Source: Tuberibacillus sp. Marseille-P3662 (GTDB lineage Bacteria; Bacillota; Bacilli; Bacillales; Sporolactobacillaceae). From it: DNA of 64,000 bases. Position numbers and translations under genes: made by a program. The notes under the pieces were generated by a model, which was not told where the DNA came from, did no database searches, and saw only the letters and a list, made by a program, of their open reading frames with translations. Below are positions 1 through 64,000 of this stretch, in pieces. How positions within the stretch are numbered: the first letter of the stretch is position 1; every line of letters begins with the position of its first letter. The stretch spans positions 1,302,001 through 1,366,000 of the forward strand of contig NZ_FXBS01000006.1 of assembly GCF_900178005.1 (NCBI RefSeq), in the 5' to 3' direction.

Positions 1-1385
1 ACTTTGTCTAAAAAGAACGGGTCAATCCCTGTCAAATGCCATAGGCTCTCAAGTGAGTACTGGCGGCGGAACGCCTCAGCGAGATAAAAAATCCGGCGAT
101 CATCTTGTGCAATCATTTCTTTTTCAATTGTTGCATTAGACCAATTCTGACAGTCCGCATAACGCAAATGCATGTAACCCGCTTCTAATGAACGAATCGC
201 CTTTAACAACGATTCTTCAAAGGTACGCCCGATAGCCAGCACTTCACCGGTCGCTTTCATCTGCGTCCCTAATGTGCGGTTGGCGGCTGCAAATTTGTCA
301 AAGGGCCAACGCGGCATCTTCGTTACGACATAGTCAATGGATGGTTCAAAGCTGGCGTAGGTTGTTCCCGTGATCGCATTGGGAATTTCATCAAGCTGGT
401 AACCAACTGCAATTTTTGCAGCCACTTTTGCAATCGGGTAGCCCGTTGCTTTTGACGCTAAGGCTGATGATCGACTCACACGCGGGTTGACTTCAATGAT
501 GTAATATTGATCGCTATCCGGTGATAGAGCCAACTGGACATTACAGCCTCCTTCAATTTGTAGCGCCCGGGCAATTTTTAATGAGACATGACGCAGCTTT
601 TGTAAATCACGATCACTTAACGTTTGGGTTGGGGCGGTTACAATGGAATCTCCGGTATGGATGCCAACCGGATCAAGATTTTCCATGGGACAAACAGCAA
701 TAGCGCCATCATTCCCGTCCCGCATGACTTCAAATTCAATTTCTTTGTAGCCGACAATACTTTTTTCCAATAAAATCTGGTGAACAGGGCTTTGTTTGAG
801 CCCTTGGTCAGCAATCGTTTCGAGTTCATCCGGCGTTGTGACGATCCCACCGCCGCTGCCACCCATGGTATAAGCAGGGCGGACAATCAGCGGCAAACCC
901 GTCTTATCAGCAAACAAACGTGCTTCCGCCATGTTATTGATAATCTGGCTTTCAGGCACGGGTTCATCTAATTCATACATCAGTGAACGAAACGCTTCTC
1001 TATCCTCCGCTTGTCGGATCGTTTCTAGATTGGTACCGAGAAATATGACATCATATTCAGTTAACACTCCGGCATCGTCAAGTTCATTGGCAAGGTTAAG
1101 TCCGGTTTGCCCCCCTAAAGTGGCCAGTAAGCCATCAGGCCGTTCTTTACGAATAATATCTGTCACCGATGCTAACGTTAGGGGTTCAATATAGACGCGA
1201 TCAGCCATTTCTGTATCCGTCATAATTGTTGCCGGGTTAGAATTCACTAGAATCACTTCATAGCCTTCTTCTTGAAGAGCGGTACAAGCTTGAGTTCCGG
1301 AATAATCAAACTCAGCAGCTTGTCCAATTGTAATCGGACCAGACCCAATCACGAGAATCTTATGAATCGCAGTATTTTTAGGCAT
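1..1385 (-). CDS. carB: carbamoyl-phosphate synthase large subunit, N-terminal part (runs off left edge)
   Basis: CarB makes carbamoyl phosphate from bicarbonate, ATP and the ammonia delivered by CarA; here it feeds UMP synthesis. The frame is open from the ATG at 1385 to the window edge, about 461 codons of a protein usually near 1,070 residues. The start reads [18 protein letters not shown], with the nucleotide-binding IGSGP segment followed by [10 protein letters not shown], then [16 protein letters not shown] and [15 protein letters not shown], all typical of the first ATP-grasp half. The start codon overlaps the carA stop by 8 bases, so the two subunits are translationally coupled. It is the most distal pyr gene visible. 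The C-terminal half, with the second ATP-grasp and allosteric domains, is outside the window. Confidence 0.96.
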
Positions 1386-2472
1386 ATTGAACTCCTCTCT
1401 TTGGCTGGCGTTGTAGTGTCGTTAGGAATCGGTCAAACCATTCCGTGAAATCGTCCGGTCCCGGTGCTGCTTCTGGATGGAACTGAACGCTAGCTGCTGG
1501 CAGCGTTTGATGCACGAGTCCTTCAACCGTCCCATCATTCACTGCCTTATGTGACACCTCAAATCCTGTCCCGTGCAATGAATCAGGATCAACCGTATAA
1601 CCGTGATTTTGTGAGGTCATATAAAACTTGCCTGATTGCAAATCCTTTACCGGATGGTTGGCTCCTCTATGGCCAAACGTCATCTTTATCGTATCGGCAC
1701 CCGCTGCCAAGGCCATGATTTGATGGCCGAGACAGATACCGAAAACAGGGAGCTGCTCCATCAATTCTCGGACAGCAGCAATGGCTTCAGGAACGTCTTT
1801 GGGATCTCCTGGACCATTGCTTAAGAAAACACCATCAGGTTGGTACTCTAAAACCTCAGCCGCTGGTGTATTATAAGGAACGACAAGGACATCCATCTCC
1901 CGCTGTTGACAGGCTCGCAGGATCCCTTTCTTCATACCAAAGTCGTACAGAACAATACGCGGTCCAGAGCCTGGACTGGTGTACATTGTCGGTGTGGATA
2001 CTCGCTTCACTTGACCGGTAGGGAGCTGATACGTCTTTAAGTCCGCCACAACTTGATCAACCGCTACATCCCCATCACAAAGGCGTCCTTTTAATGTCCC
2101 ATGGCTTCGGATTTTACGCGTCAATTGCCGGGTGTCAATCCCTGAAATACCTGGGATATCTTTAGCAACTAGTAAGTCGTGTAGGGACTGCTCACTGCGC
2201 CAGTGACTAGGTGCATTAGCCGCTTCTTTCACCACTAAACCCGCTATCGCAGGGTGAAGTGATTCAAAATCGTCACGATGAAGACCATAATTACCGATAA
2301 GCGGGTAAGTCATGGCAACAATTTGACCGGAATACGATGGATCCGACAAAATTTCTTGATACCCAGTCATCCCTGTATTAAAAACAACTTCACCATCACA
2401 AATAGACTCAGCCCCAAGTGACTGTCCAACAAAAACGGAACCATCTTCTAATACAAGTTGCCGCTGCGTCAT
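1378..2472 (-). CDS. carA: carbamoyl-phosphate synthase small subunit (glutaminase)
   Basis: CarA hydrolyses glutamine and channels ammonia to CarB. The 364-residue protein has the N-terminal CPSase domain ([14 protein letters not shown], residues about 7-20) and a class I glutamine amidotransferase domain. The nucleophile is Cys247 in GICLGHQ, and His332 and Glu334 in QFHPE complete the triad. The length is normal for the pyrimidine-type enzyme (pyrAA of B. subtilis). Its ATG overlaps the pyrC stop in an ATGA junction, and its own end overlaps the carB start. Regulation is expected through the upstream PyrR attenuators, because there is no promoter or terminator between pyrB and carB. Confidence 0.97.
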
Positions 2473-3755
2473 ACAATTAGCCTCCTTTGTTCATAAACCG
2501 CCCGGCCTGCTTTAAGGGTCATGACGGGTAGTCCATGACACGACCAACCCATGAACGGTGTGTTTTGACCTTTGGAAACCTGTTCATGAGGTTGAATCAC
2601 CTGTTCTTGAGATAAGTCAATGAATGTCACATCAGCTGGACCGCCTTCCATTAAGATCCCACCATTCACTCCGAATATCTGGGCAGGAATATGCGCTAAC
2701 CGTTCAAGCAACTGCTCTAAGGTCAATACTCCTCTTTGCACAAGATGACTGTATAGTAGAGAAAAGGCTGTTTCTAAGCCGACAATACCGAACGGCGCTT
2801 TTTCCATCCCTTGTGCTTTCTCTTCAGCGGCATGTGGGGCATGATCCGTCGCGATCATATCAATGGTGCCATCAAGCAAACCTTCAATGAGTGCTTCGCG
2901 ATCAGCTACACTTCTAAGCGGTGGATTCATTTTAAAATTAGGATCCAAATCCGGAATATCATTTTCTGTCAATAACAGATGGTGCGGTGTCACTTCGGCC
3001 GTCACCCGAATTCCAGCACGTTTTGCATCGCGAATCACCCGGACCGTTTCTTTCGTGCTCACGTGACAGACATGATAGTGAACGCCTGCTGCTTCTGCTA
3101 ACAAGACGTCGCGAGCCACCTGTGTCGCTTCACAAACGTTCGGTATCCCTCGTAATCCATGTTCACGGGCAAACCACCCATCATGGACACAGCCATCGTT
3201 GATTAACGAATTCTCCTCACAGTGCGCGACGACCGGCATATCTAAATTAGCTGCCCGCTGCATGGCCTCAAGCATCATACTTGCCGATTGCACACCGACA
3301 CCATCATCGGTAAACGCAAAAGCCCCTGCTTCCTTCAAACTCCGGAAATCACTTAACGTATGCCCAGATAAGCCTTGTGTAATTGAAGCATACGGCAAGA
3401 CATCCACAACCGCTTGACGTTGAATCGTATGGTGTAATTGCACCATGGTTTCATCGTTATCGGGAACTGGGTTCGTGTTTGGCATCGCGCAAACGGTTGT
3501 GAATCCCCCTTTAGCTGCGGCCTTTGTGCCCGTCCGGATCGTTTCTTTGTGTTCACCACCTGGTTCGCGCAGATGAACGTGTACGTCAACAAATCCCGGT
3601 GTCACCAATAGTCCTTCGGCATCAATCACATCTTGCCCATCTTTTGGTATATGATCAGATATCCTCCGGATGATACCTCCTTCAATGAACACATCTTTTT
3701 GCTCGATACAGCCGTTGCTATAGACTTGACCCGACTTTAATAAAAGCCCCATCAT
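2469..3755 (-). CDS. pyrC: dihydroorotase
   Basis: Catalyses cyclisation of carbamoyl-aspartate to dihydroorotate, the third step of UMP synthesis, in the cytoplasm. The 428-residue protein is of the bacterial class I zinc amidohydrolase type. It has the metal-binding [10 protein letters not shown] segment (His59, His61), [20 protein letters not shown] with further metal-binding histidines, and ATDHAPH near residue 300. The start overlaps the end of pyrB by 38 bases. An AGGAGG sequence lies 6 bases before the ATG at 3755, and a second ATG at 3752 is an equally plausible start. The gene is part of pyrR-pyrB-pyrC-carA-carB. Confidence 0.96.
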
Positions 3756-4644
3756 TCATCTCCTCCTTAAGTTGACCAATGGCCCATTCAATAACGGCCA
3801 TTCTTACAGGAACGCCGTTATGGATTTGTGAGAAAATCCGCGAATTATTCGACTCAATCAAGCGACTGTCAAGCTCAACACCGCGGTTGACAGGTGCCGG
3901 ATGCATAATAATAGCACCGGGCTTCATCGCTTCAGCTCTTGTCATGGTTAAACCAAATTGCTCATGATAATCTTCAGACGTTAAATCCATGATGCCTTGA
4001 TGACGCTCATGCTGGATCCGTAACATATAAACAACATCAGCCTGAGCCATCGCTTCGTCCACCGGTACATATCTTCCAGGAAGCCTGTCATTATACCATT
4101 CTGCTGGGCCACTTAAAATGACATCGGCACCCAGTCGATGCAATGTTTCCGCATTCGATTTCGCCACTCGGCTATGGCGCAAATCACCAATGATCGCCAC
4201 TTTTAAACCTTGAAACACAATAAATGATTCCTGTATCGTTAATAAATCTAATAATGTTTGGGTGGGGTGATCGCCACACCCGTCACCGGCATTGATCATC
4301 GGAATAGAAAGCCGACCCTGAAGATCTTGGTAATACTCATTCTGTGTGTGTCTAATCACGACCGCATCAATCCCCGTTGCCTCTAATGTTCGGATTGTGT
4401 CATATAGACTTTCCCCTTTTTGAATACTTGAGGTGATTTCATCCACATTTAAGGGATGGAAACCCAAACGTTTCTCAGCCACCTCAAAACTCGTGCGCGT
4501 TCGAGTGCTTGGCTCAAAAAACAGATTAGCGATGACACCATTATGCTTCATTGATTCACCCGCTTGTTTGATCTTGCGCGCCCCATCCAGAATGGTTTCA
4601 ATATCTTCTGTCCTAAGATCAGCCAATCGAACTAAGTCAGCCAT
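3718..4644 (-). CDS. pyrB: aspartate carbamoyltransferase catalytic subunit
   Basis: Transfers the carbamoyl group to aspartate. The 308-residue protein carries the carbamoyl-phosphate loop [13 protein letters not shown], the [14 protein letters not shown] segment and the [10 protein letters not shown] segment of the family. No regulatory pyrI follows, as is usual in Firmicutes. The reading frame is open upstream to an ATG at 4683, but that codon lies in the U-tract of the attenuator terminator at 4683-4722. The ATG at 4644 has GGGGGAGA six bases before it and gives an N-terminus ([10 protein letters not shown]) matching the family. The later start is therefore chosen. Confidence 0.95.
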
Positions 4645-4682
4645 CGAATTTCTCCCCCTGTCTCCTGAACATTTTTGTTTCA

Positions 4683-4722
4683 TAAAAAAACCCCCTTCAT
4701 CCTGTTAGGACAAAGAGGGTGT
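4683..4722 (-). terminator. pyrR-pyrB intercistronic attenuator terminator
   Basis: On the minus strand, ACCCTCTTTGTCC pairs with GGATGAAGGGGGT over 13 positions (some G-U pairs) around a short TAACAG loop and is followed by seven T residues. It lies between the PyrR-binding motif and pyrB, as expected for the terminator arm of PyrR-controlled attenuation. Confidence 0.9.
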
Positions 4723-4785
4723 AGGTTCATGAAGATCGACGCAGGTCTTCTTATAGGCCTACGTCCATCTTAAACCTCCCTTTGT

Positions 4786-4800
4786 CAGCCTCACAGGACT
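4786..4800 (-). promoter_or_regulatory. PyrR-binding loop (anti-antiterminator) before pyrB
   Basis: The minus strand reads AGTCCTGTGAGGCTG, matching the conserved PyrR RNA-binding loop (ARUCC-N-GNGAGGYU). Flanking TCCCTTT and AAAGGGA can form the lower stem. With UMP bound, PyrR would stabilise this hairpin, prevent the antiterminator and allow the terminator at 4683-4722 to form. The identical 15-base motif occurs before pyrR. Confidence 0.88.
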
Positions 4801-4825
4801 GCCCTTAAAAGGGACTCATATATGA

Positions 4826-5494
<669 letters not shown>

Positions 5495-5524
5495 TTAAAG
5501 GGAGACATTCATTTGTTACCAATC

Positions 5525-5553
5525 ATTATTGCAAACGTTAGTAACCTTGTCAA
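5525..5553 (-). promoter_or_regulatory. sigma-A promoter of the pyr operon
   Basis: TTGACA (5553-5548) and AATAAT (5530-5525) are separated by exactly 17 bases on the minus strand. The -35 box overlaps the rluD stop codon. Transcription would start near 5518 and give a leader of about 145 bases carrying the PyrR loop and terminator. Confidence 0.8.
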
Positions 5554-6467
5554 TACGTATTTTCACGAGCTTGCCCTATAGCTTGATACATATCCTCTGG
5601 TAAAGGAGCTTGATATTGCACGAACGCTTTTGTTCCCGGATGGATAAAACCGAGTTCTGAAGCATGCAAGGCTTGCCCATCAATAGCTAGCGTCTTTCTA
5701 GGACCATATTTCGGATCACCCGCGACCGGATGGCCAATGTAATCCATATGAACGCGAATTTGGTGCGTCCGGCCGGTTTCTAACCGGCATTGAACAAACG
5801 TGAAATGGGAATATCGCTCCAAGACAGTAAAATGAGTGACAGCCGCTTTACTGTTCTTTGGGGTTACTGCCATTTTTTTGCGATTCTTGGGATGGCGCCC
5901 AATTGGAGCGTTAATGGCTGCCTGATCACGCTCAAGAACGCCGTGAACAATCGCTTGATAGGCACGATAAACCGATTTTGCTTTTATTTGTTCTGCCAAG
6001 GCAGCATGCGCTTTATCATTTTTGGCAACGACAAGTAAACCTGATGTCTCCTTATCAATCCGATGAACAATACCCGGTCGCATCATACCATTGATCCCCG
6101 ACAGTTCATGACAATAAGCCAAAAGTGCGTTAACAAGGGTACCCTTTGTGTGCCCCGGAGCAGGATGAACAACCATTCCCCGCGGCTTATTAACCACTAA
6201 AACATCCTCATCTTCATCAATGATATCCAAAGGAATCGTCTCAGGTTCAATTGTTGGAGCTTCTTGATCCGGGAGCTTCATTTCAATTGAGTCACGACTT
6301 TGTATTTTATAATTCGATTTCACGGGATGCTGATTGACTTGTACTTGACCGTTTTTTATCAAGTCTTGAATGTGCGTTCGCGATTGATCCTCAAGTTGTT
6401 CTTGTAAAAATTTATCAATCCGTTGTCCCGATGCATTTTCATCAACGGCAAGCTCAATTTGACTCAT
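5550..6467 (-). CDS. ylyB: RluA-family 23S rRNA pseudouridine synthase (YlyB/RluD-like)
   Basis: Converts specific uridines in large-subunit rRNA to pseudouridine. The 305-residue protein has an N-terminal S4 RNA-binding domain (residues about 12-65) and the RluA catalytic core with [11 protein letters not shown], where Asp138 is the expected nucleophile, plus [11 protein letters not shown] near the C-terminus. The frame is open from 6491, but the ATG at 6467 follows AAGGAG at about 10 bases and matches the start of B. subtilis YlyB. It overlaps the end of lspA by 14 bases. The exact uridine targets cannot be read from the sequence. Confidence 0.92.
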
Positions 6468-6927
6468 GTTGACGTTTCTCCTTTTTGGCATCTAAATATG
6501 TATAAACCAATAACAAGATGGCTCCCACCACGAGGGACGAATCCGCTAAATTAAAGATTGGATAGCTATATGAACCCAAATAAACATCAATGAAATCCAC
6601 AACAGCACCGCGAAAAATTCGATCGATAAAGTTGCCAAGGGTGCCTCCTAGAATTAAAGCAAGAGCCACGCCAAGTAAGGGATGATAACGACCTACAGTA
6701 TGTATATAATAGATCACCACAAACGCTACAATGATCGTGATAATATAAAAAAACCACATTTGACCTTCTAAAATATTCCATGCTGCGCCTGTGTTTCGTG
6801 AAGAGGTCCAATATAAAAAGTCACGTATGACCGGAAGGCTTTGCCCGATGTCCATTGTTGCTGCGACAATGTATTTCGTCAGTTGATCCAACCCCAAGAT
6901 GATCAATGTTATTAAATAGTAAATCAA
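6454..6927 (-). CDS. lspA: lipoprotein signal peptidase (signal peptidase II)
   Basis: Cleaves the signal peptide of diacylglyceryl-modified prolipoproteins in the membrane; CtaC in this window (lipobox LSGC) is a likely substrate. The 157-residue protein has four predicted membrane segments. The conserved residues fall at the B. subtilis positions: Asp14, Asn99 and Asp102 (GNFIDR), Asp111, Asn126 and Asp129 (FNLADS). The start is TTG at 6927, with GGGGGAGA eight bases upstream. It sits between ylyA and ylyB, as in B. subtilis. Confidence 0.96.
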
Positions 6928-6999
6928 TCGTCAATTCTCCCCCATTTTACGTTATATAATTGACATTGTAGCACAGTTATACCCGGCATGCGAGTAGAT

Positions 7000-7025
7000 A
7001 AGATGGGTTTCCACCCAGGAAACCC
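7000..7025 (-). terminator. hairpin after ylyA, possible terminator
   Basis: GGGTTTCC and GGAAACCC form a perfect 8-bp stem with a 5-base loop just after the ylyA stop. On the minus strand the following bases (ATCTTATC) are only moderately T-rich, so termination is likely but may be leaky into lspA. On the plus strand a T-run follows a few bases later. Confidence 0.45.
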
Positions 7026-7034
7026 TCTTATTTT

Positions 7035-7727
7035 TTACAAGTCATCTTCATTTTCTGTTGTTTCATCAACGATTTGCTCATTCATCAATTCATCATATTG
7101 AATGTTACGCAAAAATTCGACATGATCAGTGCCCCTATAGCCATTCATATCCGTAGCGCCAATTGCTTCGACTAATTGGACATAACCTAAGCCGTCCTGG
7201 TTATCAATATTTGATGATCCATCATAAGTCATACCTAATTCATTATAAGCAGCCACTAAGTCATATGCATTTTGCTCATTAAATTCAGTTTCTTCACTGT
7301 TAGTAGCATAGTCAGCCTCAATTTCACTTAACACATCTTCTTCAATAGGCCTTTGCTCTCCATAAACATGGTGCGGCTTTGATTTAGCAATCGTTCGAGC
7401 TGTTGGCAACGCCTCAAGCCGCTCCAAGGGTATGGGTTGACCTGTTTCTTCATCCAAGCCATACGTTCCATTTACAAATTTATTTAAAGCAGTATTAATA
7501 TTATTTAATTCCTCTTTTTCCATATTTCTTAAAACCATATCTTTTTGACGTTCATATAAGGCCGTTCCGCTGTCAGCAGGATGGTTATCATATTGTGACA
7601 ATTCGCCTGAGGCATGACCTGCAGCGAATGGTTCGTAAAGACCAAACTCGTTATTAACATCCACTTGCTTTTCAATATCCTGTTTGCGCTGAATCAACGC
7701 TTGCTTTAATTTTTGGTACTGGTCCAT
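7035..7727 (-). CDS. ylyA: DksA/TraR-family protein YlyA
   Basis: A 230-residue relative of the DksA/TraR proteins that bind RNA polymerase; the B. subtilis orthologue at this position is YlyA. The N-terminal third is helical with a likely coiled coil, followed by NPADSGTALYERQKD-like sequence and the vestigial finger region GTYGLDEETG, which has no cysteines, so no zinc site can form. The C-terminus is acidic. The frame can be read from a TTG at 7736, but only one base separates that codon from AGGAGG, whereas the ATG at 7727 has 10. B. subtilis has ileS between this gene and divIVA; here only about 150 bases intervene. Confidence 0.85.
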   Translation of the reverse strand: MDQYQKLKQALIQRKQDIEKQVDVNNEFGLYEPFAAGHASGELSQYDNHPADSGTALYERQKDMVLRNMEKEELNNINTALNKFVNGTYGLDEETGQPIPLERLEALPTARTIAKSKPHHVYGEQRPIEEDVLSEIEADYATNSEETEFNEQNAYDLVAAYNELGMTYDGSSNIDNQDGLGYVQLVEAIGATDMNGYRGTDHVEFLRNIQYDELMNEQIVDETTENEDDL

Positions 7728-7828
7728 CTTCTTCAACCCTCCTCAAGTCTTTTATATCGTTTGAGGAAACGAAGAGAATTAGACTGCTTAACATTTGTTA
7801 AAGTATCAGAACATTTCCTTGTATAGAT

Positions 7829-7861
7829 AAAAAATGCATTTGTCAGTAGTATGACAAATGC
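7829..7861 (-). terminator. terminator downstream of divIVA
   Basis: GCATTTGTCA and TGACAAATGC form a perfect 10-bp stem with a 6-base loop, followed on the minus strand by ATTTTTTATC. It ends transcription from divIVA, where B. subtilis would continue to ileS. Confidence 0.88.
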
Positions 7862-7883
7862 ACCGATGCTTTATATGTATCGA

Positions 7884-8393
7884 TTATTCGGAATCAGCAG
7901 TTTGATATTCCTCTGGAATTTGATCTTCAAGCACCTTGTTAAGATCATCCCAGTCATCCTTATTTAGCATCTCCAACTGCGCTTCGACAAGTGTTTTGAA
8001 ACGCGTCCGAAAAACATTGGCTTGCTTTTTCATCTCATCCATGTCGATTGCGATTTTTCTTGATTTTTCCAATGATTCATTAATAATGCGATCCGCATTT
8101 TTCTCGGCTTCTTTGACAATGAGACGCCCTTCTTTTTGCGCATTCTGCTTCACTTCTTCAGCGGTTTCCTGAGCCACTAGAATGGATTTATTAAGCGTTG
8201 ACTCAATATCAGAAAAATGTCCCAGCTTCTCTTCTAATTCTGAGACTTTACTTTCAAGCTCCTTCTTTTCACGAATCATCGCTTCATAGTCCTTAATGAC
8301 TTGGTCCAGAAAATCATTAACTTCATCTTCATCATAGCCACGAAACGATTTTGTAAATGCTTTATTATGAATATCTAACGGTGTTAATGGCAT
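7884..8393 (-). CDS. divIVA: cell-division/polarity coiled-coil protein DivIVA
   Basis: DivIVA binds negatively curved membrane at septa and poles and recruits Min and sporulation factors. The 169-residue protein begins MPLTPLDIHNKAF and has the conserved FRGYDEDEVNDFLD lipid-binding domain, followed by long coiled coils (residues about 30-130) and a short acidic tail. The frame is open to 8408, but the ATG at 8393 has GGAGGTG upstream and matches B. subtilis exactly. It is the last gene of the ylm group before its terminator. Confidence 0.97.
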   Translation of the reverse strand: MPLTPLDIHNKAFTKSFRGYDEDEVNDFLDQVIKDYEAMIREKKELESKVSELEEKLGHFSDIESTLNKSILVAQETAEEVKQNAQKEGRLIVKEAEKNADRIINESLEKSRKIAIDMDEMKKQANVFRTRFKTLVEAQLEMLNKDDWDDLNKVLEDQIPEEYQTADSE

Positions 8394-8471
8394 CAATGCC
8401 ACCTCCAATAAACAATCTACTTGCTAATACCATTCGACAGTTTTAGTGGTATTTCCTGCCGTTCCTCAGAT

Positions 8472-9251
8472 TTATTTCAAAAGTTCGTATGAAATTGGCA
8501 GCCGTCCTTTTCTCGTTGGCTCTCCTACTCGGGATAAATGACTGCGGCCAACCTTTCTTAGGGACACGTAATCGCCGGCACGTAACATATAGGCAGGCTT
8601 GTCCACAATCCGCCAGTTCACTTTCACCCGCTGTTGTTGAATCGCTTGAGACACTTTACCTCTTGGTAAGTTATAAATCTCCGCTAAAACGACATCTAAA
8701 CGAAGCGATGAGACAGTTCCTGACTGTTCTTGCCAATGGTGTTGAGGTACAATAGCCTCACCCCAAGCTGTAGGCTCACAAGAAACGGTATGTTGACCGA
8801 TTTGTTTCAAATTGAGACGAATAAATTCGGCAATCTCAGCAGCTGCGACAAATTGAATACGGCCATCAGCAAACAATAAATCCCCGAATTTCTCACGGCG
8901 CAACCCCAGTCCCATCAACGAACCCAAAAGTTCACGATGTGTAATGGTCGCAAATCGATGCGGATAATTCAATTCAAATAAGCAAAGCTTGTACTCATCC
9001 GGTTCCACTGTGACATAAGGAGGCAAAAACAAGGCCCGTTGGCGCTCAGCTTTGTTAATGCCACCTGACATGTCAATAGTCAGTTCGGAATGGCTCCCGA
9101 TGACACTCCTAATAATATTTTGCTCCCTTGGATCAAGAAAATCCGTTAATTTGGGATGATATTGATCCAACACCGTTGTCTGCCATTCTAACACTTGATC
9201 GATAAATGGCCGTTCTTCCGGCCGAAAATGTTGGTATATAGACGATCCCAT
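8472..9251 (-). CDS. ylmH: YlmH, S4-domain RNA-binding protein
   Basis: A 259-residue protein with an N-terminal YlmH fold (IYQHFRPEERPFID, LTDFLDPREQ) and a C-terminal S4 domain (about residues 180-240, SSLRLDVVLAEIYNLPRGKVSQAIQ...VKVNW). The family binds ribosomal particles, and B. subtilis YlmH (RqcP) helps ribosome-associated quality control; that role is from family knowledge. The frame runs back to 9308 over ylmG, but MGSSIYQHF at 9251 matches the family and starts 4 bases after the ylmG stop. Its ribosome-binding site is weak, suggesting translational coupling. Confidence 0.93.
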   Translation of the reverse strand: MGSSIYQHFRPEERPFIDQVLEWQTTVLDQYHPKLTDFLDPREQNIIRSVIGSHSELTIDMSGGINKAERQRALFLPPYVTVEPDEYKLCLFELNYPHRFATITHRELLGSLMGLGLRREKFGDLLFADGRIQFVAAAEIAEFIRLNLKQIGQHTVSCEPTAWGEAIVPQHHWQEQSGTVSSLRLDVVLAEIYNLPRGKVSQAIQQQRVKVNWRIVDKPAYMLRAGDYVSLRKVGRSHLSRVGEPTRKGRLPISYELLK

Positions 9252-9255
9252 AGGC

Positions 9256-9531
9256 CTACATGACGCCCACAAGAGAATTATATATCGCCCAAATGCCTTC
9301 TTGAGCAAAAATCAAGACGAACATGGCAACAATCGGGGAAATATCAATCATACCCAAAGGTGGAATAAACCGACGGAATATTTGTAGATAAGGCTCGGTC
9401 ATACGCCCGATCACTTCATAAAAACGCGTCGATTGCAATGGTGGAATCCATGAACCTAGAACGTATATAATCACAATCCAAGAATAAATCTGTATAGCTA
9501 ATGCAAGAAAATGGAACAATTCGTATAACAT
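9256..9531 (-). CDS. ylmG: YggT-family membrane protein YlmG
   Basis: A 91-residue integral membrane protein with two hydrophobic segments (residues about 3-25 and 65-88) separated by the family loop SWIPPLQS...PYLQIFRRFIPP. YggT/YlmG proteins neighbour division genes in Gram-positive bacteria and affect nucleoid or septum organisation; no biochemical activity is known. AGAGGTGA precedes the ATG. It lies between sepF and ylmH in the conserved order. Confidence 0.93.
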   Translation of the reverse strand: MLYELFHFLALAIQIYSWIVIIYVLGSWIPPLQSTRFYEVIGRMTEPYLQIFRRFIPPLGMIDISPIVAMFVLIFAQEGIWAIYNSLVGVM

Positions 9532-9551
9532 AACGTCACCTCTTCAAAGTC

Positions 9552-9971
9552 TTAATATGTGACTTTCTTTGAAACATCGGCGATCACCCCGTCAACATCA
9601 ATGTTGTTTGGAGCACATAATATCGTATCACCGCTAATCCGTTGCATATGACCTTCAATTACATAGATCGTCCCACCGAGAAAGTCAATGATGCGTTTGG
9701 ATTCATCAGCAGAAATGCGTCCAAAATTCACAACAACCGCTGTCCGCTTTTTTAAATGATCCGCGATCTGTTGAACATCATCATAACCATCAGGTTCAAC
9801 GATCATAACTTTAGCCTGCTGTTGCTTCACACTGGCTAAATTAACAACATTATCGGTAGATGAGCTTGCGGCATGCGCATCAGCTTCATTTCCCGTATAA
9901 CCATCCTGCGCGTCAAGTTCCTCCTCATCTTCCAAATAAAAAAAGCGCTTAAATGTGGATTTCAACCCCAT
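9552..9971 (-). CDS. sepF: cell division protein SepF
   Basis: SepF anchors FtsZ filaments to the membrane and shapes the septum. The 139-residue protein has the N-terminal amphipathic membrane helix (GLKSTFKRFFYL), an acidic linker (residues about 15-50), and the compact C-terminal domain with MIVEPDGYDDVQQIADHL and FGRISADESKRIIDFLGG. Both ends match B. subtilis YlmF/SepF. AAGGAGA lies before the ATG. It is co-directional with ylmE and ylmG. Confidence 0.96.
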   Translation of the reverse strand: MGLKSTFKRFFYLEDEEELDAQDGYTGNEADAHAASSSTDNVVNLASVKQQQAKVMIVEPDGYDDVQQIADHLKKRTAVVVNFGRISADESKRIIDFLGGTIYVIEGHMQRISGDTILCAPNNIDVDGVIADVSKKVTY

Positions 9972-9983
9972 AACTTTGTCTCC

Positions 9984-10676
9984 TTAACCTTCATTTCCAA
10001 CTAAAGCACTCCCTATCCTTATGTATGTTGCTCCTTCCTCAACAGCAATCTGATAATCGTTTGACATCCCCATTGATAATTCCGTACATGGTGCATGTTC
10101 ATAACCCGCATCAGCCATCGCTGTTTGTAATACCTTCAATCGCCGGAATAGATCACGAAGATATTCTTCGTCATGGGTATAAGGGGCCATCGTCATTAAG
10201 CCGACGACTTTGACATTTGTATATGGCGTTAGTGATTCAAGGAATGCTTGTACGTCTTTTGGCGGCAACCCGTGCTTAGAAGCTTCACCAGACATATTGA
10301 CTTGAACAAAACAGTTCACTGCCTGCTCCGCTCGCTTATGAATTTCCTTAGCTAACGACAGACGATCAAGCGAATGAATATAGTGGACCGTAGGAATAAC
10401 ATCTTTGACTTTTCGTGATTGCAACGTGCCGATAAAATGCCAAGAGACCGTGTCATGATTATCAGTCAAGCCTTCTTGCTTAGCATGAAGACCTGGAGCT
10501 CGATTTTCACCTATATGCGATACACCGGCACGAATCGCTTCCCGGGTCCGTTCTACACCCACATATTTCGTCACACCTATGAGATGAATGTCAGCAGGAT
10601 TCCTGCCTACCTTAGCACAGGACTTCCTTATATGCGTTTGTATAACTTCTAAATTATCTTTAACCGTCAATCTCAT
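9984..10676 (-). CDS. ylmE: pyridoxal-phosphate homeostasis protein (YggS/PLPBP family)
   Basis: The 230-residue single-domain TIM-barrel protein binds PLP through Lys37 in GVTKYVG and keeps free PLP and amino-acid pools in balance; it is not a racemase. Other family segments are HFIGTLQSRK, VNMSGEASKHG, GLMTMAP and LSMGMSNDYQIAVEEG. The ATG overlaps the ylmD stop by 4 bases. It lies immediately before sepF, the usual order. Confidence 0.95.
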   Translation of the reverse strand: MRLTVKDNLEVIQTHIRKSCAKVGRNPADIHLIGVTKYVGVERTREAIRAGVSHIGENRAPGLHAKQEGLTDNHDTVSWHFIGTLQSRKVKDVIPTVHYIHSLDRLSLAKEIHKRAEQAVNCFVQVNMSGEASKHGLPPKDVQAFLESLTPYTNVKVVGLMTMAPYTHDEEYLRDLFRRLKVLQTAMADAGYEHAPCTELSMGMSNDYQIAVEEGATYIRIGSALVGNEG

Positions 10677-11491
10677 TCACCACCGACAATCCCGATATAA
10701 CTTAACATACGGCCTGTATGTCCGTTTTCCTTTCTATGTGAATACAATAAATCAGTATGACAACTTGTGCAAACTTTAGAAACACGAATCTGTTCAGATG
10801 GGACCCCATATTTCTCCAAAATCATTCGGTTCAATGCTTGAAGACTCATCTGATATTTACCTGCTTGATTCGATTGATAAACTCTTTCAGGAGAAAGACC
10901 ATCGATAGCCTGCACCGCTGAAATAACACGATCGTCCACTTCATAACAGCACGATTGAATGGATGGACCAATGACAGCGTGAATGTCCTTAGGATGGATC
11001 CCTAACTTTGAGTTAAATCCATTGATGATTTGACCAGCAATTTCGGACGTCGTCCCGCGCCATCCAGCATGAGCCAAGCCAACAATGGTATCATCTTTGT
11101 GATAAAAATAGAGCGGGACACAGTCGGCAAAACATGCTGTTAACAAAATGCCCGTATGATTTGTATACATGCCATCCGTCCCTTGAATGGCTGTTTCAAT
11201 GGAACGAGCACCTCGCCCTACATCTTCCGCGCCAACGTTAACCACATGATTACCATGAACCTGTTCGGCGCCAATCCATGTCTCCAGAGGTATATGCAGC
11301 CATTCAGCAAATTTCTGGCGATTCACAATAACATCCTGACCATCATCACCAACGTGAAACCCCATATTCAAATGTTGAAAAGGTGCGCGGCTCACGCCAT
11401 TTTCCCTGTGGCTCATTCCCATTATAATGGCCTTATCGCCTTGAACAGGAATACGCTCATGTTCTACAGCAAATGGGCCAACCTCTCGCAT
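10673..11491 (-). CDS. ylmD: YfiH/laccase-domain purine nucleoside phosphorylase-like protein YlmD
   Basis: A 272-residue member of the YfiH (DUF152) family, whose members act on purine nucleosides with a zinc site; older annotation is multicopper polyphenol oxidase. Characteristic segments are EQVHGNHV, LLTACFADCVPLYFY and GLAHAGWRGT, containing the zinc-ligand histidines and cysteine, and GPSIQSCCYEV. The reading frame can start at a GTG at 11506, which lies inside the ribosome-binding site. The ATG at 11491 follows AGGAGG by 6-9 bases and is preferred. It heads ylmD-ylmE-sepF-ylmG-ylmH. Confidence 0.92.
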   Translation of the reverse strand: MREVGPFAVEHERIPVQGDKAIIMGMSHRENGVSRAPFQHLNMGFHVGDDGQDVIVNRQKFAEWLHIPLETWIGAEQVHGNHVVNVGAEDVGRGARSIETAIQGTDGMYTNHTGILLTACFADCVPLYFYHKDDTIVGLAHAGWRGTTSEIAGQIINGFNSKLGIHPKDIHAVIGPSIQSCCYEVDDRVISAVQAIDGLSPERVYQSNQAGKYQMSLQALNRMILEKYGVPSEQIRVSKVCTSCHTDLLYSHRKENGHTGRMLSYIGIVGGE

Positions 11492-11581
11492 CGAACTCCT
11501 CCTCACATAACACGCTTTAACCTACCAGAATTGATTTCTGTTCCTATTTTACCACATATTGCGCCCACTTTGGACCAATTT

Positions 11582-11857
11582 TCATTGTTGATAATTGAGT
11601 GATTCAAAGTTCCCCTGTTCGCTCTCGTTAAATCGAACTAAAATCACATCATCACCGATACGTACAATATTGCGCCAAGGAATCACAACCTCACTCTCTC
11701 TTCCAAATAGCCCCATCATCTTTCCCGCACCAGGAATGATGAGACTCTCAATTTTTCCTGTTGTCATATTGACATCCAAGTCACCGATGTGGCCAAGTAA
11801 TTTACCATTCTCGACGTTAACCACTTCTTTAGATTGGAATTCCGATATCCGCGCCAT
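11582..11857 (-). CDS. ylmC: PRC-barrel protein of the YlmC/YmxH family
   Basis: A 91-residue protein beginning MARISEFQSKEVVNVENG, with a single PRC-barrel-like fold (GHIGDLDVNMTTGKIESL...GKMMGLFGRESEVVIPWRNIVRIGDDVILV). The family is confined to spore formers; its function is not established. The frame extends to an ATG at 11878, but AGGCGG upstream of 11857 and the family N-terminus favour the shorter form; this choice is moderately sure. It lies between the sigG terminator and ylmD. Confidence 0.85.
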   Translation of the reverse strand: MARISEFQSKEVVNVENGKLLGHIGDLDVNMTTGKIESLIIPGAGKMMGLFGRESEVVIPWRNIVRIGDDVILVRFNESEQGNFESLNYQQ

Positions 11858-11987
11858 ATCCACCCGCCTGCCTTTCATAAAATGAATGCACCTATCAGTT
11901 GAACAATTACGTCACACTTCACATCTCTTACTTCTAGATATATGGGCATACGTCCTAAAAATGAACCTCTTTCTTCTTTTCCATAAG

Positions 11988-12019
11988 AAAAGCGCTCGTC
12001 CCAAAGACGAGCGCTTTTC
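11988..12019 (-). terminator. terminator downstream of sigG
   Basis: AAAAGCGCTCGTC and GACGAGCGCTTTT form a 13-bp stem with a 5-base loop. The A/T-rich ends make it usable from both sides. It separates sigG from ylmC. Confidence 0.9.
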
Positions 12020-12031
12020 TTGAGAATGCTG

Positions 12032-12811
12032 TTATGGATTAATGTTTTTATTCATCTCATTGATTGCCGTTTTTTCCAAGCGTGAAACTTGAGCTTGAGA
12101 TATCCCTATTTCATCAGCCACTTCCATTTGTGTTTTTCCTTGAAAGAAACGCATGGACAAAATATTTTTTTCGCGTCCATTCAGCCGTGTCATAGCCTCT
12201 CTTAATGCAATTTCTTCAATCCATTGGATGTCTTGATTTTTTTCGTCACTTAATTGATCCATAACATAAATGGGATCACCACCGTCGTTATAGATCGGTT
12301 CAAATAATGAAACCGGATCTTGGATGGCGTCTAAGGCAAAGACAATATCTTCGACAGGAACGTCCATGTGTTGAGCGATCTCAGCGGCTGTCGGTTCTTT
12401 TGATTGCTCGGAAATGAGCTTTTCCTTCATTTGCAGCGCTTTGTACGCAATATCTCGCAACGAACGTGACACACGGATTGGATTATTATCGCGTAAATAA
12501 CGCCTAATTTCACCTATAATCATAGGTACAGCATAAGTAGAAAATTTAACATTCTGGCTTAAGTCAAAATTATCAATGGATTTCATTAGACCGATGCATC
12601 CGACTTGGAACAAATCATCGACGTATTCACCGCGGTTGTTAAATCTTTGAATGACACTTAATACAAGCCGCAAATTTCCACTGACAAGCTGTTCTCTGGC
12701 TGTCTCATCACCTTCTTGCATCTGTACGAATAATTCGCGCATTTGTTGGTTTTTTAAAACCGGTAGTGTGGCTGTATCCACACCACATATTTCAACCTTA
12801 TTTCGTGCCAT
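12032..12811 (-). CDS. sigG: RNA polymerase forespore sigma factor sigma-G
   Basis: Directs late forespore transcription after engulfment. The 259-residue protein aligns end to end with B. subtilis SigG. The N-terminus MARNKVEICGVDTATLPVLKN is characteristic. Region 2 contains DDLFQVGCIGLMKSIDNFDL and KFSTYAVPMIIGEIRRYLRD, and region 4 has a helix-turn-helix (TQMEVADEIGISQAQVSRLEK). It lies downstream of sigE with its own probable forespore promoter, and is followed by a strong terminator. Confidence 0.98.
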   Translation of the reverse strand: MARNKVEICGVDTATLPVLKNQQMRELFVQMQEGDETAREQLVSGNLRLVLSVIQRFNNRGEYVDDLFQVGCIGLMKSIDNFDLSQNVKFSTYAVPMIIGEIRRYLRDNNPIRVSRSLRDIAYKALQMKEKLISEQSKEPTAAEIAQHMDVPVEDIVFALDAIQDPVSLFEPIYNDGGDPIYVMDQLSDEKNQDIQWIEEIALREAMTRLNGREKNILSMRFFQGKTQMEVADEIGISQAQVSRLEKTAINEMNKNINP

Positions 12812-12847
12812 TTGATTCCCTCCTTATCGGAGCTTGGGTACATGGTA

Positions 12848-12876
12848 AAGTATCTCCTTTAGAGGGAAATTTATGC
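12848..12876 (-). promoter_or_regulatory. candidate sigma-G/sigma-F promoter of sigG
   Basis: On the minus strand GCATA (12876-12872) is followed after 17 bases by GATACTT (12854-12848). This resembles the forespore consensus (GHATR, N17-18, CATNHTA) with 5 of 7 matches in the -10 element. sigG of B. subtilis is autoregulated from this same gap, which supports the call; position and activity are inferred. Confidence 0.5.
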
Positions 12877-12895
12877 ACTTATAAGGGGGATCGAT

Positions 12896-13618
12896 TTACA
12901 CCATTTTATTAAATTCCTTCGTCAGCCTTTTGATGATGCGCTTTTCCAACCTTGAAATATAAGATTGTGAAATGCCGAGATGATCAGCGACATCCTTCTG
13001 AGTTTTTTCATTGCCACCCGCCAACCCAAAACGCAGCTCCATAATTTCCTTTTCACGATCATTTAACATATAGATGGCCTTTTTCAATAGTTTTTTATCA
13101 ACTTTTCGTTCCATGTCACGGGTGATAATATCTTCTTCTGTCCCAAGGACATCGGATAAAAGCAATTCATTGCCATCCCAATCGACATTCAACGGTTCAT
13201 CAAACGAGACTTCAGATTTGGTTTTGTTGTTCCGGCGTAAATACATCAAGATTTCATTTTCAATACATCTGGACGCGTAGGTCGCCAATTTAATTTTCTT
13301 TTCTGGATTGAAAGTATTCACCGCCTTAATCAACCCAATCGTTCCAATACTAATAAGATCCTCAATATTAATTTTTGTATTTTCAAATTTTCTGGCGATG
13401 TAGACTACCAGCCGTAAGTTGCGTTCAATTAAGATTGAACGTGCTTCCTCATCACCTTCAGGAAGCCTTTGTAACATTTCCGCTTCTTCCTCTTTGGACA
13501 AGGGTGGCGGCAGTGCTTCACTTCCGCCTATGTAATATATTTCTTGCGATTTAATACCCAGTTTCGAAAGCAACTTATACCACGTTTTCATACCAAGCAT
13601 CTTCAATCGTCTAAGCAA
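12896..13618 (-). CDS. sigE: RNA polymerase sporulation sigma factor sigma-E (pro-form)
   Basis: Mother-cell sigma factor, made as inactive pro-sigma-E and cleaved by SpoIIGA. The 240-residue protein begins with a membrane-seeking pro-sequence of about 28 residues before [18 protein letters not shown], then region 2 ([38 protein letters not shown]) and region 4 ([25 protein letters not shown]). The start is a TTG at 13618 with AAGGGGGAA upstream. It aligns with the B. subtilis start, whereas the internal ATG at 13600 would shorten the pro-sequence. It follows spoIIGA by 18 bases. Confidence 0.97.
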
Positions 13619-13636
13619 TGTCCTTCCCCCTTGTTT

Positions 13637-14554
13637 TTATGATGCGGTTCCAACATTTTTACCTGTCTGAAGTAGATCAGGATGCAGAATACAATTAAAT
13701 TCATGGTCGCCTGCTAAATCATGGCCGCTTAAGCCGACCAAAACTTTTTTCACTTTAAGGTGTCTACCATCCATATCAATCATAACGCGTTCCGGTTTTA
13801 AAGCGAGCACAAAATTTTGTCCGCCATCAACACCCCGGTATGGCACAATCGTCAGATATTTCCCCCATGTTTTCGCCAATTCTGTGTGTTCCATGATTTC
13901 AAGCGGAGACGTTTGGAAAAATGATTCAGGCAATGAATCACCACAAGCTTCATGACTCACAAACATTACTGGCGTTTGATGCACGGGGTGATACAAGCGA
14001 TTTCCAGTATCGATCATACCTTTGGCTGTTAACGTCACATCATTAACGGTAATTTCCACATCAGCCAGTTGACTTTGATCAAATTTCCGGATAACGGCAT
14101 GATCCATCCGTTTTTTTGAAAACCACCAAAGAATAGGGAAGCCGCAGATAATGAACAACCAGCTAAACGGATCCCCAAAACTGTAAGTACTGAAATGCAA
14201 CCAATTGGCATAAGATTGATTAGAAAATAAGAAAAATCTTAAACCATATAAACCACCGCCAATGGCAAACGTAACAAAGTAAAACATGAAAAAACTTTGC
14301 ACAAAAAGACCAAATCGTCGGTAACCGAACACAATGAAAACAATGATCGCTGAATACACGCTTTTCCCCACTGGATGATAAAAAAGTGGTGATAATGGGG
14401 TAAAAAGTAATAAAATAATCAATGATGCAAACAATGTGCCGATAACCAACCGCCAAACAGCGACGGATCGTTTTAATATCAATGCTGTAAGCTGCAGAAT
14501 CATAAAGTCGATAAGGACGTTAAGTAACCAAACGACATCCAAGTAAACTGTCAT
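13637..14554 (-). CDS. spoIIGA: sporulation sigma-E factor-processing peptidase SpoIIGA
   Basis: Membrane aspartic protease that removes the pro-sequence of sigma-E in response to a forespore signal. The 305-residue product has five predicted membrane helices in the first half and a soluble protease half with GMIDTGNRL, where Asp182 corresponds to the catalytic aspartate of B. subtilis. A GTG at 14581 would extend it, but that codon overlaps the predicted -10 box. The ATG at 14554 follows GGCGGTGA and gives MTVYLDVVWLLN as in the family. It is co-transcribed with sigE. Confidence 0.95.
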   Translation of the reverse strand: MTVYLDVVWLLNVLIDFMILQLTALILKRSVAVWRLVIGTLFASLIILLLFTPLSPLFYHPVGKSVYSAIIVFIVFGYRRFGLFVQSFFMFYFVTFAIGGGLYGLRFFLFSNQSYANWLHFSTYSFGDPFSWLFIICGFPILWWFSKKRMDHAVIRKFDQSQLADVEITVNDVTLTAKGMIDTGNRLYHPVHQTPVMFVSHEACGDSLPESFFQTSPLEIMEHTELAKTWGKYLTIVPYRGVDGGQNFVLALKPERVMIDMDGRHLKVKKVLVGLSGHDLAGDHEFNCILHPDLLQTGKNVGTAS

Positions 14555-14583
14555 ATTGTTCACCGCCGCTTGTTTTAACACCT

Positions 14584-14616
14584 AGTATAAAAGCTTATCC
14601 GTGTAAAGTCTGTCAA
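14584..14616 (-). promoter_or_regulatory. spoIIG promoter with extended spacer
   Basis: TTGACA (14616-14611) and TATACT (14589-14584) are near-consensus sigma-A boxes on the minus strand but separated by 21 bases. B. subtilis spoIIG has the same oddity (22 bases), which makes it depend on phosphorylated Spo0A. TTCGTCA, 6 of 7 to an inverted 0A box, lies just upstream of the -35. A start near 14577 leaves room for the ribosome-binding site of the ATG at 14554. Confidence 0.7.
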
Positions 14617-14773
14617 TCAATGACGAACATGCTTAAGTTATTTTGCAAGATATTGAAACCTTTTGTCATTAAATCATATGAGACAGGCTGCAAAATATGA
14701 CACGATTCTTTATTAGGATCATCACACCGCCTTGCTAAAGTAATAAAGTTACCTGCCACTTTCCGAAGATACT

Positions 14774-14803
14774 AAAAAACCCGCAAGCCAAAAGGCTTGC
14801 GGG
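14774..14803 (-). terminator. terminator downstream of ftsZ
   Basis: CCCGCAAGCC and GGCTTGCGGG form a 10-bp GC-rich stem with a 4-base loop, followed on the minus strand by six T residues. It ends the ftsA-ftsZ transcript before the spoIIG promoter. Confidence 0.93.
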
Positions 14804-14817
14804 TAAAAAAACGTGTG

Positions 14818-15963
14818 TTATGATCTTCTGCGATTCCGGTTTCTTAAAAACGCTGGAATATCAAGCGTGTCTTCAGAATCTTGGTTCGAGGCAGGCTGCT
14901 GAGGCTGCGATCGGTGAGATTCTTGTTCCTCACGGTTCGGTTTTTGTGTTGAGTTCGAGTTGTTCATTCGTACATTTTGCCTTTGCTGAGGAGCTGGTTC
15001 TTGACGATCTTGTTCATCAAATCCTGTTGCAATGACGGTCACAACAATTTCATCATTAAGATCTTCCTCAATGACCGATCCGAAGATCATGTTGACTTCT
15101 TCATCAGCTGCTGTTGCAACAATATCAGCCGCTTCATTCACTTCAAATAGACTGAGATTGGTGCCACCAGTGATATTCATCAGTACACCTTTTGCGCCAT
15201 CAATCGATTTTTCAAGCAACGGACTCGAAATGGCTTTCTTGGCAGCTTCGGATGCACGATTTTCACCCGTTGCAAAACCGATAGCCATCAAAGCAGATCC
15301 GCCTTCTGTCATAATTGTTTTGACGTCAGCAAAGTCAAGGTTGATCAATCCAGGGACAGCAATGAGATCGGAAATACCTTGAACACCTTGACGTAGAACA
15401 TTGTCAGCTTCACGGAAAGCCTCAAGCATTGGTGTGTTTTTGTCAACAATTTCAAGCAAGCGATCATTTGGAATCACAATGAGCGTATCGACTTTTTCTT
15501 TTAGATGACTAATTCCGCTGACAGCATGCGTTGAGCGTTTACGGCCTTCAAATGTGAAAGGACGAGTAACAACGCCGACGGTCAATGCCCCAACATCTTT
15601 GGCAATTTCCGCGATAACAGGGGCTGCTCCAGTACCGGTACCGCCACCCATACCGGCGGTTACAAACACCATATCGGATCCTTGTAATAATTCTTCAATT
15701 TGGTCTCGGCTTTCCTCTGCCGCTTTTTTCCCGATTTCGGGGTTAGCTCCAGCACCTAACCCCCGGGTTAATTTCTCACCTAGTTGTAGTTTGACATCAG
15801 CGTGTGATAGTTTCAAAGCTTGGGCATCAGTGTTCACACAGATAAATTCAACACCTTGAATGCCAGATTCAATCATCCGGTTTACTGCATTACTTCCGCC
15901 GCCGCCAACGCCAATGACTTTTATCTGAGCAAGCTGTTCCATTTCCATATTATAATCCATCAT
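14818..15963 (-). CDS. ftsZ: cell division protein FtsZ
   Basis: Tubulin-like GTPase that forms the division ring. The 381-residue protein has the GTP-binding [17 protein letters not shown] near the N-terminus, the tubulin signature GGGTGTG (residues about 105-111), a conserved core to about residue 320, a Q/N-rich linker, and the C-terminal peptide [15 protein letters not shown] that binds FtsA and SepF. GGAGG lies 8 bases before the ATG at 15963. It forms a pair with ftsA and has its own terminator. Confidence 0.98.
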
Positions 15964-16002
15964 GACATGTTCCTCCCTATATGATTTGCCTTGGCGTGTT
16001 TG

Positions 16003-17298
16003 TTACTCAAAGAAAAGACCGAACCAGTCTTTAACTTTATTTTTCATACTCTTGTCGTCCTTCGGCTTTTCATCTTTTGGTTCTTTGGTAGATTTTGTTT
16101 TTGGTTTTGTCTTTGCTTTTGTCTCTTGGTGATCTCCTGCTACCGCGGCAGCAACCTCTTTACCTTGAATCTTAACATTATGAAAGGCAAATTGGATTAA
16201 CCCAATTGACGTTGTATACTGAGGTTCGCGCACGCCAATATAATCGGGAATAGACATCCTAACGTTGTAGCCCAGTTCATATTGTGCTAATTCCAAAACA
16301 CCTGGCATGGCTGTTGTTCCACCGGTTAAAATATAGCCGCCCGGTAATTCACTAAAGCCGATTTTCTGAATCTCATTATTAATCATTTCAAAGATTTCGG
16401 CCATCCGGGGTTCAATAATATAGGCCATATCTTTTTGACTATAGGTATCCGCCTTGGAACTTCCAATTTTCGGTGCATCAAACGTTTCGTCATTTGATGC
16501 ATCATCGATAAATGCATGTCCATGATTCAATTTAATCTTTTCAGCTTCTTCTGTCGGTGTTCGCATTCCGATGGAAATGTCTTTGGTAATATGATTGCCG
16601 CCGACAGGCAGAACAAATGTTGAAGCTAAGATCCCTTGGTCAAAAAGCGAAACACTTGTTGAACCGCCGCCGATATCAATCACAGCGACACCTAGGTTCT
16701 TTTCGTCTCTAGATAAGGCCACGGATCCGAGCGCCAAAGATTGTAAACAAATATCAGCAATTTGTAATCCAGCTTTTTCCACACACCGTAATAAGTTATG
16801 TAAAATTGTTTTTGATCCTGTTATAATGGTGCCTTCTACTTCCAGTCGAACCCCGACCATCCCGCGTGGATCGTTGATTTCATCCAGTCCGTCAACGACA
16901 AATTGCTGAGGAATGACATCAATAATTTCCCGCTCTGGAGGAATAGGAATGACTTGAGCAGCATCTAAAACTCGGGCAATATCTTCATCATCAATTTCGC
17001 GATTATCACTAGATACCGCCACAACACCATGACAAGGTTGAAGTTCAACATGGTTACCCGTCACACCGACGATAACGCTGTTAATCTCTAAGCCTATCAT
17101 TCTTTCAGCTTGTTCCTTTGCCTGCCCAATGGATCGAACCGTTTCATCAATATCAACAATCGAGCCTTTTTTAATCCCAGTTGATTCGGCCTTGCCGATG
17201 CCAATAATGTTAAAAGCATCGCCATTCATTTCACCAATAACCACTTTAACATGAGTGGTTCCTATATCTAAACTAACATATATGTTTTCACTGTTCAC
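16003..17298 (-). CDS. ftsA: cell division protein FtsA
   Basis: Actin-like ATPase that tethers FtsZ to the membrane. The 431-residue protein begins MNSENIYVSLDIGTTHVKVV (phosphate 1 loop), has the SHS2 insert around residues 85-165 (VGVTGNHVEL...), phosphate 2 VIDIGGGSTSVSLF and the adenosine motif GGYILTGGTTAMPG. A K/E/T-rich linker leads to the C-terminal amphipathic helix MKNKVKDWFGLFFE, the membrane anchor. The start is GTG at 17298 with GGGAGGTG eight bases upstream. It lies 40 bases before ftsZ. Confidence 0.97.
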   Translation of the reverse strand: MNSENIYVSLDIGTTHVKVVIGEMNGDAFNIIGIGKAESTGIKKGSIVDIDETVRSIGQAKEQAERMIGLEINSVIVGVTGNHVELQPCHGVVAVSSDNREIDDEDIARVLDAAQVIPIPPEREIIDVIPQQFVVDGLDEINDPRGMVGVRLEVEGTIITGSKTILHNLLRCVEKAGLQIADICLQSLALGSVALSRDEKNLGVAVIDIGGGSTSVSLFDQGILASTFVLPVGGNHITKDISIGMRTPTEEAEKIKLNHGHAFIDDASNDETFDAPKIGSSKADTYSQKDMAYIIEPRMAEIFEMINNEIQKIGFSELPGGYILTGGTTAMPGVLELAQYELGYNVRMSIPDYIGVREPQYTTSIGLIQFAFHNVKIQGKEVAAAVAGDHQETKAKTKPKTKSTKEPKDEKPKDDKSMKNKVKDWFGLFFE

Positions 17299-17630
17299 TC
17301 GTGCGGCACCTCCCTTACAGGCCCAATTCTCTGTCTGTATTCAAAACGACTTAGATATTTTTAGGTTATACAATGTATTCAACAAAAATAGACGTTAACC
17401 CTTCTTTTATAAGCAATTTCATAACATTTTTCCAGCAAAAATCACTACCTATTTTTCCCACTCATTCATTTGTTGAAATAAAACAAAACGCCAAAGGCTC
17501 GTACAGCTGCCAAATACAAGTCTACACCAAGTTTGTCTCCTAGAAAAGTTAAACTTTAAGCCAATATATTATTAAAGACAAACGGCCCCAAATTCTTTCG
17601 CCAGAAACCCAAATTTCTGTCGCTCTTCAT
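17299..17630. other. 332-bp gap between divIB and ftsA
   Basis: AT-rich non-coding stretch. In B. subtilis this interval holds ylxW, ylxX and sbp; no frame here resembles them. No convincing sigma-A or sigma-H promoter was found, although ftsA must be transcribed from here or by read-through from divIB. A small hairpin (CAGAAA/TTTCTG) after divIB lacks a T-run. Confidence 0.6.
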
Positions 17631-18419
17631 TTATTGTTGCTCAACCTTTTGACCGCTGTCTTGACTTTCCTTTTCATAGGATTCAAAGAAGGCACCGACA
17701 CGGAGGTCTACAAATCCCTCGGCATTTTTGGGTATTTGGTTAACAATACTTGGATACATCTTAATTTTGTCTGCTAAATTATTAATTCTTGCTAAAACTT
17801 TCAAACCATTGTTCATATACAAAGTGATGCCGTCAGAATATTTGTTGGGCGTAAAGTGAATTTCTGATATCGCTTGAACGGTTGATGCAGGTATTTTTTT
17901 TAAACTTTGAGTCAACTTTTCTAATGGATCCCCTTCATCCCAATTAAAGAAAATCGGAGCATCAACCGGCCGGCTGTCACCATCCATACTTTTAGCAAAT
18001 TGACCGTTTTCCAAAAGCGGGACATAATGTTCATTTCGTTTCAAGTAACCAATCCGTTGATACTCAGTTACCGTTAAGACCACTTTATTATAAAATTGGA
18101 CATCAACGCTAATAGATTTCATTGTGTCTAGATCCTTCAATCGATTCTGAATCGATTGCTCATCCAAATCCCAGACGTGTGACGACTTCGTTATGCCACT
18201 TTGCTTAATAATGGTTTTGGCAGGAATGATTTGATTACCTTCTACCTGAATATGCTTGACTGTACTGAGGGGTGACTGAAAATAGATCGTCACTAAAATT
18301 ATGATAAAAAACAGGGTAATATAAATGATAAATCGCCGATTCGATTTATGCTTCCGCTGTTCTTTTAATTTCGGCACACGTTCATCTAAATTAATCACAT
18401 TATTCTCATTTTCATTCAT
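17631..18419 (-). CDS. divIB: cell division protein DivIB/FtsQ
   Basis: Bitopic divisome protein that regulates the FtsL-DivIC-PBP2B complex. The 262-residue protein has a short cytoplasmic tail, one membrane helix (FIIYITLFFIIILVTIYF), the POTRA domain (VKHIQVEGNQIIPAKTI) and an FtsQ beta domain with a charged, Q-rich tail. The frame extends to 18479, but that stretch contains a murB terminator. The ATG at 18419 has AGGAG nine bases upstream. It lies between murB and ftsA as in related genomes. Confidence 0.93.
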   Translation of the reverse strand: MNENENNVINLDERVPKLKEQRKHKSNRRFIIYITLFFIIILVTIYFQSPLSTVKHIQVEGNQIIPAKTIIKQSGITKSSHVWDLDEQSIQNRLKDLDTMKSISVDVQFYNKVVLTVTEYQRIGYLKRNEHYVPLLENGQFAKSMDGDSRPVDAPIFFNWDEGDPLEKLTQSLKKIPASTVQAISEIHFTPNKYSDGITLYMNNGLKVLARINNLADKIKMYPSIVNQIPKNAEGFVDLRVGAFFESYEKESQDSGQKVEQQ

Positions 18420-18469
18420 GCCAACGAACTCCTGATTAGTTATTGTTAAGGGCGAACAAGTGGGACACA

Positions 18470-18496
18470 AAAACGACATTGGGACAATGCCGTTTT
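18470..18496 (-). terminator. probable terminator downstream of murB
   Basis: AAAACGGCATT and AATGTCGTTTT pair over 11 positions (one G-U) with a 5-base loop on the minus strand. The T-run is short (TTTTTGTG, partly in the stem). The hairpin overlaps the upstream extension of divIB and supports the shorter divIB start. Confidence 0.65.
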
Positions 18497-18544
18497 GTTA
18501 TTATTTATGTTAATTGTACCATATCTGTAGCCCACCTGAGGTCC

Positions 18545-19447
18545 CTATTTTTGAACGATTTCAACTTCCGTTTGCAATTCGATTCCGTTTCTTTCTTTAA
18601 TGGTAGCCTGAATGTACTCAATCAAATCCAAAACATCTTGCGCTTTAGCGTCACCGGTATTGATAATAAAGTTGGCATGAAGCTCAGAAACTTGCGCTCC
18701 ACCAATCTGATGACCTTTCAAACCAGCTGCTTCAATCAATTGACCAGAGTGGTCCGGCAACGGATTTCGGAAAACACTGCCGCAACAGGGTTTATCATAT
18801 GGCTGTGTCCCGTGACGATAATCTTTAAAAGATTGCATGTTTGTAAATAACTCGGTTGCATCACCTGGCTCCAAATGAAAAACCGCCTCAACACAAATAC
18901 CTTGATTTGACTGCAAAATTGAAGTCCGATAGCTATAGTCAAGTTCATCCTTTGTCATCCATTTTAACGTTCCGTCGGGAAATAAGATATGTGCTTTGTC
19001 AATAATATTGTTAATATCTGAACCATGTGCCCCGGCATTCATATACACAGCGCCGCCAATTGATCCAGGAATCCCGCCGGCAAATTCAAAACCGCTGTAA
19101 CCTTTTTTACTCATCAGTGTAGCCAAAGGCACGACAGGAAAGCCCGCTCCTATCCTAAGCTTGTCATTTTCTATTGACATTTGATTGATACCTTTTCCTA
19201 ATTTAATGACAACGCCATTAAGACCGGCATCAGTGACGAGTAAATTTGACCCGCGACCAATCACCCGCCAAGGAACTGCATAATCATTGATAATCGTCAT
19301 TGCTGATTGCAATGCTTCAATACTTTGAGGTTCGACAAAGAGCTCAGCTGCCCCTCCAATTTTTATGGTTGTATGTTTTTTTAACGGCTCCTGTTCTTTG
19401 ATTTTGCCAACGTTAGCCGTTTCTAATGCCTGCTTTAACGTCTCCAC
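18545..19447 (-). CDS. murB: UDP-N-acetylenolpyruvoylglucosamine reductase
   Basis: FAD-dependent reductase that makes UDP-N-acetylmuramate. The 300-residue protein has the FAD-binding IGRGSNLLVTD segment, GFEFAGGIPGSIGGAVYMNAGAHG, the YSYRTS loop, and CGSVFRNP with catalytic Ser224. It is of the shorter MurB type common in Firmicutes. A terminator separates it from spoVE, so it needs its own promoter in 19448-19586. murG, which normally sits between them, is absent. Confidence 0.96.
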   Translation of the reverse strand: METLKQALETANVGKIKEQEPLKKHTTIKIGGAAELFVEPQSIEALQSAMTIINDYAVPWRVIGRGSNLLVTDAGLNGVVIKLGKGINQMSIENDKLRIGAGFPVVPLATLMSKKGYSGFEFAGGIPGSIGGAVYMNAGAHGSDINNIIDKAHILFPDGTLKWMTKDELDYSYRTSILQSNQGICVEAVFHLEPGDATELFTNMQSFKDYRHGTQPYDKPCCGSVFRNPLPDHSGQLIEAAGLKGHQIGGAQVSELHANFIINTGDAKAQDVLDLIEYIQATIKERNGIELQTEVEIVQK

Positions 19448-19586
19448 CGATTCCCATCCTTTCTAAAAAACAATCAATTACAAGACCGTCACGAACATCT
19501 AAACAACACTGTATCATAAGACAACCATAGATTCCCACCTAAAAGTGACAATTTCACGGCATTCAGTATTGATCAAATGAAGACGT

Positions 19587-19610
19587 AAAAAAACCCTGTA
19601 GCACAGGGTT
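19587..19610 (-). terminator. terminator downstream of spoVE
   Basis: AACCCTGT, loop GCT, ACAGGGTT and then a run of T residues on the minus strand form a compact intrinsic terminator in the 174-bp gap between spoVE and murB. Confidence 0.9.
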
Positions 19611-19621
19611 CGAAACGATCT

Positions 19622-20719
19622 TTAAAATTTGGCGTAGCGGCTGATATTGAGTACAACGCCCACACCAATTAACATGAGCGTTAAGGATGATCCACCATAA
19701 CTTAAGAACGGTAAGGTAATGCCAGTAACGGGCATAAGTCCCGTAACAACAGCGATATTGATCATCACTTGGATGGCAATCATACCGATAATACCCACCG
19801 CCAGTAAACTGCCATATAAGTCAGGCGCGCCTAAGGCGATGCGAATACCGCGCCATAATAGTAGAAAGAATAACAGCAAAACAAACGTTGCACCGATAAA
19901 TCCCAGTTCTTCAGAAACAATCGCAAAGATAAAATCGGTGTGCGGTTCAGGAAGATATTGATACTTCTGCCGGCTTTCTCCGAGACCGAATCCAAACAAT
20001 CCACCTGGCCCAATCGCAAACAAGGATTGGATGATTTGAAAGCCGCTTCCTTGTGGTTCATCCCACGGATTAAGGAATGAGGTAATCCGCTTAATCCTGT
20101 ATGGAGCTGATATGATGAGTGCAGCTAATCCAACAAGACCGAGCAAACCCATATAGACAAAATGCTTAATTCGAGCTCCAGCAATAAAAATCATCGTCAA
20201 ACATGTGCCGACGAGAACTGCGCCTGTCCCTAAGTCTGGCTGCAACATAATCATGCCAAAAGCTAAGAAGACAAACGTTAACGACGGTATGAGCCCTTTA
20301 CGCAAAGAAGTGATTTGTTTCTGATGTTCGGACAAAAACTTGGCTAGAAAAGCAATCAATGCCAGTTTTGTGAATTCTGAGGGCTGTAGTGAAAACGCCC
20401 CGACACCGATCCAACTTCTTGCTCCGCCTGCAACCTTACCAATGCCCGGGATTAACACGGCAATGAGTAACACAAAGCAGATTAACATCCCTATTTTCGA
20501 CCATGTCCGCCATGTTAAATAATTAACGTTCATCATCGCAAACATCGCCGCAACGCCAATACCCGCGAATAGTAACTGCCTTTTAGCAAAATAAAAGGCA
20601 TCATCAAACTTATACGAAGCCCCAACAGCACTGGCGCTGTAAATCATAATCAACCCAATAGATAGTAACACAAGTGTTGTTAAGATTAACAGAAAATCCG
20701 GTGCAGCTTTTTTGTTCAT
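19622..20719 (-). CDS. spoVE: SEDS-family stage V sporulation protein E (peptidoglycan polymerase)
   Basis: Integral membrane glycosyltransferase for spore cortex peptidoglycan, partner of SpoVD. The 365-residue protein has about ten membrane segments and the SEDS signatures LQPDLGTGAVLVGTC, SAPYRIKRITSFLNPW, GSGFQIIQSLFAIGPGGLFG and LPFLSYGGSSL. It matches B. subtilis SpoVE more closely than FtsW. A GTG at 20728 lies in the ribosome-binding site; the ATG at 20719, six bases after GAGGTG, is chosen. It follows murD by about 30 bases, and murG does not follow it. Confidence 0.93.
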   Translation of the reverse strand: MNKKAAPDFLLILTTLVLLSIGLIMIYSASAVGASYKFDDAFYFAKRQLLFAGIGVAAMFAMMNVNYLTWRTWSKIGMLICFVLLIAVLIPGIGKVAGGARSWIGVGAFSLQPSEFTKLALIAFLAKFLSEHQKQITSLRKGLIPSLTFVFLAFGMIMLQPDLGTGAVLVGTCLTMIFIAGARIKHFVYMGLLGLVGLAALIISAPYRIKRITSFLNPWDEPQGSGFQIIQSLFAIGPGGLFGFGLGESRQKYQYLPEPHTDFIFAIVSEELGFIGATFVLLLFFLLLWRGIRIALGAPDLYGSLLAVGIIGMIAIQVMINIAVVTGLMPVTGITLPFLSYGGSSLTLMLIGVGVVLNISRYAKF

Positions 20720-20751
20720 TGGTGACACCTCGATCGCGAAAATAACTTGTC

Positions 20752-22104
20752 TTATTTAAGCTTATGCACCATTTTGATAAACATGTCCCCACGATCCTGA
20801 AATGATCGGAATTGATCCCAACTAGCACAAGCCGGGGATAATAAAATGACATCATTCATATCTGATGATCCATAGGCGATGGGCACCGCCTCTTCAACAG
20901 TATCGACGATTTTAATTGTTTTAACCCCTGCCGTTTTGGCAGCCGCCGCGATTTTTTCTTTTGTTTCACCAAAAGCAACCAAAGCCTTTACGCCTTCTAA
21001 GGCGGGGATAAGCGTATCAAATGAGTTGCCGCGATCGAGGCCCCCAGCCAGCAGTAACACTGGTCGGGAAAAGGCATTTAAAGCTTTCGTTGTCGCTAGT
21101 ATATTAGTTGCTTTGGAATCATTATAAAACAGGCGGTCCTGCACTGTTGCTACATATTGCAATCGATGTTTGACACCCGTGAATCCCTGCAAGCGTGCTT
21201 TGATAAACGCATCACTAACACCACATAATTTCGCCACTGCGATGGCAGCCAAGGCATTTTCAATATTATGCGCGCCAGGCGCACCGAGTTCTGCGGCATG
21301 AATAATTGGCGTATCACGATAATAAAGGACCTCATCTTGCAAAAATGCTCCTGTTTGAACCAATCCATTAACGGAAAACGGAATGGCTGTCGCATCCGTT
21401 TGCTCAACAAATGCTGATACATGTTCATCATCCGCGTTGTAGACGAAATAGTCCTGCGGAGTTTGCTTCATAGTGATTCGCTTCTTAGCGTTAGCATAAT
21501 TTTTAAATGAGCCATGATAATCAAGATGAGCTTCATATAGATTGAGAATCACCGATATTCTAGGGTGAAATTCATCAACCCCCATGAGTTGGAAACTTGA
21601 TAATTCCGTCACGATAACATTGTCATTTGACGCCTTTTGCACGACCTCACTGAGAACCGTTCCTATGTTACCGGCAACTAAAGGTTCACGAGAACTTCCC
21701 GACAACAGTTCACCAATAAGCATCGTTGTTGTCGTTTTGCCATTCGTGCCTGTAATACCAATAAATTCAGCTTCAGAAATTCGGTAAGCCAGTTCAACTT
21801 CTGTGAGCACCGGCACCTGCTTGTTCTCTGCTTGCACAATCAGCGGATTACTATAAGGAATTCCAGGATTTTTAACAAGCACATCCAAATCTTCATGAAC
21901 TAAGCCATCCGGATGTCCCCCTCCTACAACGTCAATTCCCATCGACCTTAATTCAATCGCCTTCGCGTTTTCATTTAACGGTGAGCGATCATTGATAGTG
22001 ACGTCCGCTCCAAGCTGGTGCAGTAATTTTGCTGCTGCATAGCCACTTTTGGCCAACCCTAACACCAACACCTGTTTATTTTGAAAATCTAATATTTGTC
22101 TCAT
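20752..22104 (-). CDS. murD: UDP-N-acetylmuramoyl-L-alanine--D-glutamate ligase
   Basis: Adds D-glutamate to UDP-MurNAc-L-Ala. The 450-residue Mur ligase has an N-terminal Rossmann-like UDP-binding domain (VLVLGLAKSGYAAAKLL), the ATP loop GITGTNGKTTTT near residue 115, the central LNLYEAHLDYHGSFKNYANAKKRI segment and a C-terminal domain with NDSKATN and LLLAGGLDRG. It starts immediately before the mraY stop, with only a weak ribosome-binding site, suggesting coupled translation. Confidence 0.96.
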   Translation of the reverse strand: MRQILDFQNKQVLVLGLAKSGYAAAKLLHQLGADVTINDRSPLNENAKAIELRSMGIDVVGGGHPDGLVHEDLDVLVKNPGIPYSNPLIVQAENKQVPVLTEVELAYRISEAEFIGITGTNGKTTTTMLIGELLSGSSREPLVAGNIGTVLSEVVQKASNDNVIVTELSSFQLMGVDEFHPRISVILNLYEAHLDYHGSFKNYANAKKRITMKQTPQDYFVYNADDEHVSAFVEQTDATAIPFSVNGLVQTGAFLQDEVLYYRDTPIIHAAELGAPGAHNIENALAAIAVAKLCGVSDAFIKARLQGFTGVKHRLQYVATVQDRLFYNDSKATNILATTKALNAFSRPVLLLAGGLDRGNSFDTLIPALEGVKALVAFGETKEKIAAAAKTAGVKTIKIVDTVEEAVPIAYGSSDMNDVILLSPACASWDQFRSFQDRGDMFIKMVHKLK

Positions 22105-23076
22105 CTATAGCCACACCTTTAGATAAATCCCGAAAATCGCAAATAAAATGCCGACGACCCAGAATGTCGAGACAATCCGCCACTCCGACCAACCTGTTAA
22201 CTCATAATGATGGTGCAGAGGACTCATTTTAAATATACGCTCTCCTGTCAGCTTAAATGAAATCACTTGCAACATGACTGACAGTGTCTCAATAACATAT
22301 ATGCCGCCAACCACTATCAGAAGAATCTCCGCCTTCGTCAAGATCGCCACTCCGGCTAATGCCCCACCTAAAGCAAGTGAACCGGTATCACCCATGAACA
22401 CTTTGGCAGGATGAGCATTAAATACAAGAAAACCAAGCAAAGCTCCTGCGGCCGCTATCGAGAAGACAGCGACATCCATCAGCTGCATTTGATAAGCAAT
22501 AACGGCATAAGCCCCAAATGCAATTGCGGATGTACCTGTTAATAAGCCATCCATACCATCGGTGAGGTTCGTTCCATTCGACGTCCCGAGCAGCATAATA
22601 ACAATTAATACAATATAAAATCCATGTAAATCAAAACTGATACTGGTGCCTGGAATACTAATGGCTGTAGAAAACTCAGTTTGCATCAAAATGACAAAGA
22701 ATAACACCGCCACAATTAACTGACCTAGTAGTTTTTGTTTCGACTTCAAGCCTAAGTTACGTTTCATAACCACTTTAATGAAATCATCCAAAAAACCAAT
22801 GACACCGTATCCCACAGTCACTAGCAGCAGAAGATACGTCGATGTAGATAGAAGACCAGTGCGCCAAGAAACAACCAAAGTGGCAATCACCAAAGCAACA
22901 ATGATAATGATCCCGCCCATGGTCGGTGTTCCAGCCTTCTTTTGGTGGCTCTCCGGTCCCTCTTTTCTAATATATTGTCCAAATTTTAGTAAGCGTAATA
23001 ATGGAATAAATAGTGGCGCGATGATCACGGCAATAACAAACGCCGCAATCATAGCCACTAATAAAGTGCCTGACAT
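22105..23076 (-). CDS. mraY: phospho-N-acetylmuramoyl-pentapeptide-transferase
   Basis: Transfers phospho-MurNAc-pentapeptide to undecaprenyl phosphate, forming lipid I. The 323-residue protein has ten predicted membrane helices and the family motifs [19 protein letters not shown] (catalytic aspartates), NLTDGMDGL and [15 protein letters not shown]. It shares one base with murF upstream and abuts murD downstream. AAGGGGG precedes the ATG. Confidence 0.97.
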
Positions 23077-24452
23077 TAATGTGTGCCCCCTTGCGATGGA
23101 TCCATTACGGCCGTTAATGTTTCAAATTTTGCGGCACGTGAGGCTTTGAATAAAACAACAGTATCCTCTTGGTTATGTTGCTTTAGAACAGATGCCGCTG
23201 CATCCTTATTTTTAAATGAACGAATAATAAGTTTTGACGCATGCTTTTGTAATTCATCAGCAATCCATTGTGCTTTCTCACCTATGGTATAGACATGGGT
23301 GATCGGGGCATGAATTGAGTCAGCAATATCCCTATGCATTCGCTCTTCATCCACACCCAATTCATAAATATCGCCAAGTACAAGCACTCGTTCAGTAAAT
23401 CCAGGTAACTGTTTGATGGTTTCAATCGCCGCTTTCATCGATGTTGGACTAGCATTATAAGCATCGTTAATGATTGTGGCACCGGCTGCGGTGACATACG
23501 TTTGCAACCTCATGTCCGTCATTTGACCTTGAAGCAGTCCGGCCTGAATCGCTTGATTTGATAAACCTAAATATTGACCGACTGCAACAGAAAACAATGC
23601 ATTTTGGACATTGTGACGCCCGAGTAACGGAATATCAAAGCTTCGGTTTTTCACCTCAAAACGATAACCTTCAGCACTTTCATGAACCCCACTGACCATA
23701 TAATCATTTCGTTCAGTAAAACCACAGCGAATCGTCGTCAAACTTTTTGTAAGGGGTGAATCCAGCAACGGTTCATCACCGTCAATCACGAACACACCTG
23801 AAGCGTCCATACCATCCATAATTTCCATTTTAGCCTGAGCAATACCTGCGCGACTTCCAAGATATTCAATGTGTGATTCCCCAATATTGGTAATCACCGC
23901 AAAGTCAGGTTCAGCCAGACGGCTTAATTGTGATATCTCACCAAAATGATTCATGCCCATTTCAGCAATGAGAACCTCACAATCTTCCGGCATCGAAAGT
24001 ATGGTTAAAGGCAGCCCGATATGATTATTGAAATTGCCTTGGGTTTTAAAAGTTTCATAAGACTGGCTCAGAACACCATCCATAATATCTTTCGTCGTCG
24101 TTTTCCCGTTACTTCCCGTAATTGCAACAACTTTAGGATTGATCTTACGTCGATAGTTACGAGCAAGCTCTTGCAGGGCTGTTAACGGATCTGTGACAAA
24201 AAATACGGGAAAGTCCTCGGGTATGTCGCTAGGAAAATCGTGATCCTCCTGCCATAGCGTCGCCACCGCGCCATTGTCTATCGCTTGCTTCACAAAGTGA
24301 TGAGCGTCAAACGTTTCCCCAGTCAGCGGGATAAATAGACCCTGATTGATCGGTTTACGGCTATCTGTCATCACATTGAGACTGTATATGTCAGTCAGAC
24401 GACCTTGGGAGCGAACGCTCACAGTTTGCACCGCTTCTAAATTAATGCTCAT
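23076..24452 (-). CDS. murF: UDP-N-acetylmuramoyl-tripeptide--D-alanyl-D-alanine ligase
   Basis: Adds D-Ala-D-Ala to complete the muramyl pentapeptide. The 458-residue Mur ligase has the N-terminal domain with [25 protein letters not shown], the ATP loop [40 protein letters not shown] and VLGDIYELG, all MurF features. It overlaps murE by 11 bases. In B. subtilis murF is elsewhere with ddl; here it lies between murE and mraY, as in many other bacteria. Confidence 0.96.
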
Positions 24453-25917
24453 GGTTCTGACGCTCCTTTATCGCTTCAGCAGCAACCCGTCGATCATCAA
24501 AATTAATCGTCTGATCCCTAATAACCTGATATGTTTCATGACCTTTACCTGCGATCAAAATGACGTCATCAGGCTGTGCTTGATTGATGGCATGGAAAAT
24601 CGCCCGTCTCCTATCAACGACCGACGTGTAAGTTCCAGTGCCGACACCCGATTCCATATCGTGAATAATTGCTTCAGGATCCTCTGATCGTGGATTATCA
24701 GATGTAAAGACTACCCAATCACTATATTCAACAGCAGTTCGTGCCATGACCGGGCGCTTATCGCGATCACGATCACCGCCACAACCCACCACGGAAATGA
24801 TACGTCCCTTGGCAAATTCCTTAATGGTCTGCAGGGCATTCTTTAGACTGTCGGCTGTATGAGAATAATCGACAATCACATTGAAATCCTGACCAACATT
24901 CACATTCTCAAATCGTCCGTCAATCCCTTCAAGCTGCTGAATAGCGGAAATAATGGCTGTCAGTGTCATGCCTGATAAATAACAGGCCAGACTAGCTGCC
25001 AATATATTGTATACACTAAATTTGCCTAATAGCGACGTTTTAATCGTATACCGCTCGCCGAAAGCCACGAGATCAAACGTCGTCCCCGCGGCATGAATAG
25101 CAATATTTTCAGCTGTGAAATCGGCACTATGATCAATACCATATGTGAAGACCGGTGCAGAAGTGACAGCTTGTAGAGTTTGCGATGTTTCATCATCCCG
25201 ATTGAGAACAGCCGCTTTTCGATTACTATTATTATATGTATTGCCAAGCTGGGAAAAAAGAAGTGATTTGGCATACATATAGTCTTTCATCGTTGCATGA
25301 TAATCCAAATGGTCTTGGGTTAAATTGGTGAATACAGCAATATTATAATCACATCCTCTTACTCGACCCTGAACCAAAGCATGTGACGACACTTCCATTA
25401 CTGTATGCCGGACACCTTCATTAATCATATCCCGGAACATCCGGTGTAGCTGATCGGATTCCGGCGTCGTTCTTGGTATCGGCATATGATGTTCGCCATA
25501 CTTCACACCCATGGTGCCGATCAATCCACTTTTATCACCACCCGATTCTAGGATTGACTTCACGAGATGACTAACTGTCGTCTTCCCGTTTGTCCCCGTC
25601 ACACCGATGAGATTCAGATCCCCAGATGGATGATGATATAATTGATCAGATACAATCGACAATGCCCGACGGCTATCAGGAACATAGATGACAGGAATAC
25701 TCACGTCGATGACCTTCTCTGCAACGATGGCAGAAGCTCCGGCTGAGACAGCAGCCGTTGCAAACATGTGACCGTCATGGTTCTCTCCTTCAATACATAC
25801 AAACAGTGAGCCGGTTTGAACAGCTCGTGAATCCATTGTAATATCCATTATATCTGGATTCCCATCACCTAATTTCTCATAATTGAATAACGGCTCTATA
25901 CATTCATTCAGTTTCAT
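24442..25917 (-). CDS. murE: UDP-MurNAc-tripeptide synthetase, meso-diaminopimelate type
   Basis: Adds the third stem-peptide residue. The 491-residue protein has DSRAVQTGSLFVCIEGENHDGH, the ATP loop GVTGTNGKTTVSHL and the specificity loop DNPRSEDP, whose arginine is typical of enzymes that use meso-diaminopimelate rather than lysine. The wall is therefore predicted to be A1-gamma. The ATG at 25923 directly abuts GGAGGT, so the ATG at 25917 (six bases away) is chosen. A terminator upstream isolates it from spoVD. Confidence 0.96.
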   Translation of the reverse strand: MKLNECIEPLFNYEKLGDGNPDIMDITMDSRAVQTGSLFVCIEGENHDGHMFATAAVSAGASAIVAEKVIDVSIPVIYVPDSRRALSIVSDQLYHHPSGDLNLIGVTGTNGKTTVSHLVKSILESGGDKSGLIGTMGVKYGEHHMPIPRTTPESDQLHRMFRDMINEGVRHTVMEVSSHALVQGRVRGCDYNIAVFTNLTQDHLDYHATMKDYMYAKSLLFSQLGNTYNNSNRKAAVLNRDDETSQTLQAVTSAPVFTYGIDHSADFTAENIAIHAAGTTFDLVAFGERYTIKTSLLGKFSVYNILAASLACYLSGMTLTAIISAIQQLEGIDGRFENVNVGQDFNVIVDYSHTADSLKNALQTIKEFAKGRIISVVGCGGDRDRDKRPVMARTAVEYSDWVVFTSDNPRSEDPEAIIHDMESGVGTGTYTSVVDRRRAIFHAINQAQPDDVILIAGKGHETYQVIRDQTINFDDRRVAAEAIKERQNHEH

Positions 25918-25956
25918 CTTCATACCTCCAACCTAAACAACCATTCCATTTATCGT

Positions 25957-25988
25957 AAAAAAGAAGCCAAGGGACACCACCTTGGCTC
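25957..25988 (-). terminator. terminator downstream of spoVD
   Basis: AGCCAAGG, 7-base loop, CCTTGGCT, then TC and six T residues on the minus strand. It lies only 20 bases after the spoVD stop and before murE. Confidence 0.88.
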
Positions 25989-26007
25989 ATTTATTCCCAT
26001 CACTATT

Positions 26008-27942
26008 TTAATCGTCCAACTGAGATTTGTCACCCAGATAAATGCGAATTGTTTGCCCCGTTTCAAGCTTCACACCTGGCTCAGGCCCTTGTTTAATAAT
26101 GTAATCACCTTGACCAACCGTATCAATCTTTAAATTGTATAAAGCATTCCTTAATTTACTTTTCTTTTTGCCGACTAAATTCGGAACTTTAACCGTAATA
26201 GGATCTGTAGGTTTCCGTTCCTTATCCATACCACCTTTTCTTGGTTCAACGCCCATTGCCCGTAAACTATCACCAATAATTTGACCCGCAATCGGAGCAG
26301 CAACGACACCGCCGAATTGGACATCAGTCGTCGGATTATCAATAGCGACATAAACAACAATCTCAGGATCATCCGCCGGTGCAAATCCCATGAATGACAA
26401 AACATAATTGTTTTTGAGATAGTGTCCATTTTTCGCCTTTTGCGCAGTACCTGTCTTACCACCCACACGATATCCATCAACATAAGCACCGCGGCCCGTT
26501 CCTTTTGCCACGACCGATTCAAGGGCATTGCGGACTTTTTTCGATGTTTTTTCGGTAATAACCTGTTGCTTCATGTCAGGAGCAGTCCGGTTCACGACCT
26601 TCCCAGTTTCGGGATTTTCCCATGATTTAGCAATGTAGGGTTCATACAGATAACCGCCATTGATGGCTGCTGAAACTGCAGTAATTTGTTGGATTGGCGT
26701 CACAGATACCCCTTGTCCAAAAGCCGTTGTTGCTGTTTCCAACGGTCCTGCTTTCTTTGGATCGAAAAGAATCCCCTTGGCCTCACCCTGGAGATCGATA
26801 CCTGTTTTCTTACCAAATCCAAAATCATGGATATAAGAAAACAACTTATCTGTTCCCAACTTTTGCCCCATTTTGACGAAACCAGGGTTACATGAATTTT
26901 GCACCACCTCAAGATAGGTCTGCTCACCATGGCCCCCGCTCTTCCAGCAATGCAATTTACTTCCTGCCACTTCGATGGCGCCAGTATCATTGAAATGGTC
27001 TTCCTGCAAATCAATTAACCCTTCGTTTAATATGGCTGACAGCGTAATAATTTTAAATGTCGATCCTGGCTCATACGTTCGCCAAATGGGTGAATTATGA
27101 TTGTACACTTCTGGTTTCACATTTTGATAATCTTCCGGATTAAAATCAGGGCGTGACGACATCGCCAATATTTCACCATTATCCGGATCCATCGCGATCG
27201 CGATCGCATTATCAGGATGATATTTCTGATCAGCAATATCCAGTTCCCGTTCAACAATCGATTGAACTTTGGAATCAATCGTTAACTTAAGATTCAACCC
27301 ATCTTTGGGTGGAACATACTGTTCCTTGAGCGACGACATCCGGTTACCCTGTGCATCTGAATAAAAATCAACATGCCCGGAGTCACCTTTCAATCGATCG
27401 TTGTAATAGGCCTCTAATCCCGTCAATCCCTGATTATCAATTCCCGCAAACCCTAAGACGTGAGATAAATAACTCTTGTGAGGATAATGTCTTGTGAAAT
27501 CTTCAGCAATAAATACCCCCGGAAGTTTGAGACGTTTAATCTTTGTTGCTTTTTCATTACTAATTTTTTGTCCTTCTGGCTTAATCCACTTTTTGTTAGC
27601 TTCATCTGTAATAATCTCATATACTTCTTTTTGCGACATTCCGAGAATATCAGCTAATTTCGCTGCTGTTTTTGCCGGTTTCCTCACTTGCTTAGGAGCA
27701 ACCAGCACCGATGGTCGGCTTTTATTAGTTGCAAGCACCTCACCGTTACGATCCAGAATGTCACCACGCTCGGCCTTATACTCAATTTCCTGACTCCATG
27801 AGTCAAGGGCTTTTTGCGACAGCCAACCATTCTCAAAAAATTGAACATATCCCAAGCGTACGGCAAATATGGAAAAGATGAAGATCCCTATGAATAAAGT
27901 TATAAGTAGTCTTTTTCGTACTGTCACATTTGAAACGCGCAA
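26008..27942 (-). CDS. spoVD: sporulation-specific penicillin-binding protein SpoVD
   Basis: Class B transpeptidase for spore cortex, acting with SpoVE. The 644-residue protein has one N-terminal membrane helix (residues about 11-32), a pedestal domain, and a transpeptidase domain with the catalytic motif STFK (Ser294), SCN (VQNSCNPGF) and KTG (GGKTGTAQ). A single C-terminal PASTA domain (about 575-638) distinguishes it from PbpB. The start is TTG at 27942, six bases after GGGAGGGG. It lies between pbpB and murE as in B. subtilis and ends at its own terminator. Confidence 0.94.
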   Translation of the reverse strand: MRVSNVTVRKRLLITLFIGIFIFSIFAVRLGYVQFFENGWLSQKALDSWSQEIEYKAERGDILDRNGEVLATNKSRPSVLVAPKQVRKPAKTAAKLADILGMSQKEVYEIITDEANKKWIKPEGQKISNEKATKIKRLKLPGVFIAEDFTRHYPHKSYLSHVLGFAGIDNQGLTGLEAYYNDRLKGDSGHVDFYSDAQGNRMSSLKEQYVPPKDGLNLKLTIDSKVQSIVERELDIADQKYHPDNAIAIAMDPDNGEILAMSSRPDFNPEDYQNVKPEVYNHNSPIWRTYEPGSTFKIITLSAILNEGLIDLQEDHFNDTGAIEVAGSKLHCWKSGGHGEQTYLEVVQNSCNPGFVKMGQKLGTDKLFSYIHDFGFGKKTGIDLQGEAKGILFDPKKAGPLETATTAFGQGVSVTPIQQITAVSAAINGGYLYEPYIAKSWENPETGKVVNRTAPDMKQQVITEKTSKKVRNALESVVAKGTGRGAYVDGYRVGGKTGTAQKAKNGHYLKNNYVLSFMGFAPADDPEIVVYVAIDNPTTDVQFGGVVAAPIAGQIIGDSLRAMGVEPRKGGMDKERKPTDPITVKVPNLVGKKKSKLRNALYNLKIDTVGQGDYIIKQGPEPGVKLETGQTIRIYLGDKSQLDD

Positions 27943-28037
27943 AAGTGGCCCCTCCCGTTATAAAGCTTGTTTCACTAATATGCGAGTCACGGAGAAATTA
28001 GAACAAGCTAGGGCCACATACGCATTCTGATTTCTTG

Positions 28038-30185
28038 CTATTCCTCTTTTTTATCTTTCGATTCAGGAGCTTGTTTTTTGTCCCTTGTCTCGAGGTTAAG
28101 GACAAGATCATCACCTTTTTTAATGGCCTTATCCGGTTTCGGCTGCTGCTGCTTTACAAAACCATGGCCAACAAGGTTCAATTGCATCTCTAGCACGTCA
28201 GCTACTTTTAAACTATCTGACAAGGACCAACCACGTAAATCTGGTAAATGATAATCACGCTCTCCAGCGAGAATGACTTTGCTGCCTTGCAGTAACTCAG
28301 AACCCGAATAAGGAATTTGATCGGTAACCTTTCCTGTGCCAATGACGACAGGATTCAGACCCTTCTTCTCAAGTACTTTAGCTGCATTGTTAATGTCTTT
28401 TCCTTGTAGGTCCTGGACTTGTACGGTTTTAGCTTGATCATCTTTCTTGCTCGGTTTGATGTTCATATATTGCAAACTATTTTTCATCACTGGTCTGAAC
28501 ACTTTAGACACCGATTCTGACTCTCCCTTTTCAGGACGGTCCACTGCTATGTATACAACGAGTTCAGGATCTTTTTTAGGAGCCATGCCTAAAAATGAAA
28601 AAATGTAATTATTTTTTCCTGTCATATATCCGTTTTTATCAGGGATCTGTGCCGTTCCAGTCTTACCAATGATGTCATAGCCTTCAATTTGATAATCGTT
28701 GCCAGTACCATGGTCTTCATTAGCAACCACTTGGCGCATTAATCCCCGGACATTTTGAGCGGTTTGCTTAGACACTGGATGTCCAGCAGATTTGGGTTCA
28801 TGGTTAATCAATGTTTCCTGATTATCAGGATCAACGACTTTATCAATCACATAAGGTTGCATCATTTGACCATCATTAGCAATCGCCGTTGCCGCTTGTA
28901 CGATTTGAATAGGTGTAAAAGCAGAGGCTTGTCCAAAACCTGTCATTACCTGATCAATGGGATACTTAAAATTAATTTGGCTATTCGCTTCATGAGGTAA
29001 ATCAATTCCCGTTTTTTCTGTGAAGCCAAACTTTTGTAAATACTCATGAAACGTTTTCGATCCTAGTTGTTTGTCGACAACCCGGGAAAAAGCAACATTA
29101 GAAGAACGGATAAACCCTTGGCGATAGTTGATTTTCCCCCAGTTTCCCCGCCAGTCATGAATCGATGGTGCATTGTCAGATATCCGATAACTCCCGGAAT
29201 CAAATGTCGCTTGGCCATTCCAAACGCCTTCGTTCATCGCTGCCGCCAACGTAAAAGTTTTCATGACTGAACCTGGTTCATATGGGGTCGAAATCGCCAT
29301 GTTGTAGTAATTTTCTACATTCCGTTTATTAGGATTAAATGTCGGTCGGTTCGACATAGCTAATATTTCACCGGTTTTCGGATTGGCAACAATGCCGATC
29401 ATTCGCTCAGGATTGTATTCTTGATTCACCTTGCTCATAGATTCCTCTAGAACAGTTTGAATTTTATAATCTAGCGTTAATTGGGCATTAGCTCCATTAT
29501 TCGCTTTAACGTCCGTCTGTTTCGTATCAGCTAGAATGACACCATCCTGTGTTTTTTCAAACGTTACTTGACCATCGTGAGCCTTTAGCTGTTGATTAAG
29601 TGACTGTTCTAGACCCATGAGACCTTTTTGTTGGTCAGACGTTTGGTCATACTTGGTAAAACCAATTACATAAGGAGAAAACGACTTATTTGGGTAGAAA
29701 CGCTTGGAGGTTTCTTTAAAGTGAATACCTGGCAAATCTAAAGCCTTAATCTTCTTCATCTTGTCATAGCTAAGTTTTTTTCCAGCCGTCCCAAACTCCA
29801 CCTGAAAACGATCTTTGTGCATGAGTGACGCAAGCTTATCAGCCTCAACATCTAAAATGGGCGCGAGCTTTTTGGCCGTTTTTTCTACATCCTCATCCTT
29901 GACATAATCATCCATATCTTCGCTTAATACGGCATACACCGTATAAGCAGGGACATCATGAGCAAGAATGCGGTGATTACGGTCATAAATCGTCCCCCGA
30001 TCAGCGTCTTTAGTTTTCATTTGCGTCCACTGATTTTCACCAAATTGAATAATGTTATGATCATTAATTTCTTTAGCTGAAACAATATAACAAAATCGTC
30101 CCAGAATGATCGAAAAGAGCAGTAAAAAGCCTAGTGCCAATACCAGCGCCCATCGATTAATCGATTTATTTTTACTTGGAAACAT
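28038..30185 (-). CDS. pbpB: penicillin-binding protein 2B, division transpeptidase
   Basis: Class B PBP essential for septal peptidoglycan cross-linking with FtsW. The 715-residue protein has an N-terminal membrane helix (residues about 12-32), the dimerisation/pedestal region, and a transpeptidase domain with SVMK (Ser306), SSN (IRSSNVAFS) and KTG (IGKTGTAQ). Two C-terminal PASTA domains (about 580-705) are followed by a charged tail. ftsL lies 15 bases upstream, and spoVD follows. Confidence 0.96.
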   Translation of the reverse strand: MFPSKNKSINRWALVLALGFLLLFSIILGRFCYIVSAKEINDHNIIQFGENQWTQMKTKDADRGTIYDRNHRILAHDVPAYTVYAVLSEDMDDYVKDEDVEKTAKKLAPILDVEADKLASLMHKDRFQVEFGTAGKKLSYDKMKKIKALDLPGIHFKETSKRFYPNKSFSPYVIGFTKYDQTSDQQKGLMGLEQSLNQQLKAHDGQVTFEKTQDGVILADTKQTDVKANNGANAQLTLDYKIQTVLEESMSKVNQEYNPERMIGIVANPKTGEILAMSNRPTFNPNKRNVENYYNMAISTPYEPGSVMKTFTLAAAMNEGVWNGQATFDSGSYRISDNAPSIHDWRGNWGKINYRQGFIRSSNVAFSRVVDKQLGSKTFHEYLQKFGFTEKTGIDLPHEANSQINFKYPIDQVMTGFGQASAFTPIQIVQAATAIANDGQMMQPYVIDKVVDPDNQETLINHEPKSAGHPVSKQTAQNVRGLMRQVVANEDHGTGNDYQIEGYDIIGKTGTAQIPDKNGYMTGKNNYIFSFLGMAPKKDPELVVYIAVDRPEKGESESVSKVFRPVMKNSLQYMNIKPSKKDDQAKTVQVQDLQGKDINNAAKVLEKKGLNPVVIGTGKVTDQIPYSGSELLQGSKVILAGERDYHLPDLRGWSLSDSLKVADVLEMQLNLVGHGFVKQQQPKPDKAIKKGDDLVLNLETRDKKQAPESKDKKEE

Positions 30186-30199
30186 ATCGATTCACCACT

Positions 30200-30574
30200 T
30201 TATGGCAAAACTTTAACATTTTTATCGTTGAGGTCAAGGCCTAATTTGTTCTTAGCAATCCGGTGAATGCGGTCATAGGCACTTAACTTCGTCACTTTAG
30301 CTTCCAATTGGTTATTCACTTTAGCTGTTTCACTAATTTTGTTATTCAGTTGATTGATATCTTTTGACGTGGCATGAATCATAGCCTGGGACGACACAAT
30401 AAAGATAGCCAATGCCATGATAACAGCGACTCCGGCGGCCCACAGGACTTTTTCACCTTTGGTCACACCTTTTTTGACCGGAACAGAGTTTGTCTGGGCT
30501 TGTTCACCAGACTTTTGTTGATGTCTTGCTTGTCGAGTTGGCTCTTCAGTTAATTGACGGGCAACTTGGCTCAT
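30200..30574 (-). CDS. ftsL: cell division protein FtsL
   Basis: A 124-residue bitopic protein with a cytoplasmic tail rich in Q, R and K, one membrane helix ([20 protein letters not shown], about residues 48-67) and an extracellular leucine-zipper-like coil ([25 protein letters not shown]) that pairs with DivIC. GGGAGGAG precedes the ATG. It overlaps rsmH by 4 bases and precedes pbpB, the standard order. Confidence 0.93.
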
Positions 30575-31530
30575 CTTTCATTCTCCTCCCTATTAATAGG
30601 TCTTATTTTTTCGGCAATCCGCAGTTTCGCTGAATGAGCGCGGCGATTATTTGCCATTTCTGAATCAGCAGGCACCACCGGTTTACGATTCACCAACTTA
30701 AGTGACGGCTGATAAGCTTCTGGAATCACAGGCAAACCCCGGGGTAGGTCAGGGGGTTCGCTAAACCCTTTAAGCGTTTGTTTACAAATCCGGTCTTCCA
30801 GTGAATGAAATGTAATGACAGCGATTCGGCCACCAACGGACAGTAATTCAATTGCCTGCTTCAATGATGCCTCAAATACACGCAATTCATCATTCACAGC
30901 AATCCGTAAAGCTTGAAACACACGCTTAGCTGGGTGACCGCCAGTTCGCCTGGCCGCCGCTGGTATCGCCGCTTTTATGATATCGACTAATTCAGTCGTC
31001 GTCTTAATGGCTTGCTTTTCCCGGTTTTTTTCAATATGTCTTGCAATGGACTTAGCGAATTTCTCTTCGCCATAACGGCTGATAATGGACACTAACTTTT
31101 CAAATGGCCATTCGTTGACAATCACTTCAGCCGTTAAAGCCTGCTCTTGATCCATCCGCATGTCTAAAGGACCGGTAAATCGATAACTGAAACCACGTTC
31201 AGCTACATCGAATTGGGGTGAAGATACACCCAAATCAAAAAGAATACCATCCACTTCATCAACTTCAAGACGATGGAGTTCTTGTTTGAGGTGCTGAAAA
31301 TTTTCTGGAATATAAGTCACCTTTGACGAATAAGCACTCAAACGGTTCCGAGCTTGACTTAACGCGTACTCGTCTTGATCAAAGGCATAAAGATGACCGC
31401 CTGTTAACCGCTCTAAAATCGCTTCACTGTGCCCCCCCATTCCCAAGGTGCAATCGACGTATCGGCCATCCGGCTGGATATCCAATTGTTTAATCACTTC
31501 TTCTTTTAAAACAGAAATATGCTGTGTCAT
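30571..31530 (-). CDS. rsmH: 16S rRNA (cytosine(1402)-N4)-methyltransferase
   Basis: Methylates C1402 of 16S rRNA in the decoding centre (MraW). The 319-residue protein begins [16 protein letters not shown] and has the SAM-binding [40 protein letters not shown] and [12 protein letters not shown] segments. The open frame continues to 31671 through the end of mraZ, but the ATG at 31530 has AAGGA seven bases before it and matches the family start. It is second in the dcw cluster. Confidence 0.97.
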
Positions 31531-31552
31531 GTTGTCTTCCTTCCATAGGGAT

Positions 31553-31990
31553 TTATAGATCAAAATCAAAATCCATAAGACTTTCAGAAATCTCCGCAAA
31601 CGATGCTTCGGATTCTGCATAGTAGCTTTCCCAAACAGGCTTACTCCAAATCTCAATTCGGTTGGAGACACCGATGATCACACATTCCTTTTCCAGTTTT
31701 GCGTACTGCTTTAACGGTGTGCTGACGTTAATGCGTCCTTGTTTGTCAAATTGGACTTCAGCCGCACCAGAGAAGAAAAAACGTGTGAAGGCACGTGCGT
31801 CTTTTTTCGTAAAGGGGAGGGCTTTTAATTTCTGCTCGAGTTGTCTCCATTCTTCCATGGGATAACCGAACACACATTGATCCATGCCTCTTGTGATCAC
31901 AAACGTCTCACCTAAGTCCTCCCTTAACTTGGAAGGAATGATGATACGCCCTTTTTCATCGATGTTATGTTGATATTCCCCCATGAACAT
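31553..31990 (-). CDS. mraZ: transcriptional regulator MraZ
   Basis: DNA-binding regulator of the dcw cluster, usually an autorepressor that binds tandem GTGG-type repeats. The 145-residue protein has two SpoVT/AbrB-like halves, each with the DXXXR signature: [16 protein letters not shown] near the N-terminus and [16 protein letters not shown] near residue 85. It matches B. subtilis MraZ. Four 10-bp-spaced repeats lie just upstream (32012-32046). Confidence 0.97.
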
Positions 31991-32011
31991 GGATCCGTAC
32001 CCCGCTTTCTC

Positions 32012-32046
32012 CCCCTACTTTACCACATCGCCCCACTATTCACCAC
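32012..32046 (-). promoter_or_regulatory. MraZ operator, four repeats at 10-bp spacing
   Basis: Reading the minus strand, GTGGT, GTGGG, GTGGT and AGGGG begin at exact 10-base intervals (plus-strand blocks 32042-32046, 32032-32036, 32022-32026 and 32012-32016). MraZ is known to bind such tandem GTGG/TGGG repeats before its own gene. They sit just downstream of the predicted -10 box, where repression would be effective. Confidence 0.8.
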
Positions 32047-32049
32047 TTT

Positions 32050-32078
32050 ATTATTAAATATTCGCTTAGTATACAAAA
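32050..32078 (-). promoter_or_regulatory. candidate promoter of mraZ and the dcw cluster
   Basis: AATAAT (32055-32050) is a good -10 box, with TTTTGT (32078-32073) 17 bases upstream as a weak -35. The -35 overlaps the T-run of the bshC terminator. The placement next to the MraZ repeats supports it; the -35 is uncertain. Confidence 0.5.
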
Positions 32079-32105
32079 AATCCTGCCGTTTGGCAGGATT
32101 TTTTT
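32075..32105 (-). terminator. terminator downstream of bshC
   Basis: AATCCTGCC and GGCAGGATT form a 9-bp stem with a 4-base loop, flanked by A6 and T7, so it can act in both directions. On the minus strand it ends bshC transcription immediately upstream of mraZ. Confidence 0.92.
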
Positions 32106-32115
32106 GATCATTTTT

Positions 32116-33738
32116 TTACATATAGAAAAGATATTGTCGGCCATCAAACGAATAGGTTTCACTAAGTAAACGATCGATGAGATCTTTACTATGGGCGTTA
32201 ATAAAGTAGTAAATCGACCAGGTCCGTTCTTGTGGCTGGTTATCGGGTTTTAAATCCATCTGAACATTATCAAATTTTTTCAGCGCTTGATCATGATGCT
32301 GTTCCACTGATTTCATCATTTTACGTCTAATATATTCGATCTGCTGCTCAATGATGGTACGATTTTTATCTGCGAGCGGCTGAAGGTTAGGGTCAATGTC
32401 CCCAGCTAGATCCTTCAACGGCTGATAGTATTCATGTAAAGCAGCGGTCACTTGCTCGGCCGTTTCATCTATTGGCCAATGATTCTGCTCACGGAGCCAT
32501 GCTTGCTTTTTTGCTTCCAGCCCCTCCGTGAGTACATCCCCAATTGAGTAATTTTTGTCTTTCAACCACCTACAAACATCACGGCTAACTAACGTAACGT
32601 TCAAACGCGGAATCACCGGCGGCATCGCTAATGACATTGCTTCAAAACCAGTTTTCAAAGCAGACCAATATGAAATTTCACCAGGACCGCCGACAAAAGC
32701 CAATGTCGGTAACAACATTTCCTGCATTAACGGGCGCGTAACAACATTATTACTTAATCTCTCAGGTTGTTCACGCGCAATCCGAAGCAATTCATCTTTT
32801 GTTAACCGGATTGTATCATGTTTATCCTTAAAAGTGACTTCATCCACCCGTTCTAAAAGTTTGCGCTCACCGGCATCATGATAAAATAAGTGAGCATCTG
32901 TTGCAGATGCGTCAAGGTTGACGTGATAGCCAGAGGCATTGAGATTAAATAAAGTATCTTGCACATTTTGACTGAGCGTCTCTGATTGATGAATCATTTG
33001 CTCAAAAAATGCCGATTCCAACTGCCGAAACCGCTTATCACATGAATCAAGAAGCACCAAGCCATATTGGCTGAACAGGTCATGAAGCAAATAGGCAAAA
33101 AAGTCAACAATCGTTTCCGAACGATCAATAAATGTATAAATAGCATCCAACAATGATTGAGTATCGTCGCTTTCACCATACGCCTGAAACACATCGTTGA
33201 CCCACGCTTTTAAACGAGCATCGTCTATACCAATCTCAGAAACAGGTTGTTTATTTTGCGTGCGATCTTGATAAACCATTTTTTTTATATGCTGTTGTTC
33301 ATTCACATTAACATGATTAATTTCCGCAAAATCATGATCTTCTCCGGCAATCCAAAACACTGGGATGACTGGGGTACCCAATTGCTTTTCCCGTTCGCGA
33401 GCAAATTTGATGACGGAAATACACTTATAAATCGTCATAGCTGGCCCCGTCAAGAGTCCGGCTTGCTGACCACCGACAACAACCGTAGCATCGGACTGAT
33501 GAAGCTGATCAATATGTCTTCGAACGTGTTCAGACGACGTATACTGTGCATTAAAGGCATGTAAAGCAGCGACTAAATGATCCCTCTGATAATCACGTTG
33601 TTGTAAATATGTAACTCTCTGTTCATATGTATCATCCCTCTGATAATCGTAGGCAAAATAAGATGTGATCGTCTCATCTTGATGAATATAGTCATGAACG
33701 AGCTTATTGGCTATGGATGAATTCAAAACCTCAACCAT
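32116..33738 (-). CDS. bshC: bacillithiol synthase BshC (putative cysteine ligase)
   Basis: Catalyses the last step of bacillithiol synthesis, adding cysteine to glucosaminyl malate. The 540-residue protein has VVVGGQQAGLLTGPAMTIYKCIS, PVFWIAGEDHDFAEINHV and TLAFVGGPGEISYWSALK, characteristic of the family, and a C-terminal coiled coil (about residues 440-500). Its presence predicts bacillithiol as a major low-molecular-weight thiol. It lies directly upstream of mraZ, as in B. subtilis (yllA). Confidence 0.95.
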   Translation of the reverse strand: MVEVLNSSIANKLVHDYIHQDETITSYFAYDYQRDDTYEQRVTYLQQRDYQRDHLVAALHAFNAQYTSSEHVRRHIDQLHQSDATVVVGGQQAGLLTGPAMTIYKCISVIKFAREREKQLGTPVIPVFWIAGEDHDFAEINHVNVNEQQHIKKMVYQDRTQNKQPVSEIGIDDARLKAWVNDVFQAYGESDDTQSLLDAIYTFIDRSETIVDFFAYLLHDLFSQYGLVLLDSCDKRFRQLESAFFEQMIHQSETLSQNVQDTLFNLNASGYHVNLDASATDAHLFYHDAGERKLLERVDEVTFKDKHDTIRLTKDELLRIAREQPERLSNNVVTRPLMQEMLLPTLAFVGGPGEISYWSALKTGFEAMSLAMPPVIPRLNVTLVSRDVCRWLKDKNYSIGDVLTEGLEAKKQAWLREQNHWPIDETAEQVTAALHEYYQPLKDLAGDIDPNLQPLADKNRTIIEQQIEYIRRKMMKSVEQHHDQALKKFDNVQMDLKPDNQPQERTWSIYYFINAHSKDLIDRLLSETYSFDGRQYLFYM

Positions 33739-33780
33739 GACTGAACCTTCCTCTCTATGACGGCATTCTTTGCAACATAG

Positions 33781-33809
33781 AGTATAGCAGATTTAAAGGC
33801 CCTGACCAA
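33781..33809 (-). promoter_or_regulatory. candidate promoter of bshC
   Basis: TATACT (33786-33781) is preceded by TGC, an extended -10, and by TTGGTC (33809-33804) at 17 bases on the minus strand. It lies in the short gap between the DUF3397 gene and bshC. Confidence 0.5.
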
Positions 33810-33819
33810 AATAGTGTGC

Positions 33820-34212
33820 CTACCCGAATTGGTGTCCAAACTCGAAGATCAATCCATAACAAGATAATAATAGATCTAGGCCGACAAACACTAGAAAATT
33901 CAAACGCCATATTCCGCGAAAAACGCGTTTAAATTCAAATTCTCCCCTGTAACGCCAATAAAATATCGTATAGATAATGGCGACGATCGAAACGATTAAT
34001 ATAACAATTCCTAAAAACGAACGATGCCAGAGATAGCTCATCAATGCCTGAGCACATAGAATAACAAAAACCGTTCCTATATCTAAGGCATAATGAAAGG
34101 CTTTTCTCCGGTTGCCAGTCAACTTATGCGTAACAAGATAAATCAGAGCTGTTGTTATCAAAGGCAATGTAATGAAAACCCCTAAAATATAAGCAATAAC
34201 CGTCAAACCCAT
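33820..34212 (-). CDS. DUF3397-like integral membrane protein
   Basis: A protein of about 130 residues with four hydrophobic segments (LTVIAYILGVFITLPLI; IGTVFVILCAQALM; FLGIVILIVSIVAIIYT; LNFLVFVGLDLLL) and basic loops (NRRKAF, WRYRGEFEFKRVFRGIWRL). It resembles the DUF3397 family found next to bshC in other Bacillaceae; no function is known. The start is uncertain: an ATG at 34239, an ATG at 34212 directly after AAGGGGGG, or a TTG at 34206 with better spacing. It lies between the acyl-CoA carboxylase operon and bshC. Confidence 0.75.
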   Translation of the reverse strand: MGLTVIAYILGVFITLPLITTALIYLVTHKLTGNRRKAFHYALDIGTVFVILCAQALMSYLWHRSFLGIVILIVSIVAIIYTIFYWRYRGEFEFKRVFRGIWRLNFLVFVGLDLLLSCYGLIFEFGHQFG

Positions 34213-34242
34213 CCCCCCTTCACTATATAATCCCATCATAAA

Positions 34243-34271
34243 CGACCGTGTCTATGATTTCGACACGGTCG
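34243..34271 (-). terminator. hairpin after the carboxyltransferase gene, probable terminator
   Basis: CGACCGTGTC and GACACGGTCG form a perfect 10-bp stem with a 9-base loop about 30 bases after the stop. The downstream tail on the minus strand is short (TTTATG), so termination strength is uncertain. Confidence 0.55.
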
Positions 34272-34301
34272 CAGCCATTTCTTGCTTTTATTTAAAAATC
34301 G

Positions 34302-35840
34302 TTATACAGGGTATACGGGATGCTTACGTTCACTAAATGTTACGGCTTTCGACCTGTATATGTCATATCTCATCACTAGTTCATTCCGAAGAGCATCCGC
34401 CGATATCACATCATCGACAATCTGTTCTGAAGCCAATTTATAAATATCAATGCTTTCCTGATAGTCTTTTTGTTTTTCTTGGACAAATTGGCGCCGTTCT
34501 TTCGGATCTTCAATTTGCTCAATTTTATTGGAATAAACAGCGTTGACGGCCGCTTCGGGACCCATCACTGCAATCTGCGCTGTTGGCAGCGCTAAGCAAC
34601 AGTCGGGTTCGAAGGCGGGCCCTGCCATAGCGTACAACCCCGCACCGTAGGCTTTCCGAACAATGACTGATATTTTGGGCACCGTTGCCTCACTGACGGC
34701 GGCAATGAGCTTGGCACCATGGCGAATAATTCCAGCCTGTTCCACTTTCGTCCCAATCATGAATCCCGGAACATCCGATAAAAATAAGAGTGGGATATTA
34801 TAGGCATCGCAGAGTTGAATGAATTTGGCACCTTTGTCCGCAGAATCTACAAATAACACGCCGCCTTTACTTTTCGGTTGATTGCCAACAATCCCAACAA
34901 CCTCCCCATTGATCCTGGCTAGTCCAGTAATCAATTCTCTAGCAAAGCGTTGTTTAATTTCAAAAAAGCTACCCTCATCAATCAATGACTCGATGAATTC
35001 ATACATATCAAAAGGGGCATTCTGATGCTCGGGTACAATCTCCGACGGTTTTTTTTCTGATTTTGGTGGGATGCCATCGATAGTTGCTGGCTGTTGTTGA
35101 AAGTTCGCTGGAAAATAACTGAGATAGTCCCGCGCATAGTTGATTGCTTCCTCTTCGTCTTGAGCCAAAACATCACCGCAACCACTTGTCGAACAATGCA
35201 TTTCAGCACCGCCCATTTCTTCAAGTGATACCTGTTCACCAATCACTTTTTCCGCCATCCGCGGTGATCCTAAATACATGGAAGCATTTTGATCCACCAT
35301 TATGACGATATCGCAAAAAGCGGGAATGTAAGCTCCACCAGCTGCAGAAGGTCCAAATAGCAAACAAACTTGTGGGATCATCCCCGATTGCTTCACTTGA
35401 TTATGGAAAATCCGGCCCGCGCCGCGACGATTCGGGAACATATCAAGTTGATCTGTAATCCGAGCGCCAGCTGAGTCGACTAAATAGAGAAGCGGAACGC
35501 GCAATTTTTGCGCCGTTTCCTGAATACGGATGATCTTCTCAACCGTTTTGGCTCCCCATGATCCGGCTTTGACGGTCGAATCATTGGCCATGACACAAAC
35601 CGTTTCACCGTTAACCTTACCCATTGCAGTCACAACACCGTCAGCAGGGAGATCACCCGCCTCATAATTGGCAAACCGGCCATCCTCCACTTGATAGGTG
35701 CCTTTATCAAACAATAATTCAAGACGCTTGCGCACAAATAATTTACCTTTGTCCGCTAAGCGTTCATGATATTTAGCAGCCCCGCCGGATTCAATCGTTT
35801 CCACTGCTGTCTGCAAATCACGCTCTTGTTTTTGACTCAT
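34302..35840 (-). CDS. acyl-CoA carboxylase, carboxyltransferase subunit (YngE-like)
   Basis: The 512-residue protein is of the propionyl-/methylcrotonyl-CoA carboxylase beta type and moves carboxyl from biotin to an acyl-CoA. It contains two crotonase-like halves, with YLVDSAGARITDQLDMFP and GPSAAGGAYIPAFCDI in the first, and FLSDVPGFMIGTKVEQAGIIRHGAKL and GAGLYAMAGPAFEPD in the second. GGAGGA precedes the ATG, and the start overlaps the stop of the carrier gene. It forms a three-gene operon with the carrier and biotin carboxylase. The acyl-CoA substrate cannot be decided from sequence. Confidence 0.92.
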   Translation of the reverse strand: MSQKQERDLQTAVETIESGGAAKYHERLADKGKLFVRKRLELLFDKGTYQVEDGRFANYEAGDLPADGVVTAMGKVNGETVCVMANDSTVKAGSWGAKTVEKIIRIQETAQKLRVPLLYLVDSAGARITDQLDMFPNRRGAGRIFHNQVKQSGMIPQVCLLFGPSAAGGAYIPAFCDIVIMVDQNASMYLGSPRMAEKVIGEQVSLEEMGGAEMHCSTSGCGDVLAQDEEEAINYARDYLSYFPANFQQQPATIDGIPPKSEKKPSEIVPEHQNAPFDMYEFIESLIDEGSFFEIKQRFARELITGLARINGEVVGIVGNQPKSKGGVLFVDSADKGAKFIQLCDAYNIPLLFLSDVPGFMIGTKVEQAGIIRHGAKLIAAVSEATVPKISVIVRKAYGAGLYAMAGPAFEPDCCLALPTAQIAVMGPEAAVNAVYSNKIEQIEDPKERRQFVQEKQKDYQESIDIYKLASEQIVDDVISADALRNELVMRYDIYRSKAVTFSERKHPVYPV

Positions 35841-36058
35841 GACTGATCCTCCAAAGCGAGTAGTACATCACCTTCATTAACGAAATCTTGACTAGCAACA
35901 TTCACAGCCTTAACCGAACCGTCAGTCTCGCTTTCCATAGGAATTTCCATTTTCATAGATTCTAACATAACGACCGTATCGCCTTTTTTTACCGCATCTC
36001 CTTCTGATACCAAAACATCCAAGACCGTTCCTGCCATATTTGCTTTGATTTCCTTCAT
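35837..36058 (-). CDS. biotin/lipoyl carrier protein (YngHB-like)
   Basis: A 73-residue stand-alone biotinyl domain. ESMKMEI places the biotin-accepting lysine at Lys36, and the flanking EGDAVKKGDTVV and NEGDVLLAL repeats form the two-fold barytic fold of such domains. It overlaps both neighbours by 4 bases, so the three genes are translationally coupled. It would carry carboxybiotin between the biotin carboxylase and the carboxyltransferase. Confidence 0.93.
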   Translation of the reverse strand: MKEIKANMAGTVLDVLVSEGDAVKKGDTVVMLESMKMEIPMESETDGSVKAVNVASQDFVNEGDVLLALEDQS

Positions 36059-37398
36059 TGTGATTCCTCCTTCATATCGTGAAGCATGTGTGTTGTATAA
36101 TGGCCTCGACTAAATTCAGAGCCGCTAAGTAGTTTTTTAAATAACGGAGCGTTGGTTTTAATTCCATCAACCGTGAGTTGGTCGAAAAAATACTGGCTTT
36201 TTGCTAACACGTCAGAACGGTCGTCACCTCTAATAATGATTTTAGCAATCATCGGGTCATAAAAAGGCGTCACTGTGGAGCCAGCTTGATAGCCGTCATC
36301 AATACGGACGTCGTTAATATTAGGCCAGGTCAAAGTCCGAATCTTTCCCGGAGAAGGTAAGAATGACACTGGATCCTCCGCATATAACCGGTATTCAATC
36401 GCATGTCCCTGCGCATGAATATCCGTCTGCACCTTGGATAACGGCTTGCCTTGAGCCACATCTATCTGCCATTCGACAAGGTCGTCACCCGTAATAGCTT
36501 CCGTTACCGGATGTTCGACTTGCAGACGTGTATTCATTTCTAGAAAGTAAAAGTTTTCAGCTTCATCCACAATGAATTCAACTGTTCCCGCATTGGTGTA
36601 GCCGACATGCTTGCCTGCGGCGGACGCCGCAGCTGTTATCTTTTCACGCGTGGTTTCGGAAATAAAGGGTGACGGGGATTCCTCAATCACTTTTTGATTT
36701 CTGCGCTGTACTGAACAATCTCTTTCATATAGGTGAACAATATGTCCAAAGCTGTCGCCAAATATCTGTACTTCAACATGACGACCGTTTTCAATCGCTT
36801 TTTCTAAAAACATATCTGGCCGGCCAAAATAAGTCTGCGCCCGTTTTTGGTTTGATTGAAACGCTGCTTCGAGTTCGGCGGACGAAGTACATAATTGCAT
36901 GCCAATCCCACCCCCACCTGCACTCGCTTTAAGCATTACAGGGTACCCTATCTTATCCGCTAAGCGGGTCGCTGCATGAGCATCTTCTAAAGCCCAGTCA
37001 CTCCCTGGGACAACAGGAACCCCAGCGGCCTGCATGGTCAGGCGCGCTTTGACTTTATCACCCATTAGATCAATAATGGATGGATCAGGGCCAATAAAAG
37101 TAATCCCGGCTTTTTCAATTTCACGGGCAAAAGCAGGATTTTCAGACAAAAATCCGTATCCAGGATGGACAGCGTCCGCTCCAGAATCCCTGATTGCCTG
37201 CATAATCCTTTCAATATTTAAATAAGATTTTTGCGGATGAGATTCCCCGAGTGAAAAAGCGTGATCAGCCTCTTTAACAAACGGTAATTCACGATCAGCT
37301 TCTGAAAAAATAGCCACGGTTTCAAGGTTGAGTTTTTGGCAAGTTCGAATGATTCTAAGGGCGATTTCACCTCTGTTAGCAATTAATACTCTGTTCAA
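36055..37398 (-). CDS. biotin carboxylase subunit of acyl-CoA carboxylase (YngH-like)
   Basis: ATP-dependent carboxylation of biotin. The 447-residue protein has the N-terminal ANRGEIALRIIRTCQ domain, the ATP-grasp loop KASAGGGGIGMQ, ERDCSVQRRNQKVIEESPSP and FLEMNTRLQVEHPVTE. The frame is open to an ATG at 37488, but family enzymes start at this LANRGE region. The TTG at 37398 has AGGAGG eight bases upstream and gives MNRVLIANRGE. It is the first gene of the carboxylase operon, divergent from ylbP. The fatty-acid AccC is usually with accB and is probably elsewhere. Confidence 0.92.
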   Translation of the reverse strand: MNRVLIANRGEIALRIIRTCQKLNLETVAIFSEADRELPFVKEADHAFSLGESHPQKSYLNIERIMQAIRDSGADAVHPGYGFLSENPAFAREIEKAGITFIGPDPSIIDLMGDKVKARLTMQAAGVPVVPGSDWALEDAHAATRLADKIGYPVMLKASAGGGGIGMQLCTSSAELEAAFQSNQKRAQTYFGRPDMFLEKAIENGRHVEVQIFGDSFGHIVHLYERDCSVQRRNQKVIEESPSPFISETTREKITAAASAAGKHVGYTNAGTVEFIVDEAENFYFLEMNTRLQVEHPVTEAITGDDLVEWQIDVAQGKPLSKVQTDIHAQGHAIEYRLYAEDPVSFLPSPGKIRTLTWPNINDVRIDDGYQAGSTVTPFYDPMIAKIIIRGDDRSDVLAKSQYFFDQLTVDGIKTNAPLFKKLLSGSEFSRGHYTTHMLHDMKEESQ

Positions 37399-37558
37399 GG
37401 TATCATCCTCCTCTCGTTGTAAACCCTTACATTTTAATAATTCGTTAATAAACTGCGATATCCTTTTATTTTCTTTCGGCAAATACAAGAAATTTTATTA
37501 AATATGTATTATAATTGTAGGAGAAAGCGTTATTAGTTCAATTAGGGGGCAAAACAAA

Positions 37559-38035
37559 ATGAAAACGAATTCTGTCCAACGACTGTTAATTAATTTCAAA
37601 ACCCTAGAAGAATTTAAAAAGTTCCGTGAGTACGGCGCTCAGGAACTATCCATGTTAGAAGACCTTGAGGCCAATTTTATTGAAAATGACAGCGAATCCC
37701 CATTTTATGGGATTTATTTCGGGGACAAATTGGTCGCACGTATGAGTCTATATAAAGTCAATAAAAAGTACGACTCTTATTTCGAACCACCACAAGATTA
37801 CCTTGAACTTTGGAAAGTCGAGGTTTTACCTGGTTATCAAGGTCAAAAATACGGTAGAGCATTGATTGATTTCGCGAAATCCTTCAACCTTCCCATTAAA
37901 ACAAATGCTCGAAATCAATCCCATCACTTTTGGGACAAAATGGAATTTGAACCGATCACTTATAACACACAAAGAGATCGTGGTGAAAATCCTTACGTTT
38001 GGTTCCCTAGTGGTGTTACAGAGCAATCTCTGTAA
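37559..38035 (+). CDS. ylbP: GNAT-family N-acetyltransferase YlbP
   Basis: The 158-residue protein is close to B. subtilis YlbP: RLLINFKTLEEFKKFREYGAQELSMLEDLE, NDSESPFYGIYFGDKLVARMSLY, and the acetyl-CoA-binding VEVLPGYQGQKYGRALIDFAKS. The acceptor substrate is unknown. It is one of the few plus-strand genes, divergent from the carboxylase operon and convergent with gerR, with which it shares a terminator. AGGGGG precedes the ATG. Confidence 0.93.
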   Translation: MKTNSVQRLLINFKTLEEFKKFREYGAQELSMLEDLEANFIENDSESPFYGIYFGDKLVARMSLYKVNKKYDSYFEPPQDYLELWKVEVLPGYQGQKYGRALIDFAKSFNLPIKTNARNQSHHFWDKMEFEPITYNTQRDRGENPYVWFPSGVTEQSL

Positions 38036-38038
38036 AGA

Positions 38039-38075
38039 AAACACTTGGCATTCTGCTAGTGAATGCCAAGTGTTT
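38039..38075. terminator. bidirectional terminator between ylbP and gerR
   Basis: AAACACTTGGCATTC and GAATGCCAAGTGTTT form a perfect 15-bp stem with a 7-base loop between two convergent genes. The ends provide T-rich tails on both strands (TTTATTATTT on plus). Confidence 0.92.
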
Positions 38076-38076
38076 A

Positions 38077-38712
38077 TTATTTATTGATCTTTTCAGGCAT
38101 CTTTTGTTCTTCGTTTGAAATACTGTCTTCATCTTGAAGACCCATCATCTTTCTAGCTCGATCCATAACAGACAGCATTTTCTGATATTCTGCCTCAATC
38201 TCTTGATATTGTCGCTCAACTGTTTGCAACGTCTGTGATAACTCCGATTTTTCTTTTTTCATATGCTCCAATTGTTTTTTTAGCGTTTTATTTTCCTTTT
38301 CTAAATCATAGCTGTCCAACTCATTATTTTTTAGCTGTTGCAGATAGTCTATGATAGATGATAAGTTGAACGCCTGTTCATTGTCCCCTGCTTTTGCTGC
38401 TGAGGCGCGTGATTCACTCTGACCCTCAGTTGATTGAGACCGTTTTTCATCTGACAACGGCTGTTTCAACTTTTTTTGGGCTGCATGCTGTTCTTTTCGC
38501 TTATTCTTCGCTACAGTAATCGCTGATTCATAATTTTTTCGCACCAGGGAATTCCATCGAAATCCACAAGCTGCAGAGGTTCGCGATAACTTCTGACCAA
38601 CTTCTTCAAAAGCACCGAGCTGTGTGCCACCTTCACGTATATGTCGTAAGACGGTTTCGGCAAGCAATAAATCTTCATCATGATTCCAAGCATCCTGCCT
38701 AACGGTACTCAT
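38077..38712 (-). CDS. gerR: RsfA/GerR-family sporulation transcription regulator (YlbO)
   Basis: The 211-residue protein has an N-terminal Myb/SANT-like DNA-binding domain ([55 protein letters not shown], residues 5-60) and a long C-terminal coiled coil (about 115-195). YlbO at this position in B. subtilis is GerR, a mother-cell regulator made under sigma-E; the paralogue RsfA acts in the forespore. Synteny with rpmF, ylbN and ylbM favours GerR. GGAGGG lies before the ATG. A weak sigma-E-like promoter lies upstream. Confidence 0.88.
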
Positions 38713-38739
38713 GTGATCCCTCCAAACACTTTTTTTCTA

Positions 38740-38768
38740 AATATATGCATTTAGTTAAATAGATAGAC
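38740..38768 (-). promoter_or_regulatory. possible sigma-E promoter of gerR
   Basis: CATATATT (38747-38740) matches the sigma-E -10 consensus CATACAAT at 6 of 8 positions. GTCTATCT lies 13 bases upstream and matches the -35 poorly. The call leans on the known sigma-E control of B. subtilis gerR. Confidence 0.35.
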
Positions 38769-38813
38769 TTATTATTCTATTATTTTTTGACTGTTTTGAC
38801 TGGAGGGATATTA

Positions 38814-38849
38814 TAAAAAAAAGACAAGGAGAAAACTCCTTGTCTTTTT
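38814..38849 (-). terminator. terminator downstream of rpmF
   Basis: AAAAAGACAAGGAG and CTCCTTGTCTTTTT form a 14-bp stem with a 4-base A loop; on the minus strand further T residues follow. It ends the ylbN-rpmF transcript. Confidence 0.93.
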
Positions 38850-38859
38850 ACGTGATTAG

Positions 38860-39033
38860 TTATTTTTCAACAACATCTTCGCCTTTGTATGAACCACATT
38901 CAGGACATACACGGTGAGCCAATTTGTACTCGCCGCAATTATCACATTGGACCATACCAGGGACACGAAGTTTCAAATGCGTACGACGTTTGTTCTTGCG
39001 TGTCGTCGACGTTCTGCGCTTAGGTACTGCCAT
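38860..39033 (-). CDS. rpmF: 50S ribosomal protein L32
   Basis: A 57-residue ribosomal protein beginning [19 protein letters not shown], with a zinc-ribbon in which both cysteine pairs are kept (CDNC and CPEC). The GTG at 39042 belongs to the ribosome-binding region; the ATG at 39033 follows AAGGAGGTG at 6 bases. It is co-transcribed with ylbN from a consensus promoter, the usual L32 arrangement. The intact cysteines mark the zinc-binding form. Confidence 0.98.
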
Positions 39034-39053
39034 GGTTGACACCTCCTTGAAGC

Positions 39054-39569
39054 TTAATCATCATAGAATTGCTTCAATTTTTCTAATCTGGGATCAATAC
39101 GATTCTTCCGTTCTTCATCGGTTACCACTTCCCATCCCTTACCTTCCGGCTTCGGTTGGTTCTTGGCTTCCTCACTCACGACGCGTATAGGTTTTTCAAC
39201 CAAAATCGCTTCTTTTATAAACGGAATTAAGTCAATCACTTGATTGTCTACATCATGAATTTCCTCACCATGACCATCTTCTAAATCCAAAGAAGAGTCA
39301 AGGCGAAACGTTTCCGATGTATGAACTTCAAATGGCTGATCGACGTTTTTCAGAGTTATCGAACAAGGTAATACCATTTTACCCTTTAATGTCAAATGAA
39401 ATGAGATCAAGCGGGCTTTAACTTCCGCGAATCCTGTGATGCGAATAGGGGAAAGATCTCGAATTTCATCATCTTGTTCCGACATTTCGGGTAGTTCAAT
39501 CGTCTCATCCAAGGTCAATCCTTCATTTTTATACGGCATTAAATCAGGAACCGACCATTTCAGTGTCAT
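39054..39569 (-). CDS. ylbN: DUF177/YceD-family protein YlbN
   Basis: The 171-residue protein belongs to the YceD (DUF177) family, which is encoded next to rpmF in most bacteria and implicated in 23S rRNA or ribosome assembly. The family core includes [24 protein letters not shown] and the acidic [41 protein letters not shown] precedes the ATG by 7 bases. It is the first gene of a two-gene operon with rpmF. Confidence 0.94.
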
Positions 39570-39599
39570 GTTAAAACCACCTCAAAGACAACATGTGTA

Positions 39600-39628
39600 A
39601 TTATAGTGTGAGTTGAATCAATTGTCAA
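39600..39628 (-). promoter_or_regulatory. consensus sigma-A promoter of ylbN-rpmF
   Basis: TTGACA (39628-39623), exactly 17 bases, TATAAT (39605-39600) on the minus strand: a perfect consensus, fitting a highly expressed ribosomal-protein operon. Transcription would start near 39593, leaving a short leader. Confidence 0.9.
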
Positions 39629-39637
39629 TATGTTAAC

Positions 39638-39666
39638 TTTACACCATCCACGAAAACCTCTATGCT
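39638..39666 (+). promoter_or_regulatory. candidate sigma-A promoter of tmcAL
   Basis: TTTACA (39638-39643) and TATGCT (39661-39666) are separated by 17 bases on the plus strand, about 30 bases before the tmcAL start, divergent from the ylbN promoter. Confidence 0.6.
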
Positions 39667-39696
39667 GAAACTAAAAGATGAGTGGAGGTTAGAACT

Positions 39697-40917
39697 ATGA
39701 AAGCAGCGGGCGTCATTGTTGAATATAATCCATTACATAACGGTCATTTATATCATTTACAAGAAACAATCAAACAAACCGGTGCTGATGTTATTATTGC
39801 TGTCATGAGCGGCAACTTTTTACAACGTGGTGAACCGGCGATTACATCAAAATGGACACGGACCAAAATGGCCTTGGATGCAGGTATCGATCTCGTTATT
39901 GAGTTGCCTTATGCTTTTGCAACGCAAAACGCAGAAATATTTGCTGGCGGTGCTATTTCTATCCTTAAAGCCCTTAAAGTTGATCACTTATGTTTCGGCA
40001 GTGAAGCGGGTGACGTCGCACCCTTCATGCAAACCCTTGAAGCGTTACAGAACCATCATGATCAGTATCAGAAAGCGATCAAGACTTACATGGGTCAAGG
40101 TAACAGCTACCCGACATCCCTTGCACGGGCATTCAAACAGCTTGACTTACCTGCAGACAAAAGCATTGATTTATCGCAGCCCAATAATATTCTTGGTTTT
40201 CATTATATCAAAGCTATGTCGGAACAAAATCATCCTATGACCGTTCATACCGTTAAACGCAAGCAAGCAGGTTACCATGATCTTACTGTAAGTGATGCCA
40301 ATATAGCAAGTGCTACAAGTCTTCGGCGGATGATTTTTAACCATCAAGGTGGTCTGTTATCTGCAGAACCCTACATTCCTAACTTTACCCTCCAACGCCT
40401 GCAAAAAGAAGCTCACGCAGGACGTTTAACGGAATGGAGCGACTTCTTTCCCTATCTTAAATATCGTCTATTAAGTACTAATATTGAACATCTTGGACAT
40501 ATTTATGAAGCTGAAGAAGGATTGGAAAACCGTCTGCAGCAAAACATTCGTGAGGCCAATACATTCAATGAGTTTATGACAGCTATCAAAACCAAGCGTT
40601 ATACATGGACACGGCTCCAACGCCTGCTCACACATACACTGATCAATGTAACCAAAGACAGGCTCAGAGAGACGTTGCAACAACCTTCGAGCCCCTATAT
40701 ACGGTTATTAGGGATGACAACTCAAGGTCAAACGTATTTACATGAGATTAAGGACACACTGTCCCTTCCCTTAGTAGCGAACGTGAATCGGTTTAACCAT
40801 CCGCTCTTAACCATTGATGAGACAGCAGCCCAGTTATACAACTTTATCGTCGGAACGAAACCTGGCAGCATGACGCCGCTGTCCGAGCATCGCCGTCATC
40901 CCATTCGTCGAACATAA
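39697..40917 (+). CDS. tmcAL: tRNA(Met) cytidine acetate ligase TmcAL
   Basis: Formerly YlbM; makes N4-acetylcytidine at the wobble position of elongator tRNA-Met from acetate and ATP. The 406-residue protein has a nucleotidyltransferase-like N-terminus, GVIVEYNPLHNGHLYHL, with the HNGH motif, VIIAVMSGNFLQRGEPAI and FGSEAGD. The GTG at 39682 overlaps the ribosome-binding site; the ATG at 39697 follows GGAGGT by 7 bases. It is divergent from ylbN and convergent with ylbL. Confidence 0.95.
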   Translation: MKAAGVIVEYNPLHNGHLYHLQETIKQTGADVIIAVMSGNFLQRGEPAITSKWTRTKMALDAGIDLVIELPYAFATQNAEIFAGGAISILKALKVDHLCFGSEAGDVAPFMQTLEALQNHHDQYQKAIKTYMGQGNSYPTSLARAFKQLDLPADKSIDLSQPNNILGFHYIKAMSEQNHPMTVHTVKRKQAGYHDLTVSDANIASATSLRRMIFNHQGGLLSAEPYIPNFTLQRLQKEAHAGRLTEWSDFFPYLKYRLLSTNIEHLGHIYEAEEGLENRLQQNIREANTFNEFMTAIKTKRYTWTRLQRLLTHTLINVTKDRLRETLQQPSSPYIRLLGMTTQGQTYLHEIKDTLSLPLVANVNRFNHPLLTIDETAAQLYNFIVGTKPGSMTPLSEHRRHPIRRT

Positions 40918-40923
40918 CTACGG

Positions 40924-41982
40924 TTAATTTTGCTTCTGCAAGTCATTTAAAGCTGTGTTAAAAGATTTCGTCGGGATGACTTTCATATCTGTTTTAATGT
41001 CTTTGGCAGCCGCTTTAGCGTCTTGAGCCTCATTATCCGCCGTCGGTGCGAAGAAAATGTCACAATTGGCGTTGTCTGAGGCGACGACTTTCTGCTGAAT
41101 GCCGCCGATGGGTCCAACCGAACCATCCGTATTAATGGTTCCCGTTCCACATATTTTACGGCCTTTGGTCAGATCTTTAGGCTCCAGGTTGTCATAAACC
41201 GCTAACGTCATCATTAAACCAGCTGAAGGGCCGCCGATATTTTTTGTATCTATCGTCACTTTCCGGTCTAACTGAACATCCATTTTATCTCTAAAGGTAA
41301 TGCCAATCCCATATTGCTTAGAATGATCATCCGAGACGTAAACATCGGGAAATTGGCCGACCGGAACTTGATACGTCTTTTCCTCATCATCTCGGCGAAT
41401 CGTGAGGGATAACCGATCGCCCTTGTTTTGTTGTTTTACAATCTTTTGTAATTGTTCAGAACTCCTGATGTCCTTCCCGCTAGCCTTTAAGATAATATCG
41501 CCTGCTTTCAGCTTATCACTTGCAGGCATGTCTGAAATGACATTAAGGATATGTACCCCGACAAACTTGAGCTTGGGATCAAGTCCTGCTGTTTTCGCTG
41601 CAACATAAATCGCTCTTTGCTGCGCTTGAGTCATGTTGTCTAGACGGCTCACTTCCCGTTCATGCTGGTTTTCATCCGGGCCTGTCATCGCTTCAGCAGG
41701 CATTAATTGAGTATAGGGATTACCATCAAATTTTGCCCATAGATAGCGATAGACATTCGAGCGTTTTTGGTCCACTAAAATCGTCACCAAGTTATAGGAT
41801 CCCTTGCTCTCTGATCCATCTTCAACGGATAGCATGGGCTTGATTTCATCGGCGGAACCCGGCATCGTCACATAAGTGTCAACATGATAGAAGTTCAAAC
41901 CACAGGCTATAACTAAGATAGCTACAACAATGTAATATAATAAGTTGCTTCGTTTTTTCACGAAATTTAAGGCCCCTTCCAT
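40924..41982 (-). CDS. ylbL: PDZ and Lon-type serine protease YlbL
   Basis: The 352-residue membrane-anchored protease has one N-terminal helix (about residues 14-30), a PDZ domain (about 140-210) and a C-terminal Lon (S16) domain with the Ser253-Lys298 dyad (GGPSAGL and IQQKVV). In B. subtilis YlbL takes part with CtpA in degrading the division inhibitor YneA after DNA damage; that role is family knowledge. It overlaps ylbK by 16 bases. A GTG at 41961 after AAGGGG is an alternative start. Confidence 0.92.
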   Translation of the reverse strand: MEGALNFVKKRSNLLYYIVVAILVIACGLNFYHVDTYVTMPGSADEIKPMLSVEDGSESKGSYNLVTILVDQKRSNVYRYLWAKFDGNPYTQLMPAEAMTGPDENQHEREVSRLDNMTQAQQRAIYVAAKTAGLDPKLKFVGVHILNVISDMPASDKLKAGDIILKASGKDIRSSEQLQKIVKQQNKGDRLSLTIRRDDEEKTYQVPVGQFPDVYVSDDHSKQYGIGITFRDKMDVQLDRKVTIDTKNIGGPSAGLMMTLAVYDNLEPKDLTKGRKICGTGTINTDGSVGPIGGIQQKVVASDNANCDIFFAPTADNEAQDAKAAAKDIKTDMKVIPTKSFNTALNDLQKQN

Positions 41983-42749
41983 TCCCGGATTGTTTGTTCA
42001 ATGGTCGTGATTTGGTGACGCGCTGTTTCCTCTCCTATTTTAATGATTTTGTCCATATTTGTGAACGCTTTTGAATTAAAACCACTAACATTCGGCTTTA
42101 GCATGACATCTGCCAGTTGCTCTTGTCCTTTTACCATTTCCTGTTGCATGATATCAATACTCTGCACAATCACATCAAAGAAAGAAGCAAAGGTCGACCG
42201 ATCACTCGCGCTAGCGACATCAACAGCGATGATAATATCAGCACCCATCTGCTTAACAACGTTAACCGGGACACGATCAATAACGCCACCGTCTACCAAG
42301 ATCATATCACCTTTTTGAACAGGAATGAAAATGCCTGGAATGGAAATACTCGCTCTTATGGCTTCATACAAGTACCCTTCCTCAAATATTATCCTCTCTC
42401 CATTAGCCAAATTCGTTGCAACAACTTGAACCGGAATGGCCGCATCGGCAAAAGTCTTCTTCTTCGTAATGGCACGAATCAATGACGTAACTTTCTTTCC
42501 GGAGATAAACCCCAATCTGGGAACAGTAAAATCAAGATAATGATTTCTTCTAAACGTCGTTGCCAGTTTGAACATAGGCTCATAATGGTAACCGATCGCA
42601 TACAGCGAACCGACAAGCGCCCCCATACTCGAACCCGCAATATAATCGACTTGAATATTGTGTTCTTCCAAAACTTTAATGACGCCAATATGAGCAAAGC
42701 CCTTGGCACCACCTGAACCTAAAGCAAGTCCGATCTTCGGTCGTTTCAT
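41967..42749 (-). CDS. ylbK: patatin-like phospholipase family protein YlbK
   Basis: The 260-residue protein has the patatin fold: glycine-rich oxyanion loop GSGGAKGFAHIG, GSSMG with nucleophile Ser41, and DGGVID with Asp153 as the second dyad residue. A serine hydrolase activity on lipids is expected; the natural substrate is unknown. It has no signal peptide. It overlaps ylbL and is divergent from ylbJ. Confidence 0.93.
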   Translation of the reverse strand: MKRPKIGLALGSGGAKGFAHIGVIKVLEEHNIQVDYIAGSSMGALVGSLYAIGYHYEPMFKLATTFRRNHYLDFTVPRLGFISGKKVTSLIRAITKKKTFADAAIPVQVVATNLANGERIIFEEGYLYEAIRASISIPGIFIPVQKGDMILVDGGVIDRVPVNVVKQMGADIIIAVDVASASDRSTFASFFDVIVQSIDIMQQEMVKGQEQLADVMLKPNVSGFNSKAFTNMDKIIKIGEETARHQITTIEQTIREWKGP

Positions 42750-42889
42750 GAATGCTCCCCCTGCTTGGTCTAAAGTAAGAACCTTCTGCGTATAGTTGGT
42801 AATGGACAGGTTATAAAGACTGATACCAAAAATATATGCGATTCAGGTCTTAAGCATTAACCAAGATTACTGAGAGAGGGGAGCATTAA

Positions 42890-44118
42890 GTGACTACTGT
42901 AGCAAAAATCCAAACGTTTACACTTGCAGCCATCGCAATCATCCTAGCTGCAGCCATTGTCGCGTTTCCAAAGACATCTGTAGATGCTTCCGTGAGCGGG
43001 CTTAAAGTATGGTGGAATGTCGTTTTTCCATCCTTGTTACCTTTTTTTATTCTGTCAGAACTGTTGATAGGTTTTGGTGTGGTCACTTTTATAGGTGTCC
43101 TTCTTGAACCTATCATGCGCCCTATTTTCAAAGTCCCCGGTATTGGTGGATTTGTCTTTGTTATGGGATTAGCTTCCGGTTTCCCGGCTGGAGCCAAATT
43201 TACTGCCCGGCTTTACGAACAAAACCAATTAACAAAAACAGAGGCCGAAAGATTAGCGAGTTTCACTAATTTTTCCAACCCATTGTTCATGTCCGGCGCG
43301 ATTGCCTACGGATTTTTCGGAAAAGCATCACTAGGTATCATATTAATGTTAAGTCATTATATTGGCAATATATGTGTTGGACTGCTTATGCGTTTCTATA
43401 AATCCTGGGAGCGTTCATCGGAAGAGACGAGACTGTCTCCTATGATTTTGGGAAAAGCTTTAAGACGAATGCACCGCGAACGTATGAAAAATAAACAACC
43501 CATTGGTCAATTGCTTGGTGATGCGGTGCAATCTTCAGTGCAAACTCTTCTAATGGTTGGCGGTTTCATCATTCTATTTTCTGTCCTCAACCAACTGCTC
43601 GAACAGCTAAATATTACAGCAGTTCTTGCTACCATTGTGAAATATGTGTTTGCCTTATTGCATATCACTCCAGAATTAAGCTCTGGATTTATTCCAGGAT
43701 TATTTGAAATTACGGTCGGTGCTCGAAAAATTAGTGAGATTCAAGCACCATTAATGGAAGCTGTGATTGTAACAAGCTTTATTTTAGGTTTCTGCGGGCT
43801 TTCTATTCAGGCCCAGGTCGCCAGTATTTTAGCCCAAGCCCGGTTGGACAGTAAACCTTTTTTTATTGGAAGGATATTCCACGGTTTGTTTGCGGCGATT
43901 GTTTCCGGGTTTCTTTTCATGTTCATGTACCGGGAAGACCAGACGAGTTTTAATGGCGCAGATACGATACCTGTTCTCACATCACCACACGGGCAGCTTG
44001 ATTTCCTTAGCACCCTTAATGTTTTTTGGCATGATAGCCTCCATTGGGGTTCTTGGGTAACTCTACTCAGTCTTATTTTATTTGTATTGGTGACGGCGTC
44101 CCGTCTATCATCACAGCA

Positions 44119-44134
<16 letters not shown>
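42890..44134 (+). CDS. ylbJ: sporulation integral membrane protein YlbJ
   Basis: The 414-residue polytopic protein (about eight to ten membrane helices) has the nucleoside-recognition/gate-like segments GLASGFPAGAKFTARLYEQ, FTNFSNPLFMSGAI, FEITVGARKIS and GFCGLSIQAQVAS. YlbJ is conserved in spore formers and, in B. subtilis, is made in the mother cell under sigma-E and needed for normal spores. The start is GTG at 42890 after GAGAGGGGAG. It is convergent with coaD. Confidence 0.92.
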
Positions 44135-45194
<1,060 letters not shown>

Positions 45195-45227
45195 ATCGTT
45201 CATCCTCTAATATAGCATTCGTTATTC

Positions 45228-45256
45228 ATCTTATCACAATCCATGCATTCGACCAA
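45228..45256 (-). promoter_or_regulatory. possible promoter of rsmD-coaD
   Basis: TTGGTC (45256-45251) and TAAGAT (45233-45228) are 17 bases apart on the minus strand. Box matches are modest, but the plus-strand RNA gene upstream implies that rsmD needs its own start. Confidence 0.35.
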
Positions 45257-45280
45257 TATAGACCAAATCACTAAAATCAT

Positions 45281-45310
45281 GTATAGTTTACAAGAATGAT
45301 GGCAAATATA
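45281..45310 (+). promoter_or_regulatory. sigma-F/sigma-G-like promoter of the csfG candidate
   Basis: GTATA (45281-45285), exactly 15 bases, then GGCAAATATA (45301-45310) on the plus strand. This fits the forespore sigma-F consensus (GYATA, N15, GGNNANANTR). It is placed so that transcription would begin near 45317 and run into the terminator at 45428. Confidence 0.65.
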
Positions 45311-45316
45311 GTAATA

Positions 45317-45457
45317 GCAACATCGGTTATGATGTTGTGCAACCGCGGAGACTTACGTTTCCCCATAAGTTTTTCCGCCGGTTTCTCCTCTCCCATTGTC
45401 TTGGCATACTTAGATATGCGTAAAGACGCCCGCAGGTGTTATACCTGCGGGCTTTTT
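45317..45457 (+). ncRNA. csfG: CsfG-like small RNA (forespore RNA between ylbG and ylbH)
   Basis: About 140 bases on the plus strand, opposite to both neighbours, bounded by a forespore-type promoter and a strong terminator. Predicted structure: a hairpin CAACATC/GATGTTG; a two-part stem AACCG-CGGA with TCCG-C-CGGTT enclosing ACTTA/TAAGT with a C-rich loop; a single-stranded pyrimidine tract (45381-45395); a small GCATA/TATGC hairpin; and the terminator. B. subtilis has the sporulation RNA CsfG (earlier called the ylbH leader motif) in this same gap. No open frame with a ribosome-binding site lies in it. Exact ends are estimated. Confidence 0.7.
45428..45457 (+). terminator. terminator of the csfG-like RNA
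   Basis: GCCCGCAGGT and ACCTGCGGGC form a 10-bp GC-rich stem with a 5-base loop, followed by six T residues on the plus strand. The minus-strand tail (GTCTTTACG) is poor, so the direction is plus although no plus-strand protein gene precedes it. Confidence 0.9.
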
Positions 45458-45482
45458 TATCTAAGTACCAGGCCACTAACAA

Positions 45483-45746
45483 CTAAGCATTTACCTCTTC
45501 TTCGGATGCCTGAGAATGATCTAAATGCTCCTGCCGAAGTTCGTATAAGGCCGAACGTTCCACATTTTCAACCGGCTTTTGCTTCATTAAAGCATTGATC
45601 ATCGATTGATGGTTATGTTCATCACAATAAACAATAGCGTAGTTTAATCGGTTGGATACATAATGAACGTTCCCATAACGACGGAGAATTTTAGCATGTT
45701 TCGGATGCCGAAGCCAGACGATGAGCCCAATTCGTTGTTTATCCAA
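45483..45746 (-). CDS. ylbG: DUF2129 protein YlbG
   Basis: An 87-residue protein beginning MDKQRIGLIVWLRHPKHAKILRRYGNVHYVSNRLNYAIVYCD, matching the YlbG/DUF2129 family; function unknown. The first TTG at 45752 directly abuts AGGGGGG, while the TTG at 45746 lies six bases away and aligns with the B. subtilis start. The C-terminal third is acidic and less conserved. It lies between ylbF and the csfG-like RNA. Confidence 0.9.
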   Translation of the reverse strand: MDKQRIGLIVWLRHPKHAKILRRYGNVHYVSNRLNYAIVYCDEHNHQSMINALMKQKPVENVERSALYELRQEHLDHSQASEEEVNA

Positions 45747-45831
45747 ATTCAACCCCCCTGGTATCGTTTACAATCATGCTTGATTTCATATTAGGCGCAA
45801 AAAGTCACCTATTTGGATAAGACGATGGATT

Positions 45832-46269
45832 TTAACCACATTGACAAGCGCCGCCGGTGCCACAGCCACCACCGCAACCACGGTCAAAAAAGGGATCACC
45901 ATTAGGCACTTTAATAGATGGAGAAACGGCACCTGCCATCGTTGCTCCAACTTCGTTAAGCAGCGATTCTAGATTCTCTTCTGCTTTCTTATAGGCAGCA
46001 ATGCTATCATTCAGGTCGACTTCCCGCTTCATTTCCATCATATCATTAATTACCGTTTTGTATTCGGGATGATATTTTCCGAAGCGCTGTACCTCATCAT
46101 ATTTCTCACGCAATTTGACAAATCGGTTAATGATGTCTTGGGCTTGTTTATCGTCAGCCAATGTTTGTTTACACCGGCGATAATCTTCGGCAATGTCTGA
46201 TTCGGCAATCATACCTACCAAATCTTCCGCCTGATCTAATAGCGAAATGTGATCCATGGTAGCAATCAT
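45832..46269 (-). CDS. ylbF: RicF/YlbF, Fe-S subunit of the RicA-RicF-RicT complex
   Basis: YlbF with YmcA and YaaT forms a complex carrying iron-sulphur clusters that affects RNase Y processing, biofilm, competence and sporulation in B. subtilis. The 145-residue protein is helical with the family core RFVKLREKYDEVQRFGKYHPEY and ends in a glycine-cysteine tail with Cys132, Cys136, Cys142 and Cys144, candidate cluster ligands. GGAGGTG precedes the ATG. ymcA and yaaT are not in this window. Confidence 0.94.
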   Translation of the reverse strand: MIATMDHISLLDQAEDLVGMIAESDIAEDYRRCKQTLADDKQAQDIINRFVKLREKYDEVQRFGKYHPEYKTVINDMMEMKREVDLNDSIAAYKKAEENLESLLNEVGATMAGAVSPSIKVPNGDPFFDRGCGGGCGTGGACQCG

Positions 46270-46367
46270 GATCGAACACCTCCACCATTCATTGTATCAT
46301 GGATAGAGAGCTTTTACACCTCTAGATATTAAAATCGGCCCGAATCAGGCGGCTGATGATCAAGACA

Positions 46368-46649
46368 CTAGTCTTGATCATCAAATCCATCCTGAGTATC
46401 CTCACCACTTGTATCAGTAGCATTCATCATTTTTGCCATTTCTAACATCATCATCACCATATTCATTTGCTGTCCCCATCGATCTATCTTTTGCGACAAT
46501 GTGCGTCCGTAGAATTGGTCAGCATAAGATTTTAACGCCTCAACATTTTCGGGTCTGCGCCGTAAATCGCGATACCATTCAGGATGAGCCCGTACAAAAA
46601 ATTTCAGTTCAGGATTATCATCTAAATAAATCTGAATATCACGCCTCAT
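46368..46649 (-). CDS. ylbE: YlbE-like protein
   Basis: A 93-residue small helical protein with the family start RRDIQIYLDDNPELKFFVRAHPEWYRDLRRRPENV, a methionine-rich middle (MNMVMMMLEMAKMM) and an acidic C-terminus. Function is unknown; it is conserved beside ylbD and ylbF. It begins 9 bases after ylbD stops, with only a weak ribosome-binding site, suggesting coupled translation. A 13-bp inverted repeat spans its stop codon. Confidence 0.88.
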   Translation of the reverse strand: MRRDIQIYLDDNPELKFFVRAHPEWYRDLRRRPENVEALKSYADQFYGRTLSQKIDRWGQQMNMVMMMLEMAKMMNATDTSGEDTQDGFDDQD

Positions 46650-46658
46650 GTTGATCCA

Positions 46659-47081
46659 CTAATCCCTTTTGAACGTTGGCGGCTGCTGACCTGCTTGCGG
46701 CATCATATGCGCTGGGCGCGAGCTAATATATTGATGAGAACGCTGAGGCATGATTTGTGTGATGATATCATGTATGTTGGTTAAGGCACCGTTAATTTGA
46801 TCCAAATGTTTATTAACATTGTCTGGATCCATACGACTTATAAACTCAATAAAGTGTTGGATGGATTCACCTTGGGATGATGACGTCTCCTCAGCTTCAC
46901 CTTTACGAATATCGATGCCATAGTCTTCCCAAATTTCATGATCCTCGCCAAATAAAACCCATTCTTCAAAAACATCTTTCCATGACTTACCTTCCTCACG
47001 AACCGTTTGAACCATTTCTGGATGCTCACGGACAAACGCTTTAAATTGTTTCAAAGCATCAGCCGTTGTTTGACTGGCCAT
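46659..47081 (-). CDS. ylbD: YlbD family spore coat protein
   Basis: A 140-residue protein starting MASQTTADALKQFKAFVREHPEMVQTVREEGKSWKDVFEEWVLFGE, matching the YlbD (coat protein YlbD-like) family; the C-terminal third is rich in Q, P and H. The frame is open to 47153, but the ATG at 47081 has GGGTGGTG six bases upstream and gives the family start. It forms a pair with ylbE. Confidence 0.88.
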   Translation of the reverse strand: MASQTTADALKQFKAFVREHPEMVQTVREEGKSWKDVFEEWVLFGEDHEIWEDYGIDIRKGEAEETSSSQGESIQHFIEFISRMDPDNVNKHLDQINGALTNIHDIITQIMPQRSHQYISSRPAHMMPQAGQQPPTFKRD

Positions 47082-47176
47082 AAAAGACACCACCCTTTTT
47101 TCATGCTTACCTACTAACATGGTAAGCGCAAAGTAGATGGTATGTGCGCCCAAATTATGGGCGACCTGCTGACTAG

Positions 47177-48367
47177 CTAAATTTTATTAAAAAACTTAAA
47201 GGCGGCATGGGTAAATATATCAACCCCTTTTCGGAGCGCATCTTCGTCAATGGTAAAACGTTCATGATGATGCGGGTATGTAATCCCCTTTTCCTGATTG
47301 CCTGCACCAATAAAAAAGAAGGCCCCAGGCTTCGCATGTTGATATCCAGAAAAATCTTCACCAGCCATAACTGGGTCACTATATTCGATAACTTCTGTTC
47401 CGTACACATCCGTGACCGTTTCCTCTACGAGTCTTGTGACTTGTTTTTCATTAATGACGGGGCGATAACCCGGAATATATTCGAATTCATAACTTGCGCC
47501 ATGAGCATCCGTGATGCCTCTGACTACCCGTTCCATCAATCCTGGGATATCAGCACGTAATTCAGGATTGAAGCTTCTAACCGTACCTGTCATGGAAACC
47601 GCACCAGGGATGACATTATGTGCCGTCCCCCCATTGAATTGAGTAACCGATAACACGAGTGGCTCAATCGGATTATTATAGCGGGCTACAACATGTTGCA
47701 GGTTTGTGACAACTTGAGAACCGATTGCGATACTGTCAACAGTACTATGAGGCATGGCGGCATGCCCACCCTTGCCATTAATCGTAATATGAAACATGTC
47801 AGGTGAAGCCATCATGGGACCATAGATGATCCCAACTTTACCTGATTCAATTGGGGTCCATAGATGCGCGCCAATGATCCAATTGACATCGTCAACAACA
47901 CCTGTTTGGACCAATTCTTCCGCACCGCCTGGTTGCAGTTCCTCAGCGTGCTGAAATATGAACCTGATTTCCCCTTCTATCGATGCCTGGCATGTCGATA
48001 AAATTTTCGCTGTCCCAAGCAGCATCGCCGTATGACCATCATGACCGCAGGCATGCATCACGCCGGGATGCTTAGAGGTGAACTCGAAATCATTTTGTTC
48101 TTCAATAGGTAAGGCATCCATATCCGCTCGCATTCCTAAGACTGGGCCGGATGAATCCCCTATGAGCCGCCCAATCACACTTGTTTCTGTCGGCCGGGTA
48201 ATTTCGATATTTCCAAATGACGATAGTTGATCCGCTACAAACTGAGCCGTTTCATATTCATGATAAGAAATTTCAGGATATTGATGTAAATAACGACGCC
48301 ATTCGATCACTTCTGGAATGATATCGCTCACTTGATCTTTTAGATATTCTTTTAAATCAACCGTCAT
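47177..48367 (-). CDS. M20D-family amidohydrolase (amino-acylase/hippurate hydrolase type)
   Basis: A 396-residue cytoplasmic metal-dependent hydrolase that would remove an acyl group from an N-acyl amino acid or related compound. Catalytic and metal residues are present: RADMDALPI, HACGHDGHT (Cys107, His109, His112), HAEE (Glu142/143), and GAHLW (His168), then the dimerisation domain GKGGHAAMPH and the C-terminal MAGEDFSGY. The substrate is unknown. It is not at this place in B. subtilis; it follows a BCCT transporter with a terminator between them. A short upstream frame (48371-48421) ends just before its ATG. Confidence 0.9.
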   Translation of the reverse strand: MTVDLKEYLKDQVSDIIPEVIEWRRYLHQYPEISYHEYETAQFVADQLSSFGNIEITRPTETSVIGRLIGDSSGPVLGMRADMDALPIEEQNDFEFTSKHPGVMHACGHDGHTAMLLGTAKILSTCQASIEGEIRFIFQHAEELQPGGAEELVQTGVVDDVNWIIGAHLWTPIESGKVGIIYGPMMASPDMFHITINGKGGHAAMPHSTVDSIAIGSQVVTNLQHVVARYNNPIEPLVLSVTQFNGGTAHNVIPGAVSMTGTVRSFNPELRADIPGLMERVVRGITDAHGASYEFEYIPGYRPVINEKQVTRLVEETVTDVYGTEVIEYSDPVMAGEDFSGYQHAKPGAFFFIGAGNQEKGITYPHHHERFTIDEDALRKGVDIFTHAAFKFFNKI

Positions 48368-48370
48368 CGG

Positions 48371-48421
48371 TTAGCTCCCCCTAAGGTAAATGACAAAATA
48401 TTCATTAATAAAAGCGTACAC
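48371..48421 (-). CDS. possible 16-residue leader peptide before the amidohydrolase
   Basis: A GTG at 48421 follows AGGAGG by 4 bases and opens a 16-codon frame (VYAFINEYFVIYLRGS) that stops at 48371, three bases before the amidohydrolase ATG. The gene's own ribosome-binding site (AGGGGGAG) lies inside the frame, so translation of the leader could influence the gene. Whether it is translated is unknown. Confidence 0.3.
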   Translation of the reverse strand: MYAFINEYFVIYLRGS

Positions 48422-48443
48422 GAAACCTCCTGTATAATCAATT

Positions 48444-48470
48444 AAAAAACCCTCTTCAAATGAAGAGGGT
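48444..48470 (-). terminator. terminator downstream of the BCCT transporter gene
   Basis: ACCCTCTTCA and TGAAGAGGGT form a 10-bp stem with a 2-base loop (probably opening to a larger loop), followed by TTTTT on the minus strand, immediately after the transporter stop. Confidence 0.92.
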
Positions 48471-48478
48471 GATGATGT

Positions 48479-50098
48479 CTAATCATGATGATCGTCTGAA
48501 TGTTTCCGTCTGCGTTTTAACCTATCCACGATTTTTCGATAATTAATATGGATGACTTTTGGTCGATAAGAATCTTGTGCTTTAATGTCACCTGTTGAGG
48601 CTTTCATAAATGACCACCCTAACAGGATTAATATGATTAGAAGTGGGAATCCTCCCACAATGCTAGCTGTCTGCAGAATAGACAAGCCACCAAGGTACAT
48701 TAATGTCAAGGGTAAGAGCGATAAAGCAAATGCCCAGAATAAGCGATTCCATCGGATTGGATCATCGTCAACTTCCTTCTGAACAACGGAAGCGAGAATA
48801 TATGAGCTTGAATCAAACGTTGTCGCCAAGAAAATGATGGCTAATATAGTAAAAATGGATACCATTAAAAAGTTAAGGGGTAATTGCTCAATCACACTAA
48901 TAATGGCCGCCGGTGCTCCCTGTTGATTAACAACACCGATCACATCATGCACCCCGGTTAACTGCATATACAACCCGTAATTTCCGATGATACCAAAGAA
49001 AAGCAAACTTCCAATCGATCCATAAATAATGGTACCAAGAACCATTTGCCGTATCGTTCGCCCCCTGGAAATCTTCGCGACAAATAAACCGACAAATGGG
49101 GCATAGACTAACCACCAAGCCCAATAAAAGACCGTCCAACTCTCAGGAAAACCTGTGCGTTCAAACGGTCCTAAATTATTAAAGGGTTCCGTCCATGTAC
49201 TCATATGAAAAAAGTTATCTAAAATTAAGCCAATGCTATTCGTAGTTGTCTCAGTAATGAACTGTGTTGGTCCAAATATAAACACGAATGCCAATAAAAA
49301 TATAGCCAGCCAAAGGTTCACGTCGCTGAGATATTTAATCCCTTTGCGCAAACCTGTATAGGAACTTACTGCAAAAATGGTTGTACATATTACTAAGACA
49401 ACCGTTTTTAATATCATATTGATACTTATGCCCGTTAAGGAATGAATGCCTTGAGCAATCATCGGTGTCCCCAAGGCAAGGGTCGTTCCCGCACCTCCTA
49501 ATAGACCGAACATAAATAGAACATCAATGATCGTTCCGACAAACGTATCTGCCAACCGGCCAATTAACGGGCGACAGGCTTCACTGACTTTCAACACGGG
49601 TTTCTTACGAACATAATAGAAGTACGCCATCGGTAGTGATGGTAATGTATAGATAGCCCAAGCAATAGGACCCCAATGGAAAATACCATAGGTGGAGGCC
49701 CATGAGATCGCTTCCTCAGTCCCTGATTTAAGACCAAAAGGTGGTCCTTGATAATAAAAAGCCCATTCGATCGTCCCCCAGTATAAAATACTTGAACCAA
49801 TCCCGGCACAGAATAACATTGCTGCCCATGAAAATGTGTTAAATTCTGGTTTTTCACCTTCATCCCCTAGTTTTACCCGGCCATTTTCACTGAACGCGAC
49901 ATATAGGAGAAAGAAGAAAACCCCTAAACCCACTAGTAAGTAAACAGCTCCAAAATTCCGAGAAATGAAGTCATTCGCCGCTAAGACAAAAGTTTCACCT
50001 TGTTCCGGAAAAATGATAAGCGGTATAGTCACCAACAAAAGCAATATCAGTGCTCCGATGAATGTTGGCCAGTCAATCAAACGTTTCGAATCCCCCAT
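48479..50098 (-). CDS. BCCT-family transporter (betaine/carnitine/choline type)
   Basis: A 539-residue sodium- or proton-coupled transporter with twelve predicted membrane helices. The family core around residues 310-360 reads FYWAWWLVYAPFVGLFVAKISRGRTIRQM, which carries the tryptophan box for quaternary ammonium substrates. The C-terminal tail is basic and histidine-rich (RRRKHSDDHHD), as in osmosensing members. It resembles OpuD/BetL/BetP-type carriers, so compatible-solute uptake is the first guess. It is not part of the B. subtilis ylb order and probably is an insertion. AGGAAGGTG precedes the ATG. Confidence 0.92.
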   Translation of the reverse strand: MGDSKRLIDWPTFIGALILLLLVTIPLIIFPEQGETFVLAANDFISRNFGAVYLLVGLGVFFFLLYVAFSENGRVKLGDEGEKPEFNTFSWAAMLFCAGIGSSILYWGTIEWAFYYQGPPFGLKSGTEEAISWASTYGIFHWGPIAWAIYTLPSLPMAYFYYVRKKPVLKVSEACRPLIGRLADTFVGTIIDVLFMFGLLGGAGTTLALGTPMIAQGIHSLTGISINMILKTVVLVICTTIFAVSSYTGLRKGIKYLSDVNLWLAIFLLAFVFIFGPTQFITETTTNSIGLILDNFFHMSTWTEPFNNLGPFERTGFPESWTVFYWAWWLVYAPFVGLFVAKISRGRTIRQMVLGTIIYGSIGSLLFFGIIGNYGLYMQLTGVHDVIGVVNQQGAPAAIISVIEQLPLNFLMVSIFTILAIIFLATTFDSSSYILASVVQKEVDDDPIRWNRLFWAFALSLLPLTLMYLGGLSILQTASIVGGFPLLIILILLGWSFMKASTGDIKAQDSYRPKVIHINYRKIVDRLKRRRKHSDDHHD

Positions 50099-50164
50099 AT
50101 TATCACCTTCCTGATTTGAAACTCTTTTCTTATCTTGTACATCGTTTCAGTTAATATTCTTCAT

Positions 50165-50193
50165 AAAAAAAACCACGCCATTTGCAGCGTGAT
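50165..50193 (-). terminator. terminator downstream of ylbC
   Basis: ATCACGC and GCGTGGT pair over 7 positions on the minus strand with an 8-base loop, followed by seven T residues. It lies between ylbC and the transporter gene. Confidence 0.85.
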
Positions 50194-50220
50194 TTAAAAT
50201 GCTTATCTTTTTTTATAATG

Positions 50221-51264
50221 TCATTTTCGCGGTGTAAGAAAATCTTGCGTGTAAAAATTATGATAGACACCAACGCCAAGTTCGGTAAAGTCATCCTTCA
50301 AAATATTTTTCCTGTGATCCTCACTATTCATCCATCCGTGAACAACAGCCGCAGCATCAATGTAATGCGCAGCAATATTTTCTCCAGCGATTTTGTAGGG
50401 AACTTTTTGGGTTTTTAAACGGTCACCCAAATGACCTTGCCATTTGGAATCATGGGAAAAGTAGTTTTTCTGCTCCATTTCTACGCTGTGTAAATAAGCC
50501 GCTTGAGCAGCTTTTTTGTTCCGATTCAGTTTATCCAAATCAAATCGCTGGCGAAGAATATTAGTAATATCAACAACTTGCCGGGCCCGAGCTTGATTAA
50601 CAGCCTTCCATTGTTTTTGTGGAAGTTTTGGCGGTTGCTCCAATTGTCCCTTGTACACCAAAGTATAAGGCCGCTGACTCATCAGAACACTCGTTGACAA
50701 AAACCGGACACCTAATAATCGTTCATCAGAATGATTGAAATATAATTGCACCCAATGATCATTAAATTTGATAAGCGGCCGTAACATCAAATCCTCTTCT
50801 TTAAATTCGAATTCGTATTCCTCACCTTTATAATTTAGTGACAAAGAATCGGAAAATGAAACATATTTAAGAATTTCGGATGATGGGGCACCAATTTCAA
50901 AGGGTTTGGTATTGACCTTCTGTCCTAAAGCAAAAACCGTCACAACTTGACCATCATTCATACCAATCTGCATGTATTTTTCGCTGCCCCTACCATATAT
51001 CCACCATTGATAACCATATCTGCTAGGGTCTTTCCTATCCGGCTGACCATATTTTTTGACGACCTTTTTTTCTGAGGCGCCCATTAAATTACCGACACTG
51101 TCTTTACTAACGGTTAAAGATTTCTTGGATGGACCGGAATCATTAATTTGAGGTGATGATGGCGCTTGATTATCTTCCTCCGAAATATCAAAAAGAAAGA
51201 TTCCTATGAAAACCACTAGTGCTATAACAAAAATCAATACATTCGTTAGTCTCAGCCGTATCAC
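50221..51264 (-). CDS. ylbC: CAP/SCP-domain membrane-anchored protein YlbC
   Basis: An approximately 347-residue protein with one N-terminal membrane helix (LIFVIALVVFIGIFLF), a CAP-associated N-terminal domain (about residues 60-200; SVGNLMGASEKKVVKKYGQPD...) and a C-terminal CAP domain with VHGWMNSEDHRKNILKDDFTELGVGV. The CAP histidines and glutamate (HSVEM, GENIAAH, NILKDDFTELG) are present. The frame extends to 51339, but that part overlaps the upstream gene's terminator. The GTG at 51264 is chosen, although its spacing to AAAGGA is short, so the start is uncertain. Confidence 0.85.
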   Translation of the reverse strand: MIRLRLTNVLIFVIALVVFIGIFLFDISEEDNQAPSSPQINDSGPSKKSLTVSKDSVGNLMGASEKKVVKKYGQPDRKDPSRYGYQWWIYGRGSEKYMQIGMNDGQVVTVFALGQKVNTKPFEIGAPSSEILKYVSFSDSLSLNYKGEEYEFEFKEEDLMLRPLIKFNDHWVQLYFNHSDERLLGVRFLSTSVLMSQRPYTLVYKGQLEQPPKLPQKQWKAVNQARARQVVDITNILRQRFDLDKLNRNKKAAQAAYLHSVEMEQKNYFSHDSKWQGHLGDRLKTQKVPYKIAGENIAAHYIDAAAVVHGWMNSEDHRKNILKDDFTELGVGVYHNFYTQDFLTPRK

Positions 51265-51309
51265 ATCCTTTCCGTCAGTTCCTATTATTATTATATCAAC
51301 GTTTCGGGC

Positions 51310-51332
51310 AAAAAAGACACCCAAAGGGTGCC
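51310..51332 (-). terminator. terminator downstream of the LysM-CAP gene
   Basis: GGCACCC, TTT loop, GGGTGTC and six T residues on the minus strand form a compact intrinsic terminator. It shows that ylbC must start further downstream than its open frame suggests. Confidence 0.9.
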
Positions 51333-51370
51333 TTTTCACATTTTTTTAACGTTATATAAGATTTGAAGAC

Positions 51371-52003
51371 TTATTTTGTAATAAACATTTGTGACCAATA
51401 GTGACCATAAGAACCACCTTTAGCATAACCAACACCAATTTGTGTATATTTGCTGCTTAAAATGTTTTTACGGTGACCCTTACTTTTCATCCAGGCATCA
51501 ACAACGGCTTGCGGAGTCGATTGACCGGCTGCAATATTTTCACCTGCTGCTGTAAAGCTGATATTGAAGTCACGCATCATTTGGAACGGCGAACCATAAG
51601 TCGGCGACTTATGTTCAAAATAGTTGTTGTCCCTCATATCACGGGCTTTATAACGAGCGACCCGGGATACTTGCCAGTTGGCCTTCAGTGGCTCTAATCC
51701 TTGCTTTTGTCGCTCTTGATTAGTGAGTTCAATGACACGCTTCTCGAATTTTTTAATAGAAGGAATTTTAGGTATGTTGACTTGATTTCCCGGATAGATC
51801 AAATCAGGGTTAGCAATCTCTGGGTTAGCATTAATCAATTCTTTTAAACCTACATGATAACGTTGAGAAATTTTCCATAACGTATCTCCTCGTTGAATAG
51901 TGTAAGTTTGTTGAGACTCGGCACTAGCCTTTTGTAAAGAGAAGCCAGTTAATAAACTAACCATTAGAGCGACGACAAATGTTAGGCTTAATATTTTTTT
52001 CAT
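51371..52003 (-). CDS. secreted LysM and CAP-domain protein (YkwD-like)
   Basis: A 210-residue secreted protein. The Sec signal peptide (MKKILSLTFVVALMVSLLTGF..ASAES, cleavage near residue 28) is followed by a LysM domain (about 34-78, YTIQRGDTLWKISQRYHV...LIYPGNQVNIP) that would bind peptidoglycan or spore cortex, and a CAP domain (about 88-208) with NYFEHKSPTYG, AAGENIAAGQ and GHRKNILSSKYTQIGVG. It resembles B. subtilis YkwD and, in the LysM part, SafA. AAGGAGG precedes the ATG. It is adjacent to ylbC, which also has a CAP domain. Confidence 0.9.
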   Translation of the reverse strand: MKKILSLTFVVALMVSLLTGFSLQKASAESQQTYTIQRGDTLWKISQRYHVGLKELINANPEIANPDLIYPGNQVNIPKIPSIKKFEKRVIELTNQERQKQGLEPLKANWQVSRVARYKARDMRDNNYFEHKSPTYGSPFQMMRDFNISFTAAGENIAAGQSTPQAVVDAWMKSKGHRKNILSSKYTQIGVGYAKGGSYGHYWSQMFITK

Positions 52004-52105
52004 AGAGAAACCTCCTTTTTACTAACTTCTAGTCTGACCCATTTTCTGCAAAACATTCTTCTAGAGCAGTAAAAAAATTGATATATAAAGGACAAAGGTC
52101 CCACA

Positions 52106-52134
52106 TTGCAATTCCGCGTCGTTCGTAATATGAT
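52106..52134 (+). promoter_or_regulatory. sigma-A promoter of the YugN-like gene
   Basis: TTGCAA (52106-52111), 17 bases, TATGAT (52129-52134) on the plus strand, about 40 bases before the ATG. Confidence 0.65.
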
Positions 52135-52173
52135 AAATAGGACAGAATGTTTGACTGTAAGGAGGCATAACTG

Positions 52174-52545
52174 ATGAAATTTCATGATACTGGCATAGAA
52201 AATACTGTGCTGCCTTTCCCAGCTTTGGAACATATCATGGAGCAAGCCAACATCACACGCGGCGGTCAATGGGATTGGGAACGGGCTACATACGATTTCA
52301 AATTTGAGAACCATCATGACGGTAGTATTTATTACCTTAGAATCCCTGCCCTTGCCGTCGAGGGTGAATTCGAAAAACCTAGCGCTGTGGCTAAGTTAGG
52401 GATCCCTTATGTCGGTCACCACTATTACCCACATGGTGTTGAATATGATGAAGATTTCCCTGAACATGTGGTTACAACCTGCCAAGAAAGGCTCGCACAT
52501 GTAAAAGCATTGATTGATGATTATCAAACGCACGCTGAAGAATAA
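52174..52545 (+). CDS. ylbA: YugN-like family protein (YlbA position)
   Basis: A 123-residue soluble protein with MKFHDTGIENTVLPFPALEHIMEQANITRGGQWDWERATYDFKFE, typical of the YugN-like family, followed by YYLRIPALAVEGEFE and a His/Tyr-rich GHHYYPHGVEYDEDFPEHVV segment. Its function is unknown. AAGGAGG lies 8 bases before the ATG. The location between the ylbC and cta regions matches ylbA of B. subtilis; the symbol rests on position and family. Confidence 0.8.
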   Translation: MKFHDTGIENTVLPFPALEHIMEQANITRGGQWDWERATYDFKFENHHDGSIYYLRIPALAVEGEFEKPSAVAKLGIPYVGHHYYPHGVEYDEDFPEHVVTTCQERLAHVKALIDDYQTHAEE

Positions 52546-52580
52546 TGAAAAGGGCTGCCCACAACCGGACAGCCCTTCTT
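52546..52580. terminator. bidirectional terminator between the YugN-like and GNAT genes
   Basis: AAAGGGCTG and CAGCCCTT form the stem (with extra inner G-C pairs) between two convergent genes; the minus-strand side ends in TTTTCATT and the plus side in CTTCTATTC. Confidence 0.8.
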
Positions 52581-53084
52581 CTATTCTAAAATTTTCCCCA
52601 TATAGAATTCATCAACATATTCATCATTCATTAAAATCGCTTTCTTTCGCATGCCCTCAATTTTATAACCCATCTTATCATATAGTCCGAGAGCACGCCG
52701 ATTATGCCCCATAACGGTCAATTCAAGCCGGGTTATCCCTCTGTCTTGGGCCCACTCTTCCCCAGCTTCCAGCAGTTTCGAACCAATCCCTTGCCCGGAA
52801 TGCGCTTGTAAAACCCCAACAACAATTGAAGCGCGGTGTCTGATCCTATTCAATTGATTACCCATAACCACCGCAAAACCAATAAGTTGACCCTCGCTAT
52901 CCTCAGCCGTTAATGCCGTTGTATGTTCTTGATTCATTAAGTTTTCAATTTTCTTTTGTTGGTCTTGAACCGTCATTTGCCGTTCTTCCGGCTCATATAG
53001 CATGAATGTTGTTTCTTGATCTAATGCTAACTCTAATTTTAAAAAGCGATCAGCATCATCAACTGTCATTTCACGAATAACCAC
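52581..53084 (-). CDS. GNAT-family N-acetyltransferase
   Basis: A 167-residue acetyltransferase starting VIREMTVDDADRFLKLELALDQE, with the acetyl-CoA-binding VVGVLQAHSGQGIGSKLLEAGEEWAQDRG segment and the C-terminal LGLYDKMGYKIEGMRKKAILMNDEYVDEFYMGKIL typical of RimI/YkkB-like enzymes. The acceptor is unknown. The frame is open to 53108, but the GTG at 53084 follows GGAGGTG by 5 bases and gives the family start. It lies between a YugN-like gene and the cta block. Confidence 0.88.
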   Translation of the reverse strand: MVIREMTVDDADRFLKLELALDQETTFMLYEPEERQMTVQDQQKKIENLMNQEHTTALTAEDSEGQLIGFAVVMGNQLNRIRHRASIVVGVLQAHSGQGIGSKLLEAGEEWAQDRGITRLELTVMGHNRRALGLYDKMGYKIEGMRKKAILMNDEYVDEFYMGKILE

Positions 53085-53178
53085 TAGAGCACCTCCAACA
53101 CCGATCAATATAAAGCATTTCTATTATCTTCTTTAACCATCTATATTCAATATCAAGGGTTTAATTCCCTTTTATAAA

Positions 53179-53206
53179 ATAAAAAACGCCCGGGAGAAAC
53201 CCGGGG
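53179..53206 (-). terminator. terminator downstream of the DUF420 gene
   Basis: CCCGGG, 5-base loop, CCCGGG, then CG and six T residues on the minus strand, directly after the stop codon of the DUF420 gene. Confidence 0.85.
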
Positions 53207-53207
53207 T

Positions 53208-53669
53208 TTACAAGCCAAATATTGCTTTAATTAAACCGCTATCCGCCTCATTTGGCCAGATAATAAATAACATAAGATAAACAATTGGCCCAGAAATCGC
53301 TGTTATGAACCAAATAATAGCCGTATACGGACCAACTTTACGATGGGCTACGAATTTCTGCTTATAACCGAGATATAGACTAATAAGACCAAAAATCGCT
53401 CCTAGCGTTGCAAACACAATATGAATGATTAAAAAGATGTGATAAGATAATGCCAAAGATTCAGGGCCATTAAACGGCACATTACCTATAAACGTCGTCC
53501 GGCTCATATAAATCACAAAGAAAGCTAAAGCAAAAATTGACGCAGTGACCATTAACTTCTGATGCTTAGTTTCATCACCTTGCCTGATAGCACGCCAACC
53601 AAGTGCTATTAAGATGCCACATATAACAATAAACGTTGTCGATATCGTTGCTAATATAAAGCTAAGCAT
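53208..53669 (-). CDS. DUF420/CtaM-like membrane protein (cytochrome oxidase maturation)
   Basis: A 153-residue protein with four membrane segments, beginning MLSFILATISTTFIVICGILIALGWRAIRQGDETKHQKLMVTAS and containing SYHIFLIIHIVFATLGAIFGLISLYLGYKQKFVAHRKVGPYTAIIWFITAISG. It matches the DUF420 family (YozB; CtaM in Staphylococcus, needed for heme-copper oxidase maturation). The histidines in HKQ/SYHIF/IHIV/AHRK fit heme or copper handling. It follows ctaF, where B. subtilis has ctaG. The ATG at 53669 follows GAGGA by 9 bases; a TTG at 53675 is the alternative. Confidence 0.88.
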   Translation of the reverse strand: MLSFILATISTTFIVICGILIALGWRAIRQGDETKHQKLMVTASIFALAFFVIYMSRTTFIGNVPFNGPESLALSYHIFLIIHIVFATLGAIFGLISLYLGYKQKFVAHRKVGPYTAIIWFITAISGPIVYLMLFIIWPNEADSGLIKAIFGL

Positions 53670-53757
53670 GATCAAACATCCTCACTATGTATGAATTACA
53701 TTTAGAATAACAACAATGCACCCTGCTGACCATCCAAAAAAATTTCGATTTATTGAC

Positions 53758-53784
53758 AAAACCCCCAACTAAGCTGTTGGGGGT
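53758..53784 (-). terminator. terminator downstream of ctaF
   Basis: ACCCCCAAC and GTTGGGGGT form a 9-bp stem with a 6-base loop, followed by TTTTG on the minus strand. It ends the ctaB-F transcript before the DUF420 gene. Confidence 0.85.
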
Positions 53785-53791
53785 TCATCAA

Positions 53792-54124
53792 TTAAATCCA
53801 AGAAATGGCACTTAATGATAAAACGGTAATAAACGCTACGCCTACACCCGAATAAATCATAAACGCCGGATAACCGTGGTCTTCATCCTTCATGTGCATG
53901 AAATAATACAATTGGAACATGAACTGAATGACTGCCAAAACAACAATAAGGAACATGATGATCGCTGCATTCTTAATTACTTCTTGCTCATATAAGTATA
54001 CGGCCGTAAAGGAAATAATCGTCAGCGCCAACATCATGGCAAAAGATACGAGATAATACCGCATCTCACGTTTTTGTTTTTGCTTCTCCATATACGCTAC
54101 TGTATTCAAATCTTTTGTTGTCAT
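53792..54124 (-). CDS. ctaF: cytochrome c oxidase subunit IV (caa3 type)
   Basis: A 110-residue small oxidase subunit with three membrane helices (YYLVSFAMMLALTIISFTAVYLY; IIMFLIVVLAVIQFMFQLYYF; FMIYSGVGVAFITVLSLSAISWI) and the family segment FMFQLYYFMHMKDEDHG. It stabilises the oxidase core. It lies 4 bases downstream of ctaE and is followed by a terminator. Confidence 0.93.
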   Translation of the reverse strand: MTTKDLNTVAYMEKQKQKREMRYYLVSFAMMLALTIISFTAVYLYEQEVIKNAAIIMFLIVVLAVIQFMFQLYYFMHMKDEDHGYPAFMIYSGVGVAFITVLSLSAISWI

Positions 54125-54127
54125 AGG

Positions 54128-54757
54128 TTACCCTCCTAAAATACCGAAAAGATAAACGACTGTGAATATGAACAACCAGACAACATCAATAAAGTGCCAA
54201 TATAAGGCGGAAATATAATACTTTGGCGCCGTAACAGACGTCAATCCCTTCTTATAGGATTGGATGATGAGTGTCGTAATCCACAATACCCCAAAAGTAA
54301 CGTGGGCGCCGTGGGTGCCGACTAAAGTGAAAAAGGCGGATGAGAAGGCGCTAGTTGTATAACCAAGACCCTCATGAACATAGTTCTGAAATTCGTAAAT
54401 TTCCAAGCCAAGGAACGCAAGACCAAGCAGAACAGTAATCCAAAGCCACAATTGCACCTTACGTATATTATTTTCTCTAATCCCAACAACAGCAAAAACA
54501 CTGGTCAAACTACTAACCAACAATATAATAGTTGCGGCAAACGTCATCCAGATATCGAACAATTCTGGTGCGCCAGGGCCTTGAGCTACTTGATTGTTCA
54601 GCGTTAAGTATGTTCCAAACAGCGTACCAAATAAGACGGTTTCACCACCGAGAAAAAACCAAAAGCCAAGAAACTTATTTTTCCCTTCTAATGTCGCTTT
54701 TTCGGGATGAGCTGGCAGCGTTTGTTCAGCGTGATCCATTTGACTCATATTACTCAT
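54128..54757 (-). CDS. ctaE: cytochrome c oxidase subunit III
   Basis: The 209-residue protein has five membrane helices, FLGFWFFLGGETVLFGTLFGTYL at the first, AFFTLVGTHGAHVTFGVLWI with the conserved THGAHV, and YWHFIDVVWLFIFTVVYL at the end; these are subunit III signatures. It lies 3 bases before ctaF, and its start overlaps ctaD by 8 bases. It is part of the caa3 oxidase. Confidence 0.96.
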   Translation of the reverse strand: MSNMSQMDHAEQTLPAHPEKATLEGKNKFLGFWFFLGGETVLFGTLFGTYLTLNNQVAQGPGAPELFDIWMTFAATIILLVSSLTSVFAVVGIRENNIRKVQLWLWITVLLGLAFLGLEIYEFQNYVHEGLGYTTSAFSSAFFTLVGTHGAHVTFGVLWITTLIIQSYKKGLTSVTAPKYYISALYWHFIDVVWLFIFTVVYLFGILGG

Positions 54758-56657
54758 CCCTCCTTATCTTTTCAGTTTCAATGATTTCTTCCTTATGAAT
54801 GTGGAAGCCAGCATCATCCTTAACAGATCTTGCAAGCATACACGAGAAGAAACCAACAACACCGACAATAGCAATGATAATTCCTGTCATATCGACCGTA
54901 TCACCCGTCGTGTCCGCAATAATAAAACCAATACTGACAACGGTCAAAGCCAATGACATTAAGAACGGTATCATGGTTGGTGACGGCATATGTACATCAC
55001 CTAGTGGTTCAGCGGGGGTTACTTTCTTATTCCCTTCCATCTTTTCTTTCCAGAAAGTATCAAGACTTTTGGCCATCGGTGTTTGTGCAAAATTATACTC
55101 AGGCGGCGGTGATGGTATCGACCATTCCAGTGTCCGTCCAAGCCCCCAGGCGTCACCCTGAGCTTTCTTACCATTTGCAGCTGTTTTAACAATATTAATC
55201 AACAGTACAATAACCCCTATACCCATCAAAGCGGCACCAATGGAACTGAGCAGATTTCCAGTTGCTAAGTGCTCACCTTCTAAGTAGGTAAAATAACGAC
55301 GCGGCATTCCCATTAACCCTAAAAAGTGTTGCGGAAAGAAAGTTAAGTGAAAGCCAATGAAAAACGTCCAGAATGTTATCTGACCGAGTGTTTCACTCAA
55401 AAATTTACCGAACATTTTCGGCCACCAATAGAATAACCCGGCAAAAATACCTAGAATGACACCACCGACAATAACGTAGTGAAAGTGGGCAACAACGAAA
55501 TAGCTGTCGTGATACTGGAAGTCAGCAGCTGGTACTGACAACATAACACCTGTCACACCACCCATAACGAACGTCGGGATAAAACTAATGGCAAAAAGAC
55601 TGGCTGTTGTGAAGTGAATTTGTCCACCCCACATTGTAAAGATCCAGTTGAAAATTTTGATTCCCGTTGGTACAGCAATGGCCATTGTCGCAATCGCAAA
55701 GATCACGTTAGCAACCGGACCTAGGCCAACAGTGAACATATGGTGGACCCACACCATGAAAGCAAGGAAACCAATTAAGACGGTGGCAAACACCATGGAG
55801 GCGTAGCCAAATAACCGCTTCTTAGAGAACGCACTTATCACTTCTGAAATCGCCCCAAAAGAAGGCAAGATTAAGATGTAAACTTCAGGATGTCCAAATA
55901 TCCAGAATATATGCTCATAGATGACTGGATTGCCACCCGCTGCTGTATTAAAAAAGTTACCTGAGAAGATCTTGTCAAAGAACAACAAGAATATGCCAAC
56001 CGTTAATGCCGGAAAGGCAAAAATAATCAATACAGACGTCACTAATGTCGTCCATATAAACAACGGCAAGCGCATAAATGTCATACCAGGTGCGCGCATA
56101 TTGATAATGGTCACTAAAAAGTTAATACCACCCATTAGAGTACCAGCACCAGCCACCTGTAAACCAAGAATATAGAAATTCATACCGCTTCCAAGGTAGC
56201 CCGATGATAGCGGAGCATAAGCTGTCCAACCACCAGCAGGGGCACCGCCAAAAAACCAACTGGCATTCAAAATCAAACCACCTAAGAAAAACAGCCAGAA
56301 ACCTAATGAATTTAAAAATGGAAAGGCAACGTCACGAGCCCCTATATGAAGTGGAACAACCGCATTCCATAAAGCAAAGATAAACGGCATCGCCGCAAAG
56401 AAAATCATTGTCGTTCCGTGCATTGTTAACACTTGATTATATTCAGAACCCGTGAGAAAACCCATTTCAGGCTGAATAAGTTGTATACGAATGAGTAAAG
56501 CTTCAATTCCTCCGGCAAGGAAGAATAATCCACCGCCAAACAAATATAAAATTGCAATCTTCTTATGATCAACAGTTGTTAACCATTCCAAAAGCCATGA
56601 ACCAAAACCTTGGTTCTGTTTTGGTACAGAAGACAAACTCTGTGCATTTTCAGACAC
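54750..56657 (-). CDS. ctaD: cytochrome c oxidase subunit I
   Basis: The 635-residue catalytic subunit contains heme a, heme a3 and CuB. Visible motifs are MHGTTMIFF, IFWIFGHPEVYILILPSFG (CuB histidine and the cross-linked tyrosine), VWVHHMFTVG, and HDSYFVVAHFHYVIVGG with the heme histidines. The C-terminal extension and extra helices match caa3-type enzymes. The start is GTG at 56657 after GGGAGGTTGAC. It lies between ctaC and ctaE. Confidence 0.97.
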   Translation of the reverse strand: MSENAQSLSSVPKQNQGFGSWLLEWLTTVDHKKIAILYLFGGGLFFLAGGIEALLIRIQLIQPEMGFLTGSEYNQVLTMHGTTMIFFAAMPFIFALWNAVVPLHIGARDVAFPFLNSLGFWLFFLGGLILNASWFFGGAPAGGWTAYAPLSSGYLGSGMNFYILGLQVAGAGTLMGGINFLVTIINMRAPGMTFMRLPLFIWTTLVTSVLIIFAFPALTVGIFLLFFDKIFSGNFFNTAAGGNPVIYEHIFWIFGHPEVYILILPSFGAISEVISAFSKKRLFGYASMVFATVLIGFLAFMVWVHHMFTVGLGPVANVIFAIATMAIAVPTGIKIFNWIFTMWGGQIHFTTASLFAISFIPTFVMGGVTGVMLSVPAADFQYHDSYFVVAHFHYVIVGGVILGIFAGLFYWWPKMFGKFLSETLGQITFWTFFIGFHLTFFPQHFLGLMGMPRRYFTYLEGEHLATGNLLSSIGAALMGIGVIVLLINIVKTAANGKKAQGDAWGLGRTLEWSIPSPPPEYNFAQTPMAKSLDTFWKEKMEGNKKVTPAEPLGDVHMPSPTMIPFLMSLALTVVSIGFIIADTTGDTVDMTGIIIAIVGVVGFFSCMLARSVKDDAGFHIHKEEIIETEKIRRDE

Positions 56658-56682
56658 GATGTCAACCTCCCTTATCAGTTAT

Positions 56683-57717
56683 TTAGTCGTCAACAGATAA
56701 TGTAGATAAATACTCAGCAATCGCATTAATTTGATCATTCGATAGTTTGTCTTTAAATGCAATCATGCTTGTTCCCTGTTTTAGATTATCAGGATCTTTA
56801 ATCCACTTTTTCAAGGCATCTTTGTTATTATTTTTAGCAACGCCTGCGAGGTTTTCCCGATCAGCGAAGTTCGTTAAGTTCGGTCCTGTCATGCCCTTTT
56901 TATTAGTATCTGTTGCATGACAAGCTACGCAATTTTTCTTAAATAACTTTTGGCCTTTTTGTGCTACGGCTTGATCAGGTTTTTCCGCACCGTTTTTCAT
57001 ATCCTTAATCCATTGGTCAAAATCGTCTTGCTCCATGACCTTAACATTAAAATACATTAGTGCGTGAGACTGACCACACAGTTCAGCACAACGACCTTTA
57101 AAAGTCCCCAATTCATCGAAAGTCAACCACATTTCATTCGTTAAACCAGGGTTAACGTCTTGCTTGCCACCAAAAGCTGGAAGCCAAAATGAGTGAACCA
57201 CATCATTGGATGTCAATTCAAACACAACTTTTTTATCTTTTGGTACATATAGATCTTGTGCTGTCGTGACTTTCTTATCTGGATAAGTAAACTCCCACCA
57301 ATATTGATTAGCTGTCACTTTAACCTTAAGGACATCATCTTTCTTACTATCATTATTGGTATCGGACAAAGCAAACGTTTGTTGAATCGTTGGCACAGCT
57401 AAAATGGCCAAAAGAACAATTGGAATGATCGTCCAAAGGAGTTCTAGTTTGGTATTCCCCTCAACTTGTTTTGGAATATGTTCTTCTTGTCCAGACCGTT
57501 TGCGGTAGCGAATCAATGCATATGTAAATAAAAATCCAACAACTAGAACGACCACAACCATGATCGCTATACTGATCAGCATGAGATTTGCTTGACGTTC
57601 TGCGACTTCCCCTAATGGGTCCAACGCAGAAACACCCTGCTTACCACAACCGGACAACACCAAAGCAAGCGCTGTTATAGGAAGCCAGCGCCATAAATGC
57701 TGCCATCTTTTAAGCAT
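56683..57717 (-). CDS. ctaC: cytochrome c oxidase subunit II with cytochrome c domain
   Basis: The 344-residue lipoprotein accepts electrons from cytochrome c at CuA. A lipobox (LSGC, Cys24) follows a signal peptide; two membrane helices (about 45-70 and 93-112) are followed by the cupredoxin domain with CuA ligands His175, Cys210, Glu212, Cys214, His218 and Met221. The C-terminal cytochrome c domain has CVACH (263-267), defining a caa3 oxidase. GAGAGGTC precedes the ATG. LspA in this window is the expected processing enzyme. Confidence 0.97.
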   Translation of the reverse strand: MLKRWQHLWRWLPITALALVLSGCGKQGVSALDPLGEVAERQANLMLISIAIMVVVVLVVGFLFTYALIRYRKRSGQEEHIPKQVEGNTKLELLWTIIPIVLLAILAVPTIQQTFALSDTNNDSKKDDVLKVKVTANQYWWEFTYPDKKVTTAQDLYVPKDKKVVFELTSNDVVHSFWLPAFGGKQDVNPGLTNEMWLTFDELGTFKGRCAELCGQSHALMYFNVKVMEQDDFDQWIKDMKNGAEKPDQAVAQKGQKLFKKNCVACHATDTNKKGMTGPNLTNFADRENLAGVAKNNNKDALKKWIKDPDNLKQGTSMIAFKDKLSNDQINAIAEYLSTLSVDD

Positions 57718-57814
57718 ATGTTCGACCTCTCTTTCTCTAAATTATGACTAAATATATTAACTATAATGGTTGCAGCGATATAGTTTATAAAACCGACTAC
57801 AACCATTATTGTCA

Positions 57815-58750
57815 CTAAATAACAGACACAACCATAACAATGAACATAATGGTCATATAATTCAAAGAATACACAAACATGATCCGTGCCCATTTGATTG
57901 TATCTTTCATATAAAACCCATATAGGCTAACAGCGATCCACCCGAGACCCAGAACAATGGCCGCTATTAAATAAATCGCACCTAGTTCATATAATAAAAG
58001 TGAGACTGGAAACAGAACTAGAACGTAAGTCGTCATTTGCCTTTTGGTAAACTCGAATCCAGCGACAACCGGTAACATCGGAATACCCGCTTTACGATAT
58101 TCCTCAACCCGTTTGATAGCAAGTGCCAAAAAATGAGGCGGCTGCCACAGAAACATAACCATAAACAATAACCATGGTATACCAGTGCTCAATGAGGGAT
58201 CAATCGCAGCCCAACCAATCATCGGCGGTATGGCACCAGAAATGCCGCCAACAATAGTGTTTAACGAATGAGTGCGTTTTAACCACCAGGTATAAACAAC
58301 AACATAGACAAACAAGCCAATAAGCCCCAAAATTGCCGCCGCATAGTGCGCTAACATTAAGCTCATTGTACCCAATATAGACATGGCAATACCAGCCCAT
58401 AGAACTTGCCTTTCATCTAGTCGCCCCGTTGCCGATGGACGTTCCTGGGTTCGTTCCATTAATTGATCGATATCCCGATCAATGTAATTATTAAAACAAC
58501 AGCCACCGGCAATAATTAAAGCCGTACCGATCAAAGCATAAATGATCGTCATAATATAATCTAAAAATGCGTATTCGTTAAAAGTTAATGCTAGCCAAAT
58601 CCCAGTGAACGTTGTAATTAAATTGGATATGACAATCCCTGTTTTCGAAATCGTTAGGAAGTCTTTCCAAGTCCCCGAAGGATTGGCCTCCGACAATGGA
58701 CCCGGTTCCATAACACGCGTAGGTTCATAGGTGGCAAAGGGCTTGCCCAT
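57815..58750 (-). CDS. ctaB: protoheme IX farnesyltransferase (heme O synthase)
   Basis: Converts heme b to heme O for CtaA and the oxidase. The 311-residue UbiA-family protein has about nine membrane helices and both aspartate-rich motifs: [15 protein letters not shown] and the second region around [17 protein letters not shown]. Its N-terminus [27 protein letters not shown] matches CtaB. It precedes ctaC and is divergent from ctaA; GAAAGGAAG precedes the ATG. Confidence 0.96.
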
Positions 58751-58842
58751 AAAAAACGCTTCCTTTCTTATTGTAAAAGATGATCCTCACGAATAAAAGA
58801 ACCAAAATGACAATTCTAGTCTCTATGTGATTTTCCCATTAC

Positions 58843-58871
58843 ATTATAATTAACAAACAACTAAATGGAAA
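58843..58871 (-). promoter_or_regulatory. candidate sigma-A promoter of ctaB-ctaF
   Basis: TATAAT (58848-58843) with TTTCCA (58871-58866) 17 bases upstream on the minus strand; the -35 matches 4 of 6. ResD-like sites lie further upstream at 58908-58937. Confidence 0.6.
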
Positions 58872-58883
58872 CCACTTTGCGCC

Positions 58884-58965
58884 AAAAGATTATGATTTTG
58901 AAAAACCATCACAAAAATGTTTAAGAGTGTTCACAAAAACAATTTTTGGCGTCTAAAAGATTATG
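58884..58965. repeat. direct repeat AAAAGATTATG flanking ResD-like sites
   Basis: AAAAGATTATG occurs at 58884-58894 and 58955-58965, 71 bases apart, each preceded by a TTTG..GC-type sequence. Between them lie the two ResD-like sites. The repeats do not match a site known to the annotator. Confidence 0.6.
58908..58937. promoter_or_regulatory. ResD-like binding sites between ctaA and ctaB
   Basis: ATCACAAA (58908-58915) and TTCACAAA (58930-58937) are 22 bases apart, two helical turns, and resemble the inverted ResD site TTTGTGAAT. ResD activates ctaA and ctaB in B. subtilis. Their location upstream of the ctaB promoter suits activation, but binding is inferred. Confidence 0.45.
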
Positions 58966-59083
58966 TTAAGCTATTAATGGATTTCATATTATCTGTATTC
59001 ATTATATACGAACTCCATTTATTTGTATACTTTGTGTCGGTTTGACATAAAATCGACACATTTTTGTAAGAAGGTGTCCCTCT

Positions 59084-59986
59084 TTGAGACAAAACAAATT
59101 ATTTATTTTTAGTATTGTAGCCACACTTGGGATGTTTATTGTCATCTTAATGGGTGCTCTAGTAACGAACACTGGGTCTGCTAACGGGTGTGGACGATCT
59201 TGGCCACTCTGTTATGGGGAAGTTGTCCCGTCGGATGTAAAGAAAGAAACCCTCATTGAGTTCAGCCATCGTATTATTTCTGGATTAATGGGGCTTATTG
59301 TTATCATTCACGCCATTTGGAGTTGGCTTCGTTATGCCCACATTAAATGGACAAAATTATTAGCCGTTCTATCCGTTTTCTTTGTCGCATTTCAAGGTCT
59401 ATTAGGAGGAGCCGCTGTCATTTGGCAACAGTCTTCCTTTATTCTAGCCTTGCATTTTGGTTTCTCATTGATTTCATTTGCCAGTGTTCTGATGCTAACC
59501 ATTATTGTTTACGAACAGACCAGGTACCGCACTACCATTCGACCTAAGATTACAACGGCAATGCGTCTGAATCTTACAGGAATGTTTATCTATCTTTATC
59601 TTTTAATTTACTCCGGTGCCTTCGTTCGACACACCGACTCAGCCTTAGGGTGTCGCGGCTGGCCACTGTGTAATGGCGAATGGATTCCTGAACTTTATAG
59701 CCGCGCTGGTGTCCAGTTCATCCATAGAGTGCTGGCTGGCGTCCTCATCATCTGGTTAGCGACCACGTTCATTCGCGTCGTGCTTAAATATCGTGATGAA
59801 GTTTGGCTTTATTGGGGAATCACATTAAGCATTGGGCTTATTCTTCTTCAGGCTTTTACGGGAGCCATGGTTGTGTTAACACTTATGGATATCAGCTTTT
59901 TGCTTCTGCATGCCTCCTTCGTGACATTGCTATTCGGGGCTTTAGGTTTTCTCGTCATGATTGCTTGGCGAAAACCCAGATCATAA
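59084..59986 (+). CDS. ctaA: heme A synthase
   Basis: Oxidises heme O to heme A. The 300-residue membrane protein has eight helices in two homologous halves. The cysteine pairs expected for Bacillus-type CtaA are Cys36/Cys43 (CGRSWPLC) and Cys190/Cys196 (CRGWPLC). Heme-ligand histidines are present in SHRIISG, LALHFGF, IHRVLAG and LLHASF. The start is TTG at 59084, seven bases after AAGGTG. It is divergent from ctaB and shares a terminator with pycA. Confidence 0.96.
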   Translation: MRQNKLFIFSIVATLGMFIVILMGALVTNTGSANGCGRSWPLCYGEVVPSDVKKETLIEFSHRIISGLMGLIVIIHAIWSWLRYAHIKWTKLLAVLSVFFVAFQGLLGGAAVIWQQSSFILALHFGFSLISFASVLMLTIIVYEQTRYRTTIRPKITTAMRLNLTGMFIYLYLLIYSGAFVRHTDSALGCRGWPLCNGEWIPELYSRAGVQFIHRVLAGVLIIWLATTFIRVVLKYRDEVWLYWGITLSIGLILLQAFTGAMVVLTLMDISFLLLHASFVTLLFGALGFLVMIAWRKPRS

Positions 59987-60019
59987 AAAGCATCCTGCTT
60001 CATCAGCAGGATGCTTTTT
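59985..60019. terminator. bidirectional terminator between ctaA and pycA
   Basis: AAAAGCATCCTGCT and AGCAGGATGCTTTT form a 14-bp stem with a 5-base loop between the convergent genes, with A- and T-runs at both ends. The ctaA stop overlaps the first arm. Confidence 0.93.
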
Positions 60020-60037
60020 AGATTAAGTGGTTTCTAA

Positions 60038-63000
60038 TTAGTCTCTCATTTCTACCAGTAGATCACCGGTTTGTATCGTTTCATTGGATTTAAGATGAAT
60101 TTTTTCTACGACGCCATCAAAAGGAGCTTGCAGTGTTGTTTCCATTTTCATCGCTTCGGTGATCATCAGATGATCACCTTTTTTCACCTTTTCGCCTTCA
60201 TCAACAAGCACCTTAATCACTGTTCCCGGCATGGTCGCACCTAAATGCTTATCATTGTCAGGGTCTGCTTTCGGTTTGACTGATATGTCGGTTTCAACAT
60301 TTGTATCACGAATCACAACTTCACGTGGTTGACCGTTCAATTCAAAGTAAACGGTTCGCGTGCCATCTTTTTGCGGTTCACTAATAGATACAAGTTTCAC
60401 AATCAAGGTCTTACCTTGTTCAATTTCAATCGCCACTTCTTCACCAAGCTTAAGACCGTAGAAGAAAGTTGGTGTATCTAAGACTGATATATCCCCATAA
60501 GATTCTTGCGCTTTTAAGTAATCCGAAAAAACCTTTGGATAGAGGGCATAAGATAAAAGTTCCTTAAACGTCCCTTTACGGTTAATCTTATGTTCAAGCG
60601 TTTTTTTCATTTCTGTGAAATCTACACTGTCCAAATATTCACCAGGGCGTTTGGTTAAAGGTTCACGTCCTTTAAGAACAATATTTTGCAATTGCTTTGG
60701 AAAACCCTGATATGGCTGGCCAAGATAACCTTGGAAAAAAGTAATCACAGAATCTGGAAAATCAATGGAGTCGCCGCGTTCGTACAAGTCATCCTCTGTT
60801 AAGTCATTTTGTACCATGAACAACGCCATATCTCCGACAACTTTTGAAGATGGCGTAACCTTGACGATATCACCGAATAACTGATTAACGCGGGCATACA
60901 TATCTTTGACTTCTTCCCAACGTCCACGGAGACCGACTCCCTCTGCTTGTTGTTGCAAGTTACTATATTGGCCGCCTGGCATTTCATATTTATAAATTTC
61001 CGGATTAGGAGCTTTCATCCCATTTTCGAACGGCGCATAATATTCTCGTACATCATGCCAATAGTCACTCAACCGCTCCATAGCATCAATATCAACTTCT
61101 GGCTTACGCTCATTACCTTCTAGGGCATAATATAAGGAATTCGCACTTGGCTGTGACGTCATTCCGGACATCGATGCCATGGACGTATCTACAATATCAA
61201 CCCCGGCTTCAACAGCACGGGAGTAGGTGAAGATGCCGTTACCACTTGTATCATGCATATGTAAATGGATCGGGATATCCACCGATTCTTTTAATTGGCT
61301 AATCAATTGATAAGCAGCTTCAGGTTTCAATAATCCAGCCATATCCTTAATAGCTAGTATATGCGCGCCTGCTGCTTCCAATTCTTTTGCTAGATTTAAA
61401 TAATAGTTTAAATCATATTTCTTCTTGGCGGGGTCAAGGATATCACCTGTATAGCAGATTGTCGCTTCAGCGATTTTGCCCGTATCTCGTACAGTTTCAA
61501 TCGCGAGCCGCATCCCTTCTACCCAGTTCAAACTGTCAAAAATTCTGAATACATCAATACCGGCATCTGCAGACTCTCTAATGAACGATTGAATCAGGTT
61601 ATCAGCATAATTGGTATATCCGACTGCATTGGAACCTCTAAACAACATTTGCAACAGGACGTTCGGCATTTTTTCTCTGATTAACCTTAAGCGTTCCCAC
61701 GGATCTTCTTTTAAGAAACGCATCATGGTGTCATAAGTAGCGCCGCCCCACATTTCAGATGAGAATAGATTCGGTAATAGCCTCGCGGTTGGTTCAGCGA
61801 TTTTTTTAATATCATGCGTCCGCATCCGCGTCGCAAGTAAACTCTGGTGGGCATCACGGAACGTGGTATCGGTTAACAACACTTGTTCATGTTGCTTAAT
61901 CCAATCAACAACACCTTCTGGCCCTTTGGCATCCAAAATTTGTTTCGTTCCCTGCGGCATTGGTTCAGAATACTTAACGTCCGGTAGCGTCGGCCGTATA
62001 AGGGACGGCTTTTTCTGTTGATGAATGCCCGGAAAACCATTGACCGTCACATCACCAATATAGGTTAACATTTTGGTTCCACGGTTAAGTTTTGGAGGGA
62101 ATACAAACAATTCTGGTGTGGAATCAATAAACGACGTATCGGCTTGTCCGGATAAAAACGTTTCATGATTAACAACATTCTCCAAAAAGGAAATGTTCGT
62201 TTTGATCCCTCTTATTCTGAATTCCTTTAGATTTCTTAACATTTTGGATGCAGCATCCGTGAATGTTAACGCCCAGGTTGACACTTTAACGAGTAAAGAA
62301 TCATAATGTGGCGTTATGACAGCGCCTTGGAAACCATTGCCGGCATCTAGACGAACACCAAAACCACCGCCTGTTCGATACGCCATAATTTTTCCGGTAT
62401 CAGGCATAAATTGATGTTCCGGATCTTCAGTTGTTACCCTAGATTGAATGGCATAACCGTTCGTAACAATACGATCCTGTTCCGGGATATTGACCGGTGC
62501 TTGATGCAGATGGGCCCCTTCGGCAATGCGGATTTGTGATTGAACAATGTCAACACCGGTTACCATTTCTGTAATGGTGTGCTCGACTTGGACACGCGGA
62601 TTAACCTCAATAAAATAAAAGTCTCCATCATCTGTGACAAGAAATTCAACGGTGCCTGCATTCTTGTAATTCACATGGTCCATTAACTGAACGGCTGATT
62701 GGCAGAGCCCTTCTCTAACCGGTTCAGGTAATGCCAAGCTTGGGGCAACTTCTACCACTTTTTGATGGCGTCTCTGAACGGAACAATCACGTTCAAACAA
62801 GTGCACAGTGTTACCATGACTGTCACCAATAACTTGAACCTCAATGTGTTTAGGATTCTCAACATACTTCTCAATATAGATGTCCCCTGAGCCAAAAGCA
62901 GCTTGAGCCTCGGATTTCGCACGTTCAAACGCATCTTCAAGCCCGCGTTCACTGCGAACCACTCGCATACCACGACCGCCGCCACCAAGAACAGCCTTAA

Positions 63001-63484
63001 CCATGATGGGATAACCGTGCTCATTGGCAAATTGTTTCGCTTCTTTAACCGAATCGATGACGCCGTCAGTACCTGGAACAACTGGAATACCGGCTGCAAC
63101 AGCTGCTTCGCGTGCTTTCGCTTTATCACCAAATGTCAATAAATGATCGACGTCCGGTCCCACAAAGATAATGCCCTCATCCTGACAACGTTGAGCAAAT
63201 TCCTCATTCTCAGATAAAAAGCCATAACCAGGGTGGATCGCATCAACGCCATTAGCTTTAGCGATTTCAATAATCCCTTCAATATCTAAATAAGCATCAA
63301 TCGGCTTTTTATCCTCTCCAACAAGATAGGCCTCATCCGCTTTATAGCGATGATATGAGCCCGTATCTTCCTTTGAATAAACAGCAACAGTACGGATATT
63401 GAGTTCCGTACACGCCCTGAATATTCGAATCGCAATTTCTCCTCTATTAGCAACTAACAGTTTCTGAATCTTTCGCTCTCCCAT
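60038..63484 (-). CDS. pycA: pyruvate carboxylase
   Basis: Anaplerotic enzyme making oxaloacetate from pyruvate and bicarbonate. The 1,148-residue single-chain form has a biotin carboxylase domain (1-450; ANRGEIAIRIFRAC, ERDCSVQRRHQKVVE), a carboxyltransferase TIM barrel (about 530-800; DTTFRDAHQSLLATRMRT with metal ligands), a tetramerisation region, and a biotinyl domain with EAMKMET (Lys1113). The ATG follows the ftsW stop directly (TAAATG), with AGGAGG inside the ftsW end. It ends at the terminator shared with ctaA. Confidence 0.98.
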   Translation of the reverse strand: MGERKIQKLLVANRGEIAIRIFRACTELNIRTVAVYSKEDTGSYHRYKADEAYLVGEDKKPIDAYLDIEGIIEIAKANGVDAIHPGYGFLSENEEFAQRCQDEGIIFVGPDVDHLLTFGDKAKAREAAVAAGIPVVPGTDGVIDSVKEAKQFANEHGYPIMVKAVLGGGGRGMRVVRSERGLEDAFERAKSEAQAAFGSGDIYIEKYVENPKHIEVQVIGDSHGNTVHLFERDCSVQRRHQKVVEVAPSLALPEPVREGLCQSAVQLMDHVNYKNAGTVEFLVTDDGDFYFIEVNPRVQVEHTITEMVTGVDIVQSQIRIAEGAHLHQAPVNIPEQDRIVTNGYAIQSRVTTEDPEHQFMPDTGKIMAYRTGGGFGVRLDAGNGFQGAVITPHYDSLLVKVSTWALTFTDAASKMLRNLKEFRIRGIKTNISFLENVVNHETFLSGQADTSFIDSTPELFVFPPKLNRGTKMLTYIGDVTVNGFPGIHQQKKPSLIRPTLPDVKYSEPMPQGTKQILDAKGPEGVVDWIKQHEQVLLTDTTFRDAHQSLLATRMRTHDIKKIAEPTARLLPNLFSSEMWGGATYDTMMRFLKEDPWERLRLIREKMPNVLLQMLFRGSNAVGYTNYADNLIQSFIRESADAGIDVFRIFDSLNWVEGMRLAIETVRDTGKIAEATICYTGDILDPAKKKYDLNYYLNLAKELEAAGAHILAIKDMAGLLKPEAAYQLISQLKESVDIPIHLHMHDTSGNGIFTYSRAVEAGVDIVDTSMASMSGMTSQPSANSLYYALEGNERKPEVDIDAMERLSDYWHDVREYYAPFENGMKAPNPEIYKYEMPGGQYSNLQQQAEGVGLRGRWEEVKDMYARVNQLFGDIVKVTPSSKVVGDMALFMVQNDLTEDDLYERGDSIDFPDSVITFFQGYLGQPYQGFPKQLQNIVLKGREPLTKRPGEYLDSVDFTEMKKTLEHKINRKGTFKELLSYALYPKVFSDYLKAQESYGDISVLDTPTFFYGLKLGEEVAIEIEQGKTLIVKLVSISEPQKDGTRTVYFELNGQPREVVIRDTNVETDISVKPKADPDNDKHLGATMPGTVIKVLVDEGEKVKKGDHLMITEAMKMETTLQAPFDGVVEKIHLKSNETIQTGDLLVEMRD

Positions 63485-64000
63485 TTATGCAACCTCCTGT
63501 AGTCGTTTTTTTTCTCGCATTTTGACAAAACTAGAGATATTGATGAGAACCCCGACAGATATCATTGTCATCACTAAAGATGACCCCCCGTAGCTAATGA
63601 ACGGCAACGGTACCCCTGTGACCGGCATGAGTCCGACTATAACACAGAGATTAATCCCCGCCTGTATTCCTATGAATGAAGCAATACCAATCGCTAGCAA
63701 ACTACCGAATACATCTTGAGCCTTAATCCCGATTAAAAACCCTCGAACTACGATATAGGCGAGTAACAATAACACGAAGGCAACCCCAAGAATACCTAGT
63801 TCTTCAGCAACAATCGCCATGATAAAGTCCGTATGTGGAAATGGCAGAAAACCAGTTTTTTCAATGCTGTTGCCCAGTCCTTTACCAGACCAGCCGCCTG
63901 ATGCAATAGCAATATAAGAATTCACTAATTGCAAGCCTTCGTCCTGAGCAAAAGTGAAAGGTTGGCCAACCGCTTCTATTCGATTTTTTTGTTCAGGTGA
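63485..64000 (-). CDS. ftsW: SEDS peptidoglycan polymerase FtsW, C-terminal part (runs off right edge)
   Basis: Septal peptidoglycan glycosyltransferase of the SEDS family, partner of PbpB. About 171 C-terminal residues are present, open to the right edge. They start SPEQKNRIEAVGQPFTFAQDEG, then ASGGWSGKGLGNSIEKTGFLP and HTDFIMAIVAEELGILG, and the SEDS signature VGLMPVTGVPLPFISYGGSS. Synteny with pycA identifies it as the ylaO/ftsW gene, distinct from spoVE. The pycA start abuts its stop. Confidence 0.94.
   Translation of the reverse strand, partial: SPEQKNRIEAVGQPFTFAQDEGLQLVNSYIAIASGGWSGKGLGNSIEKTGFLPFPHTDFIMAIVAEELGILGVAFVLLLLAYIVVRGFLIGIKAQDVFGSLLAIGIASFIGIQAGINLCVIVGLMPVTGVPLPFISYGGSSLVMTMISVGVLINISSFVKMREKKRLQEVA

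Follow-up and report, generated by a model that had tools for sequence, protein, structure and literature searches.

The stretch of DNA analysed here (the window; 64,000 nucleotides of Tuberibacillus sp. Marseille-P3662) carries, between two protein-coding genes on its minus strand, a plus-strand gene for an already-known sporulation small RNA, CsfG. The flanking genes are rsmD (ylbH; 44619 to 45203; TIGR00095, 174 bits), which is transcribed away from csfG, and ylbG (DUF2129; 45483 to 45752; PF09902, 75.6 bits), which is transcribed towards it, and both lie on minus as an earlier note on this DNA had read them. CsfG was reportedly first described by Marchais et al. 2011 in Bacillus subtilis. 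The gap between ylbG and rsmD is also the place of that RNA, and the order ylbF-ylbG-csfG-rsmD-coaD-ylbJ in the window is identical to that of B. velezensis. An Rfam covariance search gave a single match to RF00516 ("ylbH leader") in the whole genome, full-length and located at 45340 to 45462 on minus with 75 bits against a gathering score of 50 (E 7.6e-14). The earlier note had proposed a CsfG orthologue and a search with this family as a check; the score above the gathering threshold and the gene order shared with B. velezensis uphold the proposal, with the match itself falling on the minus strand. We are highly confident of identity, strand and unit taken jointly, i.e., that 45317 to 45457 on plus is a csfG orthologue forming one transcription unit.

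The block ylbJ-coaD-rsmD-csfG-ylbG also occurs at 380240 to 386313 of an 807-kb B. velezensis record filed as a plasmid (NZ_CP083716.1), which is probably a piece of the chromosome. Elsewhere in the window, an ordinary PyrR binding site lies at 4684 to 4816 on minus (RF00515, 66 bits).

Promoter, hairpins and terminator of csfG

On the plus strand, a −35 element GTATA (45281 to 45285), which 90 of 97 orthologues share at the equivalent site, is followed after a 15-nt spacer by the −10 element GGCAAATATA (45301 to 45310) with a sigma-F-like GG. Together they match 11 of the 12 positions of GYATA-N15-GGNNANAHTR, which we take to be the sigma-F form of the consensus, and this match is not equaled once when the same 115 bases are mononucleotide-shuffled 100 times, in keeping with both the sigma-F/sigma-G type of promoter known for CsfG and the plus-strand forespore-type promoter of the earlier note. 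RNA polymerase with sigma-F, and probably also with sigma-G, would transcribe about 140 nt in the forespore from 45317 on plus, a start placed ca. 7 nt past the −10 element, and transcription would end at the terminator at 45428 to 45458, with the 3' end at 45457 placed in its T run.

The small RNA (45317 to 45457, plus) begins with a 5' hairpin (45317 to 45338) that lies outside the Rfam match and shows compensatory changes among orthologues. Next comes the main hairpin (45341 to 45383), whose loop is C-rich (TCCCCA, 45360 to 45365) and whose pairs are retained among orthologues, then a third hairpin (45398 to 45427) that varies across species, and finally the intrinsic terminator, an 11-pair stem (45428 to 45452) followed by TTTTTT. 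The conserved core (45347 to 45395) is the sole match in the genome of a sequence-only model, R1 (50.2 bits, E 8e-13), which was built from 57 rows including the window csfG itself. Within it, the block GGTTTCTCCTCTCCC (45380 to 45394) is present in all 97 orthologues with a tolerance of one or two Ts either way, is mostly unpaired and is presumed to be the interaction strand. As RNA, GGUUU(U)CUCCUCUCCC is found in 97 of 97 orthologues, and the 13-nt motif has a mean predicted unpaired probability of 0.76 compared to 0.40 for the whole RNA; it exceeds the mean of its own RNA in 96 of 97 and reaches at least 0.8 in 54 of 97. The window csfG therefore has highly conserved CU-rich stretches in loops and between helices, as is characteristic of CsfG.

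The predicted plus-strand fold of 45317 to 45457 has four hairpins at −56 kcal/mol (z −6.5), with none of 200 shuffles as good, in agreement with the four stable hairpins over about 140 bases that had been described. Since the minus strand folds comparably well (−59.3, z −6.6), fold energy cannot choose between the strands. A terminator scan called the stem at 45428 to 45452 on plus only, where, as had been claimed, a T run follows the hairpin; the scan is weak by itself because its two terminator-like sites in 1.7 kb compare with a chance expectation of 1.5. The lack of coding potential stood up as well. The longest closed reading frame inside the window RNA has 28 codons from a GTG start, and closed frames of at least 20 codons occur in 40 of the 97 orthologues, which is what a short encoded peptide would have in its favor, but the longest frames scatter in length (median 15 codons, maximum 57), the 5' hairpin varies in length, and there is no freer third position among the 15 invariant columns of alignment A1, columns that are invariant partly by construction because its 57 rows were gathered with the 13-nt motif. 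We therefore consider a peptide-coding role very improbable.

The second G of the −10 element, present in the window, is lacking in 24 of the 25 other loci of the same family (GT in 23, GC in one), several of which have CATAMTA, presumably the sigma-G form. The GG of the window would fit sigma-F better and slightly narrows the choice between sigma-F and sigma-G. Transcription of csfG in the forespore of this organism is a prediction from the promoter sequence and from published work on B. subtilis, where excerpts of two reports place CsfG under sigma-F/G control (PMC3574147, PMC8216469). Expression of B. subtilis CsfG outside sporulation, during anaerobic growth and upon glucose exhaustion, is described in a passage of PMC8216469, and possible expression under oxidative stress in one of PMC4409812. 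Disruption of these sporulation small RNAs caused no obvious sporulation defect according to a passage of PMC9147052.

Orientation of csfG relative to rsmD

The strand of the RNA was assessed across 101 loci (L001 to L101) that were obtained through the Rfam model or picked at its matches. A promoter lies upstream of the Rfam match, 7 to 40 nt away, in 97 of them, scoring 11/11 in 63, 10/11 in 33 and 9/11 in one, with spacers of 15 nt (71 loci), 14 nt (22) or 16 nt (4); in shuffle tests on 57 loci, at most 3 of 100 shuffles equaled the match in 53. L027 and L099 to L101, weak matches with no promoter and no rsmD flank, were removed, and the remaining 97 loci form the orthologue set. The stretch includes rsmD for 96 of these; csfG diverges from it in 92 and is co-directional with it in four. 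In these flipped cassettes (L036 to L038 of family f2 and L060 of family f21; L036 and L060 inspected directly), promoter and RNA are inverted together. To these can be added the named locus L102 and, judged from coaD only, probably L137. A cassette inverted in this way could not act as a leader of ylbH, which speaks against that role for csfG.

Consensus folding of 56 non-redundant sequences points in the same direction as promoter and terminator: the sense strand yields 15 pairs, 11 of them with changes on both sides, whereas the antisense of the same alignment yields two. The sense pairs hold 74 G.U compared to 13 A.C cells, a count biased that way by the choice of the structure on the sense strand. 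Alignment A2 was made by sequence only, and part of the 5' hairpin is poorly placed in some of its rows, e.g., that of L002. Folding of single sequences was rejected as a strand test with no support for plus: the 5' part is more stable on the sense strand in only 16 of 97 loci, so that energy leans towards minus, and G.U pairs are equally frequent (158/2502 versus 164/2500). The earlier note had placed the RNA on plus and denied it the role of a cis leader of ylbH. Promoter, T-run terminator and consensus folding all agree with this strand while single-sequence folding does not, and the second claim is borne out by the cassettes flipped in four of 96 loci from two families and by a northern blot in B. 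subtilis that, in the excerpted text of PMC3574147, detected RNA only from the strand opposite ylbH, identified as CsfG, and no leader-strand RNA.

A cis-acting rsmD (ylbH) leader on minus, the element type assigned to RF00516 ("Cis-reg; leader"), would explain why the Rfam match falls on that strand and why minus equals plus in fold stability and, for single sequences, usually has a small advantage. The window csfG family lacks what defines such a leader, an upstream element in sense direction that folds on the leader strand, in that the antisense consensus is poor, the conserved promoter and terminator are on plus, and the "leader" strand of L036 to L038 and L060 faces away from rsmD. Together with the northern result, this leaves the leader reading hardly credible and in fact already contradicted. 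The label was nevertheless still in use in 2015, as passages of PMC4342826 and PMC4634765 illustrate, and Rfam 15 still types RF00516 as a leader, with the strand reversed relative to the published CsfG transcript. RF00516 and the window csfG are the same locus by the full-length 75-bit match, but the Rfam family takes the opposite strand, excludes the 5' hairpin and leaves csfG members such as L082 to L098 below its threshold.

CsfG of B. subtilis shares with the window RNA the ylbG-ylbH gap, the strand, a sigma-F/G-type promoter and CU-rich tracts between helices, and its 136-nt peak (given in an excerpt of PMC3574147) compares with ca. 141 nt in the window. Relative to the csfG of B. velezensis, used as a stand-in for B. 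subtilis, the main stem of the window RNA is shorter, the first pyrimidine tract is UUUUUCCGCC instead of UUCUUCCUCC, the bases after the core are AUUGUC instead of UUUUCC, and the −10 motif has GG instead of GT.

Distribution among sporulating genomes and on phage contigs

In a class sample of 398 genomes, an even draw from a larger group, RF00516 was detected in 229 at E <= 1e-3 (194 over the Rfam cut-off). SpoIVA, a mere proxy for sporulation ability, is found in 228 of these 229 genomes, and the RNA is missing from 132 of the 133 SpoIVA-negative ones with G346 as the exception, counting the weak SpoIVA matches of G027, G309 and G405 as negative (Fisher p 1e-69, uncorrected for relatedness). 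SpoIVA without the RNA was scored in 37 genomes, 24 of which belong to family f18. The core was seen beside rsmD, missed at E <= 1e-3, in G381, G200, G230, G266, G354, G140, G147, G328 and G408; in G039 a variant, GGUCUCUCCCCUCCCA, is present whose promoter matches at 11/11. The csfG locus of G101 and G192 is probably unassembled since these genomes show no credible rsmD match, and no csfG motif was seen in G421. In family f18, none of the 24 genomes gives a core-model match at E <= 0.01, and no csfG motif is present in the seven of 24 rsmD loci inspected (L226 to L232); csfG may have been lost or replaced there. Genomes of this family have lower-scoring SpoIVA and, in the seven inspected loci, a different sequence upstream of rsmD. 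The window's own family has csfG in 26 of 26 genomes, and the core model finds a single copy in each of 31 relatives including the organism itself. A second csfG-like gene with the core CUUCCUCC-AG-UUUCUCCUCUCCC and an upstream GTATA, with no rsmD nearby, was observed in G547 (L345, 1700 to 1860, minus).

The phylum sample comprised 249 genomes, Bacilli included and without a breakdown by class, a few of which had supplied rows to the core model; any SpoIVA match at E <= 1e-3 was scored positive. The core model matches 115 of the 249, all 115 with SpoIVA, and csfG is missing from all 34 SpoIVA-negative genomes as well as from 100 SpoIVA-positive ones. Searching genome contigs with a pattern that fixes 21 bases of the core gave at least 118 stretches. 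Among the matches listed, a promoter-like match of at least 10/11 is present in 114 of 117 testable stretches (compared to 153 of 3510 shuffles) and rsmD in 108 of 118, and the core extends beyond Bacilli to Fuchsiella (Halanaerobiales), a Dethiobacter MAG, a Syntrophomonadaceae MAG and many Bacillota MAGs. By the same matches, csfG reaches Halanaerobiales, Dethiobacteria and uncultured Bacillota, mostly adjoining rsmD. Core-bearing MAGs labelled Acetobacteraceae and Desulfovibrio are probably mixed bins; of 20 hand-picked loci, 19 were in testable genomes, and 18 of these 19 have SpoIVA, the Desulfovibrio bin being the one without. Several loci (L111, L143, L146, L154, L208 and L216) have an RNA shrunk to about UUCCCCAUAAGCUCUUCCUCCGGUUUCUCCUCUCCC and a hairpin, with no 5' stem strand. 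Since such minimal forms keep only the pyrimidine strand and a hairpin, the linear strand is more constant than the fold. Among 20 phylum loci inspected, L284 and L301 have AG as purine linker, L300 has AA, and L287 and L291 deviate in the second tract.

The core is also found on two viral contigs, L220 (5780 to 6080) and L222 (1365 to 1650), which contain ATAAGTTCTTCCTCCGGTTTCTCCTCTCCCTTT plus one base. These 34 nt agree fully with csfG genes of hosts; a terminator-like hairpin comes after them, and they sit ca. 100 bases behind an integrase gene. The integrase of L222 is a 417-aa ORF matching phrog_1 at E 1.7e-67, while only a 138-aa ORF is open in L220 (phrog_1, E 6e-21); RF00516 scores the two contigs at 38.7 and 31 bits, both below threshold. 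In both contigs GCGCACAAAA-type repeats flank the core block at the same 242-nt spacing, and the core remains enclosed by an outer stem of 10-11 bp. This arrangement suggests that the core in L220 and L222 is probably a phage attachment site within csfG; the retained outer stem would also suit a mimic RNA made by the phage, which is possible.

A third viral contig, L223, starts (positions 1 to 75) inside a csfG-like 3' half that shares 31 identical nt with L059; the ORFs beyond it are phage-like by eye, and the start of the contig may mark a prophage boundary within csfG. Thirteen further viral pattern matches (L362 to L374), together with L221 and L224, were dropped by eye on 60 to 90 bases at each side. 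The viral collection holds no other relative of the L222 integrase within a search that reaches close relatives only, and phage records gave no match. No lysogen was found among the genomes whose second csfG match was inspected (G687, G492, G547 and G639). Rfam also gives second matches in G128, G185 and G206, in each of which the core model finds one strong copy, and G513 has a weak second match. As candidate lysogens, G687 and G492 were rejected for two copies that are alike and at contig ends, resembling overlapping contigs, G547 for a second copy away from rsmD, and G639 for a second match that shows no core. Judged by titles, we found no publication on a phage attachment site in csfG. That the core is kept for phage integration or another reason at the level of DNA rather than RNA might be argued from the two contigs that have it beside an integrase gene, but promoter, terminator and paired stems are conserved as well, and a phage site would not explain why nearly all csfG genomes have SpoIVA; we give this explanation next to no credence.

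The pyrimidine strand and its possible partners

The csfG product would be a trans-acting riboregulator that works through the pyrimidine strand CUCUUCCUCC-RR-UUUCUCCUCUCCC, with UUUUUCCGCC as its first tract in the window. The second half of this strand would stay mostly single-stranded between two hairpins, and the strand would pair with G/A-rich ribosome-binding sites and lower the translation of chosen forespore mRNAs. With CCUCC-RR-UUUCU it resembles the anti-Shine-Dalgarno tail of the ribosome, the 16S tail being CCUCCUUUCU. Such pairing is our leading candidate for the mechanism although we believe in it about as much as we doubt it, and the idea derives from the C-rich small RNAs RoxS and FsrA, which are held to act in this way (in passages of PMC4409812). 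RoxS/RsaE and FsrA share C-rich single-stranded regions with CsfG and are grouped with it in excerpts of PMC4409812 and PMC8216469, a likeness taken from descriptions and not from sequence comparison; by the latter excerpt RoxS is under ResDE and FsrA under Fur, whereas CsfG is under sigma-F/G, and targets are known for RoxS and FsrA. The excerpts of the literature on B. subtilis CsfG report no target, and the introduction of PMC12456014, which has CsfG and another factor regulate mRNAs, names none in the part quoted.

Near-complements of the invariant block are not in excess in the organism's own genome (73 compared to 59 for the reversed pattern), and one of the 73 is the antisense of csfG itself while 14 belong to one dispersed repeat. 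Of the 72 others, 69 were inspected (29 loci and 40 stretches, with three repeat copies omitted), and those near start codons were ranked. Duplex energies with 55 ribosome-binding sites of the window likewise show no preference (−15.1 versus −15.9 for the reversed core). A gene with an ASCH domain (L323; PF04266) came out at the top of many as a candidate target, with −34.2 kcal/mol for one choice of start and −27.1 for the other; a gene of the window reaches −27.3, and the candidate is not claimed. The dispersed repeat, GGGACAGGTGAGACC, occurs in 14 copies among the near-complements, e.g., at G000:C4:138838, 139121 and 139404, three at 283-base spacing.

Instead of pairing with mRNAs, the CU-rich strand might bind a protein and titrate a forespore RNA-binding protein, an alternative that we consider unlikely yet worth keeping in view. 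It would account for a strand that is kept almost letter for letter across much of the phylum, beyond any obvious need of an RNA with many targets, and retained even where the fold is lost; complementary sites are not in excess in the genome or among the 55 ribosome-binding sites of the window, and B. subtilis CsfG co-precipitates with Hfq according to an excerpt of PMC3574147. Against a protein speaks that related C-rich small RNAs are held to act by pairing and that the linker varies between GG, AG and AA while both tracts are constant in L284, L300 and L301, which also fits pairing with G/A-rich RNA; this second argument is qualified by L287, L291 and L233, where the second tract itself differs. 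To our knowledge, no protein partner with that CU-rich motif has been described.

Returning to the pairing reading, the data can be arranged into a broader scenario that we put forward tentatively and with rather more doubt than belief. csfG may be an ancestral sporulation RNA of Bacillota, older than Bacilli and fixed beside rsmD-coaD with a forespore promoter, whose functional part is the linear two-tract pyrimidine strand, with the half-hiding stem of Bacilli gained or lost later. This strand, similar to an anti-Shine-Dalgarno tail, may silence a fixed group of mRNAs in the forespore when dormancy sets in, and the gene may have been constant enough to serve temperate phages for attachment. 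A spread of csfG by transfer is a possible alternative to ancestral descent.

As far as can be judged against the later literature, as opposed to the distribution given by Marchais et al. 2011 itself, the nesting of csfG in spoIVA genomes across the phylum, its minimal forms, its natural inversions and the likely phage site are new. The latter would be a probable phage attachment site inside a sporulation gene. The near-invariant strand and its tie to spoIVA across the phylum open the question of CsfG targets to a direct test, a comparison of Bacilli with minimal forms found outside this class.
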